DNA from: Planctomycetota bacterium
Lineage (GTDB): Bacteria; Planctomycetota; B15-G4; JADJEK01
Reading direction: 5' to 3'
DNA: 59,288 bases
Assembly: GCA_016213895.1 (NCBI GenBank)
Contig: JACQZJ010000050.1
Span: 1-59,288 of the forward strand
How positions within the stretch are numbered: position 1 is the first letter of the stretch; each line of letters starts with the position of its first letter. Both the position numbers and the translations under genes were made by a program. Shown here piece by piece: positions 1 through 59,288 of the stretch. A model generated the notes under the pieces. The model was not told the DNA's origin. It saw only the letters and a program-made list of their open reading frames with translations, and searched no databases.

Positions 1-732
1 GGGGTCCAGACCCGCCTCGGCCTGCAGGGCCTGCGCGATGTCCTGCTCGATCCGGCGCTGGACCAAGGTCCGGGTGTGCGCACGGATCAAGCCGGCGGTG
101 CGGCGGTCCGGCTCCAGGGCGGCGGCCGCGCGGTAGGCGTCCAGGGCCAGGTCGACCTGATCCAGCCGTTCGTGGATCAGACCCAGGGTCAGGGTGGCGC
201 GGGCGTCCGGCCGGATCCGGTTGGCCTGCTGGAGGGCCTCGGCGGCCTTGCCGTATTCCTGGCTGACCGTGGCTGGCTTCTCCTTGTTGCGCTCCATGGC
301 CTTCAACATGGTGTCGGTGAGCTTCTGGGTCAGTTCCTCCGAGTACAGCCGCACCATGCCCAGCGTCGTGGAGTCGTCGAACAGGACCGTGAGGATGGCG
401 CGGTCGCCGACCAGGGAGAGCTGGATGTTGTCGCGCTCCCCCTGATGGAAGAGGGCGGAGAACTCGCGTTCGCCGAGCAGCCGCGCCATCTCCTTGGTGG
501 CGGCGAAGGCGCCGGCCACCAGCGCGGAGATCGTGTCCGGGTGGAAGTCGCCCGCCTCGCCGGCCTTGGTGATGAGGTGCCCGTCCTTGTCGATGAGGTA
601 GGCGGAGCGCGCCCCGGACCTGCGCAGGAACTCGGCGAGCACGCGGTCGACCTGGACCATGTGCTCCTCGTAGTAGACCATGCGACCCTGACGCAGGGCC
701 GCGTCGGAGACCGCGGAGGATCGGTGACTCAC
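1..732 (-). CDS. Roadblock/LC7 domain protein with TPR-like tail (C terminus outside window)
   Basis: The 244 visible codons run off the left edge, so the C terminus is unknown. Residues ~20-140 read as a Roadblock/LC7 (MglB-like) fold, the partner domain of small Ras-like GTPases; SAYLIDKDGHLITKAG (residues 43-58) is a typical first strand pair. Residues ~155-220 look like one or two TPR units. The GTG start was chosen because AGGGAGGG lies 6 bases upstream and the preceding gene ends only 13 bases before it. It is the last visible gene of a five-gene minus-strand run containing a GTPase and two more Roadblock proteins, so a GTPase regulator or scaffold role is inferred from domain and context. 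Confidence 0.8.
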   Translation of the reverse strand, partial: MSHRSSAVSDAALRQGRMVYYEEHMVQVDRVLAEFLRRSGARSAYLIDKDGHLITKAGEAGDFHPDTISALVAGAFAATKEMARLLGEREFSALFHQGERDNIQLSLVGDRAILTVLFDDSTTLGMVRLYSEELTQKLTDTMLKAMERNKEKPATVSQEYGKAAEALQQANRIRPDARATLTLGLIHERLDQVDLALDAYRAAAALEPDRRTAGLIRAHTRTLVQRRIEQDIAQALQAEAGLDP

Positions 733-745
733 TTGCTTCCCTCCC

Positions 746-1921
746 TCAACCGAAGAAACGGGTGTAGGCGAACGCCGCGGCCGCGGCCGCCGCGATTCCG
801 CAGACCAGGCCCAGGGCCAGGGATCTGTTGCTGCTGGTACGGATCGGCGCCCCGGCGCGCCGGCCGCTGATGACGCGCACCTCGCGCCGGTACGACTCCG
901 CGGACGGCGGGGCGCCGCGGCAGGCCGCCGCCTTGGCCTCGGGATGCGGCGCCGCGGCGGACTCGGCGCGCGGCGCCGGCCTCGCCTGCGCCGGCCTCGG
1001 CCTTTCGAGCACGGCGGTCTGCGACGGCGCGGCGGCGAGCGGCGCCTGGCTCGGGGCCTTCGCGGGCGGCGCGCCGGCGCAGGCCGCCACGCCGATCTCC
1101 TCCAGCGGGTTCGTCGCGACCCGCGGCTGCCCCTGGAGGGGGAGCGTGCGCGGTTCCGCCTCGCGGCGCCGCGGCTCGGTCAGGACCTCGTTGCGCTCGA
1201 TCTGGAAGCCGCCCACGGCGGGCGGCGCGGCCATCGCCTGAACCACGGCTTCGTGCGCGCGCGGCTCCTCGACCGGCTCGGGCGCGGCGGGCGCGGCCGG
1301 CCTCTCCTCCACCGCGGGCGCCGCCAGACCTGACTGCTCGGTCGAGCTGATCCGGGCGAGGACCCGCGCCGAGAGCTCCTTCAGGGTCTGGACGACTCCT
1401 TCCCCCCGGCTCGCCACCGCCTCGAAGCTCGGCGCATCGAACCTGTTGAGGTGCTCGTTGAGCTCCTGCACCGGCATGGCGTCCGCCACGTCGCGCTTGT
1501 TCCACTGCAGCACCAGCGGGAACTTGCTCAGGTCCTTGCCCATCTCGGCCAGGTTCTCGCGCAGGTTGTCCAGGGACTCGAGGTTCTCGGCCAGCTTCGC
1601 GCGCGACGAATCGGCGACGAAGATGACGCCGTCGGCGCCGAGCAGCACCAGCTTGCGCGTCGAGTTGTAGTAGACCTGTCCGGGCACGGTGTAGAGGTGG
1701 AACTTGGTCTTCATGCCGGCGATCTCGCCCAGGTCGAGCGGCATGAAATCGAAGAAGAGCGTGCGGTCGCCATCAGTGGAGATGGAGGTCAGCTCGCCCT
1801 TGTTCTGCTCGGGCGTACGCTGGTGCACCATCTCCAGGTTGGTGGTCTTCCCCGAGAGGCCCGGCCCGTAGTAGACCAGCTTGCAGTTGATCTCCTTGCG
1901 GGCGAAGTTGATCTGGACCAT
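746..1921 (-). CDS. MglA-like small Ras-family GTPase with C-terminal membrane anchor
   Basis: A 391-residue protein whose first ~195 residues are a bacterial MglA-type GTPase: P-loop GPGLSGKTTN (19-28), PGQ switch motif (80-82) and guanine-specificity motif NKRD (141-144). MglA family members are cytoplasmic polarity or motility switches of about 195 residues. Here the GTPase is followed by ~170 residues of Ala/Pro/Glu-rich linker and a final hydrophobic segment (about 368-387, LALGLVCGIAAAAAAAFAYT) ending in RFFG, which looks like a tail anchor. AAGGA lies 6 bases before the ATG. Roadblock genes flank it on both sides, as with mglA/mglB pairs. GTPase identity is firm; the membrane anchoring is read from hydrophobicity only, and the cellular process is unknown. 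Confidence 0.9.
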   Translation of the reverse strand: MVQINFARKEINCKLVYYGPGLSGKTTNLEMVHQRTPEQNKGELTSISTDGDRTLFFDFMPLDLGEIAGMKTKFHLYTVPGQVYYNSTRKLVLLGADGVIFVADSSRAKLAENLESLDNLRENLAEMGKDLSKFPLVLQWNKRDVADAMPVQELNEHLNRFDAPSFEAVASRGEGVVQTLKELSARVLARISSTEQSGLAAPAVEERPAAPAAPEPVEEPRAHEAVVQAMAAPPAVGGFQIERNEVLTEPRRREAEPRTLPLQGQPRVATNPLEEIGVAACAGAPPAKAPSQAPLAAAPSQTAVLERPRPAQARPAPRAESAAAPHPEAKAAACRGAPPSAESYRREVRVISGRRAGAPIRTSSNRSLALGLVCGIAAAAAAAFAYTRFFG

Positions 1922-1965
1922 CGTTCATCCTTGCCTTGCGGCGGTTGGCGCCGCGCTGGTGTCCG

Positions 1966-2331
1966 TCACAGAGGCGCGTTCAATCGCGACAGCTCGCGGA
2001 TGCGCTGCGCCGGGCCAGCGATCTCGAGCAGGGTCAGCTCCAGGTCGAGCGACGGCTCCGTGACGATGACGAGCATCAGCTCGTCGACGGGCACGAAGAC
2101 GAGGCGGCCGAAGCTGGCCGTGAGGAGGACGCGCCGCGGCCGGCCGAGCCGGAGGTCGCGCGCCGCGCGCAGCGCCTGGCCGACCGCCGCCGAGGCGAGC
2201 GCCGCCACCGAGTCGGGCGCGAGCCCGTCGCACAGGTCGGCCGCGACGACCATGCCGTCGCTGGTCATGACCAGAGCGCCGCGCACTCCGACCCGCTGCT
2301 TGAGCTGGCGCACCGCCTCCCGCATGTTCAT
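1966..2331 (-). CDS. Small Roadblock/LC7 domain protein
   Basis: A 121-residue single-domain protein spanning the usual length of a stand-alone Roadblock/LC7 (MglB-like) subunit. The segment GALVMTSDGMVVAADL near the N terminus and LMLVIVTEPSLDLELTL near the C terminus fit the alternating strands of the fold. The ATG overlaps the stop of the upstream TPR-Roadblock gene as ATGA, indicating translational coupling. The MglA-like GTPase gene follows 44 bases downstream. By family analogy it is a GTPase-activating or co-localising partner of that GTPase; this is inference from domain and synteny. Confidence 0.8.
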   Translation of the reverse strand: MNMREAVRQLKQRVGVRGALVMTSDGMVVAADLCDGLAPDSVAALASAAVGQALRAARDLRLGRPRRVLLTASFGRLVFVPVDELMLVIVTEPSLDLELTLLEIAGPAQRIRELSRLNAPL

Positions 2332-3437
2332 CCTCTGACCAGGCGCTCGAGTGCGTCGCGCGCGGCCACGGCCGCCGCGCCCGCGTCCACCCGGGCCGGC
2401 AGCGCCAGGCCGGCCAGGGCGCCACGCTTCATCTCCAGCACGAACGCGCCGCTCTCTCCCTCGACCACCAGCGACGCCGGCACGCCCAGTTCCATACCGC
2501 GCGCGGCGCGCTGGCAGAGCGCCGCAAGGTCGCGCACGGCCGCGTCGAAAGCGCCGTCGCGCGCCGCGCCCCAGGCGGCGCCGCGCTCGTCGATGAGGAG
2601 CACGCGCTCGGCGCCCGAGATCCGCGCCAGGGCCTCGGCCTCGGCGCCGGGCTCGGCGAAGGGGGCGCGCTCCCGCGCCGCGGCGTCCTCGGCGGCCGTC
2701 TCCTCCTCCCAGGGCAAGCGGCCGTGGAGCAGCCGCATGCGCTCCTCGACCTCGGCGAGCAGCGAGCGGAAGTCCTCGGCGTGCGCCGCGTCTCCCGGCT
2801 GCTCGCGTTCGAGGGCGTCTCGCAGGCGCGCCGCCCGCTCGTGCTCGGGCGCGATGGCGAGCAGCCGCGCGATCTGCGCGCGCGCGTGCGGCACCCCGCC
2901 CACGCGGTAGGACAGCTCCGCCAGCAGGAGGCGCGGCTTCAGCGCCTCGGGCTCGACGTCGAGCGCGCGCCGCAGCAGGTCCTCCGCGGCCAGCGCGTCC
3001 GCGGCGGCGGCGCTCTCGAGGAAGCGGTGCAGGCGCAGCTCGCCGAGCTGAGCGAGCACCGTGCCGTTCTCCCCGTAGCGCTCCAGCGCCTCGCGCAGCA
3101 CCTGGGCGTGCTGGTCCCACCTGTCCAGGGAGCGATAGGCGTCGGCCAGCTCGAGGGCCGCCTGCGGGCAGGGACGGCGCTGCACCAGCTCCTTCGCCGC
3201 CCGCAGCCGGCGCACCTTCTCCTCGCTCGCGACCAGGAGCCGCACGCGCGCCAACTCGGCGGAAGCGGGAAAGAGGGAGAGGCCCGACTGCAGAACCTCG
3301 GCGGCGACCTCCGCCTCCCCCAGCCCGAGGTAGGCACGCGCCAGCTCGGCGATGGCGTGGGGGCGCGGCTCGCTTGCCAGCCTGCGCCGCATGCGCGACA
3401 GGCGGATCCTCTCTCGAGAGTGGGCGAGGAATCCCAT
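2328..3437 (-). CDS. TPR protein with C-terminal Roadblock-like domain
   Basis: About 369 residues. The N-terminal two thirds are helical TPR-type repeats (for example AIAELARAYLGLGEAEVAAE, then repeated A-L-L-x-A patterns to ~residue 200). The last ~95 residues (from RISGAERVLLIDERGAAWG) look like a Roadblock/LC7 domain. I take the ATG at 3437 as start; a TTG 15 bases upstream (3452) is also possible, but neither has a convincing ribosome site. The stop overlaps the next gene start (ATGA). The TPR plus Roadblock architecture suggests an adaptor linking the downstream GTPase to other proteins. No catalytic motif is visible. Confidence 0.7.
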   Translation of the reverse strand: MGFLAHSRERIRLSRMRRRLASEPRPHAIAELARAYLGLGEAEVAAEVLQSGLSLFPASAELARVRLLVASEEKVRRLRAAKELVQRRPCPQAALELADAYRSLDRWDQHAQVLREALERYGENGTVLAQLGELRLHRFLESAAAADALAAEDLLRRALDVEPEALKPRLLLAELSYRVGGVPHARAQIARLLAIAPEHERAARLRDALEREQPGDAAHAEDFRSLLAEVEERMRLLHGRLPWEEETAAEDAAARERAPFAEPGAEAEALARISGAERVLLIDERGAAWGAARDGAFDAAVRDLAALCQRAARGMELGVPASLVVEGESGAFVLEMKRGALAGLALPARVDAGAAAVAARDALERLVRG

Positions 3438-3486
3438 GCGCACTGCTTTCAACGTCCTGTTCTGGTCCGAGAACGACCGGACCAGG

Positions 3487-6400
3487 TCACTTATCGGCCG
3501 CGCTTTCCCGGCGGCTTTCGCAGAAAAGACCGATTACCTTGCCAGTTCCCGCGGCGAACACGCCGCGGCCGTCCTGCACGACTCCTTGCTGCGTGATGCG
3601 CGCGTCCCCGGAGAAGCGCGCTGCCTCCTCCAGACGCGCGCGGGAGAGCACCAGGACCGTGCCGTCCGCGCTCGCGGCCGCGACGCACGAGCCGCCGCCC
3701 TCGGCCAGGCGCAGGCCCCCCTCGCGAGTGGCGACCACCCGAGCGGCGGCGAGGTCCACGGCGGCGAGCCGGCCGCCTCCCCCTACCACGGGCAGGCGCG
3801 CGTCGGCGCTGATCTCGAGCACGGGCCGTCCGTCCAGGGCGGCCACGGAGGCCAGGTGCTCGGCCTTCTGGATGCGGAACACGTGCAGCGCCCCTGCTTC
3901 GTCCCCGTAGAAGAGCAGGTCGCCCTGCGTGGCGAGCGCGCTGACCCGGCCGGCCGCCGGCCCCGGATTCCTGAGCGCGGTCAGCGATCGATCCGGGGCG
4001 CAGATCCAGACCTTGCCGCCCTCGCACCCAACCGCGAAGCGGCCGCCGCCGATCGCGACCGGCCCGGCGGAGACCGGCGCCGGCAGGGTAAGGAGCGGCA
4101 GCGCCTCGCCGCCCAGCGCCGGGCCGAGGGCGAGGCCGCCGCCCTCGAGCGCGATCGCGACCATGGCGCCGGAGAAGGCCGCGCGGCCCGCCGGCCGGCC
4201 GGGAAGAGCGACCTCGCCAATCGTCTGGCCGCTCGCGCGATCGAGATTGAGGAGCTTGCGCTCCGTGGTCGGGACGGCGATGCGGTCGCCGAAGAGGACG
4301 GGCGCCGCGGTCGCCTCGGCGAGGTCGGGCAGCTCGCGCATCCACCTGACCGCGAAGGACGCGGCGTCGAGGGCCGCCACGCGGCCGCTGGCCAGCGCCA
4401 GCACGACGATGTCGCCGTCGAACGCCGCGGGCTGCATGACCTCGAACGGCAGGATCGTCTCGAGGTCGGCGCAGCGCGCCAGGTCGAAGTGGAGGGACGC
4501 CTGGTCCGCGGCCTTGACGCGCGACTGCGCCCGCACGTAGCCGTCCCGCGTAAGCGCGATCTCGACGTCGCCCTTGCTCGGCAGGTCGAGCACGAACGGG
4601 GTCTCGGCGTGGACGTAGCTGCTTTCCATGCCGATGCGCACCGGCTGGCCGTCGACGAAGACGCGCGCCTTCGCCGGGCTGCTCGAGACCCGGACCGGCA
4701 GCCGCACGTCGGCCGCCTCGGGCGCGTTGGGGTAGTCCTGGATCAGCTCGCGCAGGCGGCAATGCGCCTCCTCGAACTGGCCGGCGTTCCTGAAGAACGT
4801 CGCCTCGCTTTGCAGGCGGCTGGCGGCGGCGAGGTACTGCTCGAGGGAGTCGATCGCTTCCTGCACCTCGAAGGGATCCTCGCGGCCGGAGAGCGCCAGC
4901 GCCTTCTTGAGGAGATCCACCGCTTCCCGGTAGTTGCCGGTGTGGCGTGCGCCGAGCGCCGCCTCCTTGAAGACGCGCGCCTGCTTCAGCCGATCGTGCT
5001 CCTCCTCGCCCTCCACCTCGGCCCGGTAGCGATCCACCTCGGCGGTGTGCAGCTCCGCCACCTCCAGCTCGCGCAGCTTCTCGAAGGAGAGCAGGAACGG
5101 GATGGTCAGCGGGAAGCGCCGCAGGATGCCGCCGTAGAACTCCCTGCCCTGCTCGAACTCGCGCGTCAGCAGGAAGTCCTCGAGGGAAAACTCGGAGTAG
5201 GCGCGCAGCGCCGCCGACGAGTACTTGCCGTAGCCGACGAAGAACGCCCCGAACGCCAGCGCCATGGCCAGCGCGCGGGCGGCCGAGCGCCGCCGCTGGC
5301 GCCGGACGCGCACCGCGTCCCCGAGCCGGCCGAGGCGCTCGGCCAGGTCTCCGCGCGACGGGTCGAGGAGCTGCGCCTTCTTCACGCAGCGTACCGCGCC
5401 TTGGAAGTCGCGCGCCGCCGCGCGGCGCTCGGAGGCGCGCAGCAGCGCGTCCACCGCGAACGCCACCTGGCCGAGGCGCGCCGACAGGTCCGACACGCGC
5501 TCGATGTCCGCCGGCCGGTCCGCGGCCAGGTCGAGCAGGCCGCTCAGGACGAGCACCAGCTCCTCGGAGCGCCCCAGCTCGAAGAGGATGCGCGCCAGGT
5601 CGGATCCCTCCGCCTCGGGGTCGTAGGCGGCGCGCGCGAACTGCGCCGCCGCCACCTTGCGCAGGGCGAAGAGTCGCTCGCGCGCCTCGACCTGCGTCGG
5701 CAGGAGCTGGCGGATGCGCATGTAGAGCTTCACCGCCGCGTCCAGGTTCCCGCCCGCCTCGGCCTTGCGGCCGGCCGCGAGGTAGTGCTCTGCCGCCTTG
5801 TCGCACTCGTCGAGCGTCTCGTGCGCCTGCCCCGCCCCGGCCAGCACCGCGACGTCGCCGGCGCCGAGCGCGATGGCGCGGCGGAAGAGGTTGACCGCGG
5901 ACCTGACGGTGCCCGCCGCCAGGCAGGCGCGCGCGCGCTCCAGCAGGTCCTCGACCGGAACGGCCGCGGCGACGCGCGCGTCCAGGAGCAGCGCGATCTT
6001 GCGGAACACGACGAAGCGCGAGATCTCGGTGCGCTCGATGATCTCGTCCACGGTGCGCACGCCGTCGATCGCGTCGAACACTGCACGCGCGTCCGCGTCG
6101 TTCTCGCGCGCGTCGAGGCGCGACAGGTCGGAGCGCGTCTCGACGACGTGGTCGCCGGACGCGACCAACGTCTTGATGAACTCCCACTCGTCGATGCGCC
6201 GCGCCGCCTCCATGATGAGCGCGTTCGGCGAGAGGGCGAGCTCGCGCTCCATCTCCCCCGCCTCGTCCGGGAGGTCGCCGTCGCGGAACTCGAAGGACGC
6301 GTCCCCGAGGAAGAACAGCTCGTAGACCTCCTCCTCGAGCTGGCGGCGCAGGGCCTGGATGCGCTCCTCCGGCTTGAGGACCTTCATCTCCACCAGGGTG

Positions 6401-6669
6401 GCGAGCAAGTCCTTGCCGACCACACCCATGTTGCAGCGCGCACGCTCGGCCTTCTCCGCGCAGAGCAGGTTGGCCCGCACCAGGGCGCGCACCGCCCTCC
6501 TCACCAGGAGATCGGCCTGGCAAGGCACGAACACGCCCTCCGCCGTGAAGAAGAGCCGCCGCTTCACGCCGTCGTGCACGATCTCCAGCGTGCCCGCCTT
6601 CTGGTTGAGGATGAGCATCTGGAAGACGTGCGCGAGATCGACGCTGTTGAGATCGCCCCGCAGTGGCAT
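3487..6669 (-). CDS. DUF4388-TPR-PEGA-like-beta-propeller membrane protein
   Basis: A large protein of ~1060 residues with four parts. The N terminus MPLRGDLNSVDLAHVFQML is the hallmark of DUF4388 (PATAN), a domain common in two-component and gliding-associated proteins. TPR-type helices follow, then one transmembrane segment (ALAMALAFGAFFVGYG), a coiled or TPR region, a PEGA-like beta segment (VRVSSSPAKARVFVDGQPV), and a C-terminal PQQ/WD-like propeller with repeated GDxxxV-AAxD units. I chose the ATG at 6669 because DUF4388 normally begins right at the start; a longer ORF extends to 6729 with no better ribosome site. It heads the Roadblock/GTPase cluster and could be its membrane receptor or scaffold. 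Function is inferred from architecture. Confidence 0.75.
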   Translation of the reverse strand: MPLRGDLNSVDLAHVFQMLILNQKAGTLEIVHDGVKRRLFFTAEGVFVPCQADLLVRRAVRALVRANLLCAEKAERARCNMGVVGKDLLATLVEMKVLKPEERIQALRRQLEEEVYELFFLGDASFEFRDGDLPDEAGEMERELALSPNALIMEAARRIDEWEFIKTLVASGDHVVETRSDLSRLDARENDADARAVFDAIDGVRTVDEIIERTEISRFVVFRKIALLLDARVAAAVPVEDLLERARACLAAGTVRSAVNLFRRAIALGAGDVAVLAGAGQAHETLDECDKAAEHYLAAGRKAEAGGNLDAAVKLYMRIRQLLPTQVEARERLFALRKVAAAQFARAAYDPEAEGSDLARILFELGRSEELVLVLSGLLDLAADRPADIERVSDLSARLGQVAFAVDALLRASERRAAARDFQGAVRCVKKAQLLDPSRGDLAERLGRLGDAVRVRRQRRRSAARALAMALAFGAFFVGYGKYSSAALRAYSEFSLEDFLLTREFEQGREFYGGILRRFPLTIPFLLSFEKLRELEVAELHTAEVDRYRAEVEGEEEHDRLKQARVFKEAALGARHTGNYREAVDLLKKALALSGREDPFEVQEAIDSLEQYLAAASRLQSEATFFRNAGQFEEAHCRLRELIQDYPNAPEAADVRLPVRVSSSPAKARVFVDGQPVRIGMESSYVHAETPFVLDLPSKGDVEIALTRDGYVRAQSRVKAADQASLHFDLARCADLETILPFEVMQPAAFDGDIVVLALASGRVAALDAASFAVRWMRELPDLAEATAAPVLFGDRIAVPTTERKLLNLDRASGQTIGEVALPGRPAGRAAFSGAMVAIALEGGGLALGPALGGEALPLLTLPAPVSAGPVAIGGGRFAVGCEGGKVWICAPDRSLTALRNPGPAAGRVSALATQGDLLFYGDEAGALHVFRIQKAEHLASVAALDGRPVLEISADARLPVVGGGGRLAAVDLAAARVVATREGGLRLAEGGGSCVAAASADGTVLVLSRARLEEAARFSGDARITQQGVVQDGRGVFAAGTGKVIGLFCESRRESAADK

Positions 6670-7058
6670 GGTGTGATGTTTCGCTCGGCCCCCGGCGAAG
6701 AGGCTGTGACAGCTCTTCCTCATCGTCATTGGAGGGCCGCTACTTGTGGGGAAGACGGGGTCGATCGCCTTCTCGCGCGGACGGGCGCGCGGCGGGCGCG
6801 CGCCCCTTGCCCAGTGCCGGATCGAAGGAACGGCCCTGCCGAATCGCCCAATCCGCTGCGTCCAATCAGGTTAGGATGACGCGGCGGCCCAGCACGCGCT
6901 TCAGGCTCGCCGGCGCCGGCCGCGGTCGTTTCAGCGCGGCAACGCCTGCGCCCGCGCGACTGCGCGCCCGCTCCCGGCGCCTGCCTTGTTCGGAGCTCAC
7001 GCTCCTTGCTATCATCCGCGTTCGCCCGACATCCCCCTCCGAGAACGGCCTCACCGAC
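6670..7058. other. Divergent intergenic region
   Basis: 389 bases between the minus-strand GTPase cluster and the plus-strand TPR gene. I see no convincing small gene or RNA. The only promoter-like elements I can support face right (6986-7015). The minus-strand promoter of the large DUF4388 gene must lie here, but no clear -35/-10 pair is visible. Confidence 0.5.
6986..7015 (+). promoter_or_regulatory. Putative sigma70-type promoter of the small TPR gene
   Basis: TTGTTC at 6986-6991, an 18-base spacer and TATCAT at 7010-7015, 43 bases before the chosen ATG at 7059. The -10 sits in a TGCTATCAT context resembling other start regions here (TGCTAGACT before panB, CGCTATACT before hemE). Confidence 0.4.
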
Positions 7059-7559
7059 ATGCGGATCGTGCGCCTGCTGAGACATTCCTGGGACCGCGCC
7101 ATCGCCCTGCTGCACCTGCGGCGCGGCACGAGCCTGTACCGCAAGGGCAGGTTCGCCCCGGCGGCGTCGCACCTGCATGAGGCGCTCTTCCTCGGCGGTC
7201 CGTCGTTCACCGCCCACCTCTTCCTCGGCCGAATCTACCTGAGGCTCAACCGCTTCGATCGGGCGCGGCAGGAGCTCGCGCGGGCGAGGTTCATGAACCC
7301 GGGCCGCTTCGCGGCGCAGGTGTTGCCGGAGGACATGCTCCTGGAGATGATCGAGCGCATCCTGCGGCCCGATCACCAGGGAGGCTGCGCCGCCGCCGGC
7401 CGCGAGCCGGCGCAGCGGCATTTCGTGGCTCAGCGAGAAGCCGCGGACGACTTCTCCTCTCCCGCCGAGCGCGACCGTTTCCGCGCCCTCCCCCCGATTC
7501 AGCCCGAGGACAGCGAGAACCTGAACTGGGGCGAGCTCGGCAGGCTCCTGGAAGAGTGA
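7059..7559 (+). CDS. Small TPR-repeat protein, unknown function
   Basis: 166 residues. Residues ~15-85 form two TPR-like helical pairs (SLYRKGRFAPAASHLHEALF, then FLGRIYLRLNRFDRARQELA). The C-terminal half is polar and low in recognisable structure, ending LNWGELGRLLEE. No signal peptide or membrane segment is visible. The ATG at 7059 is preferred over the much longer open frame because the repeat pattern begins just after it and a promoter-like pair lies upstream. It is transcribed away from the GTPase cluster and towards gcvH; no function can be assigned. Confidence 0.6.
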   Translation: MRIVRLLRHSWDRAIALLHLRRGTSLYRKGRFAPAASHLHEALFLGGPSFTAHLFLGRIYLRLNRFDRARQELARARFMNPGRFAAQVLPEDMLLEMIERILRPDHQGGCAAAGREPAQRHFVAQREAADDFSSPAERDRFRALPPIQPEDSENLNWGELGRLLEE

Positions 7560-7700
7560 GCGGGCGCCGCCGCGGGCTCGCGCGGCGCGGGCGCGCACCG
7601 CGCAATTCCGCCTACGGGCTTGCGCGCGCGGGCGGCTCTCCTTGAAATCCTCGCACGACCATTCGACCGGCAGCCCAGTTGCAGAGGAGCGTGAGAACTC

Positions 7701-8084
7701 GTGATTCCGAATGACCGCCGATACCTCGAGACGCATGAGTGGGCCAAGCTGGACGGCAGCATCGTCGCGGTCGGCATCACCGACTTCGCGGTCAAGCACC
7801 TCACGGATCTGGTCTACATCGACCTGCCGTCGGTGGGCGATCCCGTCGCCAAGGGGGAGCGTTTCGGCGAGGTGGAGTCGGTGAAGGCCGTGTCCGACCT
7901 CAATGCTCCGGTCAGCGGTGAGATCGTCGAGGTGAATGACGCCCTGGCCGGCGATCTCGAGATCGTCGCCCGCGATCCCTATGGGGACGGCTGGATGATC
8001 AAGGTGAAGGTCCAGTCGGCGGCGGAGTTCCAGGCGCTGCTCGACGCCGCGGCCTACGAGACGGTCGCCGCGGAAGAGGCCTGA
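7701..8084 (+). CDS. gcvH: Glycine cleavage system H protein
   Basis: 127 residues, the normal length for the H protein, the lipoyl-carrying shuttle of the glycine cleavage system that passes the aminomethyl group between P, T and L proteins in the cytoplasm. The lipoylation motif ESVKAVSD places the modified lysine at residue 62, and the N-terminal RYLETHEWAK and central GITDFAVKHLTDLVYIDLP are canonical. Start is GTG with GAGGAG upstream. It converges with a lipoate-protein ligase-like gene 21 bases away, which could attach its lipoyl group. No other gcv genes are in the window. Confidence 0.97.
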   Translation: MIPNDRRYLETHEWAKLDGSIVAVGITDFAVKHLTDLVYIDLPSVGDPVAKGERFGEVESVKAVSDLNAPVSGEIVEVNDALAGDLEIVARDPYGDGWMIKVKVQSAAEFQALLDAAAYETVAAEEA

Positions 8085-8105
8085 GCCGGCGCGGCCGCGG
8101 GGCGC

Positions 8106-8813
8106 TCAGCGCCGCCTGTTCCAGGCGTCCGTCGCGAAGCGCCGCCGCACCAGATCCTCTGCCCGCAGCAGCTCCTCGCCGCTCGGCTGGGACGGCTCGA
8201 GTTCCCGCCCGAGCGCCTCGCTGAAGCCGGCGGCGAGCGCCGCCGCCACCTCGCTGAAGGCGGGCGCGCGCCCGAGCAGGCCCTCGAGGCACGCCGCCTC
8301 GGGCGCGAGCTGGTTCCTGCGGATCGGTATCGAGCCGTGGTGAAGGATGCGGTCCCGCCAGCGCCGCTGCGCCGATCCAACCAGCTTCCGCCCCGCGGCC
8401 ACCAGATCGAACGCCGTCGCCTGATAGAAGCAGACCGGCTCGCCGCCGCGGCCCGAATCGGAGCGCGCCGCGCCGCCCGCGCGCGCCTCGGCCCGCACCC
8501 CGAGGCGCGCCAGCCCGCGCGCCACGGCGGCGTGGATGCGGTGGTACGAGTCCTCGACCGCGCCCGCGAAGAGCGGGTCACGGGGAAGCGCCGCGAGCGC
8601 GAACGTCAGGTCGTCGCGGTGGCAGATCGCCCGCCCGCCGGTGACGCGCCGCACCAGCACGAGCCCAAGCCGCTCGAGCACGGCGTCCGGGAACTCGGCG
8701 GAGCGTTGGAAGTAGCCGAGGGACAGTCCCGGCGGGTCGAAGGCGTAGAGCCTGAGCACCGGCGGGAAGGGCTCCAGCGCCTGGTCAAGCGCCATGTTGA
8801 GCCAAGGGTGCAT
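8106..8813 (-). CDS. Lipoate-protein ligase-family protein (LplA/BPL fold)
   Basis: About 235 residues of the biotin/lipoate ligase fold. Recognisable elements are NMALDQAL at the start, the nucleotide/lipoyl loop RRVTGGRAICHRDDLTFAL, and KLVGSAQRRW followed by ILHHGSIPI, all typical of lipoate ligases that attach lipoyl groups to carrier lysines. The ATG at 8813 is the first standard start, but the family usually has a few residues before NMALD. A CTG about eight codons upstream with GGAGGG before it is a possible true start. It follows the SurA-like gene on the same strand and converges with gcvH, a natural substrate. Whether it uses free lipoate or octanoyl-ACP cannot be told. Confidence 0.85.
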   Translation of the reverse strand: MHPWLNMALDQALEPFPPVLRLYAFDPPGLSLGYFQRSAEFPDAVLERLGLVLVRRVTGGRAICHRDDLTFALAALPRDPLFAGAVEDSYHRIHAAVARGLARLGVRAEARAGGAARSDSGRGGEPVCFYQATAFDLVAAGRKLVGSAQRRWRDRILHHGSIPIRRNQLAPEAACLEGLLGRAPAFSEVAAALAAGFSEALGRELEPSQPSGEELLRAEDLVRRRFATDAWNRRR

Positions 8814-8857
8814 CCCGCCGCTCAGGATCAGCCGCAGCGGGCGATTGCCCTCCCGGC

Positions 8858-10627
8858 CTATTTCTCGGTCAGCGTGATCTTGGCGTTCTTCAGGCACTCG
8901 TGCGCGAAGCTGGAGAAGCGGAGGTCGTGGTAGTCGCTGACCACCAGAGCCTTCTGGATCTCGAACTCCCTGATCGGCGTGGACTTCGTGAAGGTGAGCA
9001 CCTTGACCAGCATGTAGCCGAGCGTCTCGCGCATGCCGGGCAGCACCGCCATCTCGATCTTCACCGGCCCGACGACGTCGCCCTCGACCCGGTTGTAGAA
9101 GATGTCGTCCGCCAGCGAGTAGCCCTGGATGAAGATCAGGTACTGGTTCTCGGAGAAGCACTGGCGCAGCTCGTTGCGCGTCTTCGGCGTCGTGGTTCCC
9201 TTGGGGAAGGCCTTGTCCTCGGAGCAGAACTGCTTGCGAATCTCCTCGTTGCTCGACTTCCCCTCGAGCAGCGCCGCCTTGGCCTGCGTGGTGCGCCGCA
9301 GCGCCTCGTCCCAGGCAGCCTGCCCGGCCAGGCCGCTCTGCTTCTCGGTTTCGACCAGGGAAACCCAGAACACCTCGCAGTCCACCTTGCCGCTCTCGTA
9401 GAACAGCCTGCCGTACCCGGTGTGGTGCTCCCTCAGGTCATCGTCGCCAACCACGCCCTGCAGCATCTTCTCGAACGCGACCCGGCGCCGGTAGTACTCG
9501 CGATACTCCGACATGTTGAAGAAGCCCTGGAAACTGATGGCGCTCTGCAGCGGGAAGAGCGTGCCCTCGTACTCCGCCTCGTGGGCGCGGAACAGGGCCT
9601 CGAACTCCTCGGCGCCGACCTTGACGTCGTTGTCCGCCAGCGCGTCGTCCAGGGCGCGATAGAGGATGCACAACCGCAGGGCGCCCTCCTTCACCTCGAC
9701 CTGCGGCGGCACGAAATCGAGCACTTCCTGGACCGTGACCGGCTCCCCGTTCACCGTCATGTACACGCCCTTGGGCAGCTTCTGGGCCTCGGCTCCCTCG
9801 GGCTCGACTCCCTCCTCCAGGGCGTACTTGATGTCCGCCCGCTTGATCATCTCCTGCTGCAGCATGCGCAGGAACTGCATGCGGAACATGGGCGGCAGCT
9901 CCTGCCCGGTCTCGTAGGAGTTGGTCAGGTAGTTGCGAAGATCCTTCTGCTTCTCCAGCAGCTCGGCGGACTCCAGCGGCAGGCCGGGGTTCAGCTCCTG
10001 CGCGCTCGGGTCGAGCGGCTTGATCGGCGGCAGCAGCAGGCGCTCGTTGAGCAGGTGGGCGCGCAGGAAGTCCTTGTACTTCTCCCATCCCATCGACGCC
10101 TCGATGCGCGACTGGTATGCAGTGAGGGCCTCCTCGCCCTGGGCCCTGTTCTGGTCCTCCTCGGCGCGCAGCCGCGCATCCACCTCCTCGGGAGTCACCT
10201 CGTAGACGGCCGGGTCGCCGCCGTTGTCGATCGCCTTCTGCACCGCCTGGTTCGTGAGGATGACCAGCTGCGAGCGCAGGATGCCGTTCTGGCCGGCGTT
10301 GAGCGCGTACCACAGCAGGAACTCGTCCTGCGTGATGTCCGTGTCATTGACGCGCGCCACCACCGGCGCGTCGTAGTCGATCTTGCTCAGGTCGAGATCG
10401 CGCACTTCCTCCAGGCGGCGCACGTACGGGCAGCCGTCCCGCCCCGCGCGATACTCCTTGACGCTCTCGATGTCCCGGGACCGCTGCGCCGGCTGCGCAC
10501 CCGACGGCTGGATGGAGATGCCGGGCTGCGGCTCGGGCTGCGGCGGCTTGGGCTGGGCTTCGGGGCCCTCCTGCTGAGCCAGGAGCAGGGACAGAAGAGC
10601 CGGGAGAACGTGGCTGATGGCGATCAT
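8858..10627 (-). CDS. Secreted SurA/PrsA-like chaperone, putative peptidyl-prolyl isomerase
   Basis: 589 residues with an N-terminal signal-like segment (ISHVLPALLSLLLAQ), a proline-rich linker, then a mostly helical body. Two SurA-N-like segments can be seen: VARVNDTDITQDEFLLWYAL near residue 90 and MTVNGEPVTVQEVLDFVPPQ near 290, the pattern by which SurA/PrsA-type foldases begin. A clear parvulin catalytic domain is not obvious, so isomerase activity is uncertain; an envelope chaperone is the safer reading. AAAGGA lies 7 bases before the ATG and a good promoter lies just upstream (10675-10703). Paralogous use with the nearby HtrA and subtilisin genes in envelope quality control is inference. 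Confidence 0.6.
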   Translation of the reverse strand: MIAISHVLPALLSLLLAQQEGPEAQPKPPQPEPQPGISIQPSGAQPAQRSRDIESVKEYRAGRDGCPYVRRLEEVRDLDLSKIDYDAPVVARVNDTDITQDEFLLWYALNAGQNGILRSQLVILTNQAVQKAIDNGGDPAVYEVTPEEVDARLRAEEDQNRAQGEEALTAYQSRIEASMGWEKYKDFLRAHLLNERLLLPPIKPLDPSAQELNPGLPLESAELLEKQKDLRNYLTNSYETGQELPPMFRMQFLRMLQQEMIKRADIKYALEEGVEPEGAEAQKLPKGVYMTVNGEPVTVQEVLDFVPPQVEVKEGALRLCILYRALDDALADNDVKVGAEEFEALFRAHEAEYEGTLFPLQSAISFQGFFNMSEYREYYRRRVAFEKMLQGVVGDDDLREHHTGYGRLFYESGKVDCEVFWVSLVETEKQSGLAGQAAWDEALRRTTQAKAALLEGKSSNEEIRKQFCSEDKAFPKGTTTPKTRNELRQCFSENQYLIFIQGYSLADDIFYNRVEGDVVGPVKIEMAVLPGMRETLGYMLVKVLTFTKSTPIREFEIQKALVVSDYHDLRFSSFAHECLKNAKITLTEK

Positions 10628-10667
10628 CGCAGATTCCTTTGGACCCGTGCCTGCGCGGTTGCGCGCG

Positions 10668-10688
10668 GGCAGGGATTACATCCCTGCC
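10668..10688. promoter_or_regulatory. Stem-loop overlapping the promoter of the SurA-like gene
   Basis: Perfect 8-base inverted repeat GGCAGGGA / TCCCTGCC around the loop TTACA. The loop contains most of the minus-strand -10 hexamer, so a dimeric repressor could cover the promoter here, or the arms may be accidental. Confidence 0.4.
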
Positions 10689-10703
10689 GCGAAAAGGTGT
10701 CAA
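10675..10703 (-). promoter_or_regulatory. Sigma70-type promoter of the SurA-like gene
   Basis: On the minus strand TTGACA (10703-10698), 17-base spacer, TGTAAT (10680-10675). The -35 is a perfect consensus and the spacing is ideal. It lies about 48 bases before the ATG at 10627. Confidence 0.65.
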
Positions 10704-10908
10704 GCCAGGCGCTCCTTGACGCGCCGCTCGCGCCTGGGCTACGTTCGTACGCCGTTCTCGCCCGGGGCGTTGAAGCCTCCGTGATCGGCGCCCGGCCGGC
10801 CAGGACTGAAGTTGCTGGCTGTGTCGTGGAGGCGATGCAACCGGCGAAGCGCTCGACAGGCGGGTGCTTCGCGGTCGCCGGAGACGCGCCGCGGAGGACA
10901 GCGTTGGC

Positions 10909-11580
10909 GTGAACTCGGACGATAGTACCCCGCCGCAGGACGACGCGCTCGCGCAGCTCGCCGAGGCCGGCTGCCTCGACGCGACGCAGCGCGCGCTCTG
11001 CCTGGCGCTCGCCCTGGGGGCCGCGGGTCGCTTCGCTCAGCTCGAGGATCTGTGCCGCTCCGCGCTCGCGCGCGGCGTGGCGCTTTCCTGCCTGCGCGAG
11101 GCGGCGCTCATGGTCCATCTCTTCGCCGGGTTCCCGGCGGCGATCGAGACGTTCCACGCCCTCGAGCGAGCGGCGGGGAGGCTGCCGCCCCCTGACCCGG
11201 GCGCCGACGTGCCCGAAGAGGAGCGCGGCGAGCGGGGCAGGGAGTTGTTCGCCCGCATCTACCAAGGCTCCGCGGACTCCGTGCTCGAGGTGCTGCGCTC
11301 CTTCGCGCCGGCCTTCGCGCACGCGGTCCTGGAAGACGCCTACGGGCGCATTCTGGCTCGTCCCGGCCTGGACGCGCGACAGCGCGAGCTGATGGCTGTC
11401 TGCGCCCTGACCGCCAGCGGCCTGCCGCGCCAGCTGCGCTCGCACCTGCGCGGCGCGCTCTCTTGCGGCGCAACGCCAGACGACGTGCACGAGGCGATCG
11501 CGCTGGCGCGCGCGGTCGCCCCCGCGCGGCGCGCCGCCGCGGCGGAGGCCGAGCTGCGCGCGCTCCTGGCCGCGCCCTAG
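10909..11580 (+). CDS. Carboxymuconolactone decarboxylase-like (AhpD-fold) protein
   Basis: 223 residues from a GTG with GGAGG upstream. Two helical halves resemble the CMD/AhpD fold: LREAALMVHLFAGFPAAIET in the first half and the family-typical ARPGLDARQRELMAVCALTA followed by LRSHLRGALSCGATPDDVHE in the second. The redox CxxC of true AhpD is absent, so peroxidase-reductase activity is unlikely; many such two-domain CMD proteins have unknown substrates. It is divergent from the SurA-like gene and upstream of a TMTC-like gene without an obvious functional link. Confidence 0.75.
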   Translation: MNSDDSTPPQDDALAQLAEAGCLDATQRALCLALALGAAGRFAQLEDLCRSALARGVALSCLREAALMVHLFAGFPAAIETFHALERAAGRLPPPDPGADVPEEERGERGRELFARIYQGSADSVLEVLRSFAPAFAHAVLEDAYGRILARPGLDARQRELMAVCALTASGLPRQLRSHLRGALSCGATPDDVHEAIALARAVAPARRAAAAEAELRALLAAP

Positions 11581-11687
11581 GCGCGCGCGGGCGATTCCCG
11601 GCGCGCTTTCGCCGCGGGCTGCTAGGCTTCGTGCTCCCCGGAACGCATGATCCCGATCTCACGCGCCGGGGCGACACGGAGACTCCG

Positions 11688-14600
11688 ATGAGCGACTCGA
11701 GCAACGCCCGCATGGGCAGACTCGCCATCCTGGTGGCGGTGGTGGCGCTGCTGGTGGGCGCCAACGCGCTGCGGAACGAGCTCGTCTACGACGCCCAGTT
11801 CCTGGTCAAGTCGAACGCCACGTTCCGGGACGCGGCCGCGCAGGAGAGCCTGCCGGGACGAGTGCTCGCCCTGAACCAGCTGTTCAAGGAGACGTTCTGG
11901 GACGGCGTCAACAAGACGCAGCCGGTCTCGCGGCGCATCCTCGGGCAGTTTCTCTACCGCCCCCTCATGCTCTGGCCCATGGGGCTGATCTACGTCACGA
12001 TCGGCGACGCGTCGCTGGCGTTCAACATCCTCAACCTCGCCTTCCACGTCCTCGCCGCGCTCCTCGTCTTCCGCCTGGCGGCGCTCCTCGGCGCCGGCCG
12101 CCGCGCCTCGGCCTGCGCCGCCTTGCTGTTCGCGGCGCATCCGATCCACTCCGAGGCGATCGCCTACGTCGCCGGCCTCGGCGAGACGCAGTCCGTGCTG
12201 CTGGCTCTCTGCAGCATGGTGCTCTACCTGACCGCGGCCACGCCCGCCGGCGTGCGCCCCGGCCGCGCGCTCCTCTCCTTGCTCGCCTTCGCCGCCGCGC
12301 TCTTCACCAAGGAGAGCGCGGCCATGGTGGTGGTCCTGCTGCTGCTCGCGGACGTGGCGCGCGGCGAGAACGCGCCGCGCTGGTCGCTGCGCCTCCTCTT
12401 CTATCTCGCCTTCCTGCTGATCATCGCCTTGAACGTCTACGCGCGCTACCGCGTCTGCGGCCACCTCGTGCCCGACGCAGCCTCGATCGGCCGCCTCGAC
12501 AACCCCCTCTCCACCGAGGGGTGGATGGTGCGCCTGGCCACCGGCGTGACGCTCTTCACCAAGGCGATCCAGCTCTTCCTGCTGCCGCTCGGGCAGTCCT
12601 CGGACTACTCCTTCAATCAGCTGCCGATCGCCCGCAGCCTGGCCGACCCCTACGCCGCCACCTCCTTCGCCGTGTGCGCGCTCATGACGGTCATCGGCTT
12701 CCTCTCCCTGCGGCGGCGGCCGGCGCTCGGCTTCGGCCTGCTCGTCTTCCTCTTCGCCTTCGGCGCCGTGTCGAACATCCCGGTCGTCATCGGCACGATC
12801 TTCGGCGAGCGCCTGCTCTACCTGCCGTCCATCGGCCTGTGCCTGGCGGCCGGCGCGCTCCTCGACGCCGCCCTGCGCCTCGCCGCGGCGCGGAGCGAGG
12901 TGGCGGCGCGCGCGGCGCGCGGCGTGTTCTGGGCCGTCCTCGTCGTGCTGAGCGTCGTGACGGCCGGCCGCAACAGCAAGTACCAGTCCATCGAGGTGCT
13001 CTACAACGACATGGTGGAGACCGCGCCGCAGTCGGCTCGCGCCTACTACCAGCGCGGCGAACTGGAGCGCAAACTGGGCGCCGAGGGACACCGCGAGAGC
13101 TTCTCCCTGGCGGCGTACGACTTCCGCAAGGCGATCGAGATCCTGCCGGAGTTCCACCCGGCGCGCATCCAGCTCGCCACGGTCCTGGGCCAGGCGGGCA
13201 AGGCGGACGAGGCGCTGAAGGTGCTGCAGGAGGCCTGGAGCCTCGTTCCCGACGACCCGAAGTCGAAGCCGTACCGCGACCAGATCGTCCAGACGCGAGC
13301 CGTCATCCTCGCCGCCGCGGGCGGCGGCAGCGACCCGGTGCAGACCAGGGAGATCCTGCAGGAACTGACGACGATGCTGGAGGAGCACGTGCGCGAGGAC
13401 CCGAGCGACACGGGCTCGGCCGTCGCCCTCGGCCTCATCTACTTGAAGACCGGCCGCGCCGAGGAGGCGGACGCCCTGGCTTCGAGCAACCTGCTCAACC
13501 ACCCGGACGACGACACGTTGATGGCGCTGAAGATCCAGGCGGTCTTCCAGCGCGGCGACCTGGAGGAAGGCCGGCGCCTGCTCGATGCGTTCGACGAATC
13601 GACCGTGCCCGACGCCCAGAAGACGGTCGATCTCTACCGGGGCATCCTGGCGGTCGAGGAGGCGATGCACCTGGAGGAAGCCTCAGAGGACGCCCACACC
13701 TCCTGGCAGGACGCCCTGGAGCGACTCACCGCGTTCACCGGCAAGTACCCCGACGAAGCCGAGGGCTTCTACTACCGCGGCTACGCCTTGCTGCATGGCT
13801 ACACCGACCGCCTCGACCAGGCGCTCGAGGATCTGTTGAAGTGCGTGCAGCTCAAGCCGTCGCACGAGCAGGTCTTCTACGCCATCGGCCAGGTCCTCAT
13901 CGCGCGCGGCAACTTCGAGGTTTCCGGACAGGCGCTGCAGTACTTCGAGGAGCTGAAGAAGCTCTACCCGGACAACGGCCAGTTCTGGCTGGTCTACGGC
14001 CGAGTCCTCGGCGGCTATGGCAAGCACGAAGAGGCGGTCTCGGCCTACGAAAAGGCGATCGCGCTGGGTTGGAACGGCGCCATGGCACAGGGCCTGCGCG
14101 CCATGGAGATGATCGAGCTCAAGCGCGGCGCGGAGGCTCTCGAGATCCTCGAGCGCGAGGAGAAGGAGCTGGAGCTGCAGGGCCCCACGATGGCCCGGCA
14201 CAAGGGAATCGTGCTCTTCGAGCTCGAGCGCCTCGAGGACGCGGCCAAGCAGTTCGACCACGCCTTGAGGATGGCGCAGCAGGACGCGCGTTACACCGGG
14301 CAGGTGCCTGACCTCAAGCTGCAGCTCGCCAAGACGCTGCTGCGCATCCCGGGACGCGAGTCCGAGGGATTCCGCGTCCTGGTCGACCTGCTCGACCGCG
14401 TGGAGAAGCTGGCCGCGAGCCCGCAGGAAGAGGTCCTCAAGGGATACGAGCTGAAGACCCTGCGCGAGCTGAAGCCGTACGTGCACCTGCAGCTCGCCTG
14501 GGCCTACGGCACCGTGCCCTCCCTGCTCGACAAGGCGCTGGCGCTCGACATGCTCGAGAAGGCCAGGCAGGCGGCGGAGGAGCTGAAGATGACCGCCGCC

Positions 14601-14693
14601 CTGCGGAACGACATCCTGCCCGCGCTCATCAGCGCCTACGAAGAGGGCGGCAACAGCGAGCAGGCGGAGGAGCTGAGGAAGAAGCTCAAGTAG
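11688..14693 (+). CDS. TMTC-like polytopic membrane protein (GT-C glycosyltransferase type) with TPR domain
   Basis: 1001 residues. The first ~430 contain about ten hydrophobic segments and motifs seen in GT-C/TMTC proteins: LRNELVYDAQFLV just after the first membrane segment, HPIHSEAIAYVAGLGETQSV, and FTKESA. The remaining ~570 residues are TPR repeats (for example AYYQRGELERKLGAEGHRES, GFYYRGYALLHGYTDRLDQA, QFWLVYGRVLGGYGKHEEAV). In animals TMTC proteins are O-mannosyltransferases; bacterial relatives are largely uncharacterised, so protein O-glycosylation at the envelope is an inference. The ATG at 11688 has CGGAG upstream and precedes the first membrane segment directly. It converges with a secreted protease gene. 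Confidence 0.75.
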   Translation: MSDSSNARMGRLAILVAVVALLVGANALRNELVYDAQFLVKSNATFRDAAAQESLPGRVLALNQLFKETFWDGVNKTQPVSRRILGQFLYRPLMLWPMGLIYVTIGDASLAFNILNLAFHVLAALLVFRLAALLGAGRRASACAALLFAAHPIHSEAIAYVAGLGETQSVLLALCSMVLYLTAATPAGVRPGRALLSLLAFAAALFTKESAAMVVVLLLLADVARGENAPRWSLRLLFYLAFLLIIALNVYARYRVCGHLVPDAASIGRLDNPLSTEGWMVRLATGVTLFTKAIQLFLLPLGQSSDYSFNQLPIARSLADPYAATSFAVCALMTVIGFLSLRRRPALGFGLLVFLFAFGAVSNIPVVIGTIFGERLLYLPSIGLCLAAGALLDAALRLAAARSEVAARAARGVFWAVLVVLSVVTAGRNSKYQSIEVLYNDMVETAPQSARAYYQRGELERKLGAEGHRESFSLAAYDFRKAIEILPEFHPARIQLATVLGQAGKADEALKVLQEAWSLVPDDPKSKPYRDQIVQTRAVILAAAGGGSDPVQTREILQELTTMLEEHVREDPSDTGSAVALGLIYLKTGRAEEADALASSNLLNHPDDDTLMALKIQAVFQRGDLEEGRRLLDAFDESTVPDAQKTVDLYRGILAVEEAMHLEEASEDAHTSWQDALERLTAFTGKYPDEAEGFYYRGYALLHGYTDRLDQALEDLLKCVQLKPSHEQVFYAIGQVLIARGNFEVSGQALQYFEELKKLYPDNGQFWLVYGRVLGGYGKHEEAVSAYEKAIALGWNGAMAQGLRAMEMIELKRGAEALEILEREEKELELQGPTMARHKGIVLFELERLEDAAKQFDHALRMAQQDARYTGQVPDLKLQLAKTLLRIPGRESEGFRVLVDLLDRVEKLAASPQEEVLKGYELKTLRELKPYVHLQLAWAYGTVPSLLDKALALDMLEKARQAAEELKMTAALRNDILPALISAYEEGGNSEQAEELRKKLK

Positions 14694-14708
14694 GCGCGGA
14701 ACCGCGCC
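14693..14708. terminator. Short stem-loop between convergent genes
   Basis: GGCGCGG-AA-CCGCGCC begins in the stop codon of the TMTC-like gene. It is a compact 7-base-pair stem without a T tract, in the 31-base gap before the convergent subtilase; it may act for either strand. Confidence 0.4.
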
Positions 14709-14724
14709 GCCGCGGCGTGGGCCT

Positions 14725-16920
14725 TCACTGCGTGGTCACGTCGAGCGGGTCCGAGAGGCCGGTCTCCGCGCCAGCGCTGTTCCGCGCCCGCGCCGCGAAC
14801 TGATAGGCGGTGCCGGGCGCGAGCCCCTTCACCTTGACCGGGGCCCACTCCTCGACGGAAGCGTAGAAGGCCGCGGGACCGGCCGCGTGCCCGTCGGGGC
14901 GCACGTAGGCGCCCGCGCTGGCGTTGAACAGCGCGTATTCCACGGAGGACGGATTGTCGCCCGGCTCGATCTCGAGCTTGACCCAGGTCGATCCGGTCGC
15001 GACGAGCAAGGGAGCGGGCGGCGTCTCGGCCTGCGTGCGGATCTTGAAGACCGCGGACCAGGCGGTCGTGTTGGCCGGGACGGCCGCGTCCCGCGCCTGC
15101 ACCGTGTACTTGTACACGCGGTCCGGAACGAGATCAGCGTCGACGTGGCTCGCGGCAGCCGACCAGTCCGCGTCGCTGCCGCCCTGGCCTTTCTTGCCCA
15201 GGTAGTCGAAGCGGTACTGAAGCGGCGGCGTCGCGTCAGAAGGCGGCGCGGCGACGATCTCCAGCGAGGTCGCCGCGGCGGAGCTCGCGCCCGCGTCAAT
15301 GGCGGGCGGGTCCGGAGCCGGGGGGAAGAAATCGGACCGCAGGTCCACCTTGCCGTGGCCGATGTCGCTGGGCGTGCCGGCGATGGGCAGGGCGTAGCCG
15401 AGCAGGCGCGACTCCAGCTCGGCGGCGGAGAAGCCGGGGTGCATCGATTTGATCACGCAAGCCGCGCCCGCGACGTGCGGCGTGGCGGCCGAGGTGCCCC
15501 AGAACGGGTTGTAGCCGGCGAGGGCGCTGCTGGTGCGGTCCGGGCCCACGACGTCCGGCTTGGGCTCTCCCTTGGTGTTCGGGCCGCGCGACGAGAAGGC
15601 CTCGACCGGCCCGCCGGCCCACAGCGTCTTGGCGACCGCTCCCACGGCCACCGCCTTGCTCGTGTCCGCCGGCGCGGACACGCTCCCGGCCGGGAAGTTG
15701 TTGCCGTCCTTGACCGCGTGCGACACGAAGAGCGCGGCCTGCGCGGGCTTCTTCTTCACGCGATTGACGAAGGCGCCGAAGTTGCCGGAGATGGCGGCCT
15801 GGAAGGACACGGTCTCGAACGGCATCTGGTAGCCGTCCTGGACCGTAGTGCTGTAGTCCACCAGAGTGCTCGGGCCGGGAGGCAGCGGCACCGCGTCCGT
15901 GCCGAGGTAGTAGACCGCGAGGTCGATGTCGATGGCCGACGCCGGGAAGTCGTCCCACACCAGGTGGACGGTCACGCCCTCACCGGCCAGCGCCGCGAAG
16001 GTGAGCCCCTCGTCGCCCGGCGAGAACTCGAGGAAGTCGTCCTCGTCGGCGTCGGCCCAGGGCCCCAGCCAGTGGCCGTCGCCGTAGTTGCCGGCCGCCA
16101 CCACGGTGAGCGTTCCTTGCTTGCGCGCCTGCTTGACCGCGGCCGCGGCCGCCCCGGTGCCGTCGGCGAAATTCGCCGTGGGGAAGCCGATCGACGTGCT
16201 CACCACGTCCGCCCCCTTCTTCGCCGCGAAAGCCATCGCCTTCTCGAAGTGCGCCAGGTTGGCGATCTTGATCAGCATGAGCTGTGCGCCGGGCGCCATC
16301 TGGTAGGCGATCTCCGCCACGGCCGTGCCGTGCGCGGTGGTCTGCTCCAGCCCGGAAGCGGTGTAGTTCTTCTTCAACCAGGGCTCGGGCAGGAACCCGG
16401 CGGCGATCATCGCCGACAGGCTCTGGAAGCCGACATCGATGATGGCGAGGCGCGTGCCCTGGCCGGAGGCGCCCGCGACGTGGGCGATGTCCGCGCCGAT
16501 CAGGCCGACGCCCTCGCTCGCGCAGGGCTCCGCCCGAGGGGAGAGGCGCAGGGCGGCGATCCCCGGTACCGCCTGCTTGAGCAAGGGCAGGAGATCGAAG
16601 TCCACGCGGGCGGCGATGGCGCCGCCCTTCTGGGAAAGGACATCGACTCCCAGGGCCGCGAGGAGCTGGGCATCGATGGCGCCGGGCTTCAGGGGCACGA
16701 GCTGCACCTCGAGCCAGCCCGCGTCGCTCAGGTCCGCGCGATGCAGGCGTGCCGCTTCCTCGAGACCCGCGAGCCCGCGCGCGCTCTGCGCCATGAGGTG
16801 CGCGGCGAGATGCGGCCCGAAGTCGTTCTCGGCTTGCGGCCGCGGCGCCGCCAGCGCCGCGTTCGCGTCCTCGCTCTGCGGGGCGAGAAGAAGAGCGAGG
16901 AGCAAGACGCAACCCGTCAT
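14725..16920 (-). CDS. Secreted subtilisin-like serine protease (S8) with C-terminal FN3-like domains
   Basis: 731 residues from an ATG with an excellent AGGAGG 5 bases upstream. The N terminus (MTGCVLLLALLLAPQSEDANA) is a signal peptide. The S8 catalytic triad is visible: Asp162 in LAIIDVGF, His197 in TTAHGTAVAE and Ser474 in WGTSAATPHVAGA, with the oxyanion Asn275 in AAGNYG. A large insertion separates the Asn and Ser motifs. Two fibronectin type III-like segments follow from ~residue 540 to the end (for example DRVYKYTVQARDAAVP, GTAYQFAARARNSAGAETG). It is probably exported and autoprocessed; substrate unknown. It converges with the TMTC-like gene and diverges from the HtrA genes. Confidence 0.93.
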   Translation of the reverse strand: MTGCVLLLALLLAPQSEDANAALAAPRPQAENDFGPHLAAHLMAQSARGLAGLEEAARLHRADLSDAGWLEVQLVPLKPGAIDAQLLAALGVDVLSQKGGAIAARVDFDLLPLLKQAVPGIAALRLSPRAEPCASEGVGLIGADIAHVAGASGQGTRLAIIDVGFQSLSAMIAAGFLPEPWLKKNYTASGLEQTTAHGTAVAEIAYQMAPGAQLMLIKIANLAHFEKAMAFAAKKGADVVSTSIGFPTANFADGTGAAAAAVKQARKQGTLTVVAAGNYGDGHWLGPWADADEDDFLEFSPGDEGLTFAALAGEGVTVHLVWDDFPASAIDIDLAVYYLGTDAVPLPPGPSTLVDYSTTVQDGYQMPFETVSFQAAISGNFGAFVNRVKKKPAQAALFVSHAVKDGNNFPAGSVSAPADTSKAVAVGAVAKTLWAGGPVEAFSSRGPNTKGEPKPDVVGPDRTSSALAGYNPFWGTSAATPHVAGAACVIKSMHPGFSAAELESRLLGYALPIAGTPSDIGHGKVDLRSDFFPPAPDPPAIDAGASSAAATSLEIVAAPPSDATPPLQYRFDYLGKKGQGGSDADWSAAASHVDADLVPDRVYKYTVQARDAAVPANTTAWSAVFKIRTQAETPPAPLLVATGSTWVKLEIEPGDNPSSVEYALFNASAGAYVRPDGHAAGPAAFYASVEEWAPVKVKGLAPGTAYQFAARARNSAGAETGLSDPLDVTTQ

Positions 16921-17140
16921 GCGAACCTCCTGTCTTTCCTGGCGCGGCCGCGCCCGCCGCAACGGGCCGCGGCGGGCCGAGCAGCGTCCCCGTCGATGTT
17001 ACCAGCTCCCTTCCACGGTTCTCCGGCGGCGATCCGTTGACCTGCCGCGCCAATGACTCTACACCTCCACGCTGGAAACCTGGCACCCGGCCGGCGGGCA
17101 TCGCGATCGGCCGACGCGACCGGCGAGGAGGGAGGCTCCC

Positions 17141-18538
17141 ATGCCCAGGCAAGCAGGATGGTCCCTGGCCGCGGCGCTGTGCGTCCTTGTGCTGGCGCGG
17201 CCGGCGGCGGCGCAGCAGGATCCGGCGGTCGCGGAGGAGCTCCCGGCGGCGGTCGCACGCTACCCGGACTTCCGTCAGATAGTGCAGAGCGCCAAGTCGC
17301 GGGTGTTTCCCGCGGTCGTCTACATCCGCTGCCTCCAGGAGTACAACGAGGAGGGGAAGAAGGAGTCGCGGCAGGTGAGCGGCAGCGGCGTGCTCATCTC
17401 GCCGCGAGGCGACATCGTCACCAACTGGCACGTCATCGAGAAGGCGACCAGCGTGCGCTGCCTGCTGAGCGACGGCCGGCACGCCGACGCGCAGGTGCTC
17501 GGCAGCGACCAGGACACGGACCTCGCCGTCATCCGCCTGGCGTGCAGCGATCCGGAGACGTTCCCCTGCGCCGCCCTGGGCGATTCCGGGACGCTCAAGG
17601 AAGGCGACTTCGTCATGGCCATGGGCGCTCCCTGGGGCCTGAACCGCTCGGTCTCGATCGGCATCGTCTCGTGCACGCGCCGCTTCCTGGAGGGCGTCAG
17701 CGAGTACTCGCTCTGGCTCCAGACCGACGCAGCGATCAACCCGGGGAACTCGGGCGGCCCGCTGGTCAACACCGCGGGGGAGGTCGTCGGCATCAACGCG
17801 CGCGGCATGAACGCCGGCGAAGGGATGGGCTTCGCCATCCCCGCGGAGACGGTGGCGCTCCTCCTGCCGCGGCTGCGCGACGAGGGCCGCATGGCGTGGA
17901 GCTGGACCGGCCTGCAGCTGCAGCCGCTGCGCGACTTCAACCGCGACAGCTACTTCGATGCCGACGCGGGAGTGATCGTCGCCGAGACCGACCCAGACAG
18001 CCCGGCGAGCCAGGCGGGGCTCAAGGCGCGCGACCGCATCGTCAGCATCAACTCGGATCCGATCGTCGCGCTCACCGAGGAGGACCTGCCGGCCCTGCGC
18101 CGCCGCATCCGCCTGCTGCCGCTGGGCGAGCCGGCGCGGCTCGGCGTCATCCGCGACGGCGAGGAGCTGGTCGTCGAGCTGACGCCGCGCGAGAAGGGGA
18201 AGGTCCAGGGCGAGGAGCTGGCCCTGGAACGCTTCGACTTCACGGTCAAGGCGATCAACCAGTTCGACAATCCGGACCTCCACTTCCACTGCCGGGAAGG
18301 CGTGTTCGTGTTCGCCGTGAAGCAGCCCGGCAACGCCGCCGAGGCCGGGCTGCGCGGCTACGACATCCTCCTGGAGGTCGCCGGCCAGAAGGTCGTGACG
18401 CTGGAGGACGCCCGGCGCGTGCACCAGGAGCTCCTCGCCCAGGTCGACGCGAGCCATAGGGTTCTCGTCGCGGTGCTGAGGAACGGGCTGCTGCGGCAGC
18501 TCGTTCTCGACTTCGCCCGCGACTACTCGAAGGAGTGA
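17141..18538 (+). CDS. Secreted HtrA/DegP-type serine protease with two PDZ domains
   Basis: 465 residues. A signal peptide (about residues 1-24, ending AAAQQ) is followed by a trypsin-fold domain with an intact triad: His97 in TNWHVIE, Asp127 in DTDLAVIRL and Ser204 in NPGNSGGPLV. Two PDZ-like domains follow (GVIVAETDPDSPASQAGLKA near 280, and FAVKQPGNAAEAGLRGYDIL near 390). HtrA proteases degrade or chaperone misfolded envelope proteins. The ATG has GAGGGAGG upstream. The next gene starts 7 bases after its stop and encodes a degenerate relative, so the two are probably co-transcribed and may act together. Confidence 0.93.
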   Translation: MPRQAGWSLAAALCVLVLARPAAAQQDPAVAEELPAAVARYPDFRQIVQSAKSRVFPAVVYIRCLQEYNEEGKKESRQVSGSGVLISPRGDIVTNWHVIEKATSVRCLLSDGRHADAQVLGSDQDTDLAVIRLACSDPETFPCAALGDSGTLKEGDFVMAMGAPWGLNRSVSIGIVSCTRRFLEGVSEYSLWLQTDAAINPGNSGGPLVNTAGEVVGINARGMNAGEGMGFAIPAETVALLLPRLRDEGRMAWSWTGLQLQPLRDFNRDSYFDADAGVIVAETDPDSPASQAGLKARDRIVSINSDPIVALTEEDLPALRRRIRLLPLGEPARLGVIRDGEELVVELTPREKGKVQGEELALERFDFTVKAINQFDNPDLHFHCREGVFVFAVKQPGNAAEAGLRGYDILLEVAGQKVVTLEDARRVHQELLAQVDASHRVLVAVLRNGLLRQLVLDFARDYSKE

Positions 18539-18545
18539 GGGCGCC

Positions 18546-20795
18546 ATGAGCCGTTTCGCGATCATCCCGTTGCGCGTCCTCCTTGCCCTCTGGCCGTTCG
18601 TCGCGATCGCGTCGCTCGCGGCGCCCGCCCTCGCCCAGGACGCGTTCGAGGCGCGCCCCGGCGTCATGGCGCGCCTCGCCGGCGAGCTGCTTCCTTCGTT
18701 CGTGCGCGTGGAGTTCGCGCTCCAGTACGACAAAGGCGCCTCCCCGGGCACGACGTTCCGCCAGTCCCCGGTCGGCGATCATGGGGGCGACCCGGCCGGC
18801 TGGGGGAGCTGGGAGGATCTGGTGCGGGAGGAGCGGCCCGCGGTGCGCGCCGGGTATCTCCTCGCCCCCGACCTCGTGCTGACCGTCGATCCCATGCTGC
18901 ACGCGCGCTTCATCAAGGGAATCACTGTGCGCGCCGGCGAGCGGGTCATCGAGGCGGCGCCGGCAGGACTCGCCCGCGACTGGAGCGCGCTCTTCCTGCG
19001 CCTGAAGGAGCCTGTCTCCGACGGGAAGCCCCTGGTCTTCGACCGCGCGGCCGGCGCTCCGCTCTGCTTCGCGCGCTGCGTGCTGCGGGACGGCGAATGG
19101 GGCCTGGACGTGGGAGCGGTCCGCGAGCTGGTTTCGGTCCGCCCCGGGGTCGGACACTTCGCGCTGCTGCCGGGAGATGCCCTGATCGTCGCCGAGTCGG
19201 GCGCGGCCGCGGGCGTGGCGATGCACTCCGAGCTGCCGCTCGACGGGTCCTGGCAGGGCTCGCCGCGCGACTGGCGGATCGTCTCGGCAGATGACATGGC
19301 CCGCCGCCTGAAGGAGTTCGAGGGAGCCGCCGGCGCCGCGCTCCCCCGGGTCTCGCTCCGGTTCCGCAGCCCGAGCACCAAGGGCGGCTCCTCGCGGTTC
19401 TCCTTCGGCGGCAGGGACTCGGGCGAGATGACCGAGTGGCACGGGAGCGGGATCCTGGTGAGCGACTCAATCGTCGTCGTGCCCGCGTACCTGAATCCCG
19501 CGATCACGGCCCGTCTCGAGTCGGTCCAGGTCTTCCCCCCGGACGGAAGCGCGGTCGCGGCCGAGTTCGCCGGATCGCTCAAGGACTTCGGCTGCCTCCT
19601 GGCGCGGCTCGAGCGGCCGCTGCCAGGCGCCGCGCGCCTGGTCGCCACCCACGACGCGGCCGCGCGCGGCGAGCTGCTCCTGCGCGCGGAGGTAAGCATG
19701 CTGGGCGAGAACCGCACGGCGTACCACAGCCACGACCGGGTCATGTCATACGCCCTCGGCTGGCAGGGACGCGCGCAGCCCACCACCTACGCCAGTCGCG
19801 GCAGGATCGAAGCCGAGGCCTTCGAGAGATCGAGCTCCGGCGCCACCCTCGACTTCCTCTTCACGCTCGACGGCGAGCTCTTCGCCGCGCCGCTGGCGCG
19901 CCGCGAGAAGATCGCCGCTGGCCGCTCCTCGGGCCAGTGGCGCGCCGCCGGCCTGTGGTCCGCGGCGGAGCTGAAGCGCGTACTGGACGACCTGCCGCAG
20001 AGCCTCGATCCCGAGAACAGGCCGCTGCCCGAGACCGACGAGAACCGCATCGCCTGGCTGGGAGTCGAGCTGCAGCCGATGAACGAGGACCTGGCGCGGA
20101 TGAACCAGGTCGGCGACCTGACCAACAACGGCAGGAGCGGCGCGCTGGTGTGCTACGTGTACGCCGACTCGCCGGCGGCGCGCGCCGGGATCGCGATGGG
20201 CGACATCCTGGTCAGGATGCACGTGCAGGGTCAGCCCAAGCCGCTCGAGGTCAACGTCGGCTCAGGCGACTTCGGCGGGCTGTCCGGCGAGATCTGGTCG
20301 ATGATGGACCAGATCTCCGACGAGTACCTCGATCGGATGGCCGCGCCGTGGGGCTCGCTGGAGAACCAGCTGCTGCGCACCCTCACCGACATCGGCTTCG
20401 GCACGCCGTTCACGGCCGACGTGTACCGCGACGGCCAGGTCCTGCCCATGGCCTTCGTCGTCGAGGAGAGCCCCCCGCACTTCGAGTCGGCGTCGCGCTG
20501 CAAATCGGAGGCGGCCGGCCTCACCGTGCGCGACCTCACCTTCGAGGTGCGCCGCTACTTCCAAGTGGCCCCCGCCGATCCGGGCGTGATCATCTCGAAG
20601 GTCGAGCGGGGCAGCCGCGCCGCGGTCGCCGGTCTCAAGCGCTTCGAGATCATCCGCTCGGTGGACGGCGTGCCGGTGCACGGCGCGGGCGACGTGGAGA
20701 CGAGGTTCGCCGCCGGCGGCGAGTTCCGGCTGGAGGTGAAGCGCATGCGCGAGGGCCGCATCGTCAGAATCAAGATCGACGCCGCGGGCAAGTGA
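18546..20795 (+). CDS. Secreted HtrA-like pseudoprotease with PDZ domains
   Basis: 749 residues with a signal peptide (to about residue 31, APALAQ). Two regions resemble trypsin-like beta-barrels but lack the catalytic residues: GYLLAPDLVLTVDPMLHARF, and HGSGILVSDSIVVVPAYLNP, where an active HtrA would have T-N-x-H-V. No G-N-S-G-G motif is present. Two PDZ-like domains follow, one around GALVCYVYADSPAARAGIAM and one around GVIISKVERGSRAAVAGLKR. It is 7 bases downstream of the active HtrA gene. A regulatory or substrate-presenting role for that protease is plausible but inferred; it could also be an independent binding protein. Confidence 0.75.
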   Translation: MSRFAIIPLRVLLALWPFVAIASLAAPALAQDAFEARPGVMARLAGELLPSFVRVEFALQYDKGASPGTTFRQSPVGDHGGDPAGWGSWEDLVREERPAVRAGYLLAPDLVLTVDPMLHARFIKGITVRAGERVIEAAPAGLARDWSALFLRLKEPVSDGKPLVFDRAAGAPLCFARCVLRDGEWGLDVGAVRELVSVRPGVGHFALLPGDALIVAESGAAAGVAMHSELPLDGSWQGSPRDWRIVSADDMARRLKEFEGAAGAALPRVSLRFRSPSTKGGSSRFSFGGRDSGEMTEWHGSGILVSDSIVVVPAYLNPAITARLESVQVFPPDGSAVAAEFAGSLKDFGCLLARLERPLPGAARLVATHDAAARGELLLRAEVSMLGENRTAYHSHDRVMSYALGWQGRAQPTTYASRGRIEAEAFERSSSGATLDFLFTLDGELFAAPLARREKIAAGRSSGQWRAAGLWSAAELKRVLDDLPQSLDPENRPLPETDENRIAWLGVELQPMNEDLARMNQVGDLTNNGRSGALVCYVYADSPAARAGIAMGDILVRMHVQGQPKPLEVNVGSGDFGGLSGEIWSMMDQISDEYLDRMAAPWGSLENQLLRTLTDIGFGTPFTADVYRDGQVLPMAFVVEESPPHFESASRCKSEAAGLTVRDLTFEVRRYFQVAPADPGVIISKVERGSRAAVAGLKRFEIIRSVDGVPVHGAGDVETRFAAGGEFRLEVKRMREGRIVRIKIDAAGK

Positions 20796-20835
20796 CGCGC
20801 GCGGCCCGCTGGTCGAGCCGGCCGCGGGCGCGTCA
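20793..20835. terminator. Bidirectional terminator stem built on both stop codons
   Basis: TGACGCG (20793-20799) pairs with CGCGTCA (20829-20835), and inside it GCGGCC (20801-20806) pairs with GGCCGC (20820-20825). The outer arms include the TGA of the HtrA-like gene on one strand and the TGA of the biotin carrier gene on the other. No T tract is present. Confidence 0.55.
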
Positions 20836-21363
20836 GGCCGTGGCGCCGCCCGCCGCCGCGGGTGCCTGGAGCGTCACCAGCGGCGCGCCCCCCTCAACCG
20901 TCTGCCCATCCGCCACGTGCACCTTCTCCACCACGCCGTCCATCTCGGCGCAGATCTCGTTCTCCATCTTCATCGCCTCGAGGATGAGCAGCCTGTCCCC
21001 GGTCTTCACGCGCGAGCCGGGCGCGACCTCCACCCGGCGCACGATGCCCGGCATCACGCTCTCGACCACGCCTCCCCCACTGGCGCCGCCGCTGCCGATC
21101 GCGCGCCCGATGCGCTCGCGCTCGTCCTCGACCTCGACCTGGTAGGCGCGGCCATTGATGATGAGCGCGAGCTTGCGGCCGTCGCCGTCGACCGACACCG
21201 CGAAGGAGCGGCCGTCGACCAGCACCGAGTACTTCAGGCCCGCCTCGACCACCGCCGTGTCCACCGCGTGCACGCCGCCCACGAGGCGGATCTCGAGCCC
21301 GCGCGCCTGCTCGCGCGCGTCGACCTCCAGCTCCTTGCCGCCGATCCGCACGAAGTAGCGCAC
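20833..21363 (-). CDS. Biotin carboxyl carrier subunit of an acyl-CoA carboxylase
   Basis: 176 residues from a GTG with GGAGAGAGG upstream, 20 bases after the biotin carboxylase stop. The C-terminal ~75 residues are a biotinyl/lipoyl domain with the biotinylation motif EAMKMEN and MPGIVRRVEVAPGSRVKTGD. The N-terminal half is a beta-rich region like that preceding the biotin domain in acyl-CoA carboxylase alpha subunits and decarboxylases. Together with the adjacent carboxylase it would form the biotin-loading half of a carboxylase; the carboxyltransferase is not in the window, so the acyl-CoA substrate (acetyl, propionyl or methylcrotonyl) is undecided. Confidence 0.9.
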   Translation of the reverse strand: MRYFVRIGGKELEVDAREQARGLEIRLVGGVHAVDTAVVEAGLKYSVLVDGRSFAVSVDGDGRKLALIINGRAYQVEVEDERERIGRAIGSGGASGGGVVESVMPGIVRRVEVAPGSRVKTGDRLLILEAMKMENEICAEMDGVVEKVHVADGQTVEGGAPLVTLQAPAAAGGATA

Positions 21364-21383
21364 GCCTCTCTCCGCCGCCTCCT

Positions 21384-22898
21384 TCAGTCCTCGCGGCGCC
21401 CAGCGCGCCGCCACGCCGACATCTCGCCGCCGGCGCCGCCGCCGCGCCGCTCGGCGCGCAGCGACCGGAGGCGCCGCAGCTCGTGCGCGAGCGTGACCGC
21501 CAAGAGCGCCACGTCGCGCTCCGCGCCGTCGGAGGGTGGTGCGAACAGCTCCGCGCGGTGGCGCTCGATGAAGCCGGTGTCGTACTCGCCGGCGAGGAAG
21601 TCGCCGATCTCGAGCACGCGCAGCAGGAAGCCGATGTTCGTCTTGACCCCGGTGACGTGGAACTCGGCGAGCGCGCGCTTCATGCGCGCGATCGCCTCGG
21701 CGCGGTCGTTGGCGCGCACCACCAGCTTGGCGAGCAGCGAATCGTAGTAGACGTCGACCTTCATCCCCTCGTACAAGCCGGCGTCGACGCGCACGCTCCC
21801 CCCGCCCGGCAGGTCGAGGTTCTTGATGATCCCGACGGCCGGCAGGAAGCCGTTGTCCGGGTCCTCGGCGCAGATGCGCGCCTCGAGCGCGTGGCCGCGG
21901 AAGGTCACGTCCTCCTGCGCCAGGGAGAGCGGCCGGCCGGCCGCGATCCTGAGCTGCTCGCGCACGATGTCGATGCCGGTGACCGTCTCGGTGATCGGGT
22001 GCTCCACCTGCAGGCGCGTGTTCATCTCGAGGAAGAAGAAGCTGCGGCGCGCGTCGACCAGGAACTCCACGGTGCCGGCGTTCTCGTAGCCGACCTCGCG
22101 CGCGGCCTTGACCGCCGCCTCCCCCATGCGCCGGCGCATCTCCTCGTCGACCAGCGCGCACGGCGTCTCCTCGATGATCTTCTGGTGGCGGCGCTGGATC
22201 GAGCACTCGCGCTCACCGAGGTGGATCACGTGGCCGTGGCGATCAGCGAGCACCTGGATCTCGACGTGGCGCGGCTTGTCCAGGAACTTCTCCACGTAGA
22301 CCGCCCCGCTCTTGAAGGCCTTCTCCGCCTCCGAACGCGCCAGCTCGAACGCCTTGCCGAGATCGGCGGCGTCCTGCACCACGCGGATTCCCTTGCCGCC
22401 CCCGCCCGCCGCCGCCTTGATCATGACCGGCAGCCCGATCTCGGCGGCGATGCGCTTGATCTCCGCCAGGTCGTCCACGGCGCCCGCGGAGCCGGGGGCG
22501 ATGGGCACGCCCGCGGCGTGCATGCGCGCCCGCGCGCGCACCTTGTCGCCCATCTCGCGCATGGCGCGGCCCGGCGGGCCGATGAAGATCAGGCCCGCGG
22601 CCGTGACGGCGTCGGCGAAGTCGCCGTTCTCCGAGAGGAAGCCGTAGCCCGGGTGGACCGAGTCGCAGCCGCACGCGCGCGCCGCCGCGATGATCTTCTC
22701 ACCGGCGAGGTAGGACTGCGCGGCTGGCGGCGGTCCGATGTTGACCGCCTCGTCCGCGAGCCGCACGTGCAGGGCGCTGCGATCGGCGTCGGAGAAGACG
22801 GCGACGGTCGGGATGCCCTCCTCGCGGCAGGCGCGCAGCACGCGCACCGCGATCTCGCCGCGGTTGGCGACCAGGACCTTCTTGAGCTTGTCCGACAT
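21384..22898 (-). CDS. accC: Biotin carboxylase subunit of an acyl-CoA carboxylase
   Basis: 504 residues, slightly longer than the usual ~450 because of an Arg-rich tail. ATP-grasp biotin carboxylase motifs are all present: LVANRGEIAVRV at the N terminus, the glycine-rich loop KAAAGGGGKGIRVV, the HPGYGFLSENGDFA segment, and the catalytic FLEMNTRLQVEHPITE. It carboxylates the biotin on the downstream carrier protein using ATP and bicarbonate. There is no Shine-Dalgarno before the ATG; instead TATACT ends 9 bases upstream, as in hemE, which suggests a leaderless mRNA. A dispersed repeat lies immediately upstream. Confidence 0.95.
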   Translation of the reverse strand: MSDKLKKVLVANRGEIAVRVLRACREEGIPTVAVFSDADRSALHVRLADEAVNIGPPPAAQSYLAGEKIIAAARACGCDSVHPGYGFLSENGDFADAVTAAGLIFIGPPGRAMREMGDKVRARARMHAAGVPIAPGSAGAVDDLAEIKRIAAEIGLPVMIKAAAGGGGKGIRVVQDAADLGKAFELARSEAEKAFKSGAVYVEKFLDKPRHVEIQVLADRHGHVIHLGERECSIQRRHQKIIEETPCALVDEEMRRRMGEAAVKAAREVGYENAGTVEFLVDARRSFFFLEMNTRLQVEHPITETVTGIDIVREQLRIAAGRPLSLAQEDVTFRGHALEARICAEDPDNGFLPAVGIIKNLDLPGGGSVRVDAGLYEGMKVDVYYDSLLAKLVVRANDRAEAIARMKRALAEFHVTGVKTNIGFLLRVLEIGDFLAGEYDTGFIERHRAELFAPPSDGAERDVALLAVTLAHELRRLRSLRAERRGGGAGGEMSAWRRAGRRED

Positions 22899-22907
22899 GG
22901 AGAAGGG

Positions 22908-22913
22908 AGTATA
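22908..22913 (-). promoter_or_regulatory. -10 box of accC close to the ATG
   Basis: TATACT on the minus strand, with only 9 bases between it and the ATG at 22898. Transcription would start at or within a base or two of the start codon. No clear -35 is visible. Confidence 0.5.
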
Positions 22914-22964
22914 CCTTTGGCGCCACCCGGCGGCAGGGAAAGGAAGGACGGTGTGAGGAGCGTC

Positions 22965-23098
22965 GCGGCCGTTTTCCTGGGACCCGGAGGGGGCGGGGCG
23001 GCTTCCGGTGCAGCAAGCGCGCGAGGAACGAGGAGTGCCTCGATGGCGACGGAAGCGATGCCAGCGGTTCGGCGGCGTGAGGTGAGCGAGGCGTGAGT
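22965..23098. repeat. Dispersed intergenic repeat, copy A
   Basis: Shares ordered blocks with copy C at 39009-39140: GCGGCCGTTT-CCTGG, CCGGTGCA followed by GCGCGAGGAACGAG, GGCGATG-CGGCGGTTC and GCGAGGCGTGAG. An inverted near-copy of its left edge is at 23125-23141, so the unit may itself be part of a larger palindrome. Confidence 0.65.
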
Positions 23099-23214
23099 GG
23101 TTTGGACGCCGCGGCCCCCTCCTCTCCCAGGAAAACGCCGCACCGCTCCGCAAGCGCGCCCTCCCGGTGCGTGCGCCGGGATGGGCCTGCGTGAAGCAAC
23201 GTACTTGAGGTAGG

Positions 23215-23240
23215 CGGTCGCGGGCCAAGGCCCGCGACCG
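23215..23240. repeat. Perfect 12-base-pair hairpin
   Basis: CGGTCGCGGGCC, AA, GGCCCGCGACCG. It lies between repeat copies A and B; the right arm runs into GCGACCGCACGGAATG, which recurs at 39206-39221 beside copy C, so it is probably part of the same repeat family. Confidence 0.6.
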
Positions 23241-23272
23241 CACGGAATGAGTGCACCCGGCGAGGCCTCGCA

Positions 23273-23360
23273 GCCGTTCCTCCGGGATCGGGTGCGGCAG
23301 CGCGACTTCCGGTGCATCGAGCGCGCGAGGAACGAGGAGCGGCGCGAGGCGGAAGCGACC
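23273..23360. repeat. Dispersed intergenic repeat, copy B (shorter)
   Basis: Contains CTTCCGGTGCATCGAGCGCG followed by CGAGGAACGAGGAG and GAGGCGGAAGCGA, closely matching the core of copies A and C, but lacking the GGCGTGAG end. Confidence 0.6.
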
Positions 23361-23496
23361 CGGGAGAAGGGAGGGATCCGCCTCGGCGATCTGCTATTCT
23401 CCGCCCCCGGCCAGCAGCGCAAAGGAACGTGCCCGGCGCGAGTTCGTTTCGGCCGGCTCCTGCCGCTTCCGCGCCCTGGCCTCCGGGCGAGCCTCC

Positions 23497-24933
23497 GTGG
23501 ACCTGAACCGCCTCAAGATCGATCGCAGCAGCAGCCGGCCCGCCGCGGGCGGCGTGCGCCGCTGGCGCGCCGCGCGCTTTGCCAGCCGCGCGGCGCTGCT
23601 CCTCGCGCTCGGCCTCGCCGCTTGGGCTTTCCGCCGGCCGCTCATGGAGCTCGCCGACCGGCTGCGCTTGCCCGAGGTCGAGACGGCCAGGGTCGTCCGG
23701 CCCGATCCCGCGTCCGCGGGGGCGGTGGCGGGCACGGCCGCGAACGGCTACATCGTGGCCAAGGTGCGCGCGGCGCTCTCCGCCGACACGGCCGGCCGCA
23801 TCGTCGAGCTGAACGTCGAGGAAGGCCAGGCGGTCAAGAAAGGGTTCGTGGTGGCGCGGCTCTTCTCCGAGGAGTACGAGGCGGCGCTGAGAGTCGCAGA
23901 GGCCGACCTCTCCGCGGCCGAGGCCGCGCTCGAGCGCTTCCGCGCCGAGGCGGACGCGGCCGGCGCGGACCTCGAGCGCCTGGGCTCGGCGCGAGCCTCG
24001 GCCGCCGCCGACCTGGACGCGGAGCGCGCGGACCTCAAGCTCGCCGACTTGAACCACGAGAGGATTCGGCAGCTGGTGGAGGATGGGGTGGAGAGCCCGC
24101 GCGCGCTCGACGAGGCCGAGGCCGCGCGCGACAGCGCCCGGGCGCGTCTCAAGGCGGCCGAGGCGCACCTCGCGGCGGCGGACGCGTCCCTGACGCAGGG
24201 CGCGGCGCGCCTCGAGGTGGCGCGGGCTGCGGCGCGCGAGGCGGAGGCCGGGGTGCGCGTGCGCGGCGCCTCTTGCGAACAGGCGCAGGCCACGTTCGAC
24301 AAGACCTTCATCCGCGCTCCCTTCGACGGCGTGGTCGTGCTGAAGGACGCCGAAGTCGGCGAAGTGGTCTCGCCCAACTCGCAGGCAGGCAGCAGCGCGC
24401 GCGGCTCGGTCGCCACCATGGTCGACTTCAGCTCCCTCGAGGTGCAGGCGGAGGTGCCCGAGACCAGCCTGGCGGCGGTGCAGGTCGGCGGCACGGCCAA
24501 GATCTTCCTCGACGCCCACCCCGACTCTCCCTACGCCGGCGTGGTGGAGCGCATCTGGCCGACCGCGAACCGCCAAAAGGCCACGGTTGAGGTGCGCGTC
24601 TCGTTCGCTGAGCGCGACGAGCGCCTGCGTCCGGAGATGGGCGTGCGCGTGGTCTTCCTCGGGGACGCAGCCGTTGCCGCGAAGGCCGAGGAGGGTGCCC
24701 CGGCCGAAGACATGCTCCTCATCCCGAGCGACGCGCTCGCGCGCCGGGAGGGCGGCACGGGCGTGTTCGTGCTCGAAGGGGACATCGTACGCTACCGCGG
24801 CGTCGCGCTCGGCGCGCGCCGCTCGAACCGCGTCGCGGTGGAGGAAGGGCTGGCCGAGGAGGAGATCGTCGTCCGCTCGCCGCCGCCGTCGCTCGGCGAC
24901 GGCGACCGGGTCCGCGTCAAGAAGTCACCGTGA
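23497..24933 (+). CDS. Membrane-fusion (HlyD/MacA-like) subunit of an ABC transporter
   Basis: 478 residues. A single membrane segment (AALLLALGLAAWAF, ~residues 37-50) precedes a lipoyl-type half-motif (AALSADTAGRIVELNVEEGQ), a long alanine-rich coiled-coil hairpin (~residues 130-250), the second lipoyl half (KTFIRAPFDGVVVLKDAEVG) and beta-barrel domains. This is the RND/MacA adaptor architecture bridging an inner-membrane transporter to the outer membrane. The GTG at 23497 starts the frame near the first basic-hydrophobic stretch; a longer frame runs back into the repeat region and is not believed. It opens a four-gene operon with an ATPase and two permeases. Confidence 0.9.
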   Translation: MDLNRLKIDRSSSRPAAGGVRRWRAARFASRAALLLALGLAAWAFRRPLMELADRLRLPEVETARVVRPDPASAGAVAGTAANGYIVAKVRAALSADTAGRIVELNVEEGQAVKKGFVVARLFSEEYEAALRVAEADLSAAEAALERFRAEADAAGADLERLGSARASAAADLDAERADLKLADLNHERIRQLVEDGVESPRALDEAEAARDSARARLKAAEAHLAAADASLTQGAARLEVARAAAREAEAGVRVRGASCEQAQATFDKTFIRAPFDGVVVLKDAEVGEVVSPNSQAGSSARGSVATMVDFSSLEVQAEVPETSLAAVQVGGTAKIFLDAHPDSPYAGVVERIWPTANRQKATVEVRVSFAERDERLRPEMGVRVVFLGDAAVAAKAEEGAPAEDMLLIPSDALARREGGTGVFVLEGDIVRYRGVALGARRSNRVAVEEGLAEEEIVVRSPPPSLGDGDRVRVKKSP

Positions 24934-24943
24934 AGGCCGAACC

Positions 24944-25657
24944 ATGACAGAGCGAATCATCGCGCTCTCCAGCGTGACCAAGATCTACACCCGGGGCGGC
25001 GAGTCGCTGGTCGTCCTCGACCACCTCGACCTCGAGGTCGCGCGCGGCGGGTTCTGCGCGCTCATGGGCCCCTCGGGCTCAGGAAAGAGCACGCTCCTCA
25101 ACCTGATCGGCGGCCTGGACCACGCCGACCAGGGCCAGGTCGAGGTGGCGGGCACGAACATCGAGGCTCTGGACGGGTCCGCTCTCGCCGCGTGGCGCGC
25201 CGAGACGGTCGGCTTCGTCTTCCAGGGGTTCAACCTCATCCCGGTCCTCACCGCGCGCGAGAACATCGAGCTGCCGCTCTTGCTCGCCCCGCTCTCGCGC
25301 AAGCAGCGCCGGAAGCACGTGGACGACGCGCTCGAGCTGGTCGGGCTGGCCGACCGCGCCGACCACCGGCCCAGCCAGCTCTCGGGCGGGCAGGAGCAGC
25401 GCGCCGCCATCGCGCGCGCGATCGTCACCGATCCGAAGCTCATCCTGGCGGACGAGCCGACCGGCGACCTCGACCGCGAGTCGGCCGACCAGATCCTCGA
25501 CCTGCTGGCGCGGCTCAACTCGGAGCTCGGGAAGACCGTGCTGATCGTGACGCACGACAGCCTGGCCGCCGAACGCGCGCGCCGCGTCGTCCACCTCGAC
25601 AAGGGGCGGCTGGTCGACCGCAGCGAGGCGGCCCTTGCGCCTGGCGGAGGCAACTGA
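24944..25657 (+). CDS. ABC transporter ATPase (MacB/LolD type)
   Basis: 237 residues. Walker A GPSGSGKST (42-50), Q-loop FVFQGFNLIP, signature LSGGQEQRAAIARAI, Walker B LILADEPTGDLD and the switch histidine in VLIVTHD are all present. The LSGGQEQR variant and VFQGFNLIPVLTARENIELP are typical of the LolD/MacB/FtsE branch, which powers mechanotransmission-type transporters rather than classical importers. It starts 10 bases after the adaptor gene and ends 2 bases before the first permease. Confidence 0.95.
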   Translation: MTERIIALSSVTKIYTRGGESLVVLDHLDLEVARGGFCALMGPSGSGKSTLLNLIGGLDHADQGQVEVAGTNIEALDGSALAAWRAETVGFVFQGFNLIPVLTARENIELPLLLAPLSRKQRRKHVDDALELVGLADRADHRPSQLSGGQEQRAAIARAIVTDPKLILADEPTGDLDRESADQILDLLARLNSELGKTVLIVTHDSLAAERARRVVHLDKGRLVDRSEAALAPGGGN

Positions 25658-25659
25658 CC

Positions 25660-26826
25660 ATGCCGCTGCGCCTCGTGCCCAGGAACCTGCTGAAGCACCC
25701 GCTGCGCTCCCTGCTGACGCTGCTCTCGCTCGCGGTGGCCCTCTTCCTCCTCTGCCTGCTGCGCTCGCTGGTCGTCGCGCTCGACGCCGGGGTGCGCGGC
25801 GCCAAGTCGGACCGGGTCATCGTGCAGTCGGCGGTCAGCCTGTTCGTGTTCCTGCCGGAGAGCTACCAGGAGAAGATCAGGCAGGTGGAGGGAGTCGCGG
25901 AGGTCATGGGCTGGACCTGGTTCGGCGGCTACTACCAGGAGCCGGCGAACTTCTTCGCCCAGTTCGCCACGGACTCGGAGCTCCTGTTCTCCATGTACCC
26001 GGAGATCCAGATCATCAAGGGCGATGCGCGGGACTTCCTCGCCGACCGGCGCGCGTGCATCATCGGCGACCAGCTCGCCAGCGCCTATGACTTCGACATC
26101 GGCCAGTCGATCCCCTTGATCGGCGGGCTCTTTCCGCGCGTGGACGGCGGCGTCTGGGACTTCCAGGTGGCCGCGATCTACCGTTCCAACTCCTCCAACG
26201 TCGACCGCAAGTCGCTCTTCTTCCACTACGACTACCTGCAGCAGAGCCGCGAAGAGGGCGGCGTCGAGGGCCCGCCCGGTATCGGCGTGTTCGTGGTGAA
26301 GGTGAAGGAGGGCGAGGACCCGCTGGCGGTGATGGGCCGCATCGACGCGCTCTTCGAGAACGGGCCGCAGCGGGTGCAAAGCTGCTCAGAGGCGGTGTTC
26401 CAGGCACAGTTCGTGTCCATGGTCGGCAACATCCCGCTCTTCGTCGGCTCCTTGGGCGGTGGCGTGTTCCTCGCCATCCTGCTGGCCGTGGTCAACACCA
26501 TGCTCATGTCGGCGCGCGAGCAGGTGCGCGACATCGGCATCATGAAGGCGCTCGGCTTCACCAACGCCGCGGCCTTCTGGGTGATTCTCCTGCAAGGGCT
26601 CTTGCTGGCCCTGGCCGGCGGCGGGCTTGGCATCCTGGGGGCGCACGCCGTGTCCGAGCCCATGGCCCAGGCGCTCGGCGCCTACTTCCCCGGATTCGCG
26701 GTGTCGCGCGAGACCACGGTCGTCGGCCTGGTCATCTCCCTCGCCATCGGCGTGCTCGCGGCGAGCGTGCCGGCCTGGCGGCTGAGCCGGCTCTCGACGG
26801 TGCAGACCATGCGCATGGAGGCGTGA
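25660..26826 (+). CDS. ABC transporter permease, FtsX/MacB family (first)
   Basis: 388 residues with one N-terminal membrane helix, a large extracytoplasmic domain (~residues 45-250) and three C-terminal helices (FVGSLGGGVFLAILLAVVNT onward), the FtsX/MacB topology. VNTMLMSAREQVRDIGIMKALGFT is the family-defining segment near the second helix. It pairs with the next permease and the ATPase; two separate permeases resemble LolC/LolE more than the single MacB. The exported substrate is unknown. Confidence 0.9.
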   Translation: MPLRLVPRNLLKHPLRSLLTLLSLAVALFLLCLLRSLVVALDAGVRGAKSDRVIVQSAVSLFVFLPESYQEKIRQVEGVAEVMGWTWFGGYYQEPANFFAQFATDSELLFSMYPEIQIIKGDARDFLADRRACIIGDQLASAYDFDIGQSIPLIGGLFPRVDGGVWDFQVAAIYRSNSSNVDRKSLFFHYDYLQQSREEGGVEGPPGIGVFVVKVKEGEDPLAVMGRIDALFENGPQRVQSCSEAVFQAQFVSMVGNIPLFVGSLGGGVFLAILLAVVNTMLMSAREQVRDIGIMKALGFTNAAAFWVILLQGLLLALAGGGLGILGAHAVSEPMAQALGAYFPGFAVSRETTVVGLVISLAIGVLAASVPAWRLSRLSTVQTMRMEA

Positions 26827-26829
26827 AGG

Positions 26830-27999
26830 ATGGCGCTCGTTCCGCTCACCTACAACCTGCGCAGCATGCTGGTGCGGCGCTCCGCCACGCTCCTCACCGT
26901 GCTCGGCATCGGCGCGACGGTCGCCGTGATCTCCGGCGTGCTCGCCCTGCAGCAGGGCTTCGAGCGGCTCTTCGCCGCTTCGGGCCGCGCCGACCTCGCG
27001 GTGATCATGCGCCAGGGCTCCACCGACGAGGGCTCGAGCATCCTCGACCGCGAGGATGCGAACGCCCTGGTCAAGTCGAGCCCGGAGATCGCCGAGGACG
27101 AGGACGGCCGGCCGCTGGCGTCCATGGAGAGCTACCTCGGCGTGCGCCGCTTCAAGGTGGACGGCGGGGAGACGAACGTGGCGGTGCGCGGCATCCAACC
27201 GCTCTCCATCCGCCTGGCCGGCGCCGCGCTCAAGCTCGTCGCGGGGCGGCACTTCACGCCCGGCTCCGACGAGGTGATCGTGGGGGCGAAGCTCTCGGGG
27301 CGCGTGCGCGACTGCCAGGTCGGCGACGTCATCGTCTTCAACACCACGCCGTTTCGCGTGGTCGGCGTGTTCGAATGCGACGGGCCCTTCGCCTCGGAGA
27401 TCTGGGGGGACGTGGAGCGCATCGGCGCGGCGCTGGAGCGGCCGGTGTACAACCGCATCGTCGCCCTGCTCAAGCCCGGGGTGGCGCTCGAGGACTTCGC
27501 CGCGCGCGTGGAGAAGGACGAACAAGCGCACGCCATGGTCGAGTCCGAGCGCGAGTACCTCACCAAGCAGACGCGAGCGATGTCGGCCGCCCTGCTCTGG
27601 CTGGGAGGAGTGCTGGCGCTCATCATGGGAGTGGCGGCGATCTTCACCGCCACGAACACCATGCTCGCCGCGCTCGCGGCCCGCACCCACGAGATCGGCG
27701 TGCTGCTCGCGCTCGGCTTCCGCCCGGCCGCGGTCTTCTGCGCCTTCCTGGCCGAGGCGGTCCTGCTCTGCCTGCTCGGCGGAGCCGCGGGCTGCCTCAT
27801 GACCCTGCCGCTGAACGGCATCGAGACGGGCACGACCAACTATCAGACCTTCACCGAGGTGGCTTTCGCCTTCCGCGTCACGCCGCAGGTCCTGGTCGTG
27901 GCCGTGACCTTTTCGCTGCTCCTCGGCCTGGCCGGCGGCGCCTTGCCCGCCTGGCGGGCGGCGCGCATGAACCCCACGGCCGCGCTGCGCCGGCTGTGA
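26830..27999 (+). CDS. ABC transporter permease, FtsX/MacB family (second)
   Basis: 389 residues with the same 1+3 helix topology: an N-terminal helix (LLTVLGIGATVAVISGVLAL), an extracytoplasmic domain and C-terminal helices beginning near LLWLGGVLALIMGVAAIFTA. FTATNTMLAALAARTHEIGVLLALGF is the permease signature region. It begins 3 bases after the previous gene and closes the operon, with a perfect stem-loop over its stop codon. Confidence 0.9.
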   Translation: MALVPLTYNLRSMLVRRSATLLTVLGIGATVAVISGVLALQQGFERLFAASGRADLAVIMRQGSTDEGSSILDREDANALVKSSPEIAEDEDGRPLASMESYLGVRRFKVDGGETNVAVRGIQPLSIRLAGAALKLVAGRHFTPGSDEVIVGAKLSGRVRDCQVGDVIVFNTTPFRVVGVFECDGPFASEIWGDVERIGAALERPVYNRIVALLKPGVALEDFAARVEKDEQAHAMVESEREYLTKQTRAMSAALLWLGGVLALIMGVAAIFTATNTMLAALAARTHEIGVLLALGFRPAAVFCAFLAEAVLLCLLGGAAGCLMTLPLNGIETGTTNYQTFTEVAFAFRVTPQVLVVAVTFSLLLGLAGGALPAWRAARMNPTAALRRL

Positions 28000-28020
28000 G
28001 CCTCTCCGCAGGAGAGGCTC
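27998..28020 (+). terminator. Stem-loop terminator of the ABC operon
   Basis: GAGCCTCTCC, loop GCA, GGAGAGGCTC: a perfect 10-base-pair stem that begins within the stop codon of the second permease. There is no T tract after it, so it may stabilise the 3' end rather than terminate alone. Confidence 0.65.
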
Positions 28021-28207
28021 ATCCGGACGCCGCGGTTTTCACGCGGGTCGCTTGAACTGAAAACACCCGTGACTCCGTCGGCGTGACGGGATGAGAACCT
28101 GGGCAAGGCGTCCGTCGTGAGGTCGGGTTGCGGGCGATAGCCTGCGATGCGCCGCGCGCGCAAGGAGCCGGACGCCGCCGGCCCACCCACGTCTTACGTT
28201 TCCCGTG

Positions 28208-29107
28208 TCAGCTCCCGGCCTTGCGCCCGGACCCGGCCGCCTTCCTGGCCGGAGCCTGCTTCTCTTGCGCGGCCGGCGGCGGCGCCGCGCCGTAGGATTC
28301 CTCGGCGGAAGGGAAGCGCCCGGCGAGCACGTCCTCGCGATAGGCCGCCAGGGCGGCGGCGATCACCGCGCCCGCCTCGGCGTAGCGGCGCACGAACTTC
28401 GGCACGTGGCCGCTGGTCAGGCCCACGAGGTCGGTGAACACGAGGATCTGTCCGTCGCAGTCGGGGCCGGCGCCGATGCCGATCGTGGGAATCGGGATGC
28501 GGCGCGTGATCTCCGCACCCAGCTCCGTGGGTATGCCCTCGAGCACCACAGAGAAGGCGCCCGCCTCGGCCACGGCGGCGGCGTCCGCGAGCAGCCGCTC
28601 GGCCTGCTCCGCCGTCTTGCCCTGCACCCGGAACCCTCCCATCTGATGCACCGCCTGCGGCCTGAGGCCGATGTGGCCCATGACCGGGATGCCGGCCTCC
28701 ACCACCGCGCGGATGGCCGCGGTCCGCTCCACGCCCCCCTCCATCTTCACCGCCTCGACGTTCCCCTCCTTCACGAAGCGGATCGACGAGCGCAGGGCCT
28801 GCTCCACCGACTCGTGGTAGCTGCCGAACGGCAGGTCCCCGACGAGCAGGGCCCGGGATGCGCCGCGCGCCACCGCCCGGGAATGCGCGAGCATCTCCTC
28901 CAGGCTGACCGGCAGGGTGCTCGGGTAGCCGAGAACGGTCGGGCCGAGTGAGTCCCCCACGAGCAGGATGTCCATGCCGCTCTCGTCGACCAGACGGGCG
29001 GTCGGGCAGTCGTAGGCGGTCATGGCCGTGATCCTCGTCCGGCCCTTCATGGCCCGGATCGAGGGCGCCGTGACCTTGGACTTCCGGTCCGGGATGCAGC
29101 TGCTCAT
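28208..29107 (-). CDS. panB: 3-methyl-2-oxobutanoate hydroxymethyltransferase
   Basis: 299 residues. PanB transfers a hydroxymethyl group from methylene-tetrahydrofolate to alpha-ketoisovalerate, the first committed step of pantothenate (coenzyme A) synthesis. Characteristic segments are MTAYDCPTARLVDESGMDIL, VGDSLGPTVLGYPSTLPVS, VKMEGG (substrate lysine region), GHIGLRPQAVHQMGGFRVQG and the GIGAGPDCDGQILV loop. A ~35-residue Ala/Lys-rich tail after GRFPSAEE is extra compared with most homologues. A TGCTAGACT string (29160-29152) is the likely -10; it overlaps the edge of a palindromic element. Confidence 0.96.
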   Translation of the reverse strand: MSSCIPDRKSKVTAPSIRAMKGRTRITAMTAYDCPTARLVDESGMDILLVGDSLGPTVLGYPSTLPVSLEEMLAHSRAVARGASRALLVGDLPFGSYHESVEQALRSSIRFVKEGNVEAVKMEGGVERTAAIRAVVEAGIPVMGHIGLRPQAVHQMGGFRVQGKTAEQAERLLADAAAVAEAGAFSVVLEGIPTELGAEITRRIPIPTIGIGAGPDCDGQILVFTDLVGLTSGHVPKFVRRYAEAGAVIAAALAAYREDVLAGRFPSAEESYGAAPPPAAQEKQAPARKAAGSGRKAGS

Positions 29108-29156
29108 GCCAGACTCTCGCTCGCTTCTGGACCTGGTTCAGCAACCGGTCAGTCTA

Positions 29157-29308
29157 GCAGGCCGTTGAAAAAGTGCTCCGTCGCCGAGGCGAGCGTATCG
29201 CGGCCGAGATCAAGGAGCGAGACCGGAGGCGAATCGGGGGGATTCGCCGAGGATCTCGCGACGCAGAGATCCGCCGCCGCAGGCAGGATGACTTTTCCAA
29301 CGGTCTGC
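29157..29308. mobile_element. MITE-like palindromic element, 152 bases
   Basis: The ends GCAGGCCGTTGAAAAAGT (29157-29174) and its inverted partner at 29291-29308 match at 16 of 18 positions. The centre is a perfect 8-base stem, GGCGAATC / GATTCGCC (29228-29235 and 29241-29248), and the arms between show further partial complementarity. CCGTTGAAAAAG-type ends are common on insertion sequences, so this looks like a non-autonomous derivative. No target duplication is evident and no transposase lies in the window. Confidence 0.6.
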
Positions 29309-29393
29309 CAGCCCAACTTCCGCAGTCGAAAAAGTCGGATCGTCTCCCTGAACCGACTTACGTTCGCTCGGGCCAACGAGTTGGGTTCTACGC

Positions 29394-29423
29394 TTGACAC
29401 ACGCGAGACGTCCTTCGTATGTT
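29394..29423 (+). promoter_or_regulatory. Sigma70-type promoter of the glycine-rich secreted protein
   Basis: TTGACA (29394-29399), 18-base spacer, TATGTT (29418-29423). The -35 is a perfect consensus. The resulting leader would be about 100 bases and include a hairpin and a poly-C tract. Confidence 0.6.
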
Positions 29424-29439
29424 GACCTTGCCTGGAGGA

Positions 29440-29467
29440 GGCTTCCCGGAGGGGTTCCGAGGAAGCC
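29440..29467 (+). promoter_or_regulatory. Leader stem-loop
   Basis: GGCTTCC (29440-29446) pairs perfectly with GGAAGCC (29461-29467) around a 14-base loop in the predicted untranslated leader, ahead of the poly-C tract. Confidence 0.4.
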
Positions 29468-29477
29468 CGGAGGTCCG

Positions 29478-29488
29478 CCCCCCCCCCC
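29478..29488. repeat. Homopolymeric C11 tract in a leader
   Basis: Eleven consecutive C between promoter and ribosome site of the secreted glycine-rich protein. It is the longest homopolymer I noticed in the window. Such tracts slip during replication and can cause phase variation. Confidence 0.7.
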
Positions 29489-29530
29489 GGGTGGAGGCGG
29501 TGGTTTCGAGGGGGATGGAAAGGGTACATC

Positions 29531-31006
29531 ATGCACAGGTGCAGGAGGGCTGTGTCCATGTCGAGGAGTTCCTTGTTCGCGGCAGCCGCCGCGCTCTTTT
29601 CGTCCGTGGCCTGCGCCCAGACCACGGTGGAGATCAGAAGTCCGCTGTTCGTGGAGCCGCTGGCCGGACCCGTGGTGGTGGACGTGGTCGCGACAGAGAT
29701 CGACGTCGCCGGGGATGAGCTGACGATCAAGCAGGGCGAGACGGACGTGACCAGCGCGGTGGTGCAGTCGTCGTCCGTCGTGGTGGCCGTCGACGCGAAC
29801 GGCGACCTCGTCTACGAGAGGTTCGTTCACCGCTACTGGCTGGACCTGTCGAGCCTCGCGTTCGACACCACGGCGCTGGTGCTCGCGGCGCAGGTGTGGA
29901 ACAACGGAGTGGAGTCCCTGATCCTGCGCGGCATGGCGATCACGCCACCCGTCACGCTCGGCACGGGCGACACGACCTGGGTGACCGCGGTGGACGGGAA
30001 CGTGGTGTCGTTCTACCTCAGAATCGAGGGTGCAACCGTGCTGGACCGCGTCACCACCGTGCTCAAGAACGGCGTGGACGTGACCGCGGCGGCGATCGTG
30101 ACCGAGGCCGTGGTGTGGGACGAGACGCGCGAGGGCTTCATTCACGACCGCATGTACCGGATCGACGTGGATCTGCCCTCGATCGGCTTCACCACCGTGG
30201 GCGACTCCCTGGAGCTGCGGTGCGACATCTGGTTCCCGTCGGGCCTCTACCAGTGGTGGGTGAGTCATCCTGTGGTCGAGACGGATCCGCAGGTGGACCT
30301 GACGAAGGAGGAGTGCATCGCCAACTGCGCGGCTGCGTTCATCGCGGCGGTGGGTGCGTCCAAGGCGGGCGGCGAGACGACCATTTCAAACCCGGATGCC
30401 GTGGCGGGAGCAGCGGACGCCCTGGACACGTGCCTCCAGAACTGCGGGATGTCCAGCGGCAACGCCACGGTGACGGCCGGAGGCCTGACGGTGATGGTGG
30501 GATTCGGCACGGTGAGCGGGTCGGCAGACCTGGTCGTCGCACTCGGAGCGGATGGGACCGGGACCAGCGCGGGCGGGAACGCAACCGCGTCGAACGACTT
30601 GCCGGGCGGAGCCGCGGTGGCGAACGCTGGCGATGGAGCTCCTGCCGGAACGAACCCAGGCGGTACCAAGGGCGGCGACGCCAAGGCCACGTCGAAAGGC
30701 GGCGACGCGATTGCCTTGGGAGGTGAGGGCGGTGATGGCGGCACGGCGGGCGGATCGGGCGGGCATGCAGAAGTCGAGAACAAGGTCGGCGGCAAGACGG
30801 CGATCGCTCAGGGTGGCGAGGGCGGCAACCCCGGGGGCCAGAACGAGGTGGGCGGCTCCGGCGGCAATGCCAAGGGTAATGCGGGTACTGAAGGGGCTCA
30901 CGCCGGAGGCGGCCTCTGTTCGCCCGGGTACCACGGCGGCGGCGCCAAGGTGACCGTGGCGGGCGGGGAGTCCAGCGGCAAAGGCGGCATGCCCATCGCA
31001 AACTGA
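29531..31006 (+). CDS. Secreted glycine-rich protein, unknown function
   Basis: 491 residues. A signal peptide (LFAAAAALFSSVACAQ, ending about residue 30) is followed by ~230 residues with two similar beta-rich units (each around V-V-x-D-x-x-G/N with YRIDVDLPSIGF / YWLDLSSLAF), a short Cys-containing segment (ECIANCAAAF, CLQNCG), and ~180 residues of Gly/Ala/Asn-rich low complexity with GGxGG and GGEGG repeats. GGAAAGGG precedes the ATG by about 7 bases; an in-frame ATG at 29558 is an alternative. I do not recognise the family. A surface or matrix protein with phase-variable expression (poly-C leader) is speculative. Confidence 0.7.
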   Translation: MHRCRRAVSMSRSSLFAAAAALFSSVACAQTTVEIRSPLFVEPLAGPVVVDVVATEIDVAGDELTIKQGETDVTSAVVQSSSVVVAVDANGDLVYERFVHRYWLDLSSLAFDTTALVLAAQVWNNGVESLILRGMAITPPVTLGTGDTTWVTAVDGNVVSFYLRIEGATVLDRVTTVLKNGVDVTAAAIVTEAVVWDETREGFIHDRMYRIDVDLPSIGFTTVGDSLELRCDIWFPSGLYQWWVSHPVVETDPQVDLTKEECIANCAAAFIAAVGASKAGGETTISNPDAVAGAADALDTCLQNCGMSSGNATVTAGGLTVMVGFGTVSGSADLVVALGADGTGTSAGGNATASNDLPGGAAVANAGDGAPAGTNPGGTKGGDAKATSKGGDAIALGGEGGDGGTAGGSGGHAEVENKVGGKTAIAQGGEGGNPGGQNEVGGSGGNAKGNAGTEGAHAGGGLCSPGYHGGGAKVTVAGGESSGKGGMPIAN

Positions 31007-31114
31007 TCCGGCCCCGGCCGCGCTGCGAGCGGCCGGCGAGTGAGGGGCCTCGGCGTCGCGCGTTCCCGGTTCGCTCACGGGGCAGGACCGTGCGGCTCGA
31101 AGGCTGCAAGACGA

Positions 31115-31164
31115 CAGAAGGCCGAGGGGCGCGCGCGTACAATCCGCGCACCCTCGGCCTTCTG
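31115..31164 (+). promoter_or_regulatory. 14-base inverted repeat enclosing a -10 box
   Basis: CAGAAGGCCGAGGG (31115-31128) and CCCTCGGCCTTCTG (31151-31164) are perfect inverted copies. The 22-base interval contains TACAAT (31138-31143), a good -10 hexamer 38 bases before the ATG at 31182. It could be an operator, or a terminator-like hairpin for the upstream gene. Confidence 0.55.
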
Positions 31165-31181
31165 CCGCACTGGAATCGAAC

Positions 31182-33046
31182 ATGCAGCGCCTCGGCCCGT
31201 TCCGTCTGCTTCTGCTTCTCCTCGCGTCCCTGCTGCCGCGCGCGGCCGCCCAGGAGTCGTGGCACATCGCGCTGCTCGACGGCCAGGAATCGGGCTGCGC
31301 ACACGCGCTGACGCGGCCGGCGGAAGACCCGGCCGGCGGCTTCGAGACCACGATCGAGACCCACCTGCGCCTGAAGCGCATGGGCGCCGCCATGGAGATC
31401 CCACCTACGAGGGCGTGGTGCGGGACGGCGCGCTCGAGTTCACGGTGACCACGGCGGGCGCGACGCGCCCCTCCTCCATCGACTGGCCGGCCGACGTTCC
31501 CGGCCCCAAGGAGGTGGAACGCCGCACGGCCGCGCTTGGGGAAGCGCCGGGCAAGAGCACCAGCTTCCATCAGTTCGACTTCATGCTCGGCGAACCGTCC
31601 CTGGTCACGTCCACGGTCGAAGGAGTCGAGGAGGTCCCGCTCGGCGGCGAGACGCGCCGGCTCAGGCGGGTGGTCACGCGCTTCGATCAGGCCGGCATGC
31701 CGGACGTGACGACCTGGATCGACGAGCAGGGCTTCGCCCTCAAGACCTCGATGAGCATGGCCGGCCTGACCATCATCTCGGAGCTGGCCAGCAAGGAGCG
31801 GGTGGACGCGTTCCTGGCGGAAGGGTCCGCCGCCTCGGCCGAGGTGTTCGAGCGCTCGATGATCCAGGCGAACGTGCGCCTGCCGCGGCCGCGCTCGCTC
31901 GAGTCCGTGCTCTACCGGGTCGCGCCGAAGCAGGCGGGCGGACCGCTGCCGCCGCTCGAGGACGAACGCCAAGAGATCGTCGCGCGGGAAGCCGACTCGG
32001 GCGCCGTCCTGCTGCGCGTGGCGGCCCGCGTGCCGCCCGAGACGCCCCGGCAGCGCCGGCCGCTCGAGGATCCCGCGCCGGAGCTCGCGGAGTACCTCGA
32101 GCCCAACCCCATGCTGCAGTCCGACGACCCGCTGCTGCTGCGCCTGGCCGCGGAGGGAGTGGGCGAGGAGCAGGACGCCTGGAACGCGGCCGTACGGCTC
32201 GAGCGCCTGGTGTTCGAGACGATCACGCAGAAGAGCCTGGACGTGGTCTTTGCCTCGGCGAGCGAGGTGGCAAAGACGCGCGCGGGCGACTGCTCCGAGC
32301 ACGCGGTGCTGCTCGCCGCCCTGTGCCGCGCCGCAGGCATACCCGCGCGCGTGGCCATGGGACTGGTCTACGCCGGCGGCATCTTCGGCGGGCACGCCTG
32401 GACCGAGGTGTGGATCGACGGCGCCTGGTACGCGCTCGACGGCACCATCGGCCGCGGCGTGGTCGACCCGACGCACCTGCGCTTCGGCGTGACGAGCCTC
32501 AGGGCGGGCGGGCTCTCCGCCGGGCTGCTCGGCGTGCTGGCGGGCCTGGGCAACATCGACCTGGAGATCCGCGAGTACTCGCGGGACGGCGTCATGCGCC
32601 AGGTGGACGCCTCGCGGCCGCGCTGCGCGATCGAGAACGGGCGCTTCACCGACCGCGTCGAGGGGCTGAGCTTCGCCGTTCCAGAGGGGTGGAGCGCCGC
32701 GGACGGCGCGCCCGGGGCCGGCGGGATGTCCAACGAGTTCGTCCTGGCGGAGCTGAGCCGCGCCGGCGCCGGCGTGATCCGCGTGGTCGCGCGCCAGGTG
32801 CGCCCGGACTTCGCCCTGGACGCCTTGCCGGCCGAGCTGGCGGGCGGCGGCGCCCCGGTGTTCTGCGTGCCGCGGCGCATGGCCGGGCGCACGGGCGCGG
32901 TCGCGACCGGCGGCAGCGAGGCGCAAGCCTGGCGCGCGGCCGCCCTGCTGCTGGACGACACGCTATACGTGGTACGCGCGGCCGGCGGCGACGACGCCGC
33001 TCTCGAGGCCTTCGAGCAGGTCGTGGACTCGTTGGCCATCGAGTGA
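31182..33046 (+). pseudogene. Secreted transglutaminase-like cysteine protease-fold protein, frame broken near 31398
   Basis: The N terminus with signal peptide (LLLLLLASLLPRAAAQ) lies in one frame from the ATG at 31182; from about 31398 the homologous continuation (TYEGVVRDGALEFTV onward) is in another frame and runs to 33046. One extra C in the CCC at 31400-31402 would join them into ~620 residues. The downstream part contains a transglutaminase core: ARAGDCSEHAVLLAALCRAA-type motif (KTRAGDCSEHAVLL with the catalytic Cys), then HAWTEVWIDGAWYALD with His and Asp, so the triad is complete. Either a sequencing slip in a homopolymer or a recent frameshift; if intact it is an exported transglutaminase-like hydrolase. 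Confidence 0.75.
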
Positions 33047-33061
33047 CGGCGCGGCCGCCGC

Positions 33062-33098
33062 CTTGACCGCTCCGCGGCTTTCCGCGGTTTTCGTCAAG
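33062..33098 (+). terminator. Terminator after the transglutaminase-like gene
   Basis: Nested stems: outer CTTGAC (33062-33067) with GTCAAG (33093-33098), inner CCGCGG (33072-33077) with CCGCGG (33082-33087), the inner stem followed by TTTT. Located 16 bases after the stop. Confidence 0.65.
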
Positions 33099-33164
33099 GG
33101 CCGGGGCCTGCGGCGCCGATAAGTCTCGCCGTCAGGGACACCGTCCTCCGGTCGCGGGCAGGCG

Positions 33165-34759
33165 ATGCTCGACTTCCGCTTCACGTCAACGCTGAGATTC
33201 CGGCTCACGGCCGCGTTCGTGGCGCTGGTGGCGTTCACGGCCGCGCTCATGGGCGTGTTGGTCAAGCGCAACACGCAGCAGAGCCTGCTCGAGCTGCACG
33301 AGCGCACCGGGTTCATCCTGGCGCGCAACATCGCTCGCAACGCCGCGCTGGAAGTGAGCTGCGGCAGCGCGGAGCGCCTGCGCGGCCTGCTGGAGCAGCT
33401 GCAGCAGGAGCCGTTCGTGCGCTACGCCACGGTGTTCGCCGGCGACGGGGAGATCCTCGGCATCTGGTTCCGCGATCCGGTGGACATCCCCCCGTCCGGC
33501 AAGACGCTCGGCGCCGAGACGCACGGCCCGCTCCGGGTGTGCGTGCAGAACGGCGAGCCGATCTCCGAGTTCGACGTGCCGATCGCCATGCGCGCCGCCG
33601 CGCCGGGCGCGGCGGCGCCGGCGGCTGGCGGCTCCGCGGCGGGAACGGTGCGCCTCGGCCTCTCGCGCCAGCCGATCCTCGAACGCATCGCTCAGGCCCA
33701 CGACCAGATCCTGAGGATGGTCCTGGCCTCGGTCGTGCTCGGCGTGGTCGCCTCCTTCTTCATCGTCCGCTCCTTCCTGCGGCCGATCACGCGCCTCATC
33801 GCGACCACCCGCATGATCGGACGCGGTGACTTCGACATCGTCGTCGGCAGCCTGCCGGACCAGGGCGAGCTCGGGGCGCTGGCGCAGGCCCTGGCCCGCA
33901 CCACGCGCGACCTGCGCGACATGAAGGGGCAGCTGGTCGAGGCCAACGAGCGCCTGGAGCAGAAGGTCTCCGAACGGACCAACGCGCTCAAGGAGGCGCT
34001 CCAGGAGCTGAAGGTCCTCGACCGCATGAAGGACGAGTTCCTCTCCTCGGTCTCGCACGAGTTCCGCACGCCCCTCACCTCGATCCGCGCCTACGCCGAG
34101 ATCCTGCTCGAGTTCCAGGACGAGGACGCGGCCGCCTCACGCACCTGGTGAACGACATCCTCGACATGGTGAAGATCGAGTCCGGCGACGTGGAGTGGTC
34201 CCTGCGCCGCGTCGACCTCCTGGAGCTGGCCGAGGACGCCCTGCGCTCGCTGCGCCCGATCCTCGACGAGCACCGCCTCAAGGCCACGGTCACGCGCCGC
34301 GGCAGCGTGCCGGAGGTGCAGGGCGACCGCGACCGCCTGCTGCAGGTGATGACCAACCTCCTCTCCAACGCGGTCAAGTTCTCCCACGAGGGCAGCAGCG
34401 TCGAGGTGGCGGCCGAGCGCCAGGAGGAGACCGTCGCGGTCGTGGTCCGCGACCACGGCATCGGCATCGCGCCGCAGGACCAGCAGAAGATCTTCGACCG
34501 CTTCAAGCAGGTCGGGGACACGCTCACCGAGAAGCCGCAGGGCACCGGCCTGGGACTGCCGATCTGCAAGAACATCGTCGAGAGGCATGGGGGCAGCATC
34601 TGGGTGGAGAGCAGGCCCAACCAGGGCAGCCGCTTCTGCTTCACCCTGCCGATCAAGGGGCCGTCCGAGGAAGACCTGCGCGCTCCGCCGGCGCGCGACG
34701 CCGGCCTGCGCACGGACGCCACGCTCGTCCGCGCGCCCGAGGGGAACGCGCTGGCCTGA
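33165..34759 (+). pseudogene. Membrane sensor histidine kinase (HAMP-HisKA-HATPase), broken near 34135
   Basis: The first frame (33165-34151) encodes a membrane helix (LTAAFVALVAFTAALMGVLV), a periplasmic region, a second helix, a HAMP domain, a coiled coil and the phospho-acceptor H-box SHEFRTPLTSIRAYAEILLE; it then hits a stop. The second frame (34148-34759, or from ~34133) continues with LTHLVNDILDMVKIESG and a complete HATPase domain: N-box LLSNAVKFS, G1 DHGIGIAP, F-box FDRFKQVG, G2 GTGLGLPICKNIV. About 14-16 residues of the second HisKA helix are missing, with a frame change. As written the gene cannot make a working kinase; deletion in the strain or assembly error are both possible. No response regulator is adjacent. 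Confidence 0.8.
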
Positions 34760-34941
34760 GCGGCCTCCCGTCGTGGCGCACGCTCCATGCCGCGCGCGGC
34801 GCGCCCGCCGGGCGCGGCCAGCCGCGACGCGATCAAGGCGCGTTTTCCTGTAACCCCCCGCCGAGCGCACCGACCTCCGCACCAGTCCGCCGCGCCGGCG
34901 CGCGGCTTGCAGATTCGTCACCAGCAACACTGGAGGTCGCC

Positions 34942-35748
34942 ATGGTCGTTTCTTTCGCAGGGCTCGCGCTCGCGGGCCTGATGTCGTTCTCCCCCGCCGT
35001 TTCGTCCGCCGCGCTTCCGGCCGGCGAGAAGGACAGCCTGGGCGCGCAGGCGCAGCTCGAGATCGCCAAGCAGGATCGCAGGAAGGCGAACAAGACCAGC
35101 GGGGAGGAGAAGCGCGCGATCCTCGAGGGGACGATCGCGCAGTACCAGAAGGTCCTGGAGCTCTACGGCGAGGACGGTCCCGCCTGCGCCGAGGCGTCCT
35201 TTCGCATCGGCGAGATCGAGCGCTCGCTGGGGGACGCTCCCGGGGCCCGCGCCGCGTTCGAGACCACCCTCCGCTACGGCAAGGACGCGCCGCTCTTCGC
35301 CGCGCGCGCCCTGAACGAGCTCGGCCACCTGGCGCGCCGCTCGGGCGACGCCGCGGCGGCCATCGCCGCCTACGAGAGGGTCCTGGCCGAATTCCCGGTG
35401 GAGGAGGCGGAGGCCGTGAAGTCGCTCACCTGGATCGGCAAGGTCGAGGCAGGTCGCGGCAACGCCGAGAAGGCCCGCAGCGCCTGGCTGTCCATCGCCG
35501 ACCGCTACCCGGCGCTGCCGGTTCAGGCGGTGCGCGCGGCCGACCTCGCCGCCCTGGACGCGCTCGAGGGCGGCGACACGGACACGGCGCAGGAGATCGT
35601 GAACCGCACCCGCGCCAGGTTCTCGGCGGACAACAAGGACCAGCCGTGGTGGTCCCCTGAGGTCGAGGAGGCCCTCGGCAAGATGAAGGCCCCCGCGCGG
35701 CTCGCCGCGCCCGAGCCGGCCGAGCCCGAGCCTGCCGAGGAGGACTGA
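34942..35748 (+). CDS. Secreted TPR-repeat protein
   Basis: 268 residues from an ATG with GGAGG 6 bases upstream. A short hydrophobic N terminus (FAGLALAGLMSFSPAVSSAA) looks like a signal peptide. Residues ~45-200 are TPR repeats (ASFRIGEIERSLGDAPGARA, ALNELGHLARRSGDAAAAIA, SLTWIGKVEAGRGNAEKARS), similar in layout to periplasmic CpoB/YbgF-type proteins, and the tail is rich in Pro/Ala/Glu. It is followed by two strong hairpins. A periplasmic protein-interaction role is inferred. Confidence 0.75.
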   Translation: MVVSFAGLALAGLMSFSPAVSSAALPAGEKDSLGAQAQLEIAKQDRRKANKTSGEEKRAILEGTIAQYQKVLELYGEDGPACAEASFRIGEIERSLGDAPGARAAFETTLRYGKDAPLFAARALNELGHLARRSGDAAAAIAAYERVLAEFPVEEAEAVKSLTWIGKVEAGRGNAEKARSAWLSIADRYPALPVQAVRAADLAALDALEGGDTDTAQEIVNRTRARFSADNKDQPWWSPEVEEALGKMKAPARLAAPEPAEPEPAEED

Positions 35749-35751
35749 TTA

Positions 35752-35779
35752 CCGCGTGTCACAGGGAAGAAACACGCGG
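35752..35779 (+). terminator. Terminator hairpin after the secreted TPR gene
   Basis: CCGCGTGT (35752-35759) and ACACGCGG (35772-35779), a perfect 8-base-pair stem 4 bases after the stop, followed by CTTT. Confidence 0.65.
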
Positions 35780-35787
35780 CTTTCCGG

Positions 35788-35822
35788 GCGTCCGGCGCGC
35801 ATTCCTCTTGCGCGCCGGACGC
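35788..35822. terminator. Second hairpin with 13-base-pair stem
   Basis: GCGTCCGGCGCGC (35788-35800), 9-base loop, GCGCGCCGGACGC (35810-35822), perfectly paired. The strongest stem-loop in the window; no T tract. Confidence 0.6.
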
Positions 35823-36072
35823 CGCGCCTTGCTAGGATGCCGCCAAAGGGGCGAGTAGGGGGGAGCAAGTGGGCATCGGGGCCCCGAATCGGAAGGACTC
35901 GAGCTACTGCAGTGTCAGACGATTGACGACCGGCCAAGACTTCCTGGCTGCCGCAGCCGCACGGGTCTGCCGTGCCGCGGCAAGCTCATGACCAGTCGGC
36001 CGGAGGTCGAAGCGACTCTGAAAGAGCAAGTTCCGACCAGATGAAGGGCGCCGTGGAGGCATCTCAGGAGCA

Positions 36073-36582
36073 ATGAACCAGGCAAACGAAGGCGAAGAAA
36101 CCATCTCGCGGCAGAAGATCGAACAGATCGCCGACAACCTCAAATCCTCGGCGGAGAGCGTGATCGGGCTGCTCTCCACGGACGAGATCCGCGTGAAGGA
36201 GTTGCTCGAGGCGACGCGCTTCATGGCGAGGTCGGCGCGACGCATCGCCCGCCGGGCGAACTGGAAGGTCGGAGAGGCCCCACTGGGCAACGGCCGCGGG
36301 ATGACCGGCCGCGACGCGGGCGCGGAGGCCCGCCGCGACGCGGCCCGCCGCGCGACCGCGGTCGCGGCAACGACCGCCGCGGCGGCGGCGGCGGCTACCG
36401 CAACGACTGAGAGCCTCCCGCAGGCCACGCCCTTCTCCCGCAGGCCGTGCCGAGTGACGGCCGCGGACGCGGGAGCGGTGCGCTCCCTGCTCGGGCCGCG
36501 CGACCGGCGACGCTACTCCGCGCCGGGCGCACCGATGCGGAAATACTTGAAGCCGAGTTCCGCCAGGGTCGCCGGGCGATAG
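36073..36582 (+). CDS. Small basic protein, probably with RGG tail after a frameshift near 36300
   Basis: The N-terminal ~70 residues (EETISRQKIEQIADNLKSSA, then TDEIRVKELLEATRFMARSA) form a plausible helical domain. Beyond residue ~77 the literal frame becomes poly-Ala/Thr low complexity and overlaps the convergent ugd gene by 70 bases. If one G is added to the GGG at 36298-36300, the frame reads GRGDDRPRRGRGGPPRR and then RGRGNDRRGGGGGYRND, stopping at 36410. That is a classical RG-rich nucleic-acid-binding tail and avoids the overlap, so the true product is more likely ~113 residues ending at 36410. AGGAG is close to the ATG. Function is unknown; RNA binding is inferred. Confidence 0.5.
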   Translation: MNQANEGEETISRQKIEQIADNLKSSAESVIGLLSTDEIRVKELLEATRFMARSARRIARRANWKVGEAPLGNGRGMTGRDAGAEARRDAARRATAVAATTAAAAAAATATTESLPQATPFSRRPCRVTAADAGAVRSLLGPRDRRRYSAPGAPMRKYLKPSSARVAGR

Positions 36583-37823
36583 AGGTTCCGGCCGTCGAAG
36601 ATCACCGGGACCTTCATCAGCTCCTTCATCTTCTCGAAGTCGGGGTTGCGGAACTCCACCCACTCCGTGGCGACGAACAGGCCATCCGCGCCGCGCAGGG
36701 CGTCGAACGCTCGCGCGTGGTAGGTGATCCGGTCGCCGAGCACGCGCCGTGCCGACTCGATCGCCTCGGGATCCGAGGCGCGCACGCTGGCGCCGGCCCG
36801 CAGCAGCTCCTCGATCAAGACCAGCGCCGAGGCCTCGCGCACGTCGTCCGTGTTGGCCTTGAAGGCGAGCCCCCAGACCGCGAACGTCCTGCCCGAGAGG
36901 TCGCCGTTGAAGAAGCGCTGCGCCTTCTCGAACAGCGCGCGCTTCTGCCTGGCGTTCACCTCCTCGACGGATTTCATGATCTTGAAGTCGTAACCGTACT
37001 CCCTGGCCGTGGCGATGATCGCGCGCGAGTCCTTGGGGAAGCAGGAGCCGCCGTAGCCGCACCCAGGGAAGAGGAACGGCATGCCGATGCGCGAATCCGT
37101 TCCGATCCCCTGGCGCACCATGGTCACGTCCGCCCCGACCAGCTCGCAGATGCGGGCGACCTCGTTCATGAACGAGATGCGCGTGGCGAGCATCGCGTTG
37201 GCCGCGTACTTGGTCAGCTCGGCCGAGAGGACGTCCATGATCACGATCGGCTTGCCGGTGCGGACGAAGGCCGAGTACAGCTCCTTCATGATCTCGGCCA
37301 CGCGCGGATCATCGGTGCCGATGACGACGCGGTCGGGCTTCATGAAGTCGTCGATGGCCGCCCCCTCCTTCAGGAACTCCGGGTTCGACACCACGTTGAA
37401 CGGGTGCGTGGTCTCGGCCGCGACCGCGGCGGCGACCTTGCGCGCCGTGCCGACCGGCACGGTGCTCTTGTCGACGATGATCTTGTAGCCGTTCATCGCC
37501 TTGCCGATCGCGCTCGCGGCCTCCAGCACGTGCTGCAGATCGGCGCTGCCGCTCTCCTCCGGCGGCGTGCCGACGGCAATGAAGATGATCAGCGATTCCC
37601 TGACCGCGGCGTCGATGTCCGTCGTGAAGCTGAGCCGCTCCTCCTCGACGTTCTTCTTGACCATCTCCTCCAGACCGGGCTCGTAGATGGGGATCTGGCC
37701 GGCCTTGAGCTTGCTGATCTTCTCCTCGTCGACGTCGACGCAGATCACGGTGTTGCCGCTCTCCGCGAAGCAGGTCCCCGCGACGAGGCCGACGTAGCCC
37801 GTACCGACAACTGCGATTCTCAT
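36513..37823 (-). CDS. ugd: UDP-glucose 6-dehydrogenase
   Basis: 436 residues, normal for the family. It oxidises UDP-glucose twice with NAD+ to UDP-glucuronate, a precursor for surface polysaccharides. The Rossmann motif GTGYVG (8-13), the DKSTVPVGTA loop, NPEFLKEGAA, and the catalytic cysteine Cys261 in GCGYGGSCFPKD are all present. GGAG lies 7 bases before the ATG and a promoter at 37884-37911 drives it. No other polysaccharide genes are adjacent. Confidence 0.97.
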   Translation of the reverse strand: MRIAVVGTGYVGLVAGTCFAESGNTVICVDVDEEKISKLKAGQIPIYEPGLEEMVKKNVEEERLSFTTDIDAAVRESLIIFIAVGTPPEESGSADLQHVLEAASAIGKAMNGYKIIVDKSTVPVGTARKVAAAVAAETTHPFNVVSNPEFLKEGAAIDDFMKPDRVVIGTDDPRVAEIMKELYSAFVRTGKPIVIMDVLSAELTKYAANAMLATRISFMNEVARICELVGADVTMVRQGIGTDSRIGMPFLFPGCGYGGSCFPKDSRAIIATAREYGYDFKIMKSVEEVNARQKRALFEKAQRFFNGDLSGRTFAVWGLAFKANTDDVREASALVLIEELLRAGASVRASDPEAIESARRVLGDRITYHARAFDALRGADGLFVATEWVEFRNPDFEKMKELMKVPVIFDGRNLYRPATLAELGFKYFRIGAPGAE

Positions 37824-37883
37824 GCGGCTTCTCCGGGAGCTGGGATTCGCGCGGCGCTCCCAACTCGAGACCAGTTGCAGCAG

Positions 37884-37911
37884 AATGTACGGTGCGAAGG
37901 AGAAAGATCAA
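37884..37911 (-). promoter_or_regulatory. Promoter of ugd
   Basis: Minus strand TTGATC (37911-37906), 16-base spacer, TACATT (37889-37884), about 60 bases before the ATG. The -35 hexamer and spacer equal those of the had-oah-dch promoter. Confidence 0.5.
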
Positions 37912-37948
37912 GCTAGGCGCCGGATTCGCGCGCCGGGGGACGCGCGCC

Positions 37949-38989
37949 TCAGCGCGCCGCGGCGTTCTTCACGGCTGCTATGAGCGCGCGCGCATGGTCC
38001 ACCGGGGTGTCCTTGTGGATGCCGTGCCCGAGATTGAACACGTGGCCGGGGCGTCCCTGCGCCGCGTCGAGGATGGCGCGCGCCCGGCGCGCGATGGCCG
38101 GCGGCGGGCCGAACAGGACGATCGGATCCAGGTTGCCCTGGATCGCCCGGTCGTGGCCGATCCGCCGCCAGGCCTCGCCCAGGTCGACGCGCCAGTCCAC
38201 GGCAATGCAGTCCGCGCCGCTCCGCGCCATGCACTCGAGGAAGCCTGCGGCGCCGCTGGCGAAGAGGATCGACGGCACGCCGCGGTCGCGCAGCGCTGCA
38301 AACACCGTCCGCGCGTGACGCAGGGCGAACTCCTCGTAGTCATCCGGGGCGAGGCAGCCGGCCCAGGAGTCGAACAGCTGAATCGCCTCGGCGCCCGCGT
38401 CGACCTGGCCGAGGACGCAGGCGATGGTCGCCTCGGCGACCTTCTCCAGCAGGCGGTGGAAGGTCATGGGCTCCTGCAGCAGCAGCGACTTGAGGAGAAG
38501 GAAGTCGCGGCTGGAGCGCCCTTCGACCATGTAGGAAGCCGCCGTGAAGGGCGCGCCGGCGAAGCCGAGGACGGCCTTGTCGGGCGCGAGCTCCTGGCGC
38601 AGCGTGCGCACGGCAGCGGCCACGAAGCCCAGGTCGTCTTCCGGGTCCGGGATGCGCAGGGCAGCCACGTCCCGCGCGCAGCGCACCGGGTTGTCGATGC
38701 GCGGCCCGGACTCGGGGAACGCCACCTGCATGCCCATCGCCTGCAGCGGGATCAGGATGTCGGAGAAGAGGATCGCGGCGTCGACGTCGAGGGCCGCCAC
38801 CGCGTCGAGCGCCACCTTGGCCGAGAGGTCCGGGGTGCGGCACAGGGTGAGGAAGTCGGCCTCGCGCCGCACTTCGCGGTACTCCGGCAGGTAGCGGCCA
38901 GCCTGGCGCATGATCCAGATGGGAGTGCGCTCCACGGGCTCGCGCCGGAGGGCGCGGATCAGGAGAGGAACGGCGCTGCGGTCGTCCAT
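37949..38989 (-). CDS. hemE: Uroporphyrinogen decarboxylase
   Basis: 346 residues. HemE removes the four acetate carboxyls of uroporphyrinogen III to give coproporphyrinogen III in haem synthesis. The signature [15 protein letters not shown] is at residues ~25-40, with the second family motif around [16 protein letters not shown] and the C-terminal [12 protein letters not shown] and [12 protein letters not shown]. There is no Shine-Dalgarno; TATACT ends 8 bases before the ATG. A dispersed repeat begins about 20 bases upstream of the start. Confidence 0.97.
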
Positions 38990-38997
38990 CGAGGCAG

Positions 38998-39003
38998 AGT
39001 ATA
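38998..39003 (-). promoter_or_regulatory. -10 box of hemE close to the ATG
   Basis: TATACT on the minus strand in a CGCTATACT context, with 8 bases between it and the ATG at 38989. Same arrangement as accC, consistent with leaderless or near-leaderless transcription. Confidence 0.5.
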
Positions 39004-39008
39004 GCGGC

Positions 39009-39140
39009 GCGGCCGTTTCCCTGGCATCCGGGGCCGGACACGCGACTCCCGGTGCATCGCGTGCGCGAGGAACGAGAAGGGGCTGGTCGAGGCGGAGGCG
39101 ATGCCGGCGGTTCCGTGGCGTGAGCGGTGCGAGGCGTGAG
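39009..39140. repeat. Dispersed intergenic repeat, copy C
   Basis: Aligns block by block with copy A over ~130 bases (GCGGCCGTTTCCCTGG, CTCCCGGTGCATCG, GCGCGAGGAACGAG, GGCGATGCCGGCGGTTC, GCGAGGCGTGAG). A further shared block, GCGACCGCACGGAATG with GTGCA, is at 39206-39227 here and 23234-23255 near copies A and B. Confidence 0.65.
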
Positions 39141-39311
39141 GTGGCCGGTGCGCCCGTCGGGTCCAGCCGCGCCAGATGCAGGCGGGCGCTCGCGGCCAGG
39201 AGACCGCGACCGCACGGAATGGGTGCACCGCGCGGAGCGCGCGGTGCGGAGCCGTTTGGTACCCTTGCCGAGCTGGCGCGGACACGGACTTTCGACACGG
39301 ATGGACAGAAC

Positions 39312-41069
39312 ATGACGTCTTCTCAGGGCTCGGCAGGCGGAGGCGCGGCGGGCGGTCCCGGGCGGGGAGGCGCTCCTCCGGAGGCGGCCAACTTCATCCA
39401 GGCGATCATCCGCGAGCATGAGAAGTCGGGCCGCTTCGGCGGCCGCGTGCACACGCGCTTCCCGCCCGAGCCGAACGGGTACCTGCACATCGGGCACGCC
39501 AAGTCGATCTGCTTGAACTTCGGCGTCGCGCAGGAGTTCGGCGGCCTGTGCAACCTGCGTTTCGACGACACGAATCCGACCAAGGAAGAGGTCGAGTACG
39601 TGGAGTCGATCGAGGAGAGCGTGCGCTGGCTTGGTTTCGACTGGGAGGAGCGCCTCTTCTTCGCCTCCGACTACTTCGACCAGCTCTACGCCTGGGCGGT
39701 GCAGCTCGTGCGCCAGGGCGACGCCTACGTCTGCGACCTGAGCGCGGACGAGATCCGCGAGCATCGCGGCACGCTCACCCGGCCGGGAAGGAACAGCCCG
39801 TACCGCGACCGCCCCGTCGCCGAGAACCTCGACCTGTTCGAGCGCATGCAGGCCGGCGAGTTCGCCGACGGCAGCCGCACGCTGCGCGCCAGGATCGACA
39901 TGGCCTCGCCCAACCTGAACATGCGCGACCCGGTCATGTACCGCATCCTGCACGCCAGCCACCACCGCACCGGCGACCGCTGGTGCATCTACCCGACCTA
40001 CGACTACGCGCACGGCCAGTCGGATTCCATCGAGGGGATCACCCACTCCATCTGCACGCTCGAGTTCGAGAACCACCGCCCCCTCTACGATTGGTATCTC
40101 GAGCGCCTCGGGATCCACCATCCGCAGCAGATCGAGTTCGCCCGGCTCAACCTCTCCCACACCGTGATGAGCAAGCGCAAGCTGCTGCGCCTGGTCGAGG
40201 AGGGGCGCGTCTCCGGCTGGGACGATCCGCGCCTGCCCACACTCGTGGGGCTGCGGCGCCGCGGCTACACGCCGCAGTCGATCCGCGCCTTCTGCGCGCG
40301 CATCGGCGTGGCGAAGTTCAACAGCACCATCGACATGTCCTGGCTCGAGGATGCGGCGCGCGACGACCTGAACGCGCGCGCTCCGCGCGTGCTGGGCGTG
40401 CTGCGTCCCCTACGGGTCGTCCTCACCAACCTGCCGGAGGACCGGGTGGTGGAGCTGGACGCGGTGAACAACCCGGAGGATCCCGCGGCCGGCACGCGCA
40501 AGGTGCCCTTCTCGCGCGTGCTGTGCATCGAGCAGGACGACTTCCGCGAGGATCCCCCGCCGAAGTTCTTCCGCCTCGCTCCGGGCCGCGAGGTGCGCCT
40601 GCGCTACGCCTGCATCATCAAGTGCGAGGAAGTGGTGAAGGACGCGGGCAGCGGCGCGGTCGTGGAGCTGCGCTGCACCTACGACCCGGCGACGCTCGGC
40701 GGCCGCGCGCCGGACGGCCGCAAGGTCAAGGGCACGATCCACTGGGTGTCTTCCGCGCACGCCCTGCCGGCGGAGGCGCGCCTCTACGACCACCTGTTCC
40801 TGAAGCCCGATCCCGAGGACGTCGCCGCGGGAGAGGCCTTCGCCGCCGGCCTCAATCCCGACTCGCTGCAGGTCCTCCGCGGCTGCCTGGTCGAGCCGAG
40901 CCTGGCGAGCGCCGCGCCGGGCGACCACTTCCAGTTCGAGCGGCTGGGCTACTTCTGCGTCGATCCACTGGACAGCGGGCCCGGCCGCACGGTCTTCAAC
41001 CGCACGGTCACGCTGCGCGACTCCTGGGCCAAGGTCGAGAAGAAGCAGGCCGTTGCGCCGCCGCCCTAG
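39312..41069 (+). CDS. glnS: Glutaminyl-tRNA synthetase
   Basis: 585 residues. Class I synthetase that charges tRNA-Gln directly. The HIGH motif is in [20 protein letters not shown] and the KMSKS-type loop in [25 protein letters not shown] and [20 protein letters not shown] are strongly conserved in GlnRS and distinguish it from GluRS. The anticodon-binding beta-barrels fill the C-terminal ~230 residues. The ATG at 39312 gives a ~25-residue Gly-rich start before the family core; no good ribosome site is visible. The gene implies direct glutaminylation rather than only the amidotransferase route. Confidence 0.97.
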
Positions 41070-41110
41070 CAACCCGCGCCTTTCCCGTGCGCCTTGCCGG
41101 CGCTTCCGGC

Positions 41111-41116
41111 TACACT
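41111..41116 (+). promoter_or_regulatory. Possible -10 box for the selenoprotein candidate
   Basis: TACACT in a GGCTACACT context, 32 bases before the ATG at 41149 and 41 bases after the glnS stop. No clear -35. Confidence 0.3.
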
Positions 41117-41148
41117 GTCGTCGCCGCCGCCGCGCGGGAGTCGCGCCG

Positions 41149-42159
41149 ATGAACCCTCTGTTCCTGGTCTCCCTGCTGGCCGCGGCCGGCGTCGCCCAGC
41201 AGCCGGCCGCCGAGACCTCCCTCATGGGCCAGCTCGCGCCCCCCTTCCTCGCCAGGACCTGCATCAACGCGCCGCGCATCATCGACTCGCGCGAACTGCT
41301 CGGCGAGGTCATCGTGCTGCAGTTTTGGGGCATCACCTGACCGCCCTGCGTGTGGCAGTTGCCACAGCTCCAGAAGATGTGGGACGAGGGACGCGACCAG
41401 GGCCTGCACTTCTTCCACGTCGAGGCGCAGCACCACTCCGAGCGCAAGGTCGCGGCCTTCCTGAGGAGGCACGGCGTCACCTTCCCCAACCCCATCCTCG
41501 ACGAGTCCGACTTCCTGCTGCTCGACACCGGAGCGCCGTTCGGCTGGGGCTACGACTGCCGCAAGCTGCCGAAGACGTACGTCATCGGCGTGGAGGGCAG
41601 GGTCATCTGGGAAGGCGGGTTCGGCTACGACGAGGTCCTGAAGAAGGAGCTGGCCAAGGTGCGCTATCCCGGCCTGTTCCAGCAGGAGGTGGCGCGCGGC
41701 CTCGCTCCCGCGGCCAAGGCGTTCGGCGCCGGCAAGCTCGGCAAGGCGCTGGCGGAGGCCGAGAGGACCCAGGCATCCCTGCGGGACGGCGAGGGCGCGG
41801 CCGCCGACGCGCAGTTGATCGTGCGGCGCGCCCAGGAGGTCGAGCGCCACCTGCGCGCCGAGGCCGGCGCGGCGCGGCAGGAGCGGCGCTACGCGGCGGC
41901 GCTCGCGCGCCTCGAGGAGATCAGCGCGCGCTTCGCGGGCCACTCCCTGGGCGAGGCGGCCGCCGCGGAGCTGAAGGAGCTGGCGCGCGACGCGGGCGTG
42001 AAGCGCGAACTGCAGGCCAGCCGCGAGCTGGACGAGCTCTTCGCGCCGGGCGCGGGGGACGCAGCGAAGCTCGCCGAGCAGCTTCTCGCCTTCGCGCGCC
42101 GGAACGACGGGCTGCACGCGGCCGAGGAGGCGCTCTTCCTCGCCGCGGGCCTGGAGTAG
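41149..42159 (+). CDS. Thioredoxin/TlpA-like protein with in-frame UGA at the redox motif (putative selenoprotein, U-P-P-C)
   Basis: Read through one TGA (41338-41340, codon 64) the gene encodes 336 residues. A hydrophobic N terminus (LFLVSLLAAAGVAQQ) looks like a signal peptide. Residues ~30-180 match the TlpA/AhpC-like thioredoxin fold: LGEVIVLQFWGIT, then UGA, then PPCVWQLPQLQKM, with the cis-Pro region KLPKTYVIGVEGRVIWEGG. The UGA replaces exactly the first cysteine of the W-x-x-C-P-P-C redox motif, while Cys67 is kept. Coding quality is unbroken on both sides. A stem-loop 10-26 bases after the UGA fits a bacterial SECIS. The C-terminal ~150 residues are helical and alanine-rich. Alternatives: nonsense mutation or sequencing error. 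It follows glnS by 79 bases. Confidence 0.75.
41338..41366 (+). promoter_or_regulatory. Putative bacterial SECIS: UGA codon plus downstream stem-loop
   Basis: UGA at 41338-41340; TGTGGC (41351-41356) pairs perfectly with GCCACA (41361-41366) around the tetraloop AGTT. Counting the U of UGA as 1, the loop G and U are at 21 and 22, close to the loop GU of the E. coli fdhF SECIS (about 23-24). Below the stem, CTG (41346-41348) can pair with CAG (41371-41373) across a small internal loop. All of it lies within coding sequence, as bacterial SECIS elements do. Confidence 0.6.
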
Positions 42160-42214
42160 CGCAGAGCGGCGCGCGCCTTGACAGCGCCGGCGCCGCGCGG
42201 TGCACTCGCCCTTC

Positions 42215-43156
42215 ATGAAGTGCGCGCTCCTCGGGCCCTCCGAGCACCTCACGGCCGCGGAGCAGGCGGAGCTCGAGCGCCGTCTGGCCGCTCTCGGCTT
42301 CTCCGTGGCCTCCCTCGGCCGCGGCGTTCCCGCGCCGGCCGACGCCGCCGTCGCCGTCGTCAACTCGAAGACGCGCCTGGGAGCGGCCGAGTTCGCGGCC
42401 ATGCCCGCGCTGCGCCTGGTCGTGACGACGACCTCGGGCTACGACCACGTCGACCTGGGCGAGGCGCGGAGGCGGGGCGCCGCCGTGGGCCGCTGTCCGC
42501 TGGCGCGCCGCGAGGCGGTGGTCGACGCGGCGCTCGGCATGGGGATCTCCCTGCTGCGCCGACTGCCGGCGCTGAGCCGCGCGACGGGAAGCGGCCGCTG
42601 GACGCGCGCCGCGGTCAAGGAGTCCCCCACGCCGCTCGTGCGCGGCCTGACCGTCGGCGTGTTCGGCTGCGGCGTCATCGGCCAGAGCGCGATCTCAGCC
42701 TGGAAGGCGCTCGGCGCGCGCGTCCTGGCCGCGGACCCGGCGCGAACGGATCTGGACGCGCCAGAACGGCTGCTCGAGGAGAGCCAGCTGGTGACGCTGC
42801 ACTGCTCCCTCACCGCTTCCTCGCGCGGCCTGATCGACGGCGCCGCCCTGGCGCGCATGCGGCCGGGCGCCATCCTCATCAACACCGCGCGCGGCGAGTG
42901 CGTCGACCTGGACGACCTGCTCGCCGCGCCGCACCTCGGCGGCTTCGGCCTGGACGTGTTCGAACAGGAGCCCTGCCCGCGCCTGGCCGAGCTGGCCGCG
43001 CGCGAGAACGTCCTCTTGACGCCCCATTCCGCCGGCTACCACGACGGCCTCGGCCGCGCCCTGAACGAAGAGGTGCTGGCGACGCTCGCGGCCTGGCTCC
43101 GCGGCGCGCCCCTGCCGCACGAGGTCCTGGCCGGGCAGGAGCGGCAGACCCGTTGA
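42215..43156 (+). CDS. D-isomer-specific 2-hydroxyacid dehydrogenase family protein
   Basis: 313 residues. NAD-binding motif GVFGCGVIGQSA in the middle and the three catalytic residues of the family: Arg in NTARGECVD, Glu in DVFEQEP and His in LTPHSAGY. TTTSGYDHVDLGEARRRG is the usual N-terminal signature. Substrate specificity (glycerate, phosphoglycerate, lactate, phosphonate) cannot be told; the protein lacks the C-terminal regulatory domains of SerA. ATG at 42215 preferred; GTG at 42200 is possible. It begins 55 bases after the selenoprotein candidate on the same strand. Confidence 0.88.
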   Translation: MKCALLGPSEHLTAAEQAELERRLAALGFSVASLGRGVPAPADAAVAVVNSKTRLGAAEFAAMPALRLVVTTTSGYDHVDLGEARRRGAAVGRCPLARREAVVDAALGMGISLLRRLPALSRATGSGRWTRAAVKESPTPLVRGLTVGVFGCGVIGQSAISAWKALGARVLAADPARTDLDAPERLLEESQLVTLHCSLTASSRGLIDGAALARMRPGAILINTARGECVDLDDLLAAPHLGGFGLDVFEQEPCPRLAELAARENVLLTPHSAGYHDGLGRALNEEVLATLAAWLRGAPLPHEVLAGQERQTR

Positions 43157-43251
43157 CGGCGGCGGCCCGCTTGTGGTGCGATCGGAGCATCCTGAGGCCG
43201 GCGCCTTCGGCACCCTTCTCCTGCCCGGGCCTCGGAGAAGCGGGGGACGCG

Positions 43252-43512
43252 ATGAGCACGCTACAGTTCTGTAGCCGGTGCGAGGGTTCCATCCTCAAGA
43301 CGGAGCCCATCCACTTCACCAGAAGACAGCAGCCGCTCTGCCCGAGCTGCCACGTGGAGTACGTGGAGGAGAAGCGGCTGAAGGCGCGCGCGCACCTGCG
43401 CGAACGCGTGGAGCAGGAGCCGGTCGACTGGACCATGCGCGCGAACGTGGCCGTCGGCGTGGTGGTCGCGCTCCTCATCGCCGGCTTCGCCGCGTTGATG
43501 ATCCTGCGCTAA
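43252..43512 (+). CDS. Small zinc-ribbon protein with C-terminal membrane helix
   Basis: 86 residues. CSRCEG near residue 7 and CPSCHV near residue 30 form a four-cysteine zinc ribbon; the C terminus ANVAVGVVVALLIAGFAALM is a single membrane helix, so the ribbon probably faces the cytoplasm from a tail anchor. GGGGGA lies upstream of the ATG. It sits between the dehydrogenase and the had operon promoter, with no recognisable family. Confidence 0.65.
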   Translation: MSTLQFCSRCEGSILKTEPIHFTRRQQPLCPSCHVEYVEEKRLKARAHLRERVEQEPVDWTMRANVAVGVVVALLIAGFAALMILR

Positions 43513-43602
43513 CGCGCCAGCAGAGCGCTCGCGCGCGCGGGGTGCAGGGCCGTGCCGGGCAGGCTCCGCGCCCTCATGGAGCACGAGCTCGGCGGCCGGC
43601 TC

Positions 43603-43630
43603 TTGATCCTGGCGTCAGGACTGGTATTCA
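43603..43630 (+). promoter_or_regulatory. Promoter of the had-oah-dch operon
   Basis: TTGATC (43603-43608), 16-base spacer, TATTCA (43625-43630), about 54 bases before the had ATG. Same -35 and spacer length as the ugd promoter. I see no obvious operator dyad beside it. Confidence 0.5.
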
Positions 43631-43683
43631 GGTGACGGCTCGCGCCGTCTCCGCGCGAGCGGCCATAAAGGAGCGGGCCCGCC

Positions 43684-44751
43684 ATGAGAATCCAGGGTTA
43701 TGAGATGCGCGCCGTGGGCGAACCGCTCGCCCTCTCGAGCCGCGACATCGGCGATCCCGGACCCGGCCAGGCGCTGGTCGAGGTCGCGGGCTGCGGCGTC
43801 TGCCACACCGACCTAGGCTTCCTCTTCGAGGGCGTGCCGGTGCGCCACGCGCTGCCCCTGGTGCTGGGCCATGAAGTGGCGGGCAAGGTGGTGGCGCAGG
43901 GGCCGGGTGATCGGACGCTCCTCGGCCAGAGCGTCATCGTGCCGGCCGTCATGCCGTGCGGCGAGTGCGCCCTCTGCCGGCGCGGCCGGGGCGACATCTG
44001 CAAAGCGCAGCTCTTCCCCGGCAACGACGACCACGGCGGCTTCGCCAGCCACGTGCTGGTGCCGGCGCGCGCCCTGTGCGAGGTCCCGCAGGGGAGCGTG
44101 GACGACGCCGGCCTGGCGCGCCTCTCCGTGGTGGCGGACGCCGTCTCCACGGCCTACGAGGCGGTGCGGAAGAGCGGGCTCGAGCAGGGTGACTTCGCCA
44201 TCTTCGTCGGCGCCGGCGGCGTCGGCGGCTTCGGCGTGCAGATCGCGCGCGCCCTGGGGGCGCGCGTGCTCGCCATCGACGTTGACGCCGAACGCCTGGC
44301 GCTGCTCGCCAGGCACGGCGCGGAGTGGACGCTCAACGCACGCGAGCACGAGGCGAAGGACCTGAAGAAGAAGGTGCGCGACATCGCCAAGGAGGCGCGC
44401 CTCCCCGGCGTCATGTGGAAGGTCTTCGAGACCTCGGGCACCGGTCCAGGGCAGGAGACGGCCTTCAACCTGCTGGTGCACGGCGCCTACCTCGGCATCG
44501 TCGGGTTCCATCCAGGCGCCGTCACCGTGCGCCTGTCGAACGTGATGGCGTTCGCCGCGCGCGCCGAGGGCACGTGGGGCTGCGCGCCCGAGCGCTACCC
44601 CGAGCTCTTGCGCCTGGTCTTGGACGGCAGGGTCGCGGTCGAGCCCTTCGTCGAGGCCTTCCCCATGAGCCACATCAACGACGTCTTCGCCCGGCTGCGC
44701 CGCCACGAGCTGCGCAGGCGCCCGGTGCTCATCCCGGATTTCGCAAGCTGA
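43684..44751 (+). CDS. had: 6-hydroxycyclohex-1-ene-1-carbonyl-CoA dehydrogenase
   Basis: 355 residues of the zinc alcohol dehydrogenase family. Catalytic zinc ligands Cys37 and His63-Glu64 (GCGVCHTDLGF, LGHEVAGKV) and structural cysteines 92, 95, 98 and 106 are present, as is the NAD loop GAGGVGGFG. The segment FPGNDDHGGFASHV and the adjacent oah and dch genes mark it as Had, which oxidises the 6-hydroxy group to 6-oxocyclohex-1-ene-1-carbonyl-CoA with NAD+ in anaerobic benzoyl-CoA breakdown. AAAGGAG is 10 bases before the ATG. Without its neighbours it would be called only a medium-chain alcohol dehydrogenase. Confidence 0.9.
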   Translation: MRIQGYEMRAVGEPLALSSRDIGDPGPGQALVEVAGCGVCHTDLGFLFEGVPVRHALPLVLGHEVAGKVVAQGPGDRTLLGQSVIVPAVMPCGECALCRRGRGDICKAQLFPGNDDHGGFASHVLVPARALCEVPQGSVDDAGLARLSVVADAVSTAYEAVRKSGLEQGDFAIFVGAGGVGGFGVQIARALGARVLAIDVDAERLALLARHGAEWTLNAREHEAKDLKKKVRDIAKEARLPGVMWKVFETSGTGPGQETAFNLLVHGAYLGIVGFHPGAVTVRLSNVMAFAARAEGTWGCAPERYPELLRLVLDGRVAVEPFVEAFPMSHINDVFARLRRHELRRRPVLIPDFAS

Positions 44752-44774
44752 TCGGATTGGAGGACAAGAAGACC

Positions 44775-45872
44775 ATGGAATGGAAGAACCACGACCTTCC
44801 CGCGGAGTCCAGCTCGGGCATGGTCCGCTGCGAGGACAGACCGGTCCTCGACGCCGCCGGGCGTCCGGTCGAGGGCCTGCACTCCGCGTGGATCATCCTC
44901 GACAATCCCGAGCAGCTCAACTCGTACACCACCGAGATGGTGAAGGACGTGATCCTCGCCTTCCGCAGGGCGTCGAACGACCGCGCCGCCGTGGCGGCCG
45001 TGTTCACCGCCTCCGGAGACCGCGCCTTCTGCACCGGCGGCAACACCAAGGAGTACGCCGAGTACTACGCCGGCCAGCCCGGCGAGTACATGCAGTACAT
45101 GCGTCTGTTCAACGACATGGTCACCGCGATCCTGCACTGCGACCTGCCGGTCATTTGCCGCGTCAACGGCATGCGCATCGCCGGCGGCCAGGAGATCGGC
45201 ATGGCCTGCGACGTCACGGTCGCCTCCGACCTGGCGCAGTTCGGCCAGGCCGGCCCCAAGCACGGCTCGGCCCCGGATGGCGGCTCGACCGACTTCCTGC
45301 CGCTCTTCGTCGGCATCGAGCACGCCATGGTGAGCTGCACCCTGTGCGAGCCATGGACCGCCTACGAGGCCCACCGCCTCGGCCTGGTGCACGAGGTCGT
45401 GCCGGTGCTCGAGGTCGCGGGCAAGGTCGTGCCGAACCCGCTGGTCGAGACGCGCCAGTGGGTGGATGACGCGGGCCGCCTCGTCTTCGGCAAGCCGCTC
45501 GCCGGCGACGGCAAGGAGAAGGGCAAGGAGATCTTGAAGGCGGGCAAGATCAACCTGGCGCATCTCGACCGCGCGGTGGACCGCCTGGTCACCAAGTTCC
45601 TCTACACCATGCCCAACTGCATGACCAAGACCATCCTGTCGGTCAGGAAGCACAAGCTCGAGCACTGGGACAGGAACCGCGAGAGCAACCGCGCCTGGCT
45701 CGGCATGAACATGATGACCGAGGGGCGGGCCGGCTTCCGCGCCTTCAACGAGGCCGTGGGCCGCAACCGCGAGGCCGACTTCATCAAGCTGCGCCGCGCG
45801 CTGGCCCAGGGCGAGAAGTGGGGCCACGAACTGACCGAGTCGATCCTGCCGGCGAACGCGGAGAAGCGCTGA
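44775..45872 (+). CDS. oah: 6-oxocyclohex-1-ene-1-carbonyl-CoA hydrolase
   Basis: 365 residues, the length of Oah/BamA and longer than ordinary crotonases (~260). It adds water and hydrolytically opens the ring of 6-oxocyclohex-1-ene-1-carbonyl-CoA to 3-hydroxypimelyl-CoA. Crotonase-fold segments are ASGDRAFCTGGNTKEYAEYY and VNGMRIAGGQEIGMACD; the extended C terminus with FLYTMPNCMTKTILSVRKHK and GRNREADFIKLRRALAQGEK is typical of BamA, widely used as a marker gene for anaerobic aromatic degradation. It starts 23 bases after had with GGAGG upstream. Confidence 0.95.
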   Translation: MEWKNHDLPAESSSGMVRCEDRPVLDAAGRPVEGLHSAWIILDNPEQLNSYTTEMVKDVILAFRRASNDRAAVAAVFTASGDRAFCTGGNTKEYAEYYAGQPGEYMQYMRLFNDMVTAILHCDLPVICRVNGMRIAGGQEIGMACDVTVASDLAQFGQAGPKHGSAPDGGSTDFLPLFVGIEHAMVSCTLCEPWTAYEAHRLGLVHEVVPVLEVAGKVVPNPLVETRQWVDDAGRLVFGKPLAGDGKEKGKEILKAGKINLAHLDRAVDRLVTKFLYTMPNCMTKTILSVRKHKLEHWDRNRESNRAWLGMNMMTEGRAGFRAFNEAVGRNREADFIKLRRALAQGEKWGHELTESILPANAEKR

Positions 45873-45906
45873 ACGCGTTGCCGCGCGCCGTGGCCGAGGA
45901 CCAAGC

Positions 45907-46683
45907 ATGAGCGAGACCTCTTCTCCCGTCAGGACGGAGCTGCTGGAAGGCGGCTCCCTGCTCTGCGTGACGCTCGCCCGCCCCAAGGCGAACATCATCG
46001 ACACCGAGATGATCCAGGCGCTCGGCGCGGCGGTGAATGCCGCCGCCCGCGAGCCTGCTCTGCGCGCGGTCCTCTTCCAGGGCGAGGGCAGGCACTTCTC
46101 GTTCGGGGCGTCGGTCGACGAGCACCGCCCGGAGCGCGTCGGCCGCATGCTGCCGGCCTTCCATCGCCTGTTCCGCGACTTGGCGGACACGAACCGCGTC
46201 CTCTTGGCCGCGGTGAACGGTCTTTGCCTCGGCGGCGGCATGGAGCTGGCCGTCTTTTGCCATCGCGTCTTCGCCTCGCCCGACGCCCAGTTCGGCAATC
46301 CGGAGATCAAGCTCGGCGTGTTCGCGCCCATGGCGTCGCTCGTCCTCCCCCATCGCTGCCGCCAGGGCGCGGTGGACGACATCCTGCTCAGCGGACGCAA
46401 CCTGAAGGCGGACGAGGCGCTCGCCCTGGGCGTGGTCGACGAGATCGCCCAGGATCCCGCCCAGGCCGCCCTGGAGTGGCACGGGAAGCACCTGCTGCCC
46501 CTCTCGGCCGCTGCGCTCCGCCACGCGAGCCGCGCCGCGCGCCTCAAGCTCCTCCAGGACCTTGACGAGGTGCTGCCGCGCCTGGAGCGCCTCTACCTCG
46601 AAGAGCTGATGTCCACGCACGACGCGGCCGAAGGCATCGCCGCCTTCATCGAGAAGAGGGCGCCAGCCTGGCGGCACGAGTAG
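45907..46683 (+). CDS. dch: Cyclohexa-1,5-diene-1-carbonyl-CoA hydratase
   Basis: 258 residues, crotonase family. It hydrates the dienoyl-CoA product of benzoyl-CoA reductase to 6-hydroxycyclohex-1-ene-1-carbonyl-CoA, the substrate of Had. The segment FSFGASVDEHRPERVGRMLP is diagnostic of Dch, and NGLCLGGGMELAVFC forms the oxyanion hole region. It lies 34 bases after oah; with had and oah it completes the three-step sequence hydratase, dehydrogenase, ring-opening hydrolase. Benzoyl-CoA reductase itself (bcr or bam) is not in the window. Confidence 0.93.
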   Translation: MSETSSPVRTELLEGGSLLCVTLARPKANIIDTEMIQALGAAVNAAAREPALRAVLFQGEGRHFSFGASVDEHRPERVGRMLPAFHRLFRDLADTNRVLLAAVNGLCLGGGMELAVFCHRVFASPDAQFGNPEIKLGVFAPMASLVLPHRCRQGAVDDILLSGRNLKADEALALGVVDEIAQDPAQAALEWHGKHLLPLSAAALRHASRAARLKLLQDLDEVLPRLERLYLEELMSTHDAAEGIAAFIEKRAPAWRHE

Positions 46684-46701
46684 CGGCCCTCTTCGCCGGC
46701 T

Positions 46702-46739
46702 GCCGTGCCCGGGACGGAAACCCCGTGCCGGGCTACGGC
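46702..46739. terminator. Imperfect hairpin between convergent genes
   Basis: GCCGT-CCCGG (46702-46712) pairs with CCGGG-ACGGC (46728-46739) with small bulges. It spans the gap between dch and the convergent membrane-protein gene and probably terminates one or both. Confidence 0.4.
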
Positions 46740-47698
46740 CCTCGTTTCTCGGCGGCTTCGGCGCCTTCCTTCCGTCCGGCCTCCGCGACGTCGAGGCCTT
46801 CCGCGTAGGGATCGAAGGGCAGCCCGAAGTCCAGGTGCGTGAAGGACCGCGGCGGCAGCGCCTCATCTCCCGCGCTCAGGTCCACCTCCACCTCGAACGG
46901 CTTGACCAGCTTCTCGAGCACCTCCGGGAACTCGGCAGCGAGAACGGCCGAGAGCACGTACTTCGTGGGGTACAAGCCCTCGAAGCGGAAGTATCCCGGC
47001 AGGAACTTCGGCGGCAGCGGATCTGGCGGCCCCTCCGGCAGGGCCTCCTTGGGAAAGCCGAGGCTGACCGCCTCGCCGCGCGCGACCACCTGACCATTGC
47101 ACGCAATGCGCAACGTGAGCCACAGCGCCGCACCGGGATGCACGTGCGTGAGGTTCCCGGACAGAACCCTCGTACCGGGGAGGAACAGGTCGAGCGTCGT
47201 GACCTGGTCCTTCCAGATGGTGAGCGCCGCCAGGCTCGTGAAGGTCGAGTTGTAGGCCCCGTCCCCGCGGATCCCGGCCGCCCACTGGCCGGCCGGCAGG
47301 CGCTCCCTCCAGTAGTCGCCCTCGCTGTCGGTCGTGTCGCTCACCGTCGCCGAGGTGAATGGCAGGCGTCCGTCTTGCTGGAGGAACACCACGACCCGGT
47401 ACGGGAGCCGCTTTCCCCGGTCATCGAACAGCGTGCCCCGGACGGCGCCGTACCCCTGCGGGGCTGTCTCCGGCTCGCCTGCCGCAGCCGGCGCGTCCGC
47501 CGCCGTTCCGGGCTCGGCAAGAACCCCGTCGCGCACGGGCAGCGTCAGCTCGGGCGGCGCAAATGCCCTCCTGCCGCCCGGCGCCGCGGCCGGCACCATG
47601 GCGGCTGACTCGCCCGGCTTCAGCAGGACAGCCATCGAGGCCGCCATCAAGAGCAGAAGGACGGCCGCGGCCAGGAAGACGCGCTTCCGCTTCAGCAC
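46733..47698 (-). CDS. Membrane-anchored protein with carboxypeptidase-regulatory-like domain
   Basis: About 321 residues. KRKRVFLAAAVLLLLMAASM at the N terminus is a membrane anchor or uncleaved signal. Residues ~85-190 (GAVRGTLFDDRGKRLPYRVV, then DSEGDYWRERLPAGQW) resemble a carboxypeptidase-regulatory/Cna-B-like beta sandwich; the rest is also beta-rich. The GTG at 47698 overlaps the stop of the upstream gene and has AGGA about 9 bases before it; GTG at 47704 is the alternative. It is coupled to the secreted protein gene 47692-48165, suggesting the two products act together at the surface. Function unknown. Confidence 0.65.
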   Translation of the reverse strand: MLKRKRVFLAAAVLLLLMAASMAVLLKPGESAAMVPAAAPGGRRAFAPPELTLPVRDGVLAEPGTAADAPAAAGEPETAPQGYGAVRGTLFDDRGKRLPYRVVVFLQQDGRLPFTSATVSDTTDSEGDYWRERLPAGQWAAGIRGDGAYNSTFTSLAALTIWKDQVTTLDLFLPGTRVLSGNLTHVHPGAALWLTLRIACNGQVVARGEAVSLGFPKEALPEGPPDPLPPKFLPGYFRFEGLYPTKYVLSAVLAAEFPEVLEKLVKPFEVEVDLSAGDEALPPRSFTHLDFGLPFDPYAEGLDVAEAGRKEGAEAAEKRGP

Positions 47699-48165
47699 GG
47701 GCACACGTCCTGGACACCGGACCTGATGTAGTAGATCTCGTACGTGCGCCACGTGATGGTCTCGGTCGTCCCGTGGATGCCGGGGAGATCGAAGTGCATG
47801 TACGTGAGCGTATGCGTGACGGTCCTCCTGACCTTCCACTCGACGTACACCTCGATGCAGTCTCCCTCCGTGCCGCCGTTCATGCTCTGGCCATTGGGAC
47901 CGCTCAGGGAGCCGCCCTTGTTGCCGACCTTGAGCGTGGTGCCCGAGCCTGTGCCGAGTTCCGCCTGGCCCATCTCGTCGTCCGAGAACACGTCGTGCTC
48001 GTAGCCCTGGGCTGAGTCGATGGCGTCATCCGGGCCCACGTCCGGATTGCTGAAGTCCACCGCCACCTCCCCGCCCTCAGGCACGCACGGCGGGTCGGCG
48101 AGAGCCGCGCCCGGCGGCAGCAGCATGAGCGCCGCGATCCACGCCACGATCTTCTTGAGCAGCAT
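47692..48165 (-). CDS. Small secreted protein, unknown function
   Basis: 157 residues with a clear signal peptide (MLLKKIVAWIAALMLLPPGA, cleavage after ALA). The mature part is acidic in the middle (DDAIDSAQGYEHDVFSDDE), beta-rich at the end (VEWKVRRTVTHTLTYMHFDL) and closes with CPC. The ATG at 48165 is favoured because GGGAG lies 7 bases upstream; an ATG two codons earlier (48171) is possible. It overlaps the next gene and is divergent from a sigma-like factor gene, with an 18-base palindrome in between. No family recognised. Confidence 0.65.
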   Translation of the reverse strand: MLLKKIVAWIAALMLLPPGAALADPPCVPEGGEVAVDFSNPDVGPDDAIDSAQGYEHDVFSDDEMGQAELGTGSGTTLKVGNKGGSLSGPNGQSMNGGTEGDCIEVYVEWKVRRTVTHTLTYMHFDLPGIHGTTETITWRTYEIYYIRSGVQDVCPC

Positions 48166-48349
48166 GTCCATTCTCCCTTCGGTTCTCCTTGCTGGACCCC
48201 GAGCGTGGTGGAGAGACCAGCGCTCAGGAAGCGCCGCCAGCGATCCAGCGGCCTCGTACAGAGAGGCAGTCCTCGCGGACCGATCGTGACCGCATTCTCC
48301 ACGTTTCTTGTCCTCCGTCGCGGCGATTCTCGGCTCTCCCGCCACGCGC

Positions 48350-48367
48350 GCGGTGCAATTGCACCGC
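48350..48367. promoter_or_regulatory. 18-base perfect palindrome, putative operator
   Basis: GCGGTGCAATTGCACCGC, flanked further out by CCACG (48342-48346) and CGTGG (48369-48373). It lies in the 263-base divergent region between the sigma-like gene (61 bases upstream of its ATG) and the secreted-protein genes. Confidence 0.6.
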
Positions 48368-48428
48368 CCGTGGACATACATCATGAGGACGAAGACGCGA
48401 GGGCATCGCGGCGCCGGGGAGGCGCCCT

Positions 48429-48977
48429 ATGAAGGCGACACCGACTTGCGTCGCGGACCTGCTCGGGGAGCCGAGAACGAGTCGGAGTCTCCTGCTGCTG
48501 GTCCAACTGCTGTACGGCGACCTCTGCGCCGAGGTAGCCTGGAGGGCGCGCGCCGCCGGGGCGCGCGTGGATGCCTGCGAAATCGTCCACGCGGGCGCGC
48601 TGCGTGCGCTGGCGGCCTGGCCTCGATTCCGGGGCCGCCATTCCAGGTCGTTCTGGAGCTGGTTCAGCTTCTACGTCCGATCGGAGATCTGGAGGCACCT
48701 GCGCGCCCGAACCGCGGCTGCCAAGGATGGGATCCGGCGCCAGGAAGATGATCGTCCGGTTGCGGACCCAGCGCGCCGCGCGCTGCTGCTGGACGAGGTG
48801 CTCCACCTGTTCGGTAGTCTCGATCCGAGGTCATGCTGGACGCTCTGGCAGTCGCTGCTTGGCCTTCCCACCGCGGAAATCGCGCGCCGCGCGGCGCGTT
48901 CGCCCTCGGCGGTGCGGAAGTCCCTGAGGCGGATCCGAGCCAGCCTGCGGGTGCGCTGCCAAGGCTTGCTGTCCTGA
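48429..48977 (+). CDS. Sigma-70-like (ECF-type) transcription factor, putative
   Basis: 182 residues. Residues ~25-100 have the helical pattern of sigma region 2 (AWPRFRGRHSRSFWSWFSFY, VRSEIWRHLRAR) and residues ~125-175 resemble region 4 with a helix-turn-helix (LLGLPTAEIARRAARSPSAV followed by RKSLRRIRASLR). GGGGAGG precedes the ATG. Divergent from two genes for exported proteins. The sequence is distant from classical ECF factors, so the call rests mainly on layout; no anti-sigma gene is recognisable. Confidence 0.6.
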   Translation: MKATPTCVADLLGEPRTSRSLLLLVQLLYGDLCAEVAWRARAAGARVDACEIVHAGALRALAAWPRFRGRHSRSFWSWFSFYVRSEIWRHLRARTAAAKDGIRRQEDDRPVADPARRALLLDEVLHLFGSLDPRSCWTLWQSLLGLPTAEIARRAARSPSAVRKSLRRIRASLRVRCQGLLS

Positions 48978-49498
48978 ACGAGTCCGTAGGCCGCGGCAGG
49001 CCCGCAGCCTTGATTCTCGTTGCGGTCCCGCGGCAAGAGCAAAGGCGGCCGGCCCGGCATCTGCTGCGCGCGCTCCTACTTGCGCGTCACGCGACCGTGA
49101 ACCGCGCATGCCCCGGGTGAAGACGCATTGGCGCCTCTTCCCCGCCCGGGCGGAGGTCCGCGCCGGGAGTGCCTCGCAGTCGACTCCAAGAGTCGAGGAG
49201 CGCGCGCTGGGTGGTGTCGTGTCCTGGGTGCGTTCCCAGGCCGGCCTGGCGCTCTATCGGCCGGGGGCGGGCGCCTCCTGGAGTCCGCGCGCCCGCGCCG
49301 GCGTTACTCGTGGCTCCTCCCTGTCCCCGTCTCGTAACGCAACGGCCGCATCGTTACGCGTCCAGACGCCGGAATCCGGCTGTTTTCGCCGCCTTGGCGT
49401 TGGGCACGGGGCTTGCAGCGTGTCCCGCGCCAGCGGCCGGCGGGGCGCGCCTCTTGCGGCGGCCCGCAGCCTCATCGTCCACCAGAACGGAGGGTTCC
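48978..49498. other. Intergenic region, no gene recognised
   Basis: 521 bases. Frames through it are shadows of composition. The only structure I can support is CGTAACG (49333-49339) with its inverted copy CGTTACG (49352-49358), about 140 bases before the next ATG; it could be a regulatory site or hairpin. Confidence 0.5.
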
Positions 49499-50941
49499 AT
49501 GAACGTCTCGCTCTGTGCTTTCCTGATTGCACTTGCCTCGACCGCGGCGACCGACCTGAAGCCCGATCGCGTGGCTCTGCTGCGCGTCAACCAGGCCCAG
49601 AAGGGCGAGCCGCTCTCGCTGTGGATGTACAAGAGCGACGGCCCTGCCGCGGACTTCTGCGGCGCCTTCTGCCTGAGCGACACCAAGCTCCCCAAGACGC
49701 AGGGCAAGCGGCCGGTGCGCCACCACTTCCCGGCCGACTTCGACGGCGACGGCGTGGACGAGCTGCTGCTCGTGCGCGAGAGAGTGGACGCCTCCGACCA
49801 CGGCCTGCAGCTGCGCGTGTACCGCATGCCGGACTACATCTGGGGAGACACGGGCAAGGCGCTGCTCTCGACCAAGAAGAACGACTTGGGCAGCGCGGCC
49901 GGCGACCTGCGCGTGCTGCTGATCGGCGCCGTGGACGCGGACGGCAGCGGCGCGGACGAGCTGCTCATCGTGCGCGAGAGAACCAGCGGGGAGCAGGTGC
50001 TGGAGATCCGCCGGCTGCCCCCGGACAAGAGCGAACCCATGGGCCCGCCCATCCGCTCCGATCAGACGTTCGGGCAGGCCGCACTCGACGCCAACGTGGC
50101 GATCGCCGGCGCCGACCTGCAGGGAGACGGCGCCGAGGAGGTCGTGGTCATCCGGCGCGCGCAAGGCGGCAAGGAGAGCCTGCTGGTGTTCCAGCCTCCG
50201 GCCGCGCCGTGCGGCGAGACAGGCGCGCCGCTCGCATCGTACGACGACGTGACCGCGCCCGCCGGCTGGTCCAACGTCGCGCTCGGCCGCATTCGCATGG
50301 AGGAGAACAAGCCCGAGCGCGTCGTCTTCACCCAGGCGACGGCGGCGGGTGCGACGCGCATTCTCGTCTATCCGCTGCCGAGCAGCGTCGCCCAGCAGCT
50401 CCCCGCGCCCTCCTCCTTCGACGAGACCCCCGGCCACCACGGACCCGAGAGGCCGCTCGTCGCCGCCTTCGGCTTCCGCGACAACCCCGAGCCGCTGCCG
50501 AGCCAGCCCTCGCTGAACGGCGCCTTCAAGCTGGCCTTCACCTTCCCCATCTTGACGGGCGACGACTTGTCCTGGACCGGGACCATCGGACCGTTCCACG
50601 GCGCCACCGCCCAGCTCGTCGGCGGCACCAACTGGACGCTCACCATGGACGGCACGGGCACGGTCCTGCAGGGCACGCTCAAGGGCGGGCTGAAGAGCGG
50701 CTCCACGATCACCTTCCCCTCGCCGACCATCAGCTACAAGGTGACGCAGCCGAGCGAGATCGCCGCGGTCGGCGACGTCATCGTCATCACCTACGCCAAG
50801 GCGACCCTCTCCATCGACGGCACCGGAATCGTGACCCTGACCGAGGACGTGGCCGGCCCGCCCGGGACGAGCGAGCTGCGCGACGCGAGCGGCACGGTCA
50901 AGCGCCAGGTCTCGGCCTACTCCTTCAAGAACGACAAGTAG
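49499..50941 (+). CDS. Secreted FG-GAP/VCBS-repeat protein
   Basis: 480 residues from an ATG with GGAGGG 4 bases upstream. Short signal peptide (MNVSLCAFLIALASTAA). Three calcium-binding FG-GAP-like repeats are visible: DFDGDGVDELLLVR, AVDADGSGADELLIVR and ADLQGDGAEEVVVIR, spaced ~70 residues, consistent with an integrin-like propeller over the first ~300 residues. The C-terminal ~170 residues are beta-rich with Gly/Thr (GTVLQGTLKGGLKSGSTITF). Probably a surface or periplasmic binding protein; ligand unknown. Confidence 0.75.
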   Translation: MNVSLCAFLIALASTAATDLKPDRVALLRVNQAQKGEPLSLWMYKSDGPAADFCGAFCLSDTKLPKTQGKRPVRHHFPADFDGDGVDELLLVRERVDASDHGLQLRVYRMPDYIWGDTGKALLSTKKNDLGSAAGDLRVLLIGAVDADGSGADELLIVRERTSGEQVLEIRRLPPDKSEPMGPPIRSDQTFGQAALDANVAIAGADLQGDGAEEVVVIRRAQGGKESLLVFQPPAAPCGETGAPLASYDDVTAPAGWSNVALGRIRMEENKPERVVFTQATAAGATRILVYPLPSSVAQQLPAPSSFDETPGHHGPERPLVAAFGFRDNPEPLPSQPSLNGAFKLAFTFPILTGDDLSWTGTIGPFHGATAQLVGGTNWTLTMDGTGTVLQGTLKGGLKSGSTITFPSPTISYKVTQPSEIAAVGDVIVITYAKATLSIDGTGIVTLTEDVAGPPGTSELRDASGTVKRQVSAYSFKNDK

Positions 50942-51047
50942 GCCAGCGCCGCGCCGCCGGGAATGCCGTAGCCCGCTCTCCGCTCGGACCCTACGCTTCA
51001 GCGGACGCTGGACCGCGCGCCCACGGCCCCGAGGGCAGCAACCGACC

Positions 51048-51749
51048 ATGGAACCATTCGCGCCGTACGGCAAGACGCACTTCGCGATGCTCCTGCTGTG
51101 CGCGGCCGGCTGGCTGCTTGCCATACGCGCGGCGCGCCGCCGGCGCGACACGCCGCGCGAGCGCGGCTTCCGCCTGGCGCTCGGCCTTTTCATCCTGCTG
51201 CTGAACACGGCCTGGCTGGCGTGCAAGGTCACGCCTGGCCGCTTCGAGCTCGCCACCTCGCTGCCGCTGCACCTCTGCGACGCCGCCTGGATGGCGGCGG
51301 TCTGGTCGCTCCTCTCCGGCGGCGACCCGCGGCGCCTGCGGCATCAGCTCGTCTACTACTGGGGCCTGGGCTTGAGCCCGCTCGGCCTCCTCACGCCCGA
51401 CCTCGAGGCGAGCCCGGCCGCGATCAGCTTCTGGGCTTTCTGGCTCCGCCACTGGCAGATCGTGGGCGCGGCGCTGGTCAACCTCGCCGCGTTCCGCGTG
51501 CGACCGAGCTGGCGCGGCTTCTTCGGCGCGTGCGCGGTGACGGCCGCGCTCGTGGCGCCGGTGACGCTCTTCAACGCCGTCTTCGCCACTCCCTACTTCT
51601 ACACCGGCCCATCGGTCCCGGAGAACCCAACGCCTCTCGACCTGCTCGGCCGCTGGCCGCTGCGCATCGTCTGGATCGTGCTGCTCACCGCCCTGCTCTT
51701 CTTCCTGATGACGCTGCCGGCCGCGTTGCGCCGGAAGCCCGGCGCCTGA
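51048..51749 (+). CDS. TIGR02206-type integral membrane protein
   Basis: 233 residues with six or seven hydrophobic segments. The family landmarks are LPLHLCDAAWMAAVWSLL in the third helix and FATPYFYTGPSVPENPTPLD between the last helices, followed by WPLRIVWIVLLTALLFFLMT. This family (YwaF-like) is widespread and has no assigned function. It sits alone between the FG-GAP gene and transaldolase. Confidence 0.8.
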   Translation: MEPFAPYGKTHFAMLLLCAAGWLLAIRAARRRRDTPRERGFRLALGLFILLLNTAWLACKVTPGRFELATSLPLHLCDAAWMAAVWSLLSGGDPRRLRHQLVYYWGLGLSPLGLLTPDLEASPAAISFWAFWLRHWQIVGAALVNLAAFRVRPSWRGFFGACAVTAALVAPVTLFNAVFATPYFYTGPSVPENPTPLDLLGRWPLRIVWIVLLTALLFFLMTLPAALRRKPGA

Positions 51750-51754
51750 GGTCG

Positions 51755-51784
51755 TTGGACTGCGCGGCCGCCGGCCGCTATAAA
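51755..51784 (+). promoter_or_regulatory. Promoter of tal
   Basis: TTGGAC (51755-51760), 18-base spacer, TATAAA (51779-51784), 38 bases before the ATG at 51823; the AT-rich hexamer stands out in very GC-rich surroundings. Confidence 0.6.
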
Positions 51785-51822
51785 CGCGCGCGGGCGATCC
51801 TCGCCGCCAAGGAGAGACGAAC

Positions 51823-52950
51823 ATGCAGCAGAACCCCCTGGCGCGCCTCTGCGACCTCGGGCAGAGCGTCTGGTACGACTACATCCGGCGCGACCTGATG
51901 GAATCCGGGACGTTGGCGCGCTACATCGCAGAGGACCGCCTGCGGGGGATGACCTCCAACCCGACGATCTTCCAGCAGGCCATCGCCAAGTCCAACCTCT
52001 ACGACGCCGACATCCGCTCCGCGGGCTCGCGCCTGGACCCTCCGGCCCTGTTCGAGAAGATCGCGGTCGCCGAGATCCAGAGCGCCGCCGACCGCTTCCG
52101 GGAGGTCTACGAGCAGACCGGCGGTCGCGACGGCCACGTGTCCATCGAGGTCGCCCCGACGCTGGCGCGCGACACGCAGGCCTCGATCGCCGAGGCGAAG
52201 CGCCTGTGGCGGGCCTGCGCCCGGGAGAACGTCATGATCAAGATCCCCGGCACGAAGGAGGGGCTGCCGGCCGTCGCGGCCTGCCTCGAGGAGGGGATCA
52301 ACGTCAACGTCACCCTGCTCTTCTCCGAGGCGCGCTATCGCGAGGTGATGGAGGTCTGGCTGGGCGCGCTCGAGCGGCGCGCGGCACGCGGCCTCCCCGT
52401 GGACCGCCTGGCGTCCGTGGCGAGCTTCTTCGTCAGCCGCGTGGACGGCGCCGTGGACCAGGCGATCGACACCAAGTGCGCCGCGCTCGCGGCGGCCGAC
52501 GTCGCGCGCCTGCGCGCCTGCCGCTCGCGCCTCGCCATCGCCAACGCGCGCCTGGCCTATCGCGCCTGGGAGGAGGTCGTGCGAAACAGCGCGCGTTTCC
52601 GCCAGCTCGCGGCGCGCGGGGCGCAGGCCCAGCGGCCGCTCTGGGCCTCGACTTCGTCCAAGGACCCGGCGCTGCCCGACGTCTATTACGTCGAGGCGCT
52701 GATCGCTCCGCACACGGTCAACACGGTGCCGCCCCAGACATACGACGCCTACCGCGACCACGGCGCGCCCGAAGTGCGCATCTCCGCCGGGCTGGACGAG
52801 GCGCTGCAGTGCTTCCGCACCATCGAGCGCTTCGGCATCGACTTCGCCCGCGTCACGGACTTCCTCGAGGAGGACGGCGTGAAGAAGTTCGCGGAGTCGT
52901 ACCATGCCTTGCTCCAGGCGATCCAGTTGAAGCGTGAGGCGATCTCCTGA
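51823..52950 (+). CDS. tal: Transaldolase
   Basis: 375 residues, matching the longer transaldolase class. The enzyme moves dihydroxyacetone units between sugar phosphates in the non-oxidative pentose phosphate pathway. Conserved features are MTSNPTIFQQAI (43-54), the Schiff-base lysine Lys140 in MIKIPGTKEG, NVNVTLLFS and SVASFFVSRVD. Aggag-type ribosome site (AAGGAGAG) precedes the ATG. The ABC exporter genes follow 44 bases later and may be read from the same transcript. Confidence 0.95.
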   Translation: MQQNPLARLCDLGQSVWYDYIRRDLMESGTLARYIAEDRLRGMTSNPTIFQQAIAKSNLYDADIRSAGSRLDPPALFEKIAVAEIQSAADRFREVYEQTGGRDGHVSIEVAPTLARDTQASIAEAKRLWRACARENVMIKIPGTKEGLPAVAACLEEGINVNVTLLFSEARYREVMEVWLGALERRAARGLPVDRLASVASFFVSRVDGAVDQAIDTKCAALAAADVARLRACRSRLAIANARLAYRAWEEVVRNSARFRQLAARGAQAQRPLWASTSSKDPALPDVYYVEALIAPHTVNTVPPQTYDAYRDHGAPEVRISAGLDEALQCFRTIERFGIDFARVTDFLEEDGVKKFAESYHALLQAIQLKREAIS

Positions 52951-52994
52951 GCCGCCTCACGCCCGCGCAGCGCGATAACCCGGGAGACCGACCC

Positions 52995-53610
52995 TTGCCT
53001 CCGCCCGCGACCTCGGTGCTGCTCGAAGTCCACGATCTCTGCTACTCCTACGGCGGCCTGAAGGCCGCGGACCAGGTGTCCTTTCACGTCGGCCGCGGGG
53101 AGATCTTCGGGCTCCTCGGGCCGAACGGCGCGGGCAAGACCACGACCATCTGCTGCGTGGCGGGCCTCAAGCGCCCGCAAGGGGGGACTTTGCGCTTCGC
53201 CGGCGCCGACTTCGCCCCGAATCGCAGCGCCGAGCAGCGCCGCCGCCTCGGGGTCGTGCCGCAGGAGCTGGCGCTCTACGACGGCCTGACGGCGCGCGAG
53301 AACCTGGAGTTCTTCGCCGCCGTCGCCGGCTTGGGGGGAGCGCGCGCGCGCGCCGCGGTCGAGCGCGCGCTCGATCTGGCCGGGCTCGCCGAGCGCGCAG
53401 AGGACCGCGTGAGCGCCTACTCCGGCGGCATGAAGCGCCGCCTCAACCTGGTCATCGGCTGCCTGCATGACCCCGAGCTGATCATCCTCGACGAGCCGAC
53501 GGTGGGCGTCGATCCGCAGTCGCGCAACCACCGAGGAGGCCGGCATCCCGGGGGAGAACCTCGAGCAGGTGTTCCTCAAGCTCACCGGAAAGAAGCTGCG
53601 CGACACATGA
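52995..53610 (+). pseudogene. ABC-2 exporter ATPase with internal deletion near 53525
   Basis: From a TTG with GGGAG upstream. The N-terminal ~180 residues are a normal ATPase: Walker A GPNGAGKTTT, Q-loop PQELALYDGL, signature [10 protein letters not shown], Walker [18 protein letters not shown]. The sequence then jumps, in another frame, to [20 protein letters not shown] and ends KKLRDT with a TGA at 53608-53610 that overlaps the permease ATG. That end is the usual C terminus of this family, so ~90-110 codons including the switch histidine are missing. In the literal frame the ORF fuses to the permease through a nonsense linker. Real deletion or assembly collapse cannot be separated here. 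Confidence 0.8.
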
Positions 53611-54959
53611 ACCCGCTGCACGCGACGTGGACCCTGGCGCAGAAGGACCTGCGCCTCTACCTGCGCGACCGGACCGGCATGCTGCTCGGCTTTGGCCTGC
53701 CCGTGGTGCTCGTGCTCGCCTTCGGCTTCGTCTACAAGATGGCCTTCGGCCGTTCCGGAGGCATGTCGAGCACCACGCTCTGGGTGGCCGACCTCGACCA
53801 GAGCGACAGGAGCCGCGCCTTCCTCGCGGCCCTGCGCGAGAACACCATGCTGAGCATCCGGCCGCGGGAAGGCGAGGACGCGGCGCCCGCCGGCGACCTC
53901 AAGGGCAAGGTCGAAGACGGGGAAGCGCACCACGCGCTGGTCATCGAGCGGGGTTTCGAGCTCGCGCTCGACGCGGGCAGCTTCCCGGCGCTGACCATGT
54001 ACCGCGACCCGGACCGCACGCTCGAAGCGCAGCTCGTCTCGATCGCCTTGATGCAGAGCTTCCTCGGCGCCGCCGATCCGCAGGAGGCGGCGCCCCTCAT
54101 GACCGCGCGTGCGCTCGAGCTGGCCGGCCTGCCCGACGAGTGGAGCGAGCGCATCCAGACGCTCTCGCGTGCGTTCTCCGGCTCGGTGGAGGCGCTCTTC
54201 GTCGAAGCGGAAGATGAGGGGCTCTTGCAGGCCGCCGCGCCGGACGAGGAGCCCGCGGCCTTCGACTTCTCCTCCGTCATGCGCGGCCTGGTCCCGGTCA
54301 GAAACGTCGACATCAAGCCGCCCGACCGGCCGAAGGAGCTGAGCTACATGCTCGCCCACAACGTGTCCGGGATCAGCGTCATGATGCTGATGTTCGGCCT
54401 GGTGGCGTGCGGCACGCTGCTCATCCAGGAACGCGAGCAGGGGACGCTGCGCCGCCTGCTGCTCTCCCCCATGCAGCGCCGCTCGATCCTCTGGGGGAAG
54501 TTCCTGTTCACGGCGATCATCGGCGTGCTGCAGCTCGCCGTGATGTTCGCTGTCGGGGAGTTGGTCTTCAGCGTGAGCCTGCTGCGCGATCCCCTGACCC
54601 TGCTGGTGCTCTCCGCCGCCCTGGTGTTCTCGGTGACGGCGTTCGGCATGCTGATCGCCTCGCTCGCCCGCACCACCCGTCAGGCCGAGGGCCTCTCCAC
54701 GATCATCATCCTCGTGATGTCCGCCGTGGGCGGCGCCTGGTTCCCGATCCAGATGTTCGACCTCCCGCTCGCCAGCGAGATCGTGGCGAAGTGCACCCTC
54801 ACCTGGTGGGCGATGTCCGCCTTCCAGGGCATGTTCTGGCATGGGAAGCCCTGGACCGACCCGACCATGCTGGGGCAGCTCGGCGTGTTGCTCGCCTTCG
54901 GCGCCGTGGCCTCGTGCTGCGCCCAGGTCGCGTTCCGCAGGCGCTACGTGGAGGCGTGA
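53607..54959 (+). CDS. ABC-2 type exporter permease
   Basis: 450 residues. One N-terminal helix (MLLGFGLPVVLVLAFGFVYK), a large extracytoplasmic domain (~residues 45-245) and five C-terminal helices starting at GISVMMLMFGLVACGTLLIQ; EREQGTLRRLLLSPMQR is the ABC-2 signature after that helix. The topology matches YhhJ/NatB-like drug or sodium exporters. Its ATG overlaps the ATPase stop as ATGA, and its own stop overlaps the next start, so the three genes are tightly coupled. Confidence 0.9.
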   Translation: MNPLHATWTLAQKDLRLYLRDRTGMLLGFGLPVVLVLAFGFVYKMAFGRSGGMSSTTLWVADLDQSDRSRAFLAALRENTMLSIRPREGEDAAPAGDLKGKVEDGEAHHALVIERGFELALDAGSFPALTMYRDPDRTLEAQLVSIALMQSFLGAADPQEAAPLMTARALELAGLPDEWSERIQTLSRAFSGSVEALFVEAEDEGLLQAAAPDEEPAAFDFSSVMRGLVPVRNVDIKPPDRPKELSYMLAHNVSGISVMMLMFGLVACGTLLIQEREQGTLRRLLLSPMQRRSILWGKFLFTAIIGVLQLAVMFAVGELVFSVSLLRDPLTLLVLSAALVFSVTAFGMLIASLARTTRQAEGLSTIIILVMSAVGGAWFPIQMFDLPLASEIVAKCTLTWWAMSAFQGMFWHGKPWTDPTMLGQLGVLLAFGAVASCCAQVAFRRRYVEA

Positions 54960-57448
54960 AGGCGGCCGCGCAGCGGGGATGGAGAGTCGACTTGAGGCAG
55001 CAAGCGCCATCGGTCCCGAGGAGGAGACGGCGGCGCTGGATCGTCGGCGCGGCGGCGTTGTTGGTGGTGCTGGCGGCGCTGGCGCTCGCGCCCACCCTCC
55101 TCTCCACGCGGGCGCTTCGTCCGGCGCTCGAGTTCCTCCTGCGCCAGCGCTGCGGCGTGCCGGTCGACGTCGAGGCCGCGACGCTCCGCTGGCTCGCCCC
55201 GTCCACCTTCACGAGAACGACCCTGGGCTCGCCGCCGGGCTTCGCCGACAAGCCGCTCTTCCACGCCGAGGAGGTCGTGCTCGGCACGTCCTTGCTCAGC
55301 CTCCTCACCGGCCGCTCGCCCCTGAGCCTGTCGCTCTCCGGCGCCACGCTCTCGGTCATCCGCGCGCCCGGCGGCAAGACCAACCTGGGCGAGTCCCTCG
55401 GCGCGGAAGGGCGCACCGCTTTGCGCCGCGCGCTCTCTGCGCCGCTGCGCGTCGTCGCCAGGCAGTCGGCGCTCGAGGTCAGCGATCGCGAGAGCGGACA
55501 GACGTCGTTCCTCTCGCAGGCGGACCTGGAGTGGGCAATGGCCCAGGACGGATCGCGCGTGATCGCCGGGGGCGGGCTCATCGAGGGACCGCAGGGCACG
55601 GGCGCGCTGCGGCTGCGCTTCGCCGTGGAAGGAGAAGGGGACACGCGCTGCGCCAGCCTGGACCTAGCGGCCCGTAACCTGAGTCTCGCGGGCTTCTCCC
55701 CGCTCCTCGGCGCGCTCGTCGAGGGCGCCGCGCTGGAGGGCCAGCTCGACCTCGATCTGAACGGGCTCCTCGGTCCCGGGCGGCGCGCGGACGTGGCCGG
55801 CCAGGGCACGGTGCGGGGGCTCCTCTTCGCCGCCGCTCCCTGGGTGACGGGCGCCCCCGTCGCCGACTCGCTGATCACGATCGCCGGCGGCTGCTCCATC
55901 GACCTGGACCGCCGCCAGGCGGTCTTCGACTCCTTCCGCCTGTCCAGCTCGCTGCTCGACGTGGACGCGCGCGGCTCGATCTCGATCTCGCGCGCCGGCT
56001 TCGCCGGCGATCTCGAGGGACGCGCGGGCATCAACCTGGGTCGGGCCGCGTTCAAGGCCCGGCCCCTGGCCTTCGCCGTTCTCCCGGTCCAGACGATCGG
56101 CGGCGACGTGGAGATCTCCTTTCGGCCCGGCGCGAACGGCGCCATGCACGTCGCGCTCTCGGGCGAGGGCCTGGCCTCGCAGCTCACGCGCGAGCGCAGC
56201 CTCGGGCTGGGGGAGACCTATGCCGAGACGGACGTGAACGTCTTCGCCGATCCGTTCGGCGTGGCGCTCGAGGGGCTGTTCTTCTCCACGCGCTTCCTGG
56301 AGGTCGAGGGACGGGGCATGCTGCGCCTGGCGCAGGACGGCTCCCTGGCGGACCTCGCCTGCGACCTGCGTTTCACGGGGGAGGAGGCGCACGTCATCCA
56401 CGAGTTCCTGATGAACCTGCGCCTGGCGCCGCCCATGCTCGTGGCCGGCGGCGTGGACCTGCGCCTGCGCGCGGACGCGGGCGCCGAGGAGGTCGCCTGC
56501 TCCGCCGCCTTCGAGTCGCAGGACTTCGACCTGCGCTACGCAGAGACCTCCGGTGGAATCGAGGACAACTACTTCTTCCGCGGCCGGCCACTGAGCGCGC
56601 GCCTGCGCGTCTCCTGGCCGCGGCGCGCGAGCGCTCCCGCGGCGGCTCTCAGCGGCACGCTGAGCCTGAGCGCTCCCGGCGCGGCCATCCAGCGCAACGA
56701 GTTCACCGACTTCCGGCTGGACGCCGCGCTCGAGGACGGAGTCGTTCGCCTGGAACGCTGCTCGGGAGCGTTCTTCGGCGGAGGCAGGGTGGAGGCCACG
56801 GGCAGTCTCGAGACCGGAGGCGCCGCGCGCCCGCGGCTGCGGCTGCGCGCCACGGGCAGCGACCTCGCCCTGAAGGCGTTCCCAGCCGCGCTCGCCGGAG
56901 CGGCGACCGCGGTCTTCGCCGCGGAGGGAGGCTGCTGGAAGGTCAAGTCCACGGCGAGGCTGTCCGGACAGGTCGAGGTCGAGGGCGTGGGCCGGGGCCT
57001 TTCGGAATGGCTTTCCACCATGACGGGAGCGGGGCGCCTGGACATCGGATCCGGGGAGGTCGAGGGATCCACCCTGCTCGAGCGCCTGCGGGCGCCCGCC
57101 GTGGCATCAGGCTCACGGCGCATCGAGGGCATCAGCGCCGGCATCTCCTTCCAAGGCGGGATGCTCCGCGCCGAACCCGTGAAGATACTGCTGGCGGATC
57201 GGACCTTCGTCATGGCCGGGGATGCGCACTGGTCTGGGAAGATCCACTTCGTGGTTCCCGCCAGCAGCATCTTCGACAACGACTTCATCGAGCGGCACGG
57301 CGCGGCCTGGCCTTCCGACATCTTCCAGATCACCGGCTCCATCGACGCTCCCAGGCTCAGGCTGCCCGACGCCAGCGAGTGGATTCGCAAGGCTGGCGAG
57401 GGTTGTCTTGACGAAGCGATCCAGAATCTATTCACTTCTGGAAGCTGA
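54956..57448 (+). CDS. AsmA/DUF748-like large exported beta-rich protein
   Basis: 830 residues from a GTG overlapping the permease stop (GTGA), with GGAGG just upstream. A basic N terminus and membrane helix (WIVGAAALLVVLAALALAPT) are followed by ~780 residues of beta-rich repeats with AsmA-like features (LSLSLSGATLSVIRAPGGKT near residue 120, and the closing DIFQITGSIDAPRLRLPDAS). AsmA-family proteins span the periplasm and are implicated in lipid transport between membranes. Its coupling to an ABC-2 exporter is suggestive, but the link to substrate is inference. Confidence 0.75.
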   Translation: MKAAAQRGWRVDLRQQAPSVPRRRRRRWIVGAAALLVVLAALALAPTLLSTRALRPALEFLLRQRCGVPVDVEAATLRWLAPSTFTRTTLGSPPGFADKPLFHAEEVVLGTSLLSLLTGRSPLSLSLSGATLSVIRAPGGKTNLGESLGAEGRTALRRALSAPLRVVARQSALEVSDRESGQTSFLSQADLEWAMAQDGSRVIAGGGLIEGPQGTGALRLRFAVEGEGDTRCASLDLAARNLSLAGFSPLLGALVEGAALEGQLDLDLNGLLGPGRRADVAGQGTVRGLLFAAAPWVTGAPVADSLITIAGGCSIDLDRRQAVFDSFRLSSSLLDVDARGSISISRAGFAGDLEGRAGINLGRAAFKARPLAFAVLPVQTIGGDVEISFRPGANGAMHVALSGEGLASQLTRERSLGLGETYAETDVNVFADPFGVALEGLFFSTRFLEVEGRGMLRLAQDGSLADLACDLRFTGEEAHVIHEFLMNLRLAPPMLVAGGVDLRLRADAGAEEVACSAAFESQDFDLRYAETSGGIEDNYFFRGRPLSARLRVSWPRRASAPAAALSGTLSLSAPGAAIQRNEFTDFRLDAALEDGVVRLERCSGAFFGGGRVEATGSLETGGAARPRLRLRATGSDLALKAFPAALAGAATAVFAAEGGCWKVKSTARLSGQVEVEGVGRGLSEWLSTMTGAGRLDIGSGEVEGSTLLERLRAPAVASGSRRIEGISAGISFQGGMLRAEPVKILLADRTFVMAGDAHWSGKIHFVVPASSIFDNDFIERHGAAWPSDIFQITGSIDAPRLRLPDASEWIRKAGEGCLDEAIQNLFTSGS

Positions 57449-57640
57449 AAGCTGCCCAGGGGGACGCTGCCGCTTCCTTGGAGAGAAAGGGACTTGTGAA
57501 GGTCCGGCAGCTCCTCCTTTGTGGATAAGAGAGTAACCCTCGTATGATAAGGGGGTTCGGGAGGTAGACGGCCTCGATCGCGGTTTCGAGGTCGGTGTCG
57601 TTTGGAGTGGTTGTCCGCATCTCAAGGGAGGGGTGGCAAG

Positions 57641-58363
57641 ATGACCGAAGAAAGACCGGGGACCGCGGCATTCGAGTGGACCAACAGGTACCAGCGCGCG
57701 CTGGATCGCGTGCGCGCGACGAGCGATCGCCAGCAGTTCCTGGAGGAGCTGGTCAACGCCAGCATTCTCCTCGGAGGAGCGGCGAAAGCACACGCAATGC
57801 TCATGGACCGCACGACCGTGGTCGCCGAGACCGGGCGCACTTCCGAGGGTGTCTCCTACCCGGTGCCGGAGGATCATCGCAAGCATGCGGCCCGCGTGGC
57901 CAGCAACATAGGCAAGCAGGGCGCGAGCACGGCTCCGCGGATCGAAGCCGATAACTGCTCGTTCCTCGTGTCGTTCCACGTGAAGGAAGGGCTGGCGGGG
58001 GCGCTCTGCCTGGAACATGAGAACGGATCGCGGCAGAACGGCGGCCACGACGCTCTCGTGGTCGCGCTCGCCCTGGCGGCGGCGGCCGGCCTGCGCGCGC
58101 GCGAGGCGGAGTTGGAGGCGAACGAGCGCGCGAACCAGGCCGAGGCGCGCGTCAGGGAGGTCGAGGCATCCGTGGCGTCCGGAGGCATCGGAGCCGTGGC
58201 GTACCTCAAGACGATCGCGGAGCTCGAGCGCGACGCGATCGAGCTCGCTCTGCGCACGACGAACTGGAACAAGGAGGAGGCGGCCCGGCGCCTCGGCATC
58301 TCGCGCGCCTCGATCTACATGAAGGTCCGGAAGTTCGACCTGAAGAGGCCGGCCCAACCGTAG
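57641..58363 (+). CDS. GAF-like sensor with C-terminal Fis-type helix-turn-helix
   Basis: 240 residues from an ATG with GGGAGGGG upstream. Residues ~20-160 fit a GAF-like domain (QQFLEELVNASILLGGAAKA, then ALCLEHENGS). A coiled segment leads to a C-terminal Fis/HTH_8 domain: RDAIELALRTTNWNKEEAAR and RLGISRASIYMKVRKFDL. This is the DNA-binding end normally found on NtrC-type sigma54 activators, but the AAA+ ATPase domain is absent, so it cannot act as a classical sigma54 activator. Probably a stand-alone regulator; target unknown. Confidence 0.8.
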   Translation: MTEERPGTAAFEWTNRYQRALDRVRATSDRQQFLEELVNASILLGGAAKAHAMLMDRTTVVAETGRTSEGVSYPVPEDHRKHAARVASNIGKQGASTAPRIEADNCSFLVSFHVKEGLAGALCLEHENGSRQNGGHDALVVALALAAAAGLRAREAELEANERANQAEARVREVEASVASGGIGAVAYLKTIAELERDAIELALRTTNWNKEEAARRLGISRASIYMKVRKFDLKRPAQP

Positions 58364-58430
58364 CTTCCCCGGGCCGCCGAGAATAACCGCTCTTCACGTC
58401 CGAAATTCGTTTTCGGCGGCCGCTTGCGAG

Positions 58431-58459
58431 TTGACCGCGCGGCTGGATGGACCTACGGT
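58431..58459 (+). promoter_or_regulatory. Promoter of the hemerythrin gene
   Basis: TTGACC (58431-58436), 17-base spacer, TACGGT (58454-58459), 33 bases before the ATG at 58493. Confidence 0.5.
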
Positions 58460-58492
58460 CGCAGCATTCCGAGGAACCTGCGAGGTCCAGCC

Positions 58493-59044
58493 ATGAAGCC
58501 ACTCGAGACGCTCAAGGCCGAGCATTCGTTGATTCGCCAGTACCTCACCGTCCTCTCGCAGGCGCGAGAGACGATGGAGGAAGGCGGCCGGGTTCCCAAG
58601 CAGGTCTTCGAGCTGGCGGTGCGTTTCTCCCGCGACTTCGTCGACAAGTACCACCACTTCAAGGAGGAGCTGCAGCTCTTCACGCTGCTCGCGCAGAAGC
58701 ACGGCGGGGACTTCGACGGGCCCATCGGCGCGCTCAGGAACCAGCACGAGAACGGCCGCGACCACGTGACCGCCATCGACCGTGCGAAGGAAGGGTACGA
58801 CCTGGGCAGGGCCACCGAGGCCGGCGAGCTGCTCGAACACCTGGCGGCCTACATCTCGATGCTGCGCCAGCACATCCACACCGAAGACCACGGCATCTAC
58901 CAACGCGCCGAGGCGCTCCTGACCGCTGACGAGAACCGGAACCTGGAACGTGAGTTCCGCCGCGCCGACGAGAAGGCCGGCCCGGGCTTCTTCGACAAGG
59001 CCCGGGATTCGGTGCTGCAGATGGACGCGCTCCTGAAGGCGTGA
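58493..59044 (+). CDS. Hemerythrin domain protein
   Basis: 183 residues. A four-helix hemerythrin HHE fold with candidate di-iron ligands His11 (AEHSLIRQ), His54 and Glu58 (KYHHFKEEL), His85 (NQHENGRDH), His127 and Asp132/His133 (RQHIHTEDHGIY). Such proteins bind oxygen or nitric oxide, or sense iron and redox state, in the cytoplasm. GAGG precedes the ATG. Oxygen handling would suit an organism with an oxygen-sensitive aromatic pathway, but that connection is speculative. Confidence 0.9.
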   Translation: MKPLETLKAEHSLIRQYLTVLSQARETMEEGGRVPKQVFELAVRFSRDFVDKYHHFKEELQLFTLLAQKHGGDFDGPIGALRNQHENGRDHVTAIDRAKEGYDLGRATEAGELLEHLAAYISMLRQHIHTEDHGIYQRAEALLTADENRNLEREFRRADEKAGPGFFDKARDSVLQMDALLKA

Positions 59045-59247
59045 GCCAGCAGCTGGCCGCTGTCGTGTCCTTGAAGACGGGCTGCGGCGCCGCGCGCTCG
59101 CCAGCGATGGAGTTCGCGTTGCACGCGTCGCCTTTCGCGGGATGGGTGGAGATGTGATGGGGAGGCCGGCCTCCGCGTGACGCAGTACGCTGTCGCGTCT
59201 GCAAGCAGTTCATGCGCACTCGTCGAGTGCAGAAGGAGACCAGCCTC

Positions 59248-59288
59248 ATGGTCGATTCTAGCTTCGAGTTTCAGGGTTCGGTGGCGGG
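59248..59288 (+). CDS. Start of a gene truncated by the window end
   Basis: ATG with AAGGAG 9 bases upstream opens a frame of 13 codons (MVDSSFEFQGSVA) that runs off the right edge. Too short to identify; called because of the good ribosome site and the absence of competing frames. Confidence 0.5.
   Translation, partial: MVDSSFEFQGSVA

Follow-up and report, generated by a model that had tools for sequence, protein, structure and literature searches.

A conserved UGA at the redox site of a thioredoxin-fold protein from Planctomycetota, almost certainly read as selenocysteine

When a TGA codon stands where a thioredoxin-like protein should carry the first cysteine of its redox site, is the gene dead, misread, or does it encode selenocysteine (Sec)? 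The question is raised by a locus on the DNA analysed here (the window), a stretch of 59,288 nucleotides from a Planctomycetota bacterium, which makes up contig C211 in a draft assembly of 5.5 Mb and 218 contigs (95.5% complete, 0.74% contamination). On its forward strand, positions 41149-42159 hold a frame of 336 codons that runs from an ATG at 41149 to a TAG at 42157-42159, and whose sole internal stop is a TGA at 41338-41340, codon 64 (FWGIT-U-PPC). A preliminary description, made from the sequence alone, had reported this single interruption and the retention of Cys67, and its coordinates were confirmed. The features of the locus are the following.

41149..42159, + strand: gene almost certainly encoding a selenoprotein, ResA/TlpA-like thioredoxin fold plus C-terminal helical domain, 336 aa with U64 (frame with one TGA; PF00578; AlphaFold; orthologues with the same TGA)
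41149..41205, + strand: probable N-terminal signal peptide, MNPLFLVSLLAAAGVAQQP (direct reading; low-confidence N-terminus of the model; similar hydrophobic N-termini in relatives)
41218..41613, + strand: thioredoxin-fold (ResA/TlpA/DsbE-like) domain, about residues 24-155 (invariant W60, residue 64, C67 and P141; profiles, model and fold matches)
41338..41340, + strand: UGA codon 64, predicted to be read as selenocysteine, the U of UPPC (all relatives fetched carry either TGA or a Cys codon here)
41347..41349, + strand: Cys67 (TGC), putative resolving residue of the UPPC site (invariant column)
41351..41366, + strand: SECIS-like stem-loop UGUGGC-AGUU-GCCACA, loop G at +21 (stem in TGA relatives; compensatory change in relative L029)
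41680..42156, + strand: C-terminal all-helical domain, about residues 178-336 (model helices 183-334; C-terminal part of NF041382, E 3.5e-8)
38910..41069, + strand: upstream neighbour, a class I Glu/Gln-type tRNA synthetase gene, given as context outside the finding (PF00749, PF03950, PF20974; same gene order at relative locus L057)

The neighbourhood, with the tRNA synthetase gene upstream, gave no clue to the function of the gene. Read through the TGA, the protein matches PF00578 (AhpC-TSA) with 36.4 bits against a cut-off of 26, and Redoxin likewise above its cut-off. The AlphaFold model (mean pLDDT 90.7) places a thioredoxin domain up to about residue 170, followed by helices from 183 to 334. 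Among PDB structures, ResA-type oxidoreductases are the best matches by fold, the first being ResA 4nmu (E 8.6e-9), and make up most of the best ones by sequence. A UxxC site after a beta strand, the loop proline and a ResA-like fold are all present. The peroxiredoxin signature TxxC/TxxU is not found at the site, which has Gly instead of Thr at -3 (GIT-U-PPC) and is a UxxC site with a resolving Cys.

The protein shares with ResA, TlpA and DsbE (CcmG) the thioredoxin fold, the tryptophan before CxxC, the proline of the opposite loop (P141) and likely export, but differs from them by Sec in place of Cys and by the extra C-terminal domain. With the VPGUxxT type 1 proteins (NF041382) it has in common a similar length and the C-terminal domain (residues 178-332 correspond to 188-347 of the profile), and this profile is matched by 30 of 31 members of the gene's own family; however, the site is UPPC, the VPGUxxT motif is absent, and the match, 33.1 bits against a cut-off of 350, is confined to the C-terminal part. 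The ResA model NF002854 gave 48 bits, under its cut-off of 170. As none of the NCBIfam models exceeded its cut-off with this protein, that collection appears to have no model for the subfamily. Sec-containing PF00578 proteins (UxxC, UxxU) are nevertheless known, together with a Redoxin-family selenoprotein (PF08534, UxxC) and a thiol-disulfide isomerase-like one (cd02966, UxxC) (PMC13188914, a 2026 review). The peroxiredoxin-like thiol:disulfide oxidoreductases (PF00578) and Redoxin selenoproteins of that review likewise combine an AhpC-TSA/Redoxin domain with Sec as the first residue of a CxxC site, whereas the protein described here carries, in addition, a helical domain of some 160 residues at its C-terminus, a comparison made on descriptions only. 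Since the kind was already known, the "new selenoprotein" of the preliminary description holds as a selenoprotein, and as new for the member and its subfamily, but not for the category.

Relatives were sought in 392 genomes of the same phylum (E <= 1e-20) and were found in 32 of them, about 8% of those sampled, with 86 matches in all. By our count of the table, exactly one in-frame stop is present in 52 of the 86 matches, always TGA, and none in the remaining 34; neither TAA nor TAG occurs as the in-frame stop among the 86. From 30 loci, 31 sequences (21 with TGA and 10 with Cys) were read and aligned at column 64. As the preliminary description had proposed to check, the column holds TGA or a Cys codon in every relative fetched, with Cys in all 10 stop-free loci and never Trp, and W60, C67 and P141 are invariant across the sequences aligned. 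The same TGA codon and UPPC motif are found in a congener (G179; 83% protein identity, same gene order) and in another genome of the same family (52% identity). The longest run identical to the congener spans 88 nt, codons 51-80, and is centred on the TGA site. Synonymous changes near the hairpin relative to the congener (0/11 vs 43/262, p = 0.15) go in the expected direction, without significance.

On the tree of the relatives, at least four Sec/Cys changes are required. Since Sec and Cys forms coexist, frequently in tandem, as in family f24, these genes offer a suitable system for the study of Sec/Cys exchange. Automatic annotation would truncate the Sec proteins at the UGA. In one genome of the phylum (G191), a Cys form of the family (L126, 311-1330, contig C1017) lies directly upstream of one of its two selB genes.

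The second layer of evidence is the RNA that follows the UGA. The preliminary description had placed there a perfect stem of 6 bp with loop AGTT, whose G-U falls at positions 21-22 when the U of UGA is position 1, and this reading is correct: TGTGGC at 41351-41356, AGTT at 41357-41360 and GCCACA at 41361-41366. As evidence for a SECIS element, the single hairpin is weak. Against shuffles it is ordinary for GC-rich sequence (z = -0.73), a stem of at least 6 pairs arises in 33% of synonymous recodings of the gene under a loose definition, and the Rfam models gave no match with the window or the hairpin. When the other codons of the gene are taken as starting points, such a stem-loop lies at this offset in 3 of 267 positions. 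What stood of the claim is that the stem recurs and covaries in relatives. A fixed rule was applied, which asked for a loop of 3-6 nt, a G at +20 to +23 as the first or second loop base, and no more than one G-U pair. By this rule, 19 of the 21 TGA loci have a stem of 6-8 pairs, and none of the 10 Cys loci has one of at least 5 pairs (Fisher p = 1.5e-6, a value that overstates independence, the rows being related). No clear stem was seen in the distant TGA relatives L052 and L055. Eight different stem-loop sequences occur among the TGA relatives, for instance UGUGGC/GCCACA in the gene itself, UGCGGC/GCCGCA in L029, GAAGGC/GCCUUC in f24, AGCUGC/GCAGCU in L034 and UAAGUGCG/CGCACUUG in L056. Between the gene itself (L001) and L029 (UGCGGC-AGUU-GCCGCA) a U-A pair has become C-G through a compensatory change, W(TGG)/CCA to R(CGG)/CCG, the change in the Pro codon being synonymous. 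Judged on these comparisons, what goes beyond chance is that relatives repeat both the TGA and the stem at one position.

The machinery for decoding is also present. The search for selA, selB, selC and selD suggested in the preliminary description found all four, each in two copies: tRNA-Sec with anticodon UCA on C97 and C214 (73.1 and 71.8 bits; gathering score 47), selB on C97 and C82 (299 and 285 bits), selA on C97 and C64 (512 and 482 bits) and selD on C88 and C64 (432 and 354 bits), the C64 copy carrying an in-frame TGA of its own at the known SelD position. On its gene content, this bacterium can make and insert Sec. Because the TGA and its RNA signal recur, the decoding machinery is present and the other relatives have Cys, we consider it almost certain that the gene is functional and that codon 64 specifies selenocysteine.

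The two sets are phylogenetically distinct. On C97, selC, selA and selB lie in a row (39338-42868; L005, L013, L021), while the native-type copies are on C64, C82 and C214 (L022, L014, L006). Both selA and selB of the genus fall into two separate lineages, one per copy: the copies on C64 and C82 cluster with those of the organism's family and order, and the copies on C97 sit on long branches with the congener as their sole partner (92-93% identity). The C97 SelB is most like that of G235 (54%). The C97 set looks acquired, and the other native. The congener also has both systems, with only one tRNA-Sec found there. Two complete sel operons in one genome have a precedent in Photobacterium profundum 3TCK (PMC5330540). 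Two selB-like matches are also seen in five other genomes of the phylum (G011, G033, G139, G169 and G191).

Which of the two systems would serve the gene? Both are intact, and decoding by the C97 set would leave a selenoprotein all the same. Nevertheless, the gene occurs with an identical AGUU loop in G165, a genome of the same family (88% complete) where the search for selA and selB gave native-type copies only; moreover, the native-type SelD hairpins that could be read, from genomes with one system, mostly have GU loops, while the candidate clients on C97 have AUGG or AGGG loops. Decoding by the second system is therefore unlikely, and, because of G165, the native system (selA on C64, selB on C82, tRNA-Sec on C214) is probably the decoder, its SelB being the one that we infer to act.

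A reading of the UGA as another amino acid such as Cys or Trp, by read-through or reassignment and with no selenium, would also give an intact protein, and Cys at this column would work, as the Cys relatives indicate. However, the genome has the complete Sec machinery, the TGA is accompanied by a local SECIS-like stem that general suppression does not need, and the column is Cys or TGA but never Trp, all of which makes this option highly improbable. Still less can be said for a dead or misread gene in which a Cys codon (TGC or TGT) has turned into TGA. The source is a draft assembly in 218 contigs, and a single base change separates TGA from either Cys codon; yet independent assemblies, two of them with proteins 83% and 52% identical and many others more remote, have the same TGA, the downstream frame is intact, the stop is never TAA or TAG, and the SECIS-like stem comes only with TGA. 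Conservation had already refuted this reading, which keeps a negligible probability. A short peptide ending at the UGA and a second protein restarted at GTG 41350, from which a frame of 269 aa is indeed open, was rejected with the same near-certainty on conservation, which continues unbroken across the TGA with the 88-nt identical run over it; moreover, a product restarted there would start downstream of strand 54-60, with neither W60 nor any of the active site.

With selenocysteine at codon 64 as the preferred reading, comparative evidence indicates that SelB carrying Sec-tRNA-Sec would bind the hairpin just 3' of the UGA, and that the ribosome would insert Sec and continue to the true stop. 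The hydrophobic N-terminus suggests that the product is most likely exported, and fold and active site indicate that it is most likely a ResA/TlpA-type thiol-disulfide oxidoreductase. By analogy with that fold and site, U64 would attack a disulfide, C67 would resolve the intermediate via a selenenylsulfide, and a membrane electron donor would reset the enzyme. The C-terminal helical domain would probably bind the substrate or a partner.

The genome contains further TGA genes. The C97 operon is flanked by two divergent genes in which a TGA, within the motif YGUGFxC, precedes the true stop by about 40 codons. The members in this genome are:

C97, 48148-49599 (L139): YGUGFxC candidate
C97, 37311-38726 (L147): YGUGFxC candidate
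C68, 1818-3056 (L153): YGUGFxC candidate

Members of the congener are L140, L148 and L152, and the TGA is conserved there as well as in G235, G289 and G050. Pfam and NCBIfam gave no match with the one member tested, and the structure model is all-beta, with no convincing PDB match. The stems, starting at +18, covary (GGCCGC/GCGGCC, CGCCA/UGGCG, GUACUC/GAGUAC) and carry the loops AUGGA, AUGGC and CAUGGG(A/C). We propose this group as a candidate unannotated selenoprotein family, predicted to consist of secreted all-beta proteins.

A tentative possibility, which we would put below an even chance, is that the genus has two Sec systems with different SECIS codes: the native one for GU loops (the gene described here and selD), and the acquired C97 operon for stems from +18 to +23 with an A[U/G]GG loop and clients of its own, including the secreted all-beta YGUGFxC family. 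Few sequences stand behind this idea. As UGG is also a Trp codon in YGUGFxC genes, part of the loop may be due to the protein sequence; the G050 hairpin has a CUUGC loop, unlike A[U/G]GG. In any case, the dual machinery is a natural one in which to ask whether two SelB proteins split UGA codons by hairpin type.

A TGA at the same position is also seen in two further thioredoxin-like genes of this genome, L002 (WWUGPC) and L003 (CGUPAC). L002 (C111) has its TGA at 1666-1668 (AWW-U-GPC), resembles the gene described here in its C-terminal extension and showed no clear perfect stem. A fourth match within the genome, L004, showed no redox site in the orientation read. L003 (C97, 18784) encodes a DUF2092-plus-redoxin protein unrelated to YGUGFxC, with its TGA near 1555-1557 (CG-U-PAC) and a stem GGAGAC-AGGGA-GUCUCC at the offset of the YGUGFxC family. 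Finally, a tandem YGUGFxC paralogue in G235 (L150, C34, 24360-25763) has lost its Sec site (YERSDARGFIW) and adjoins an intact TGA copy.
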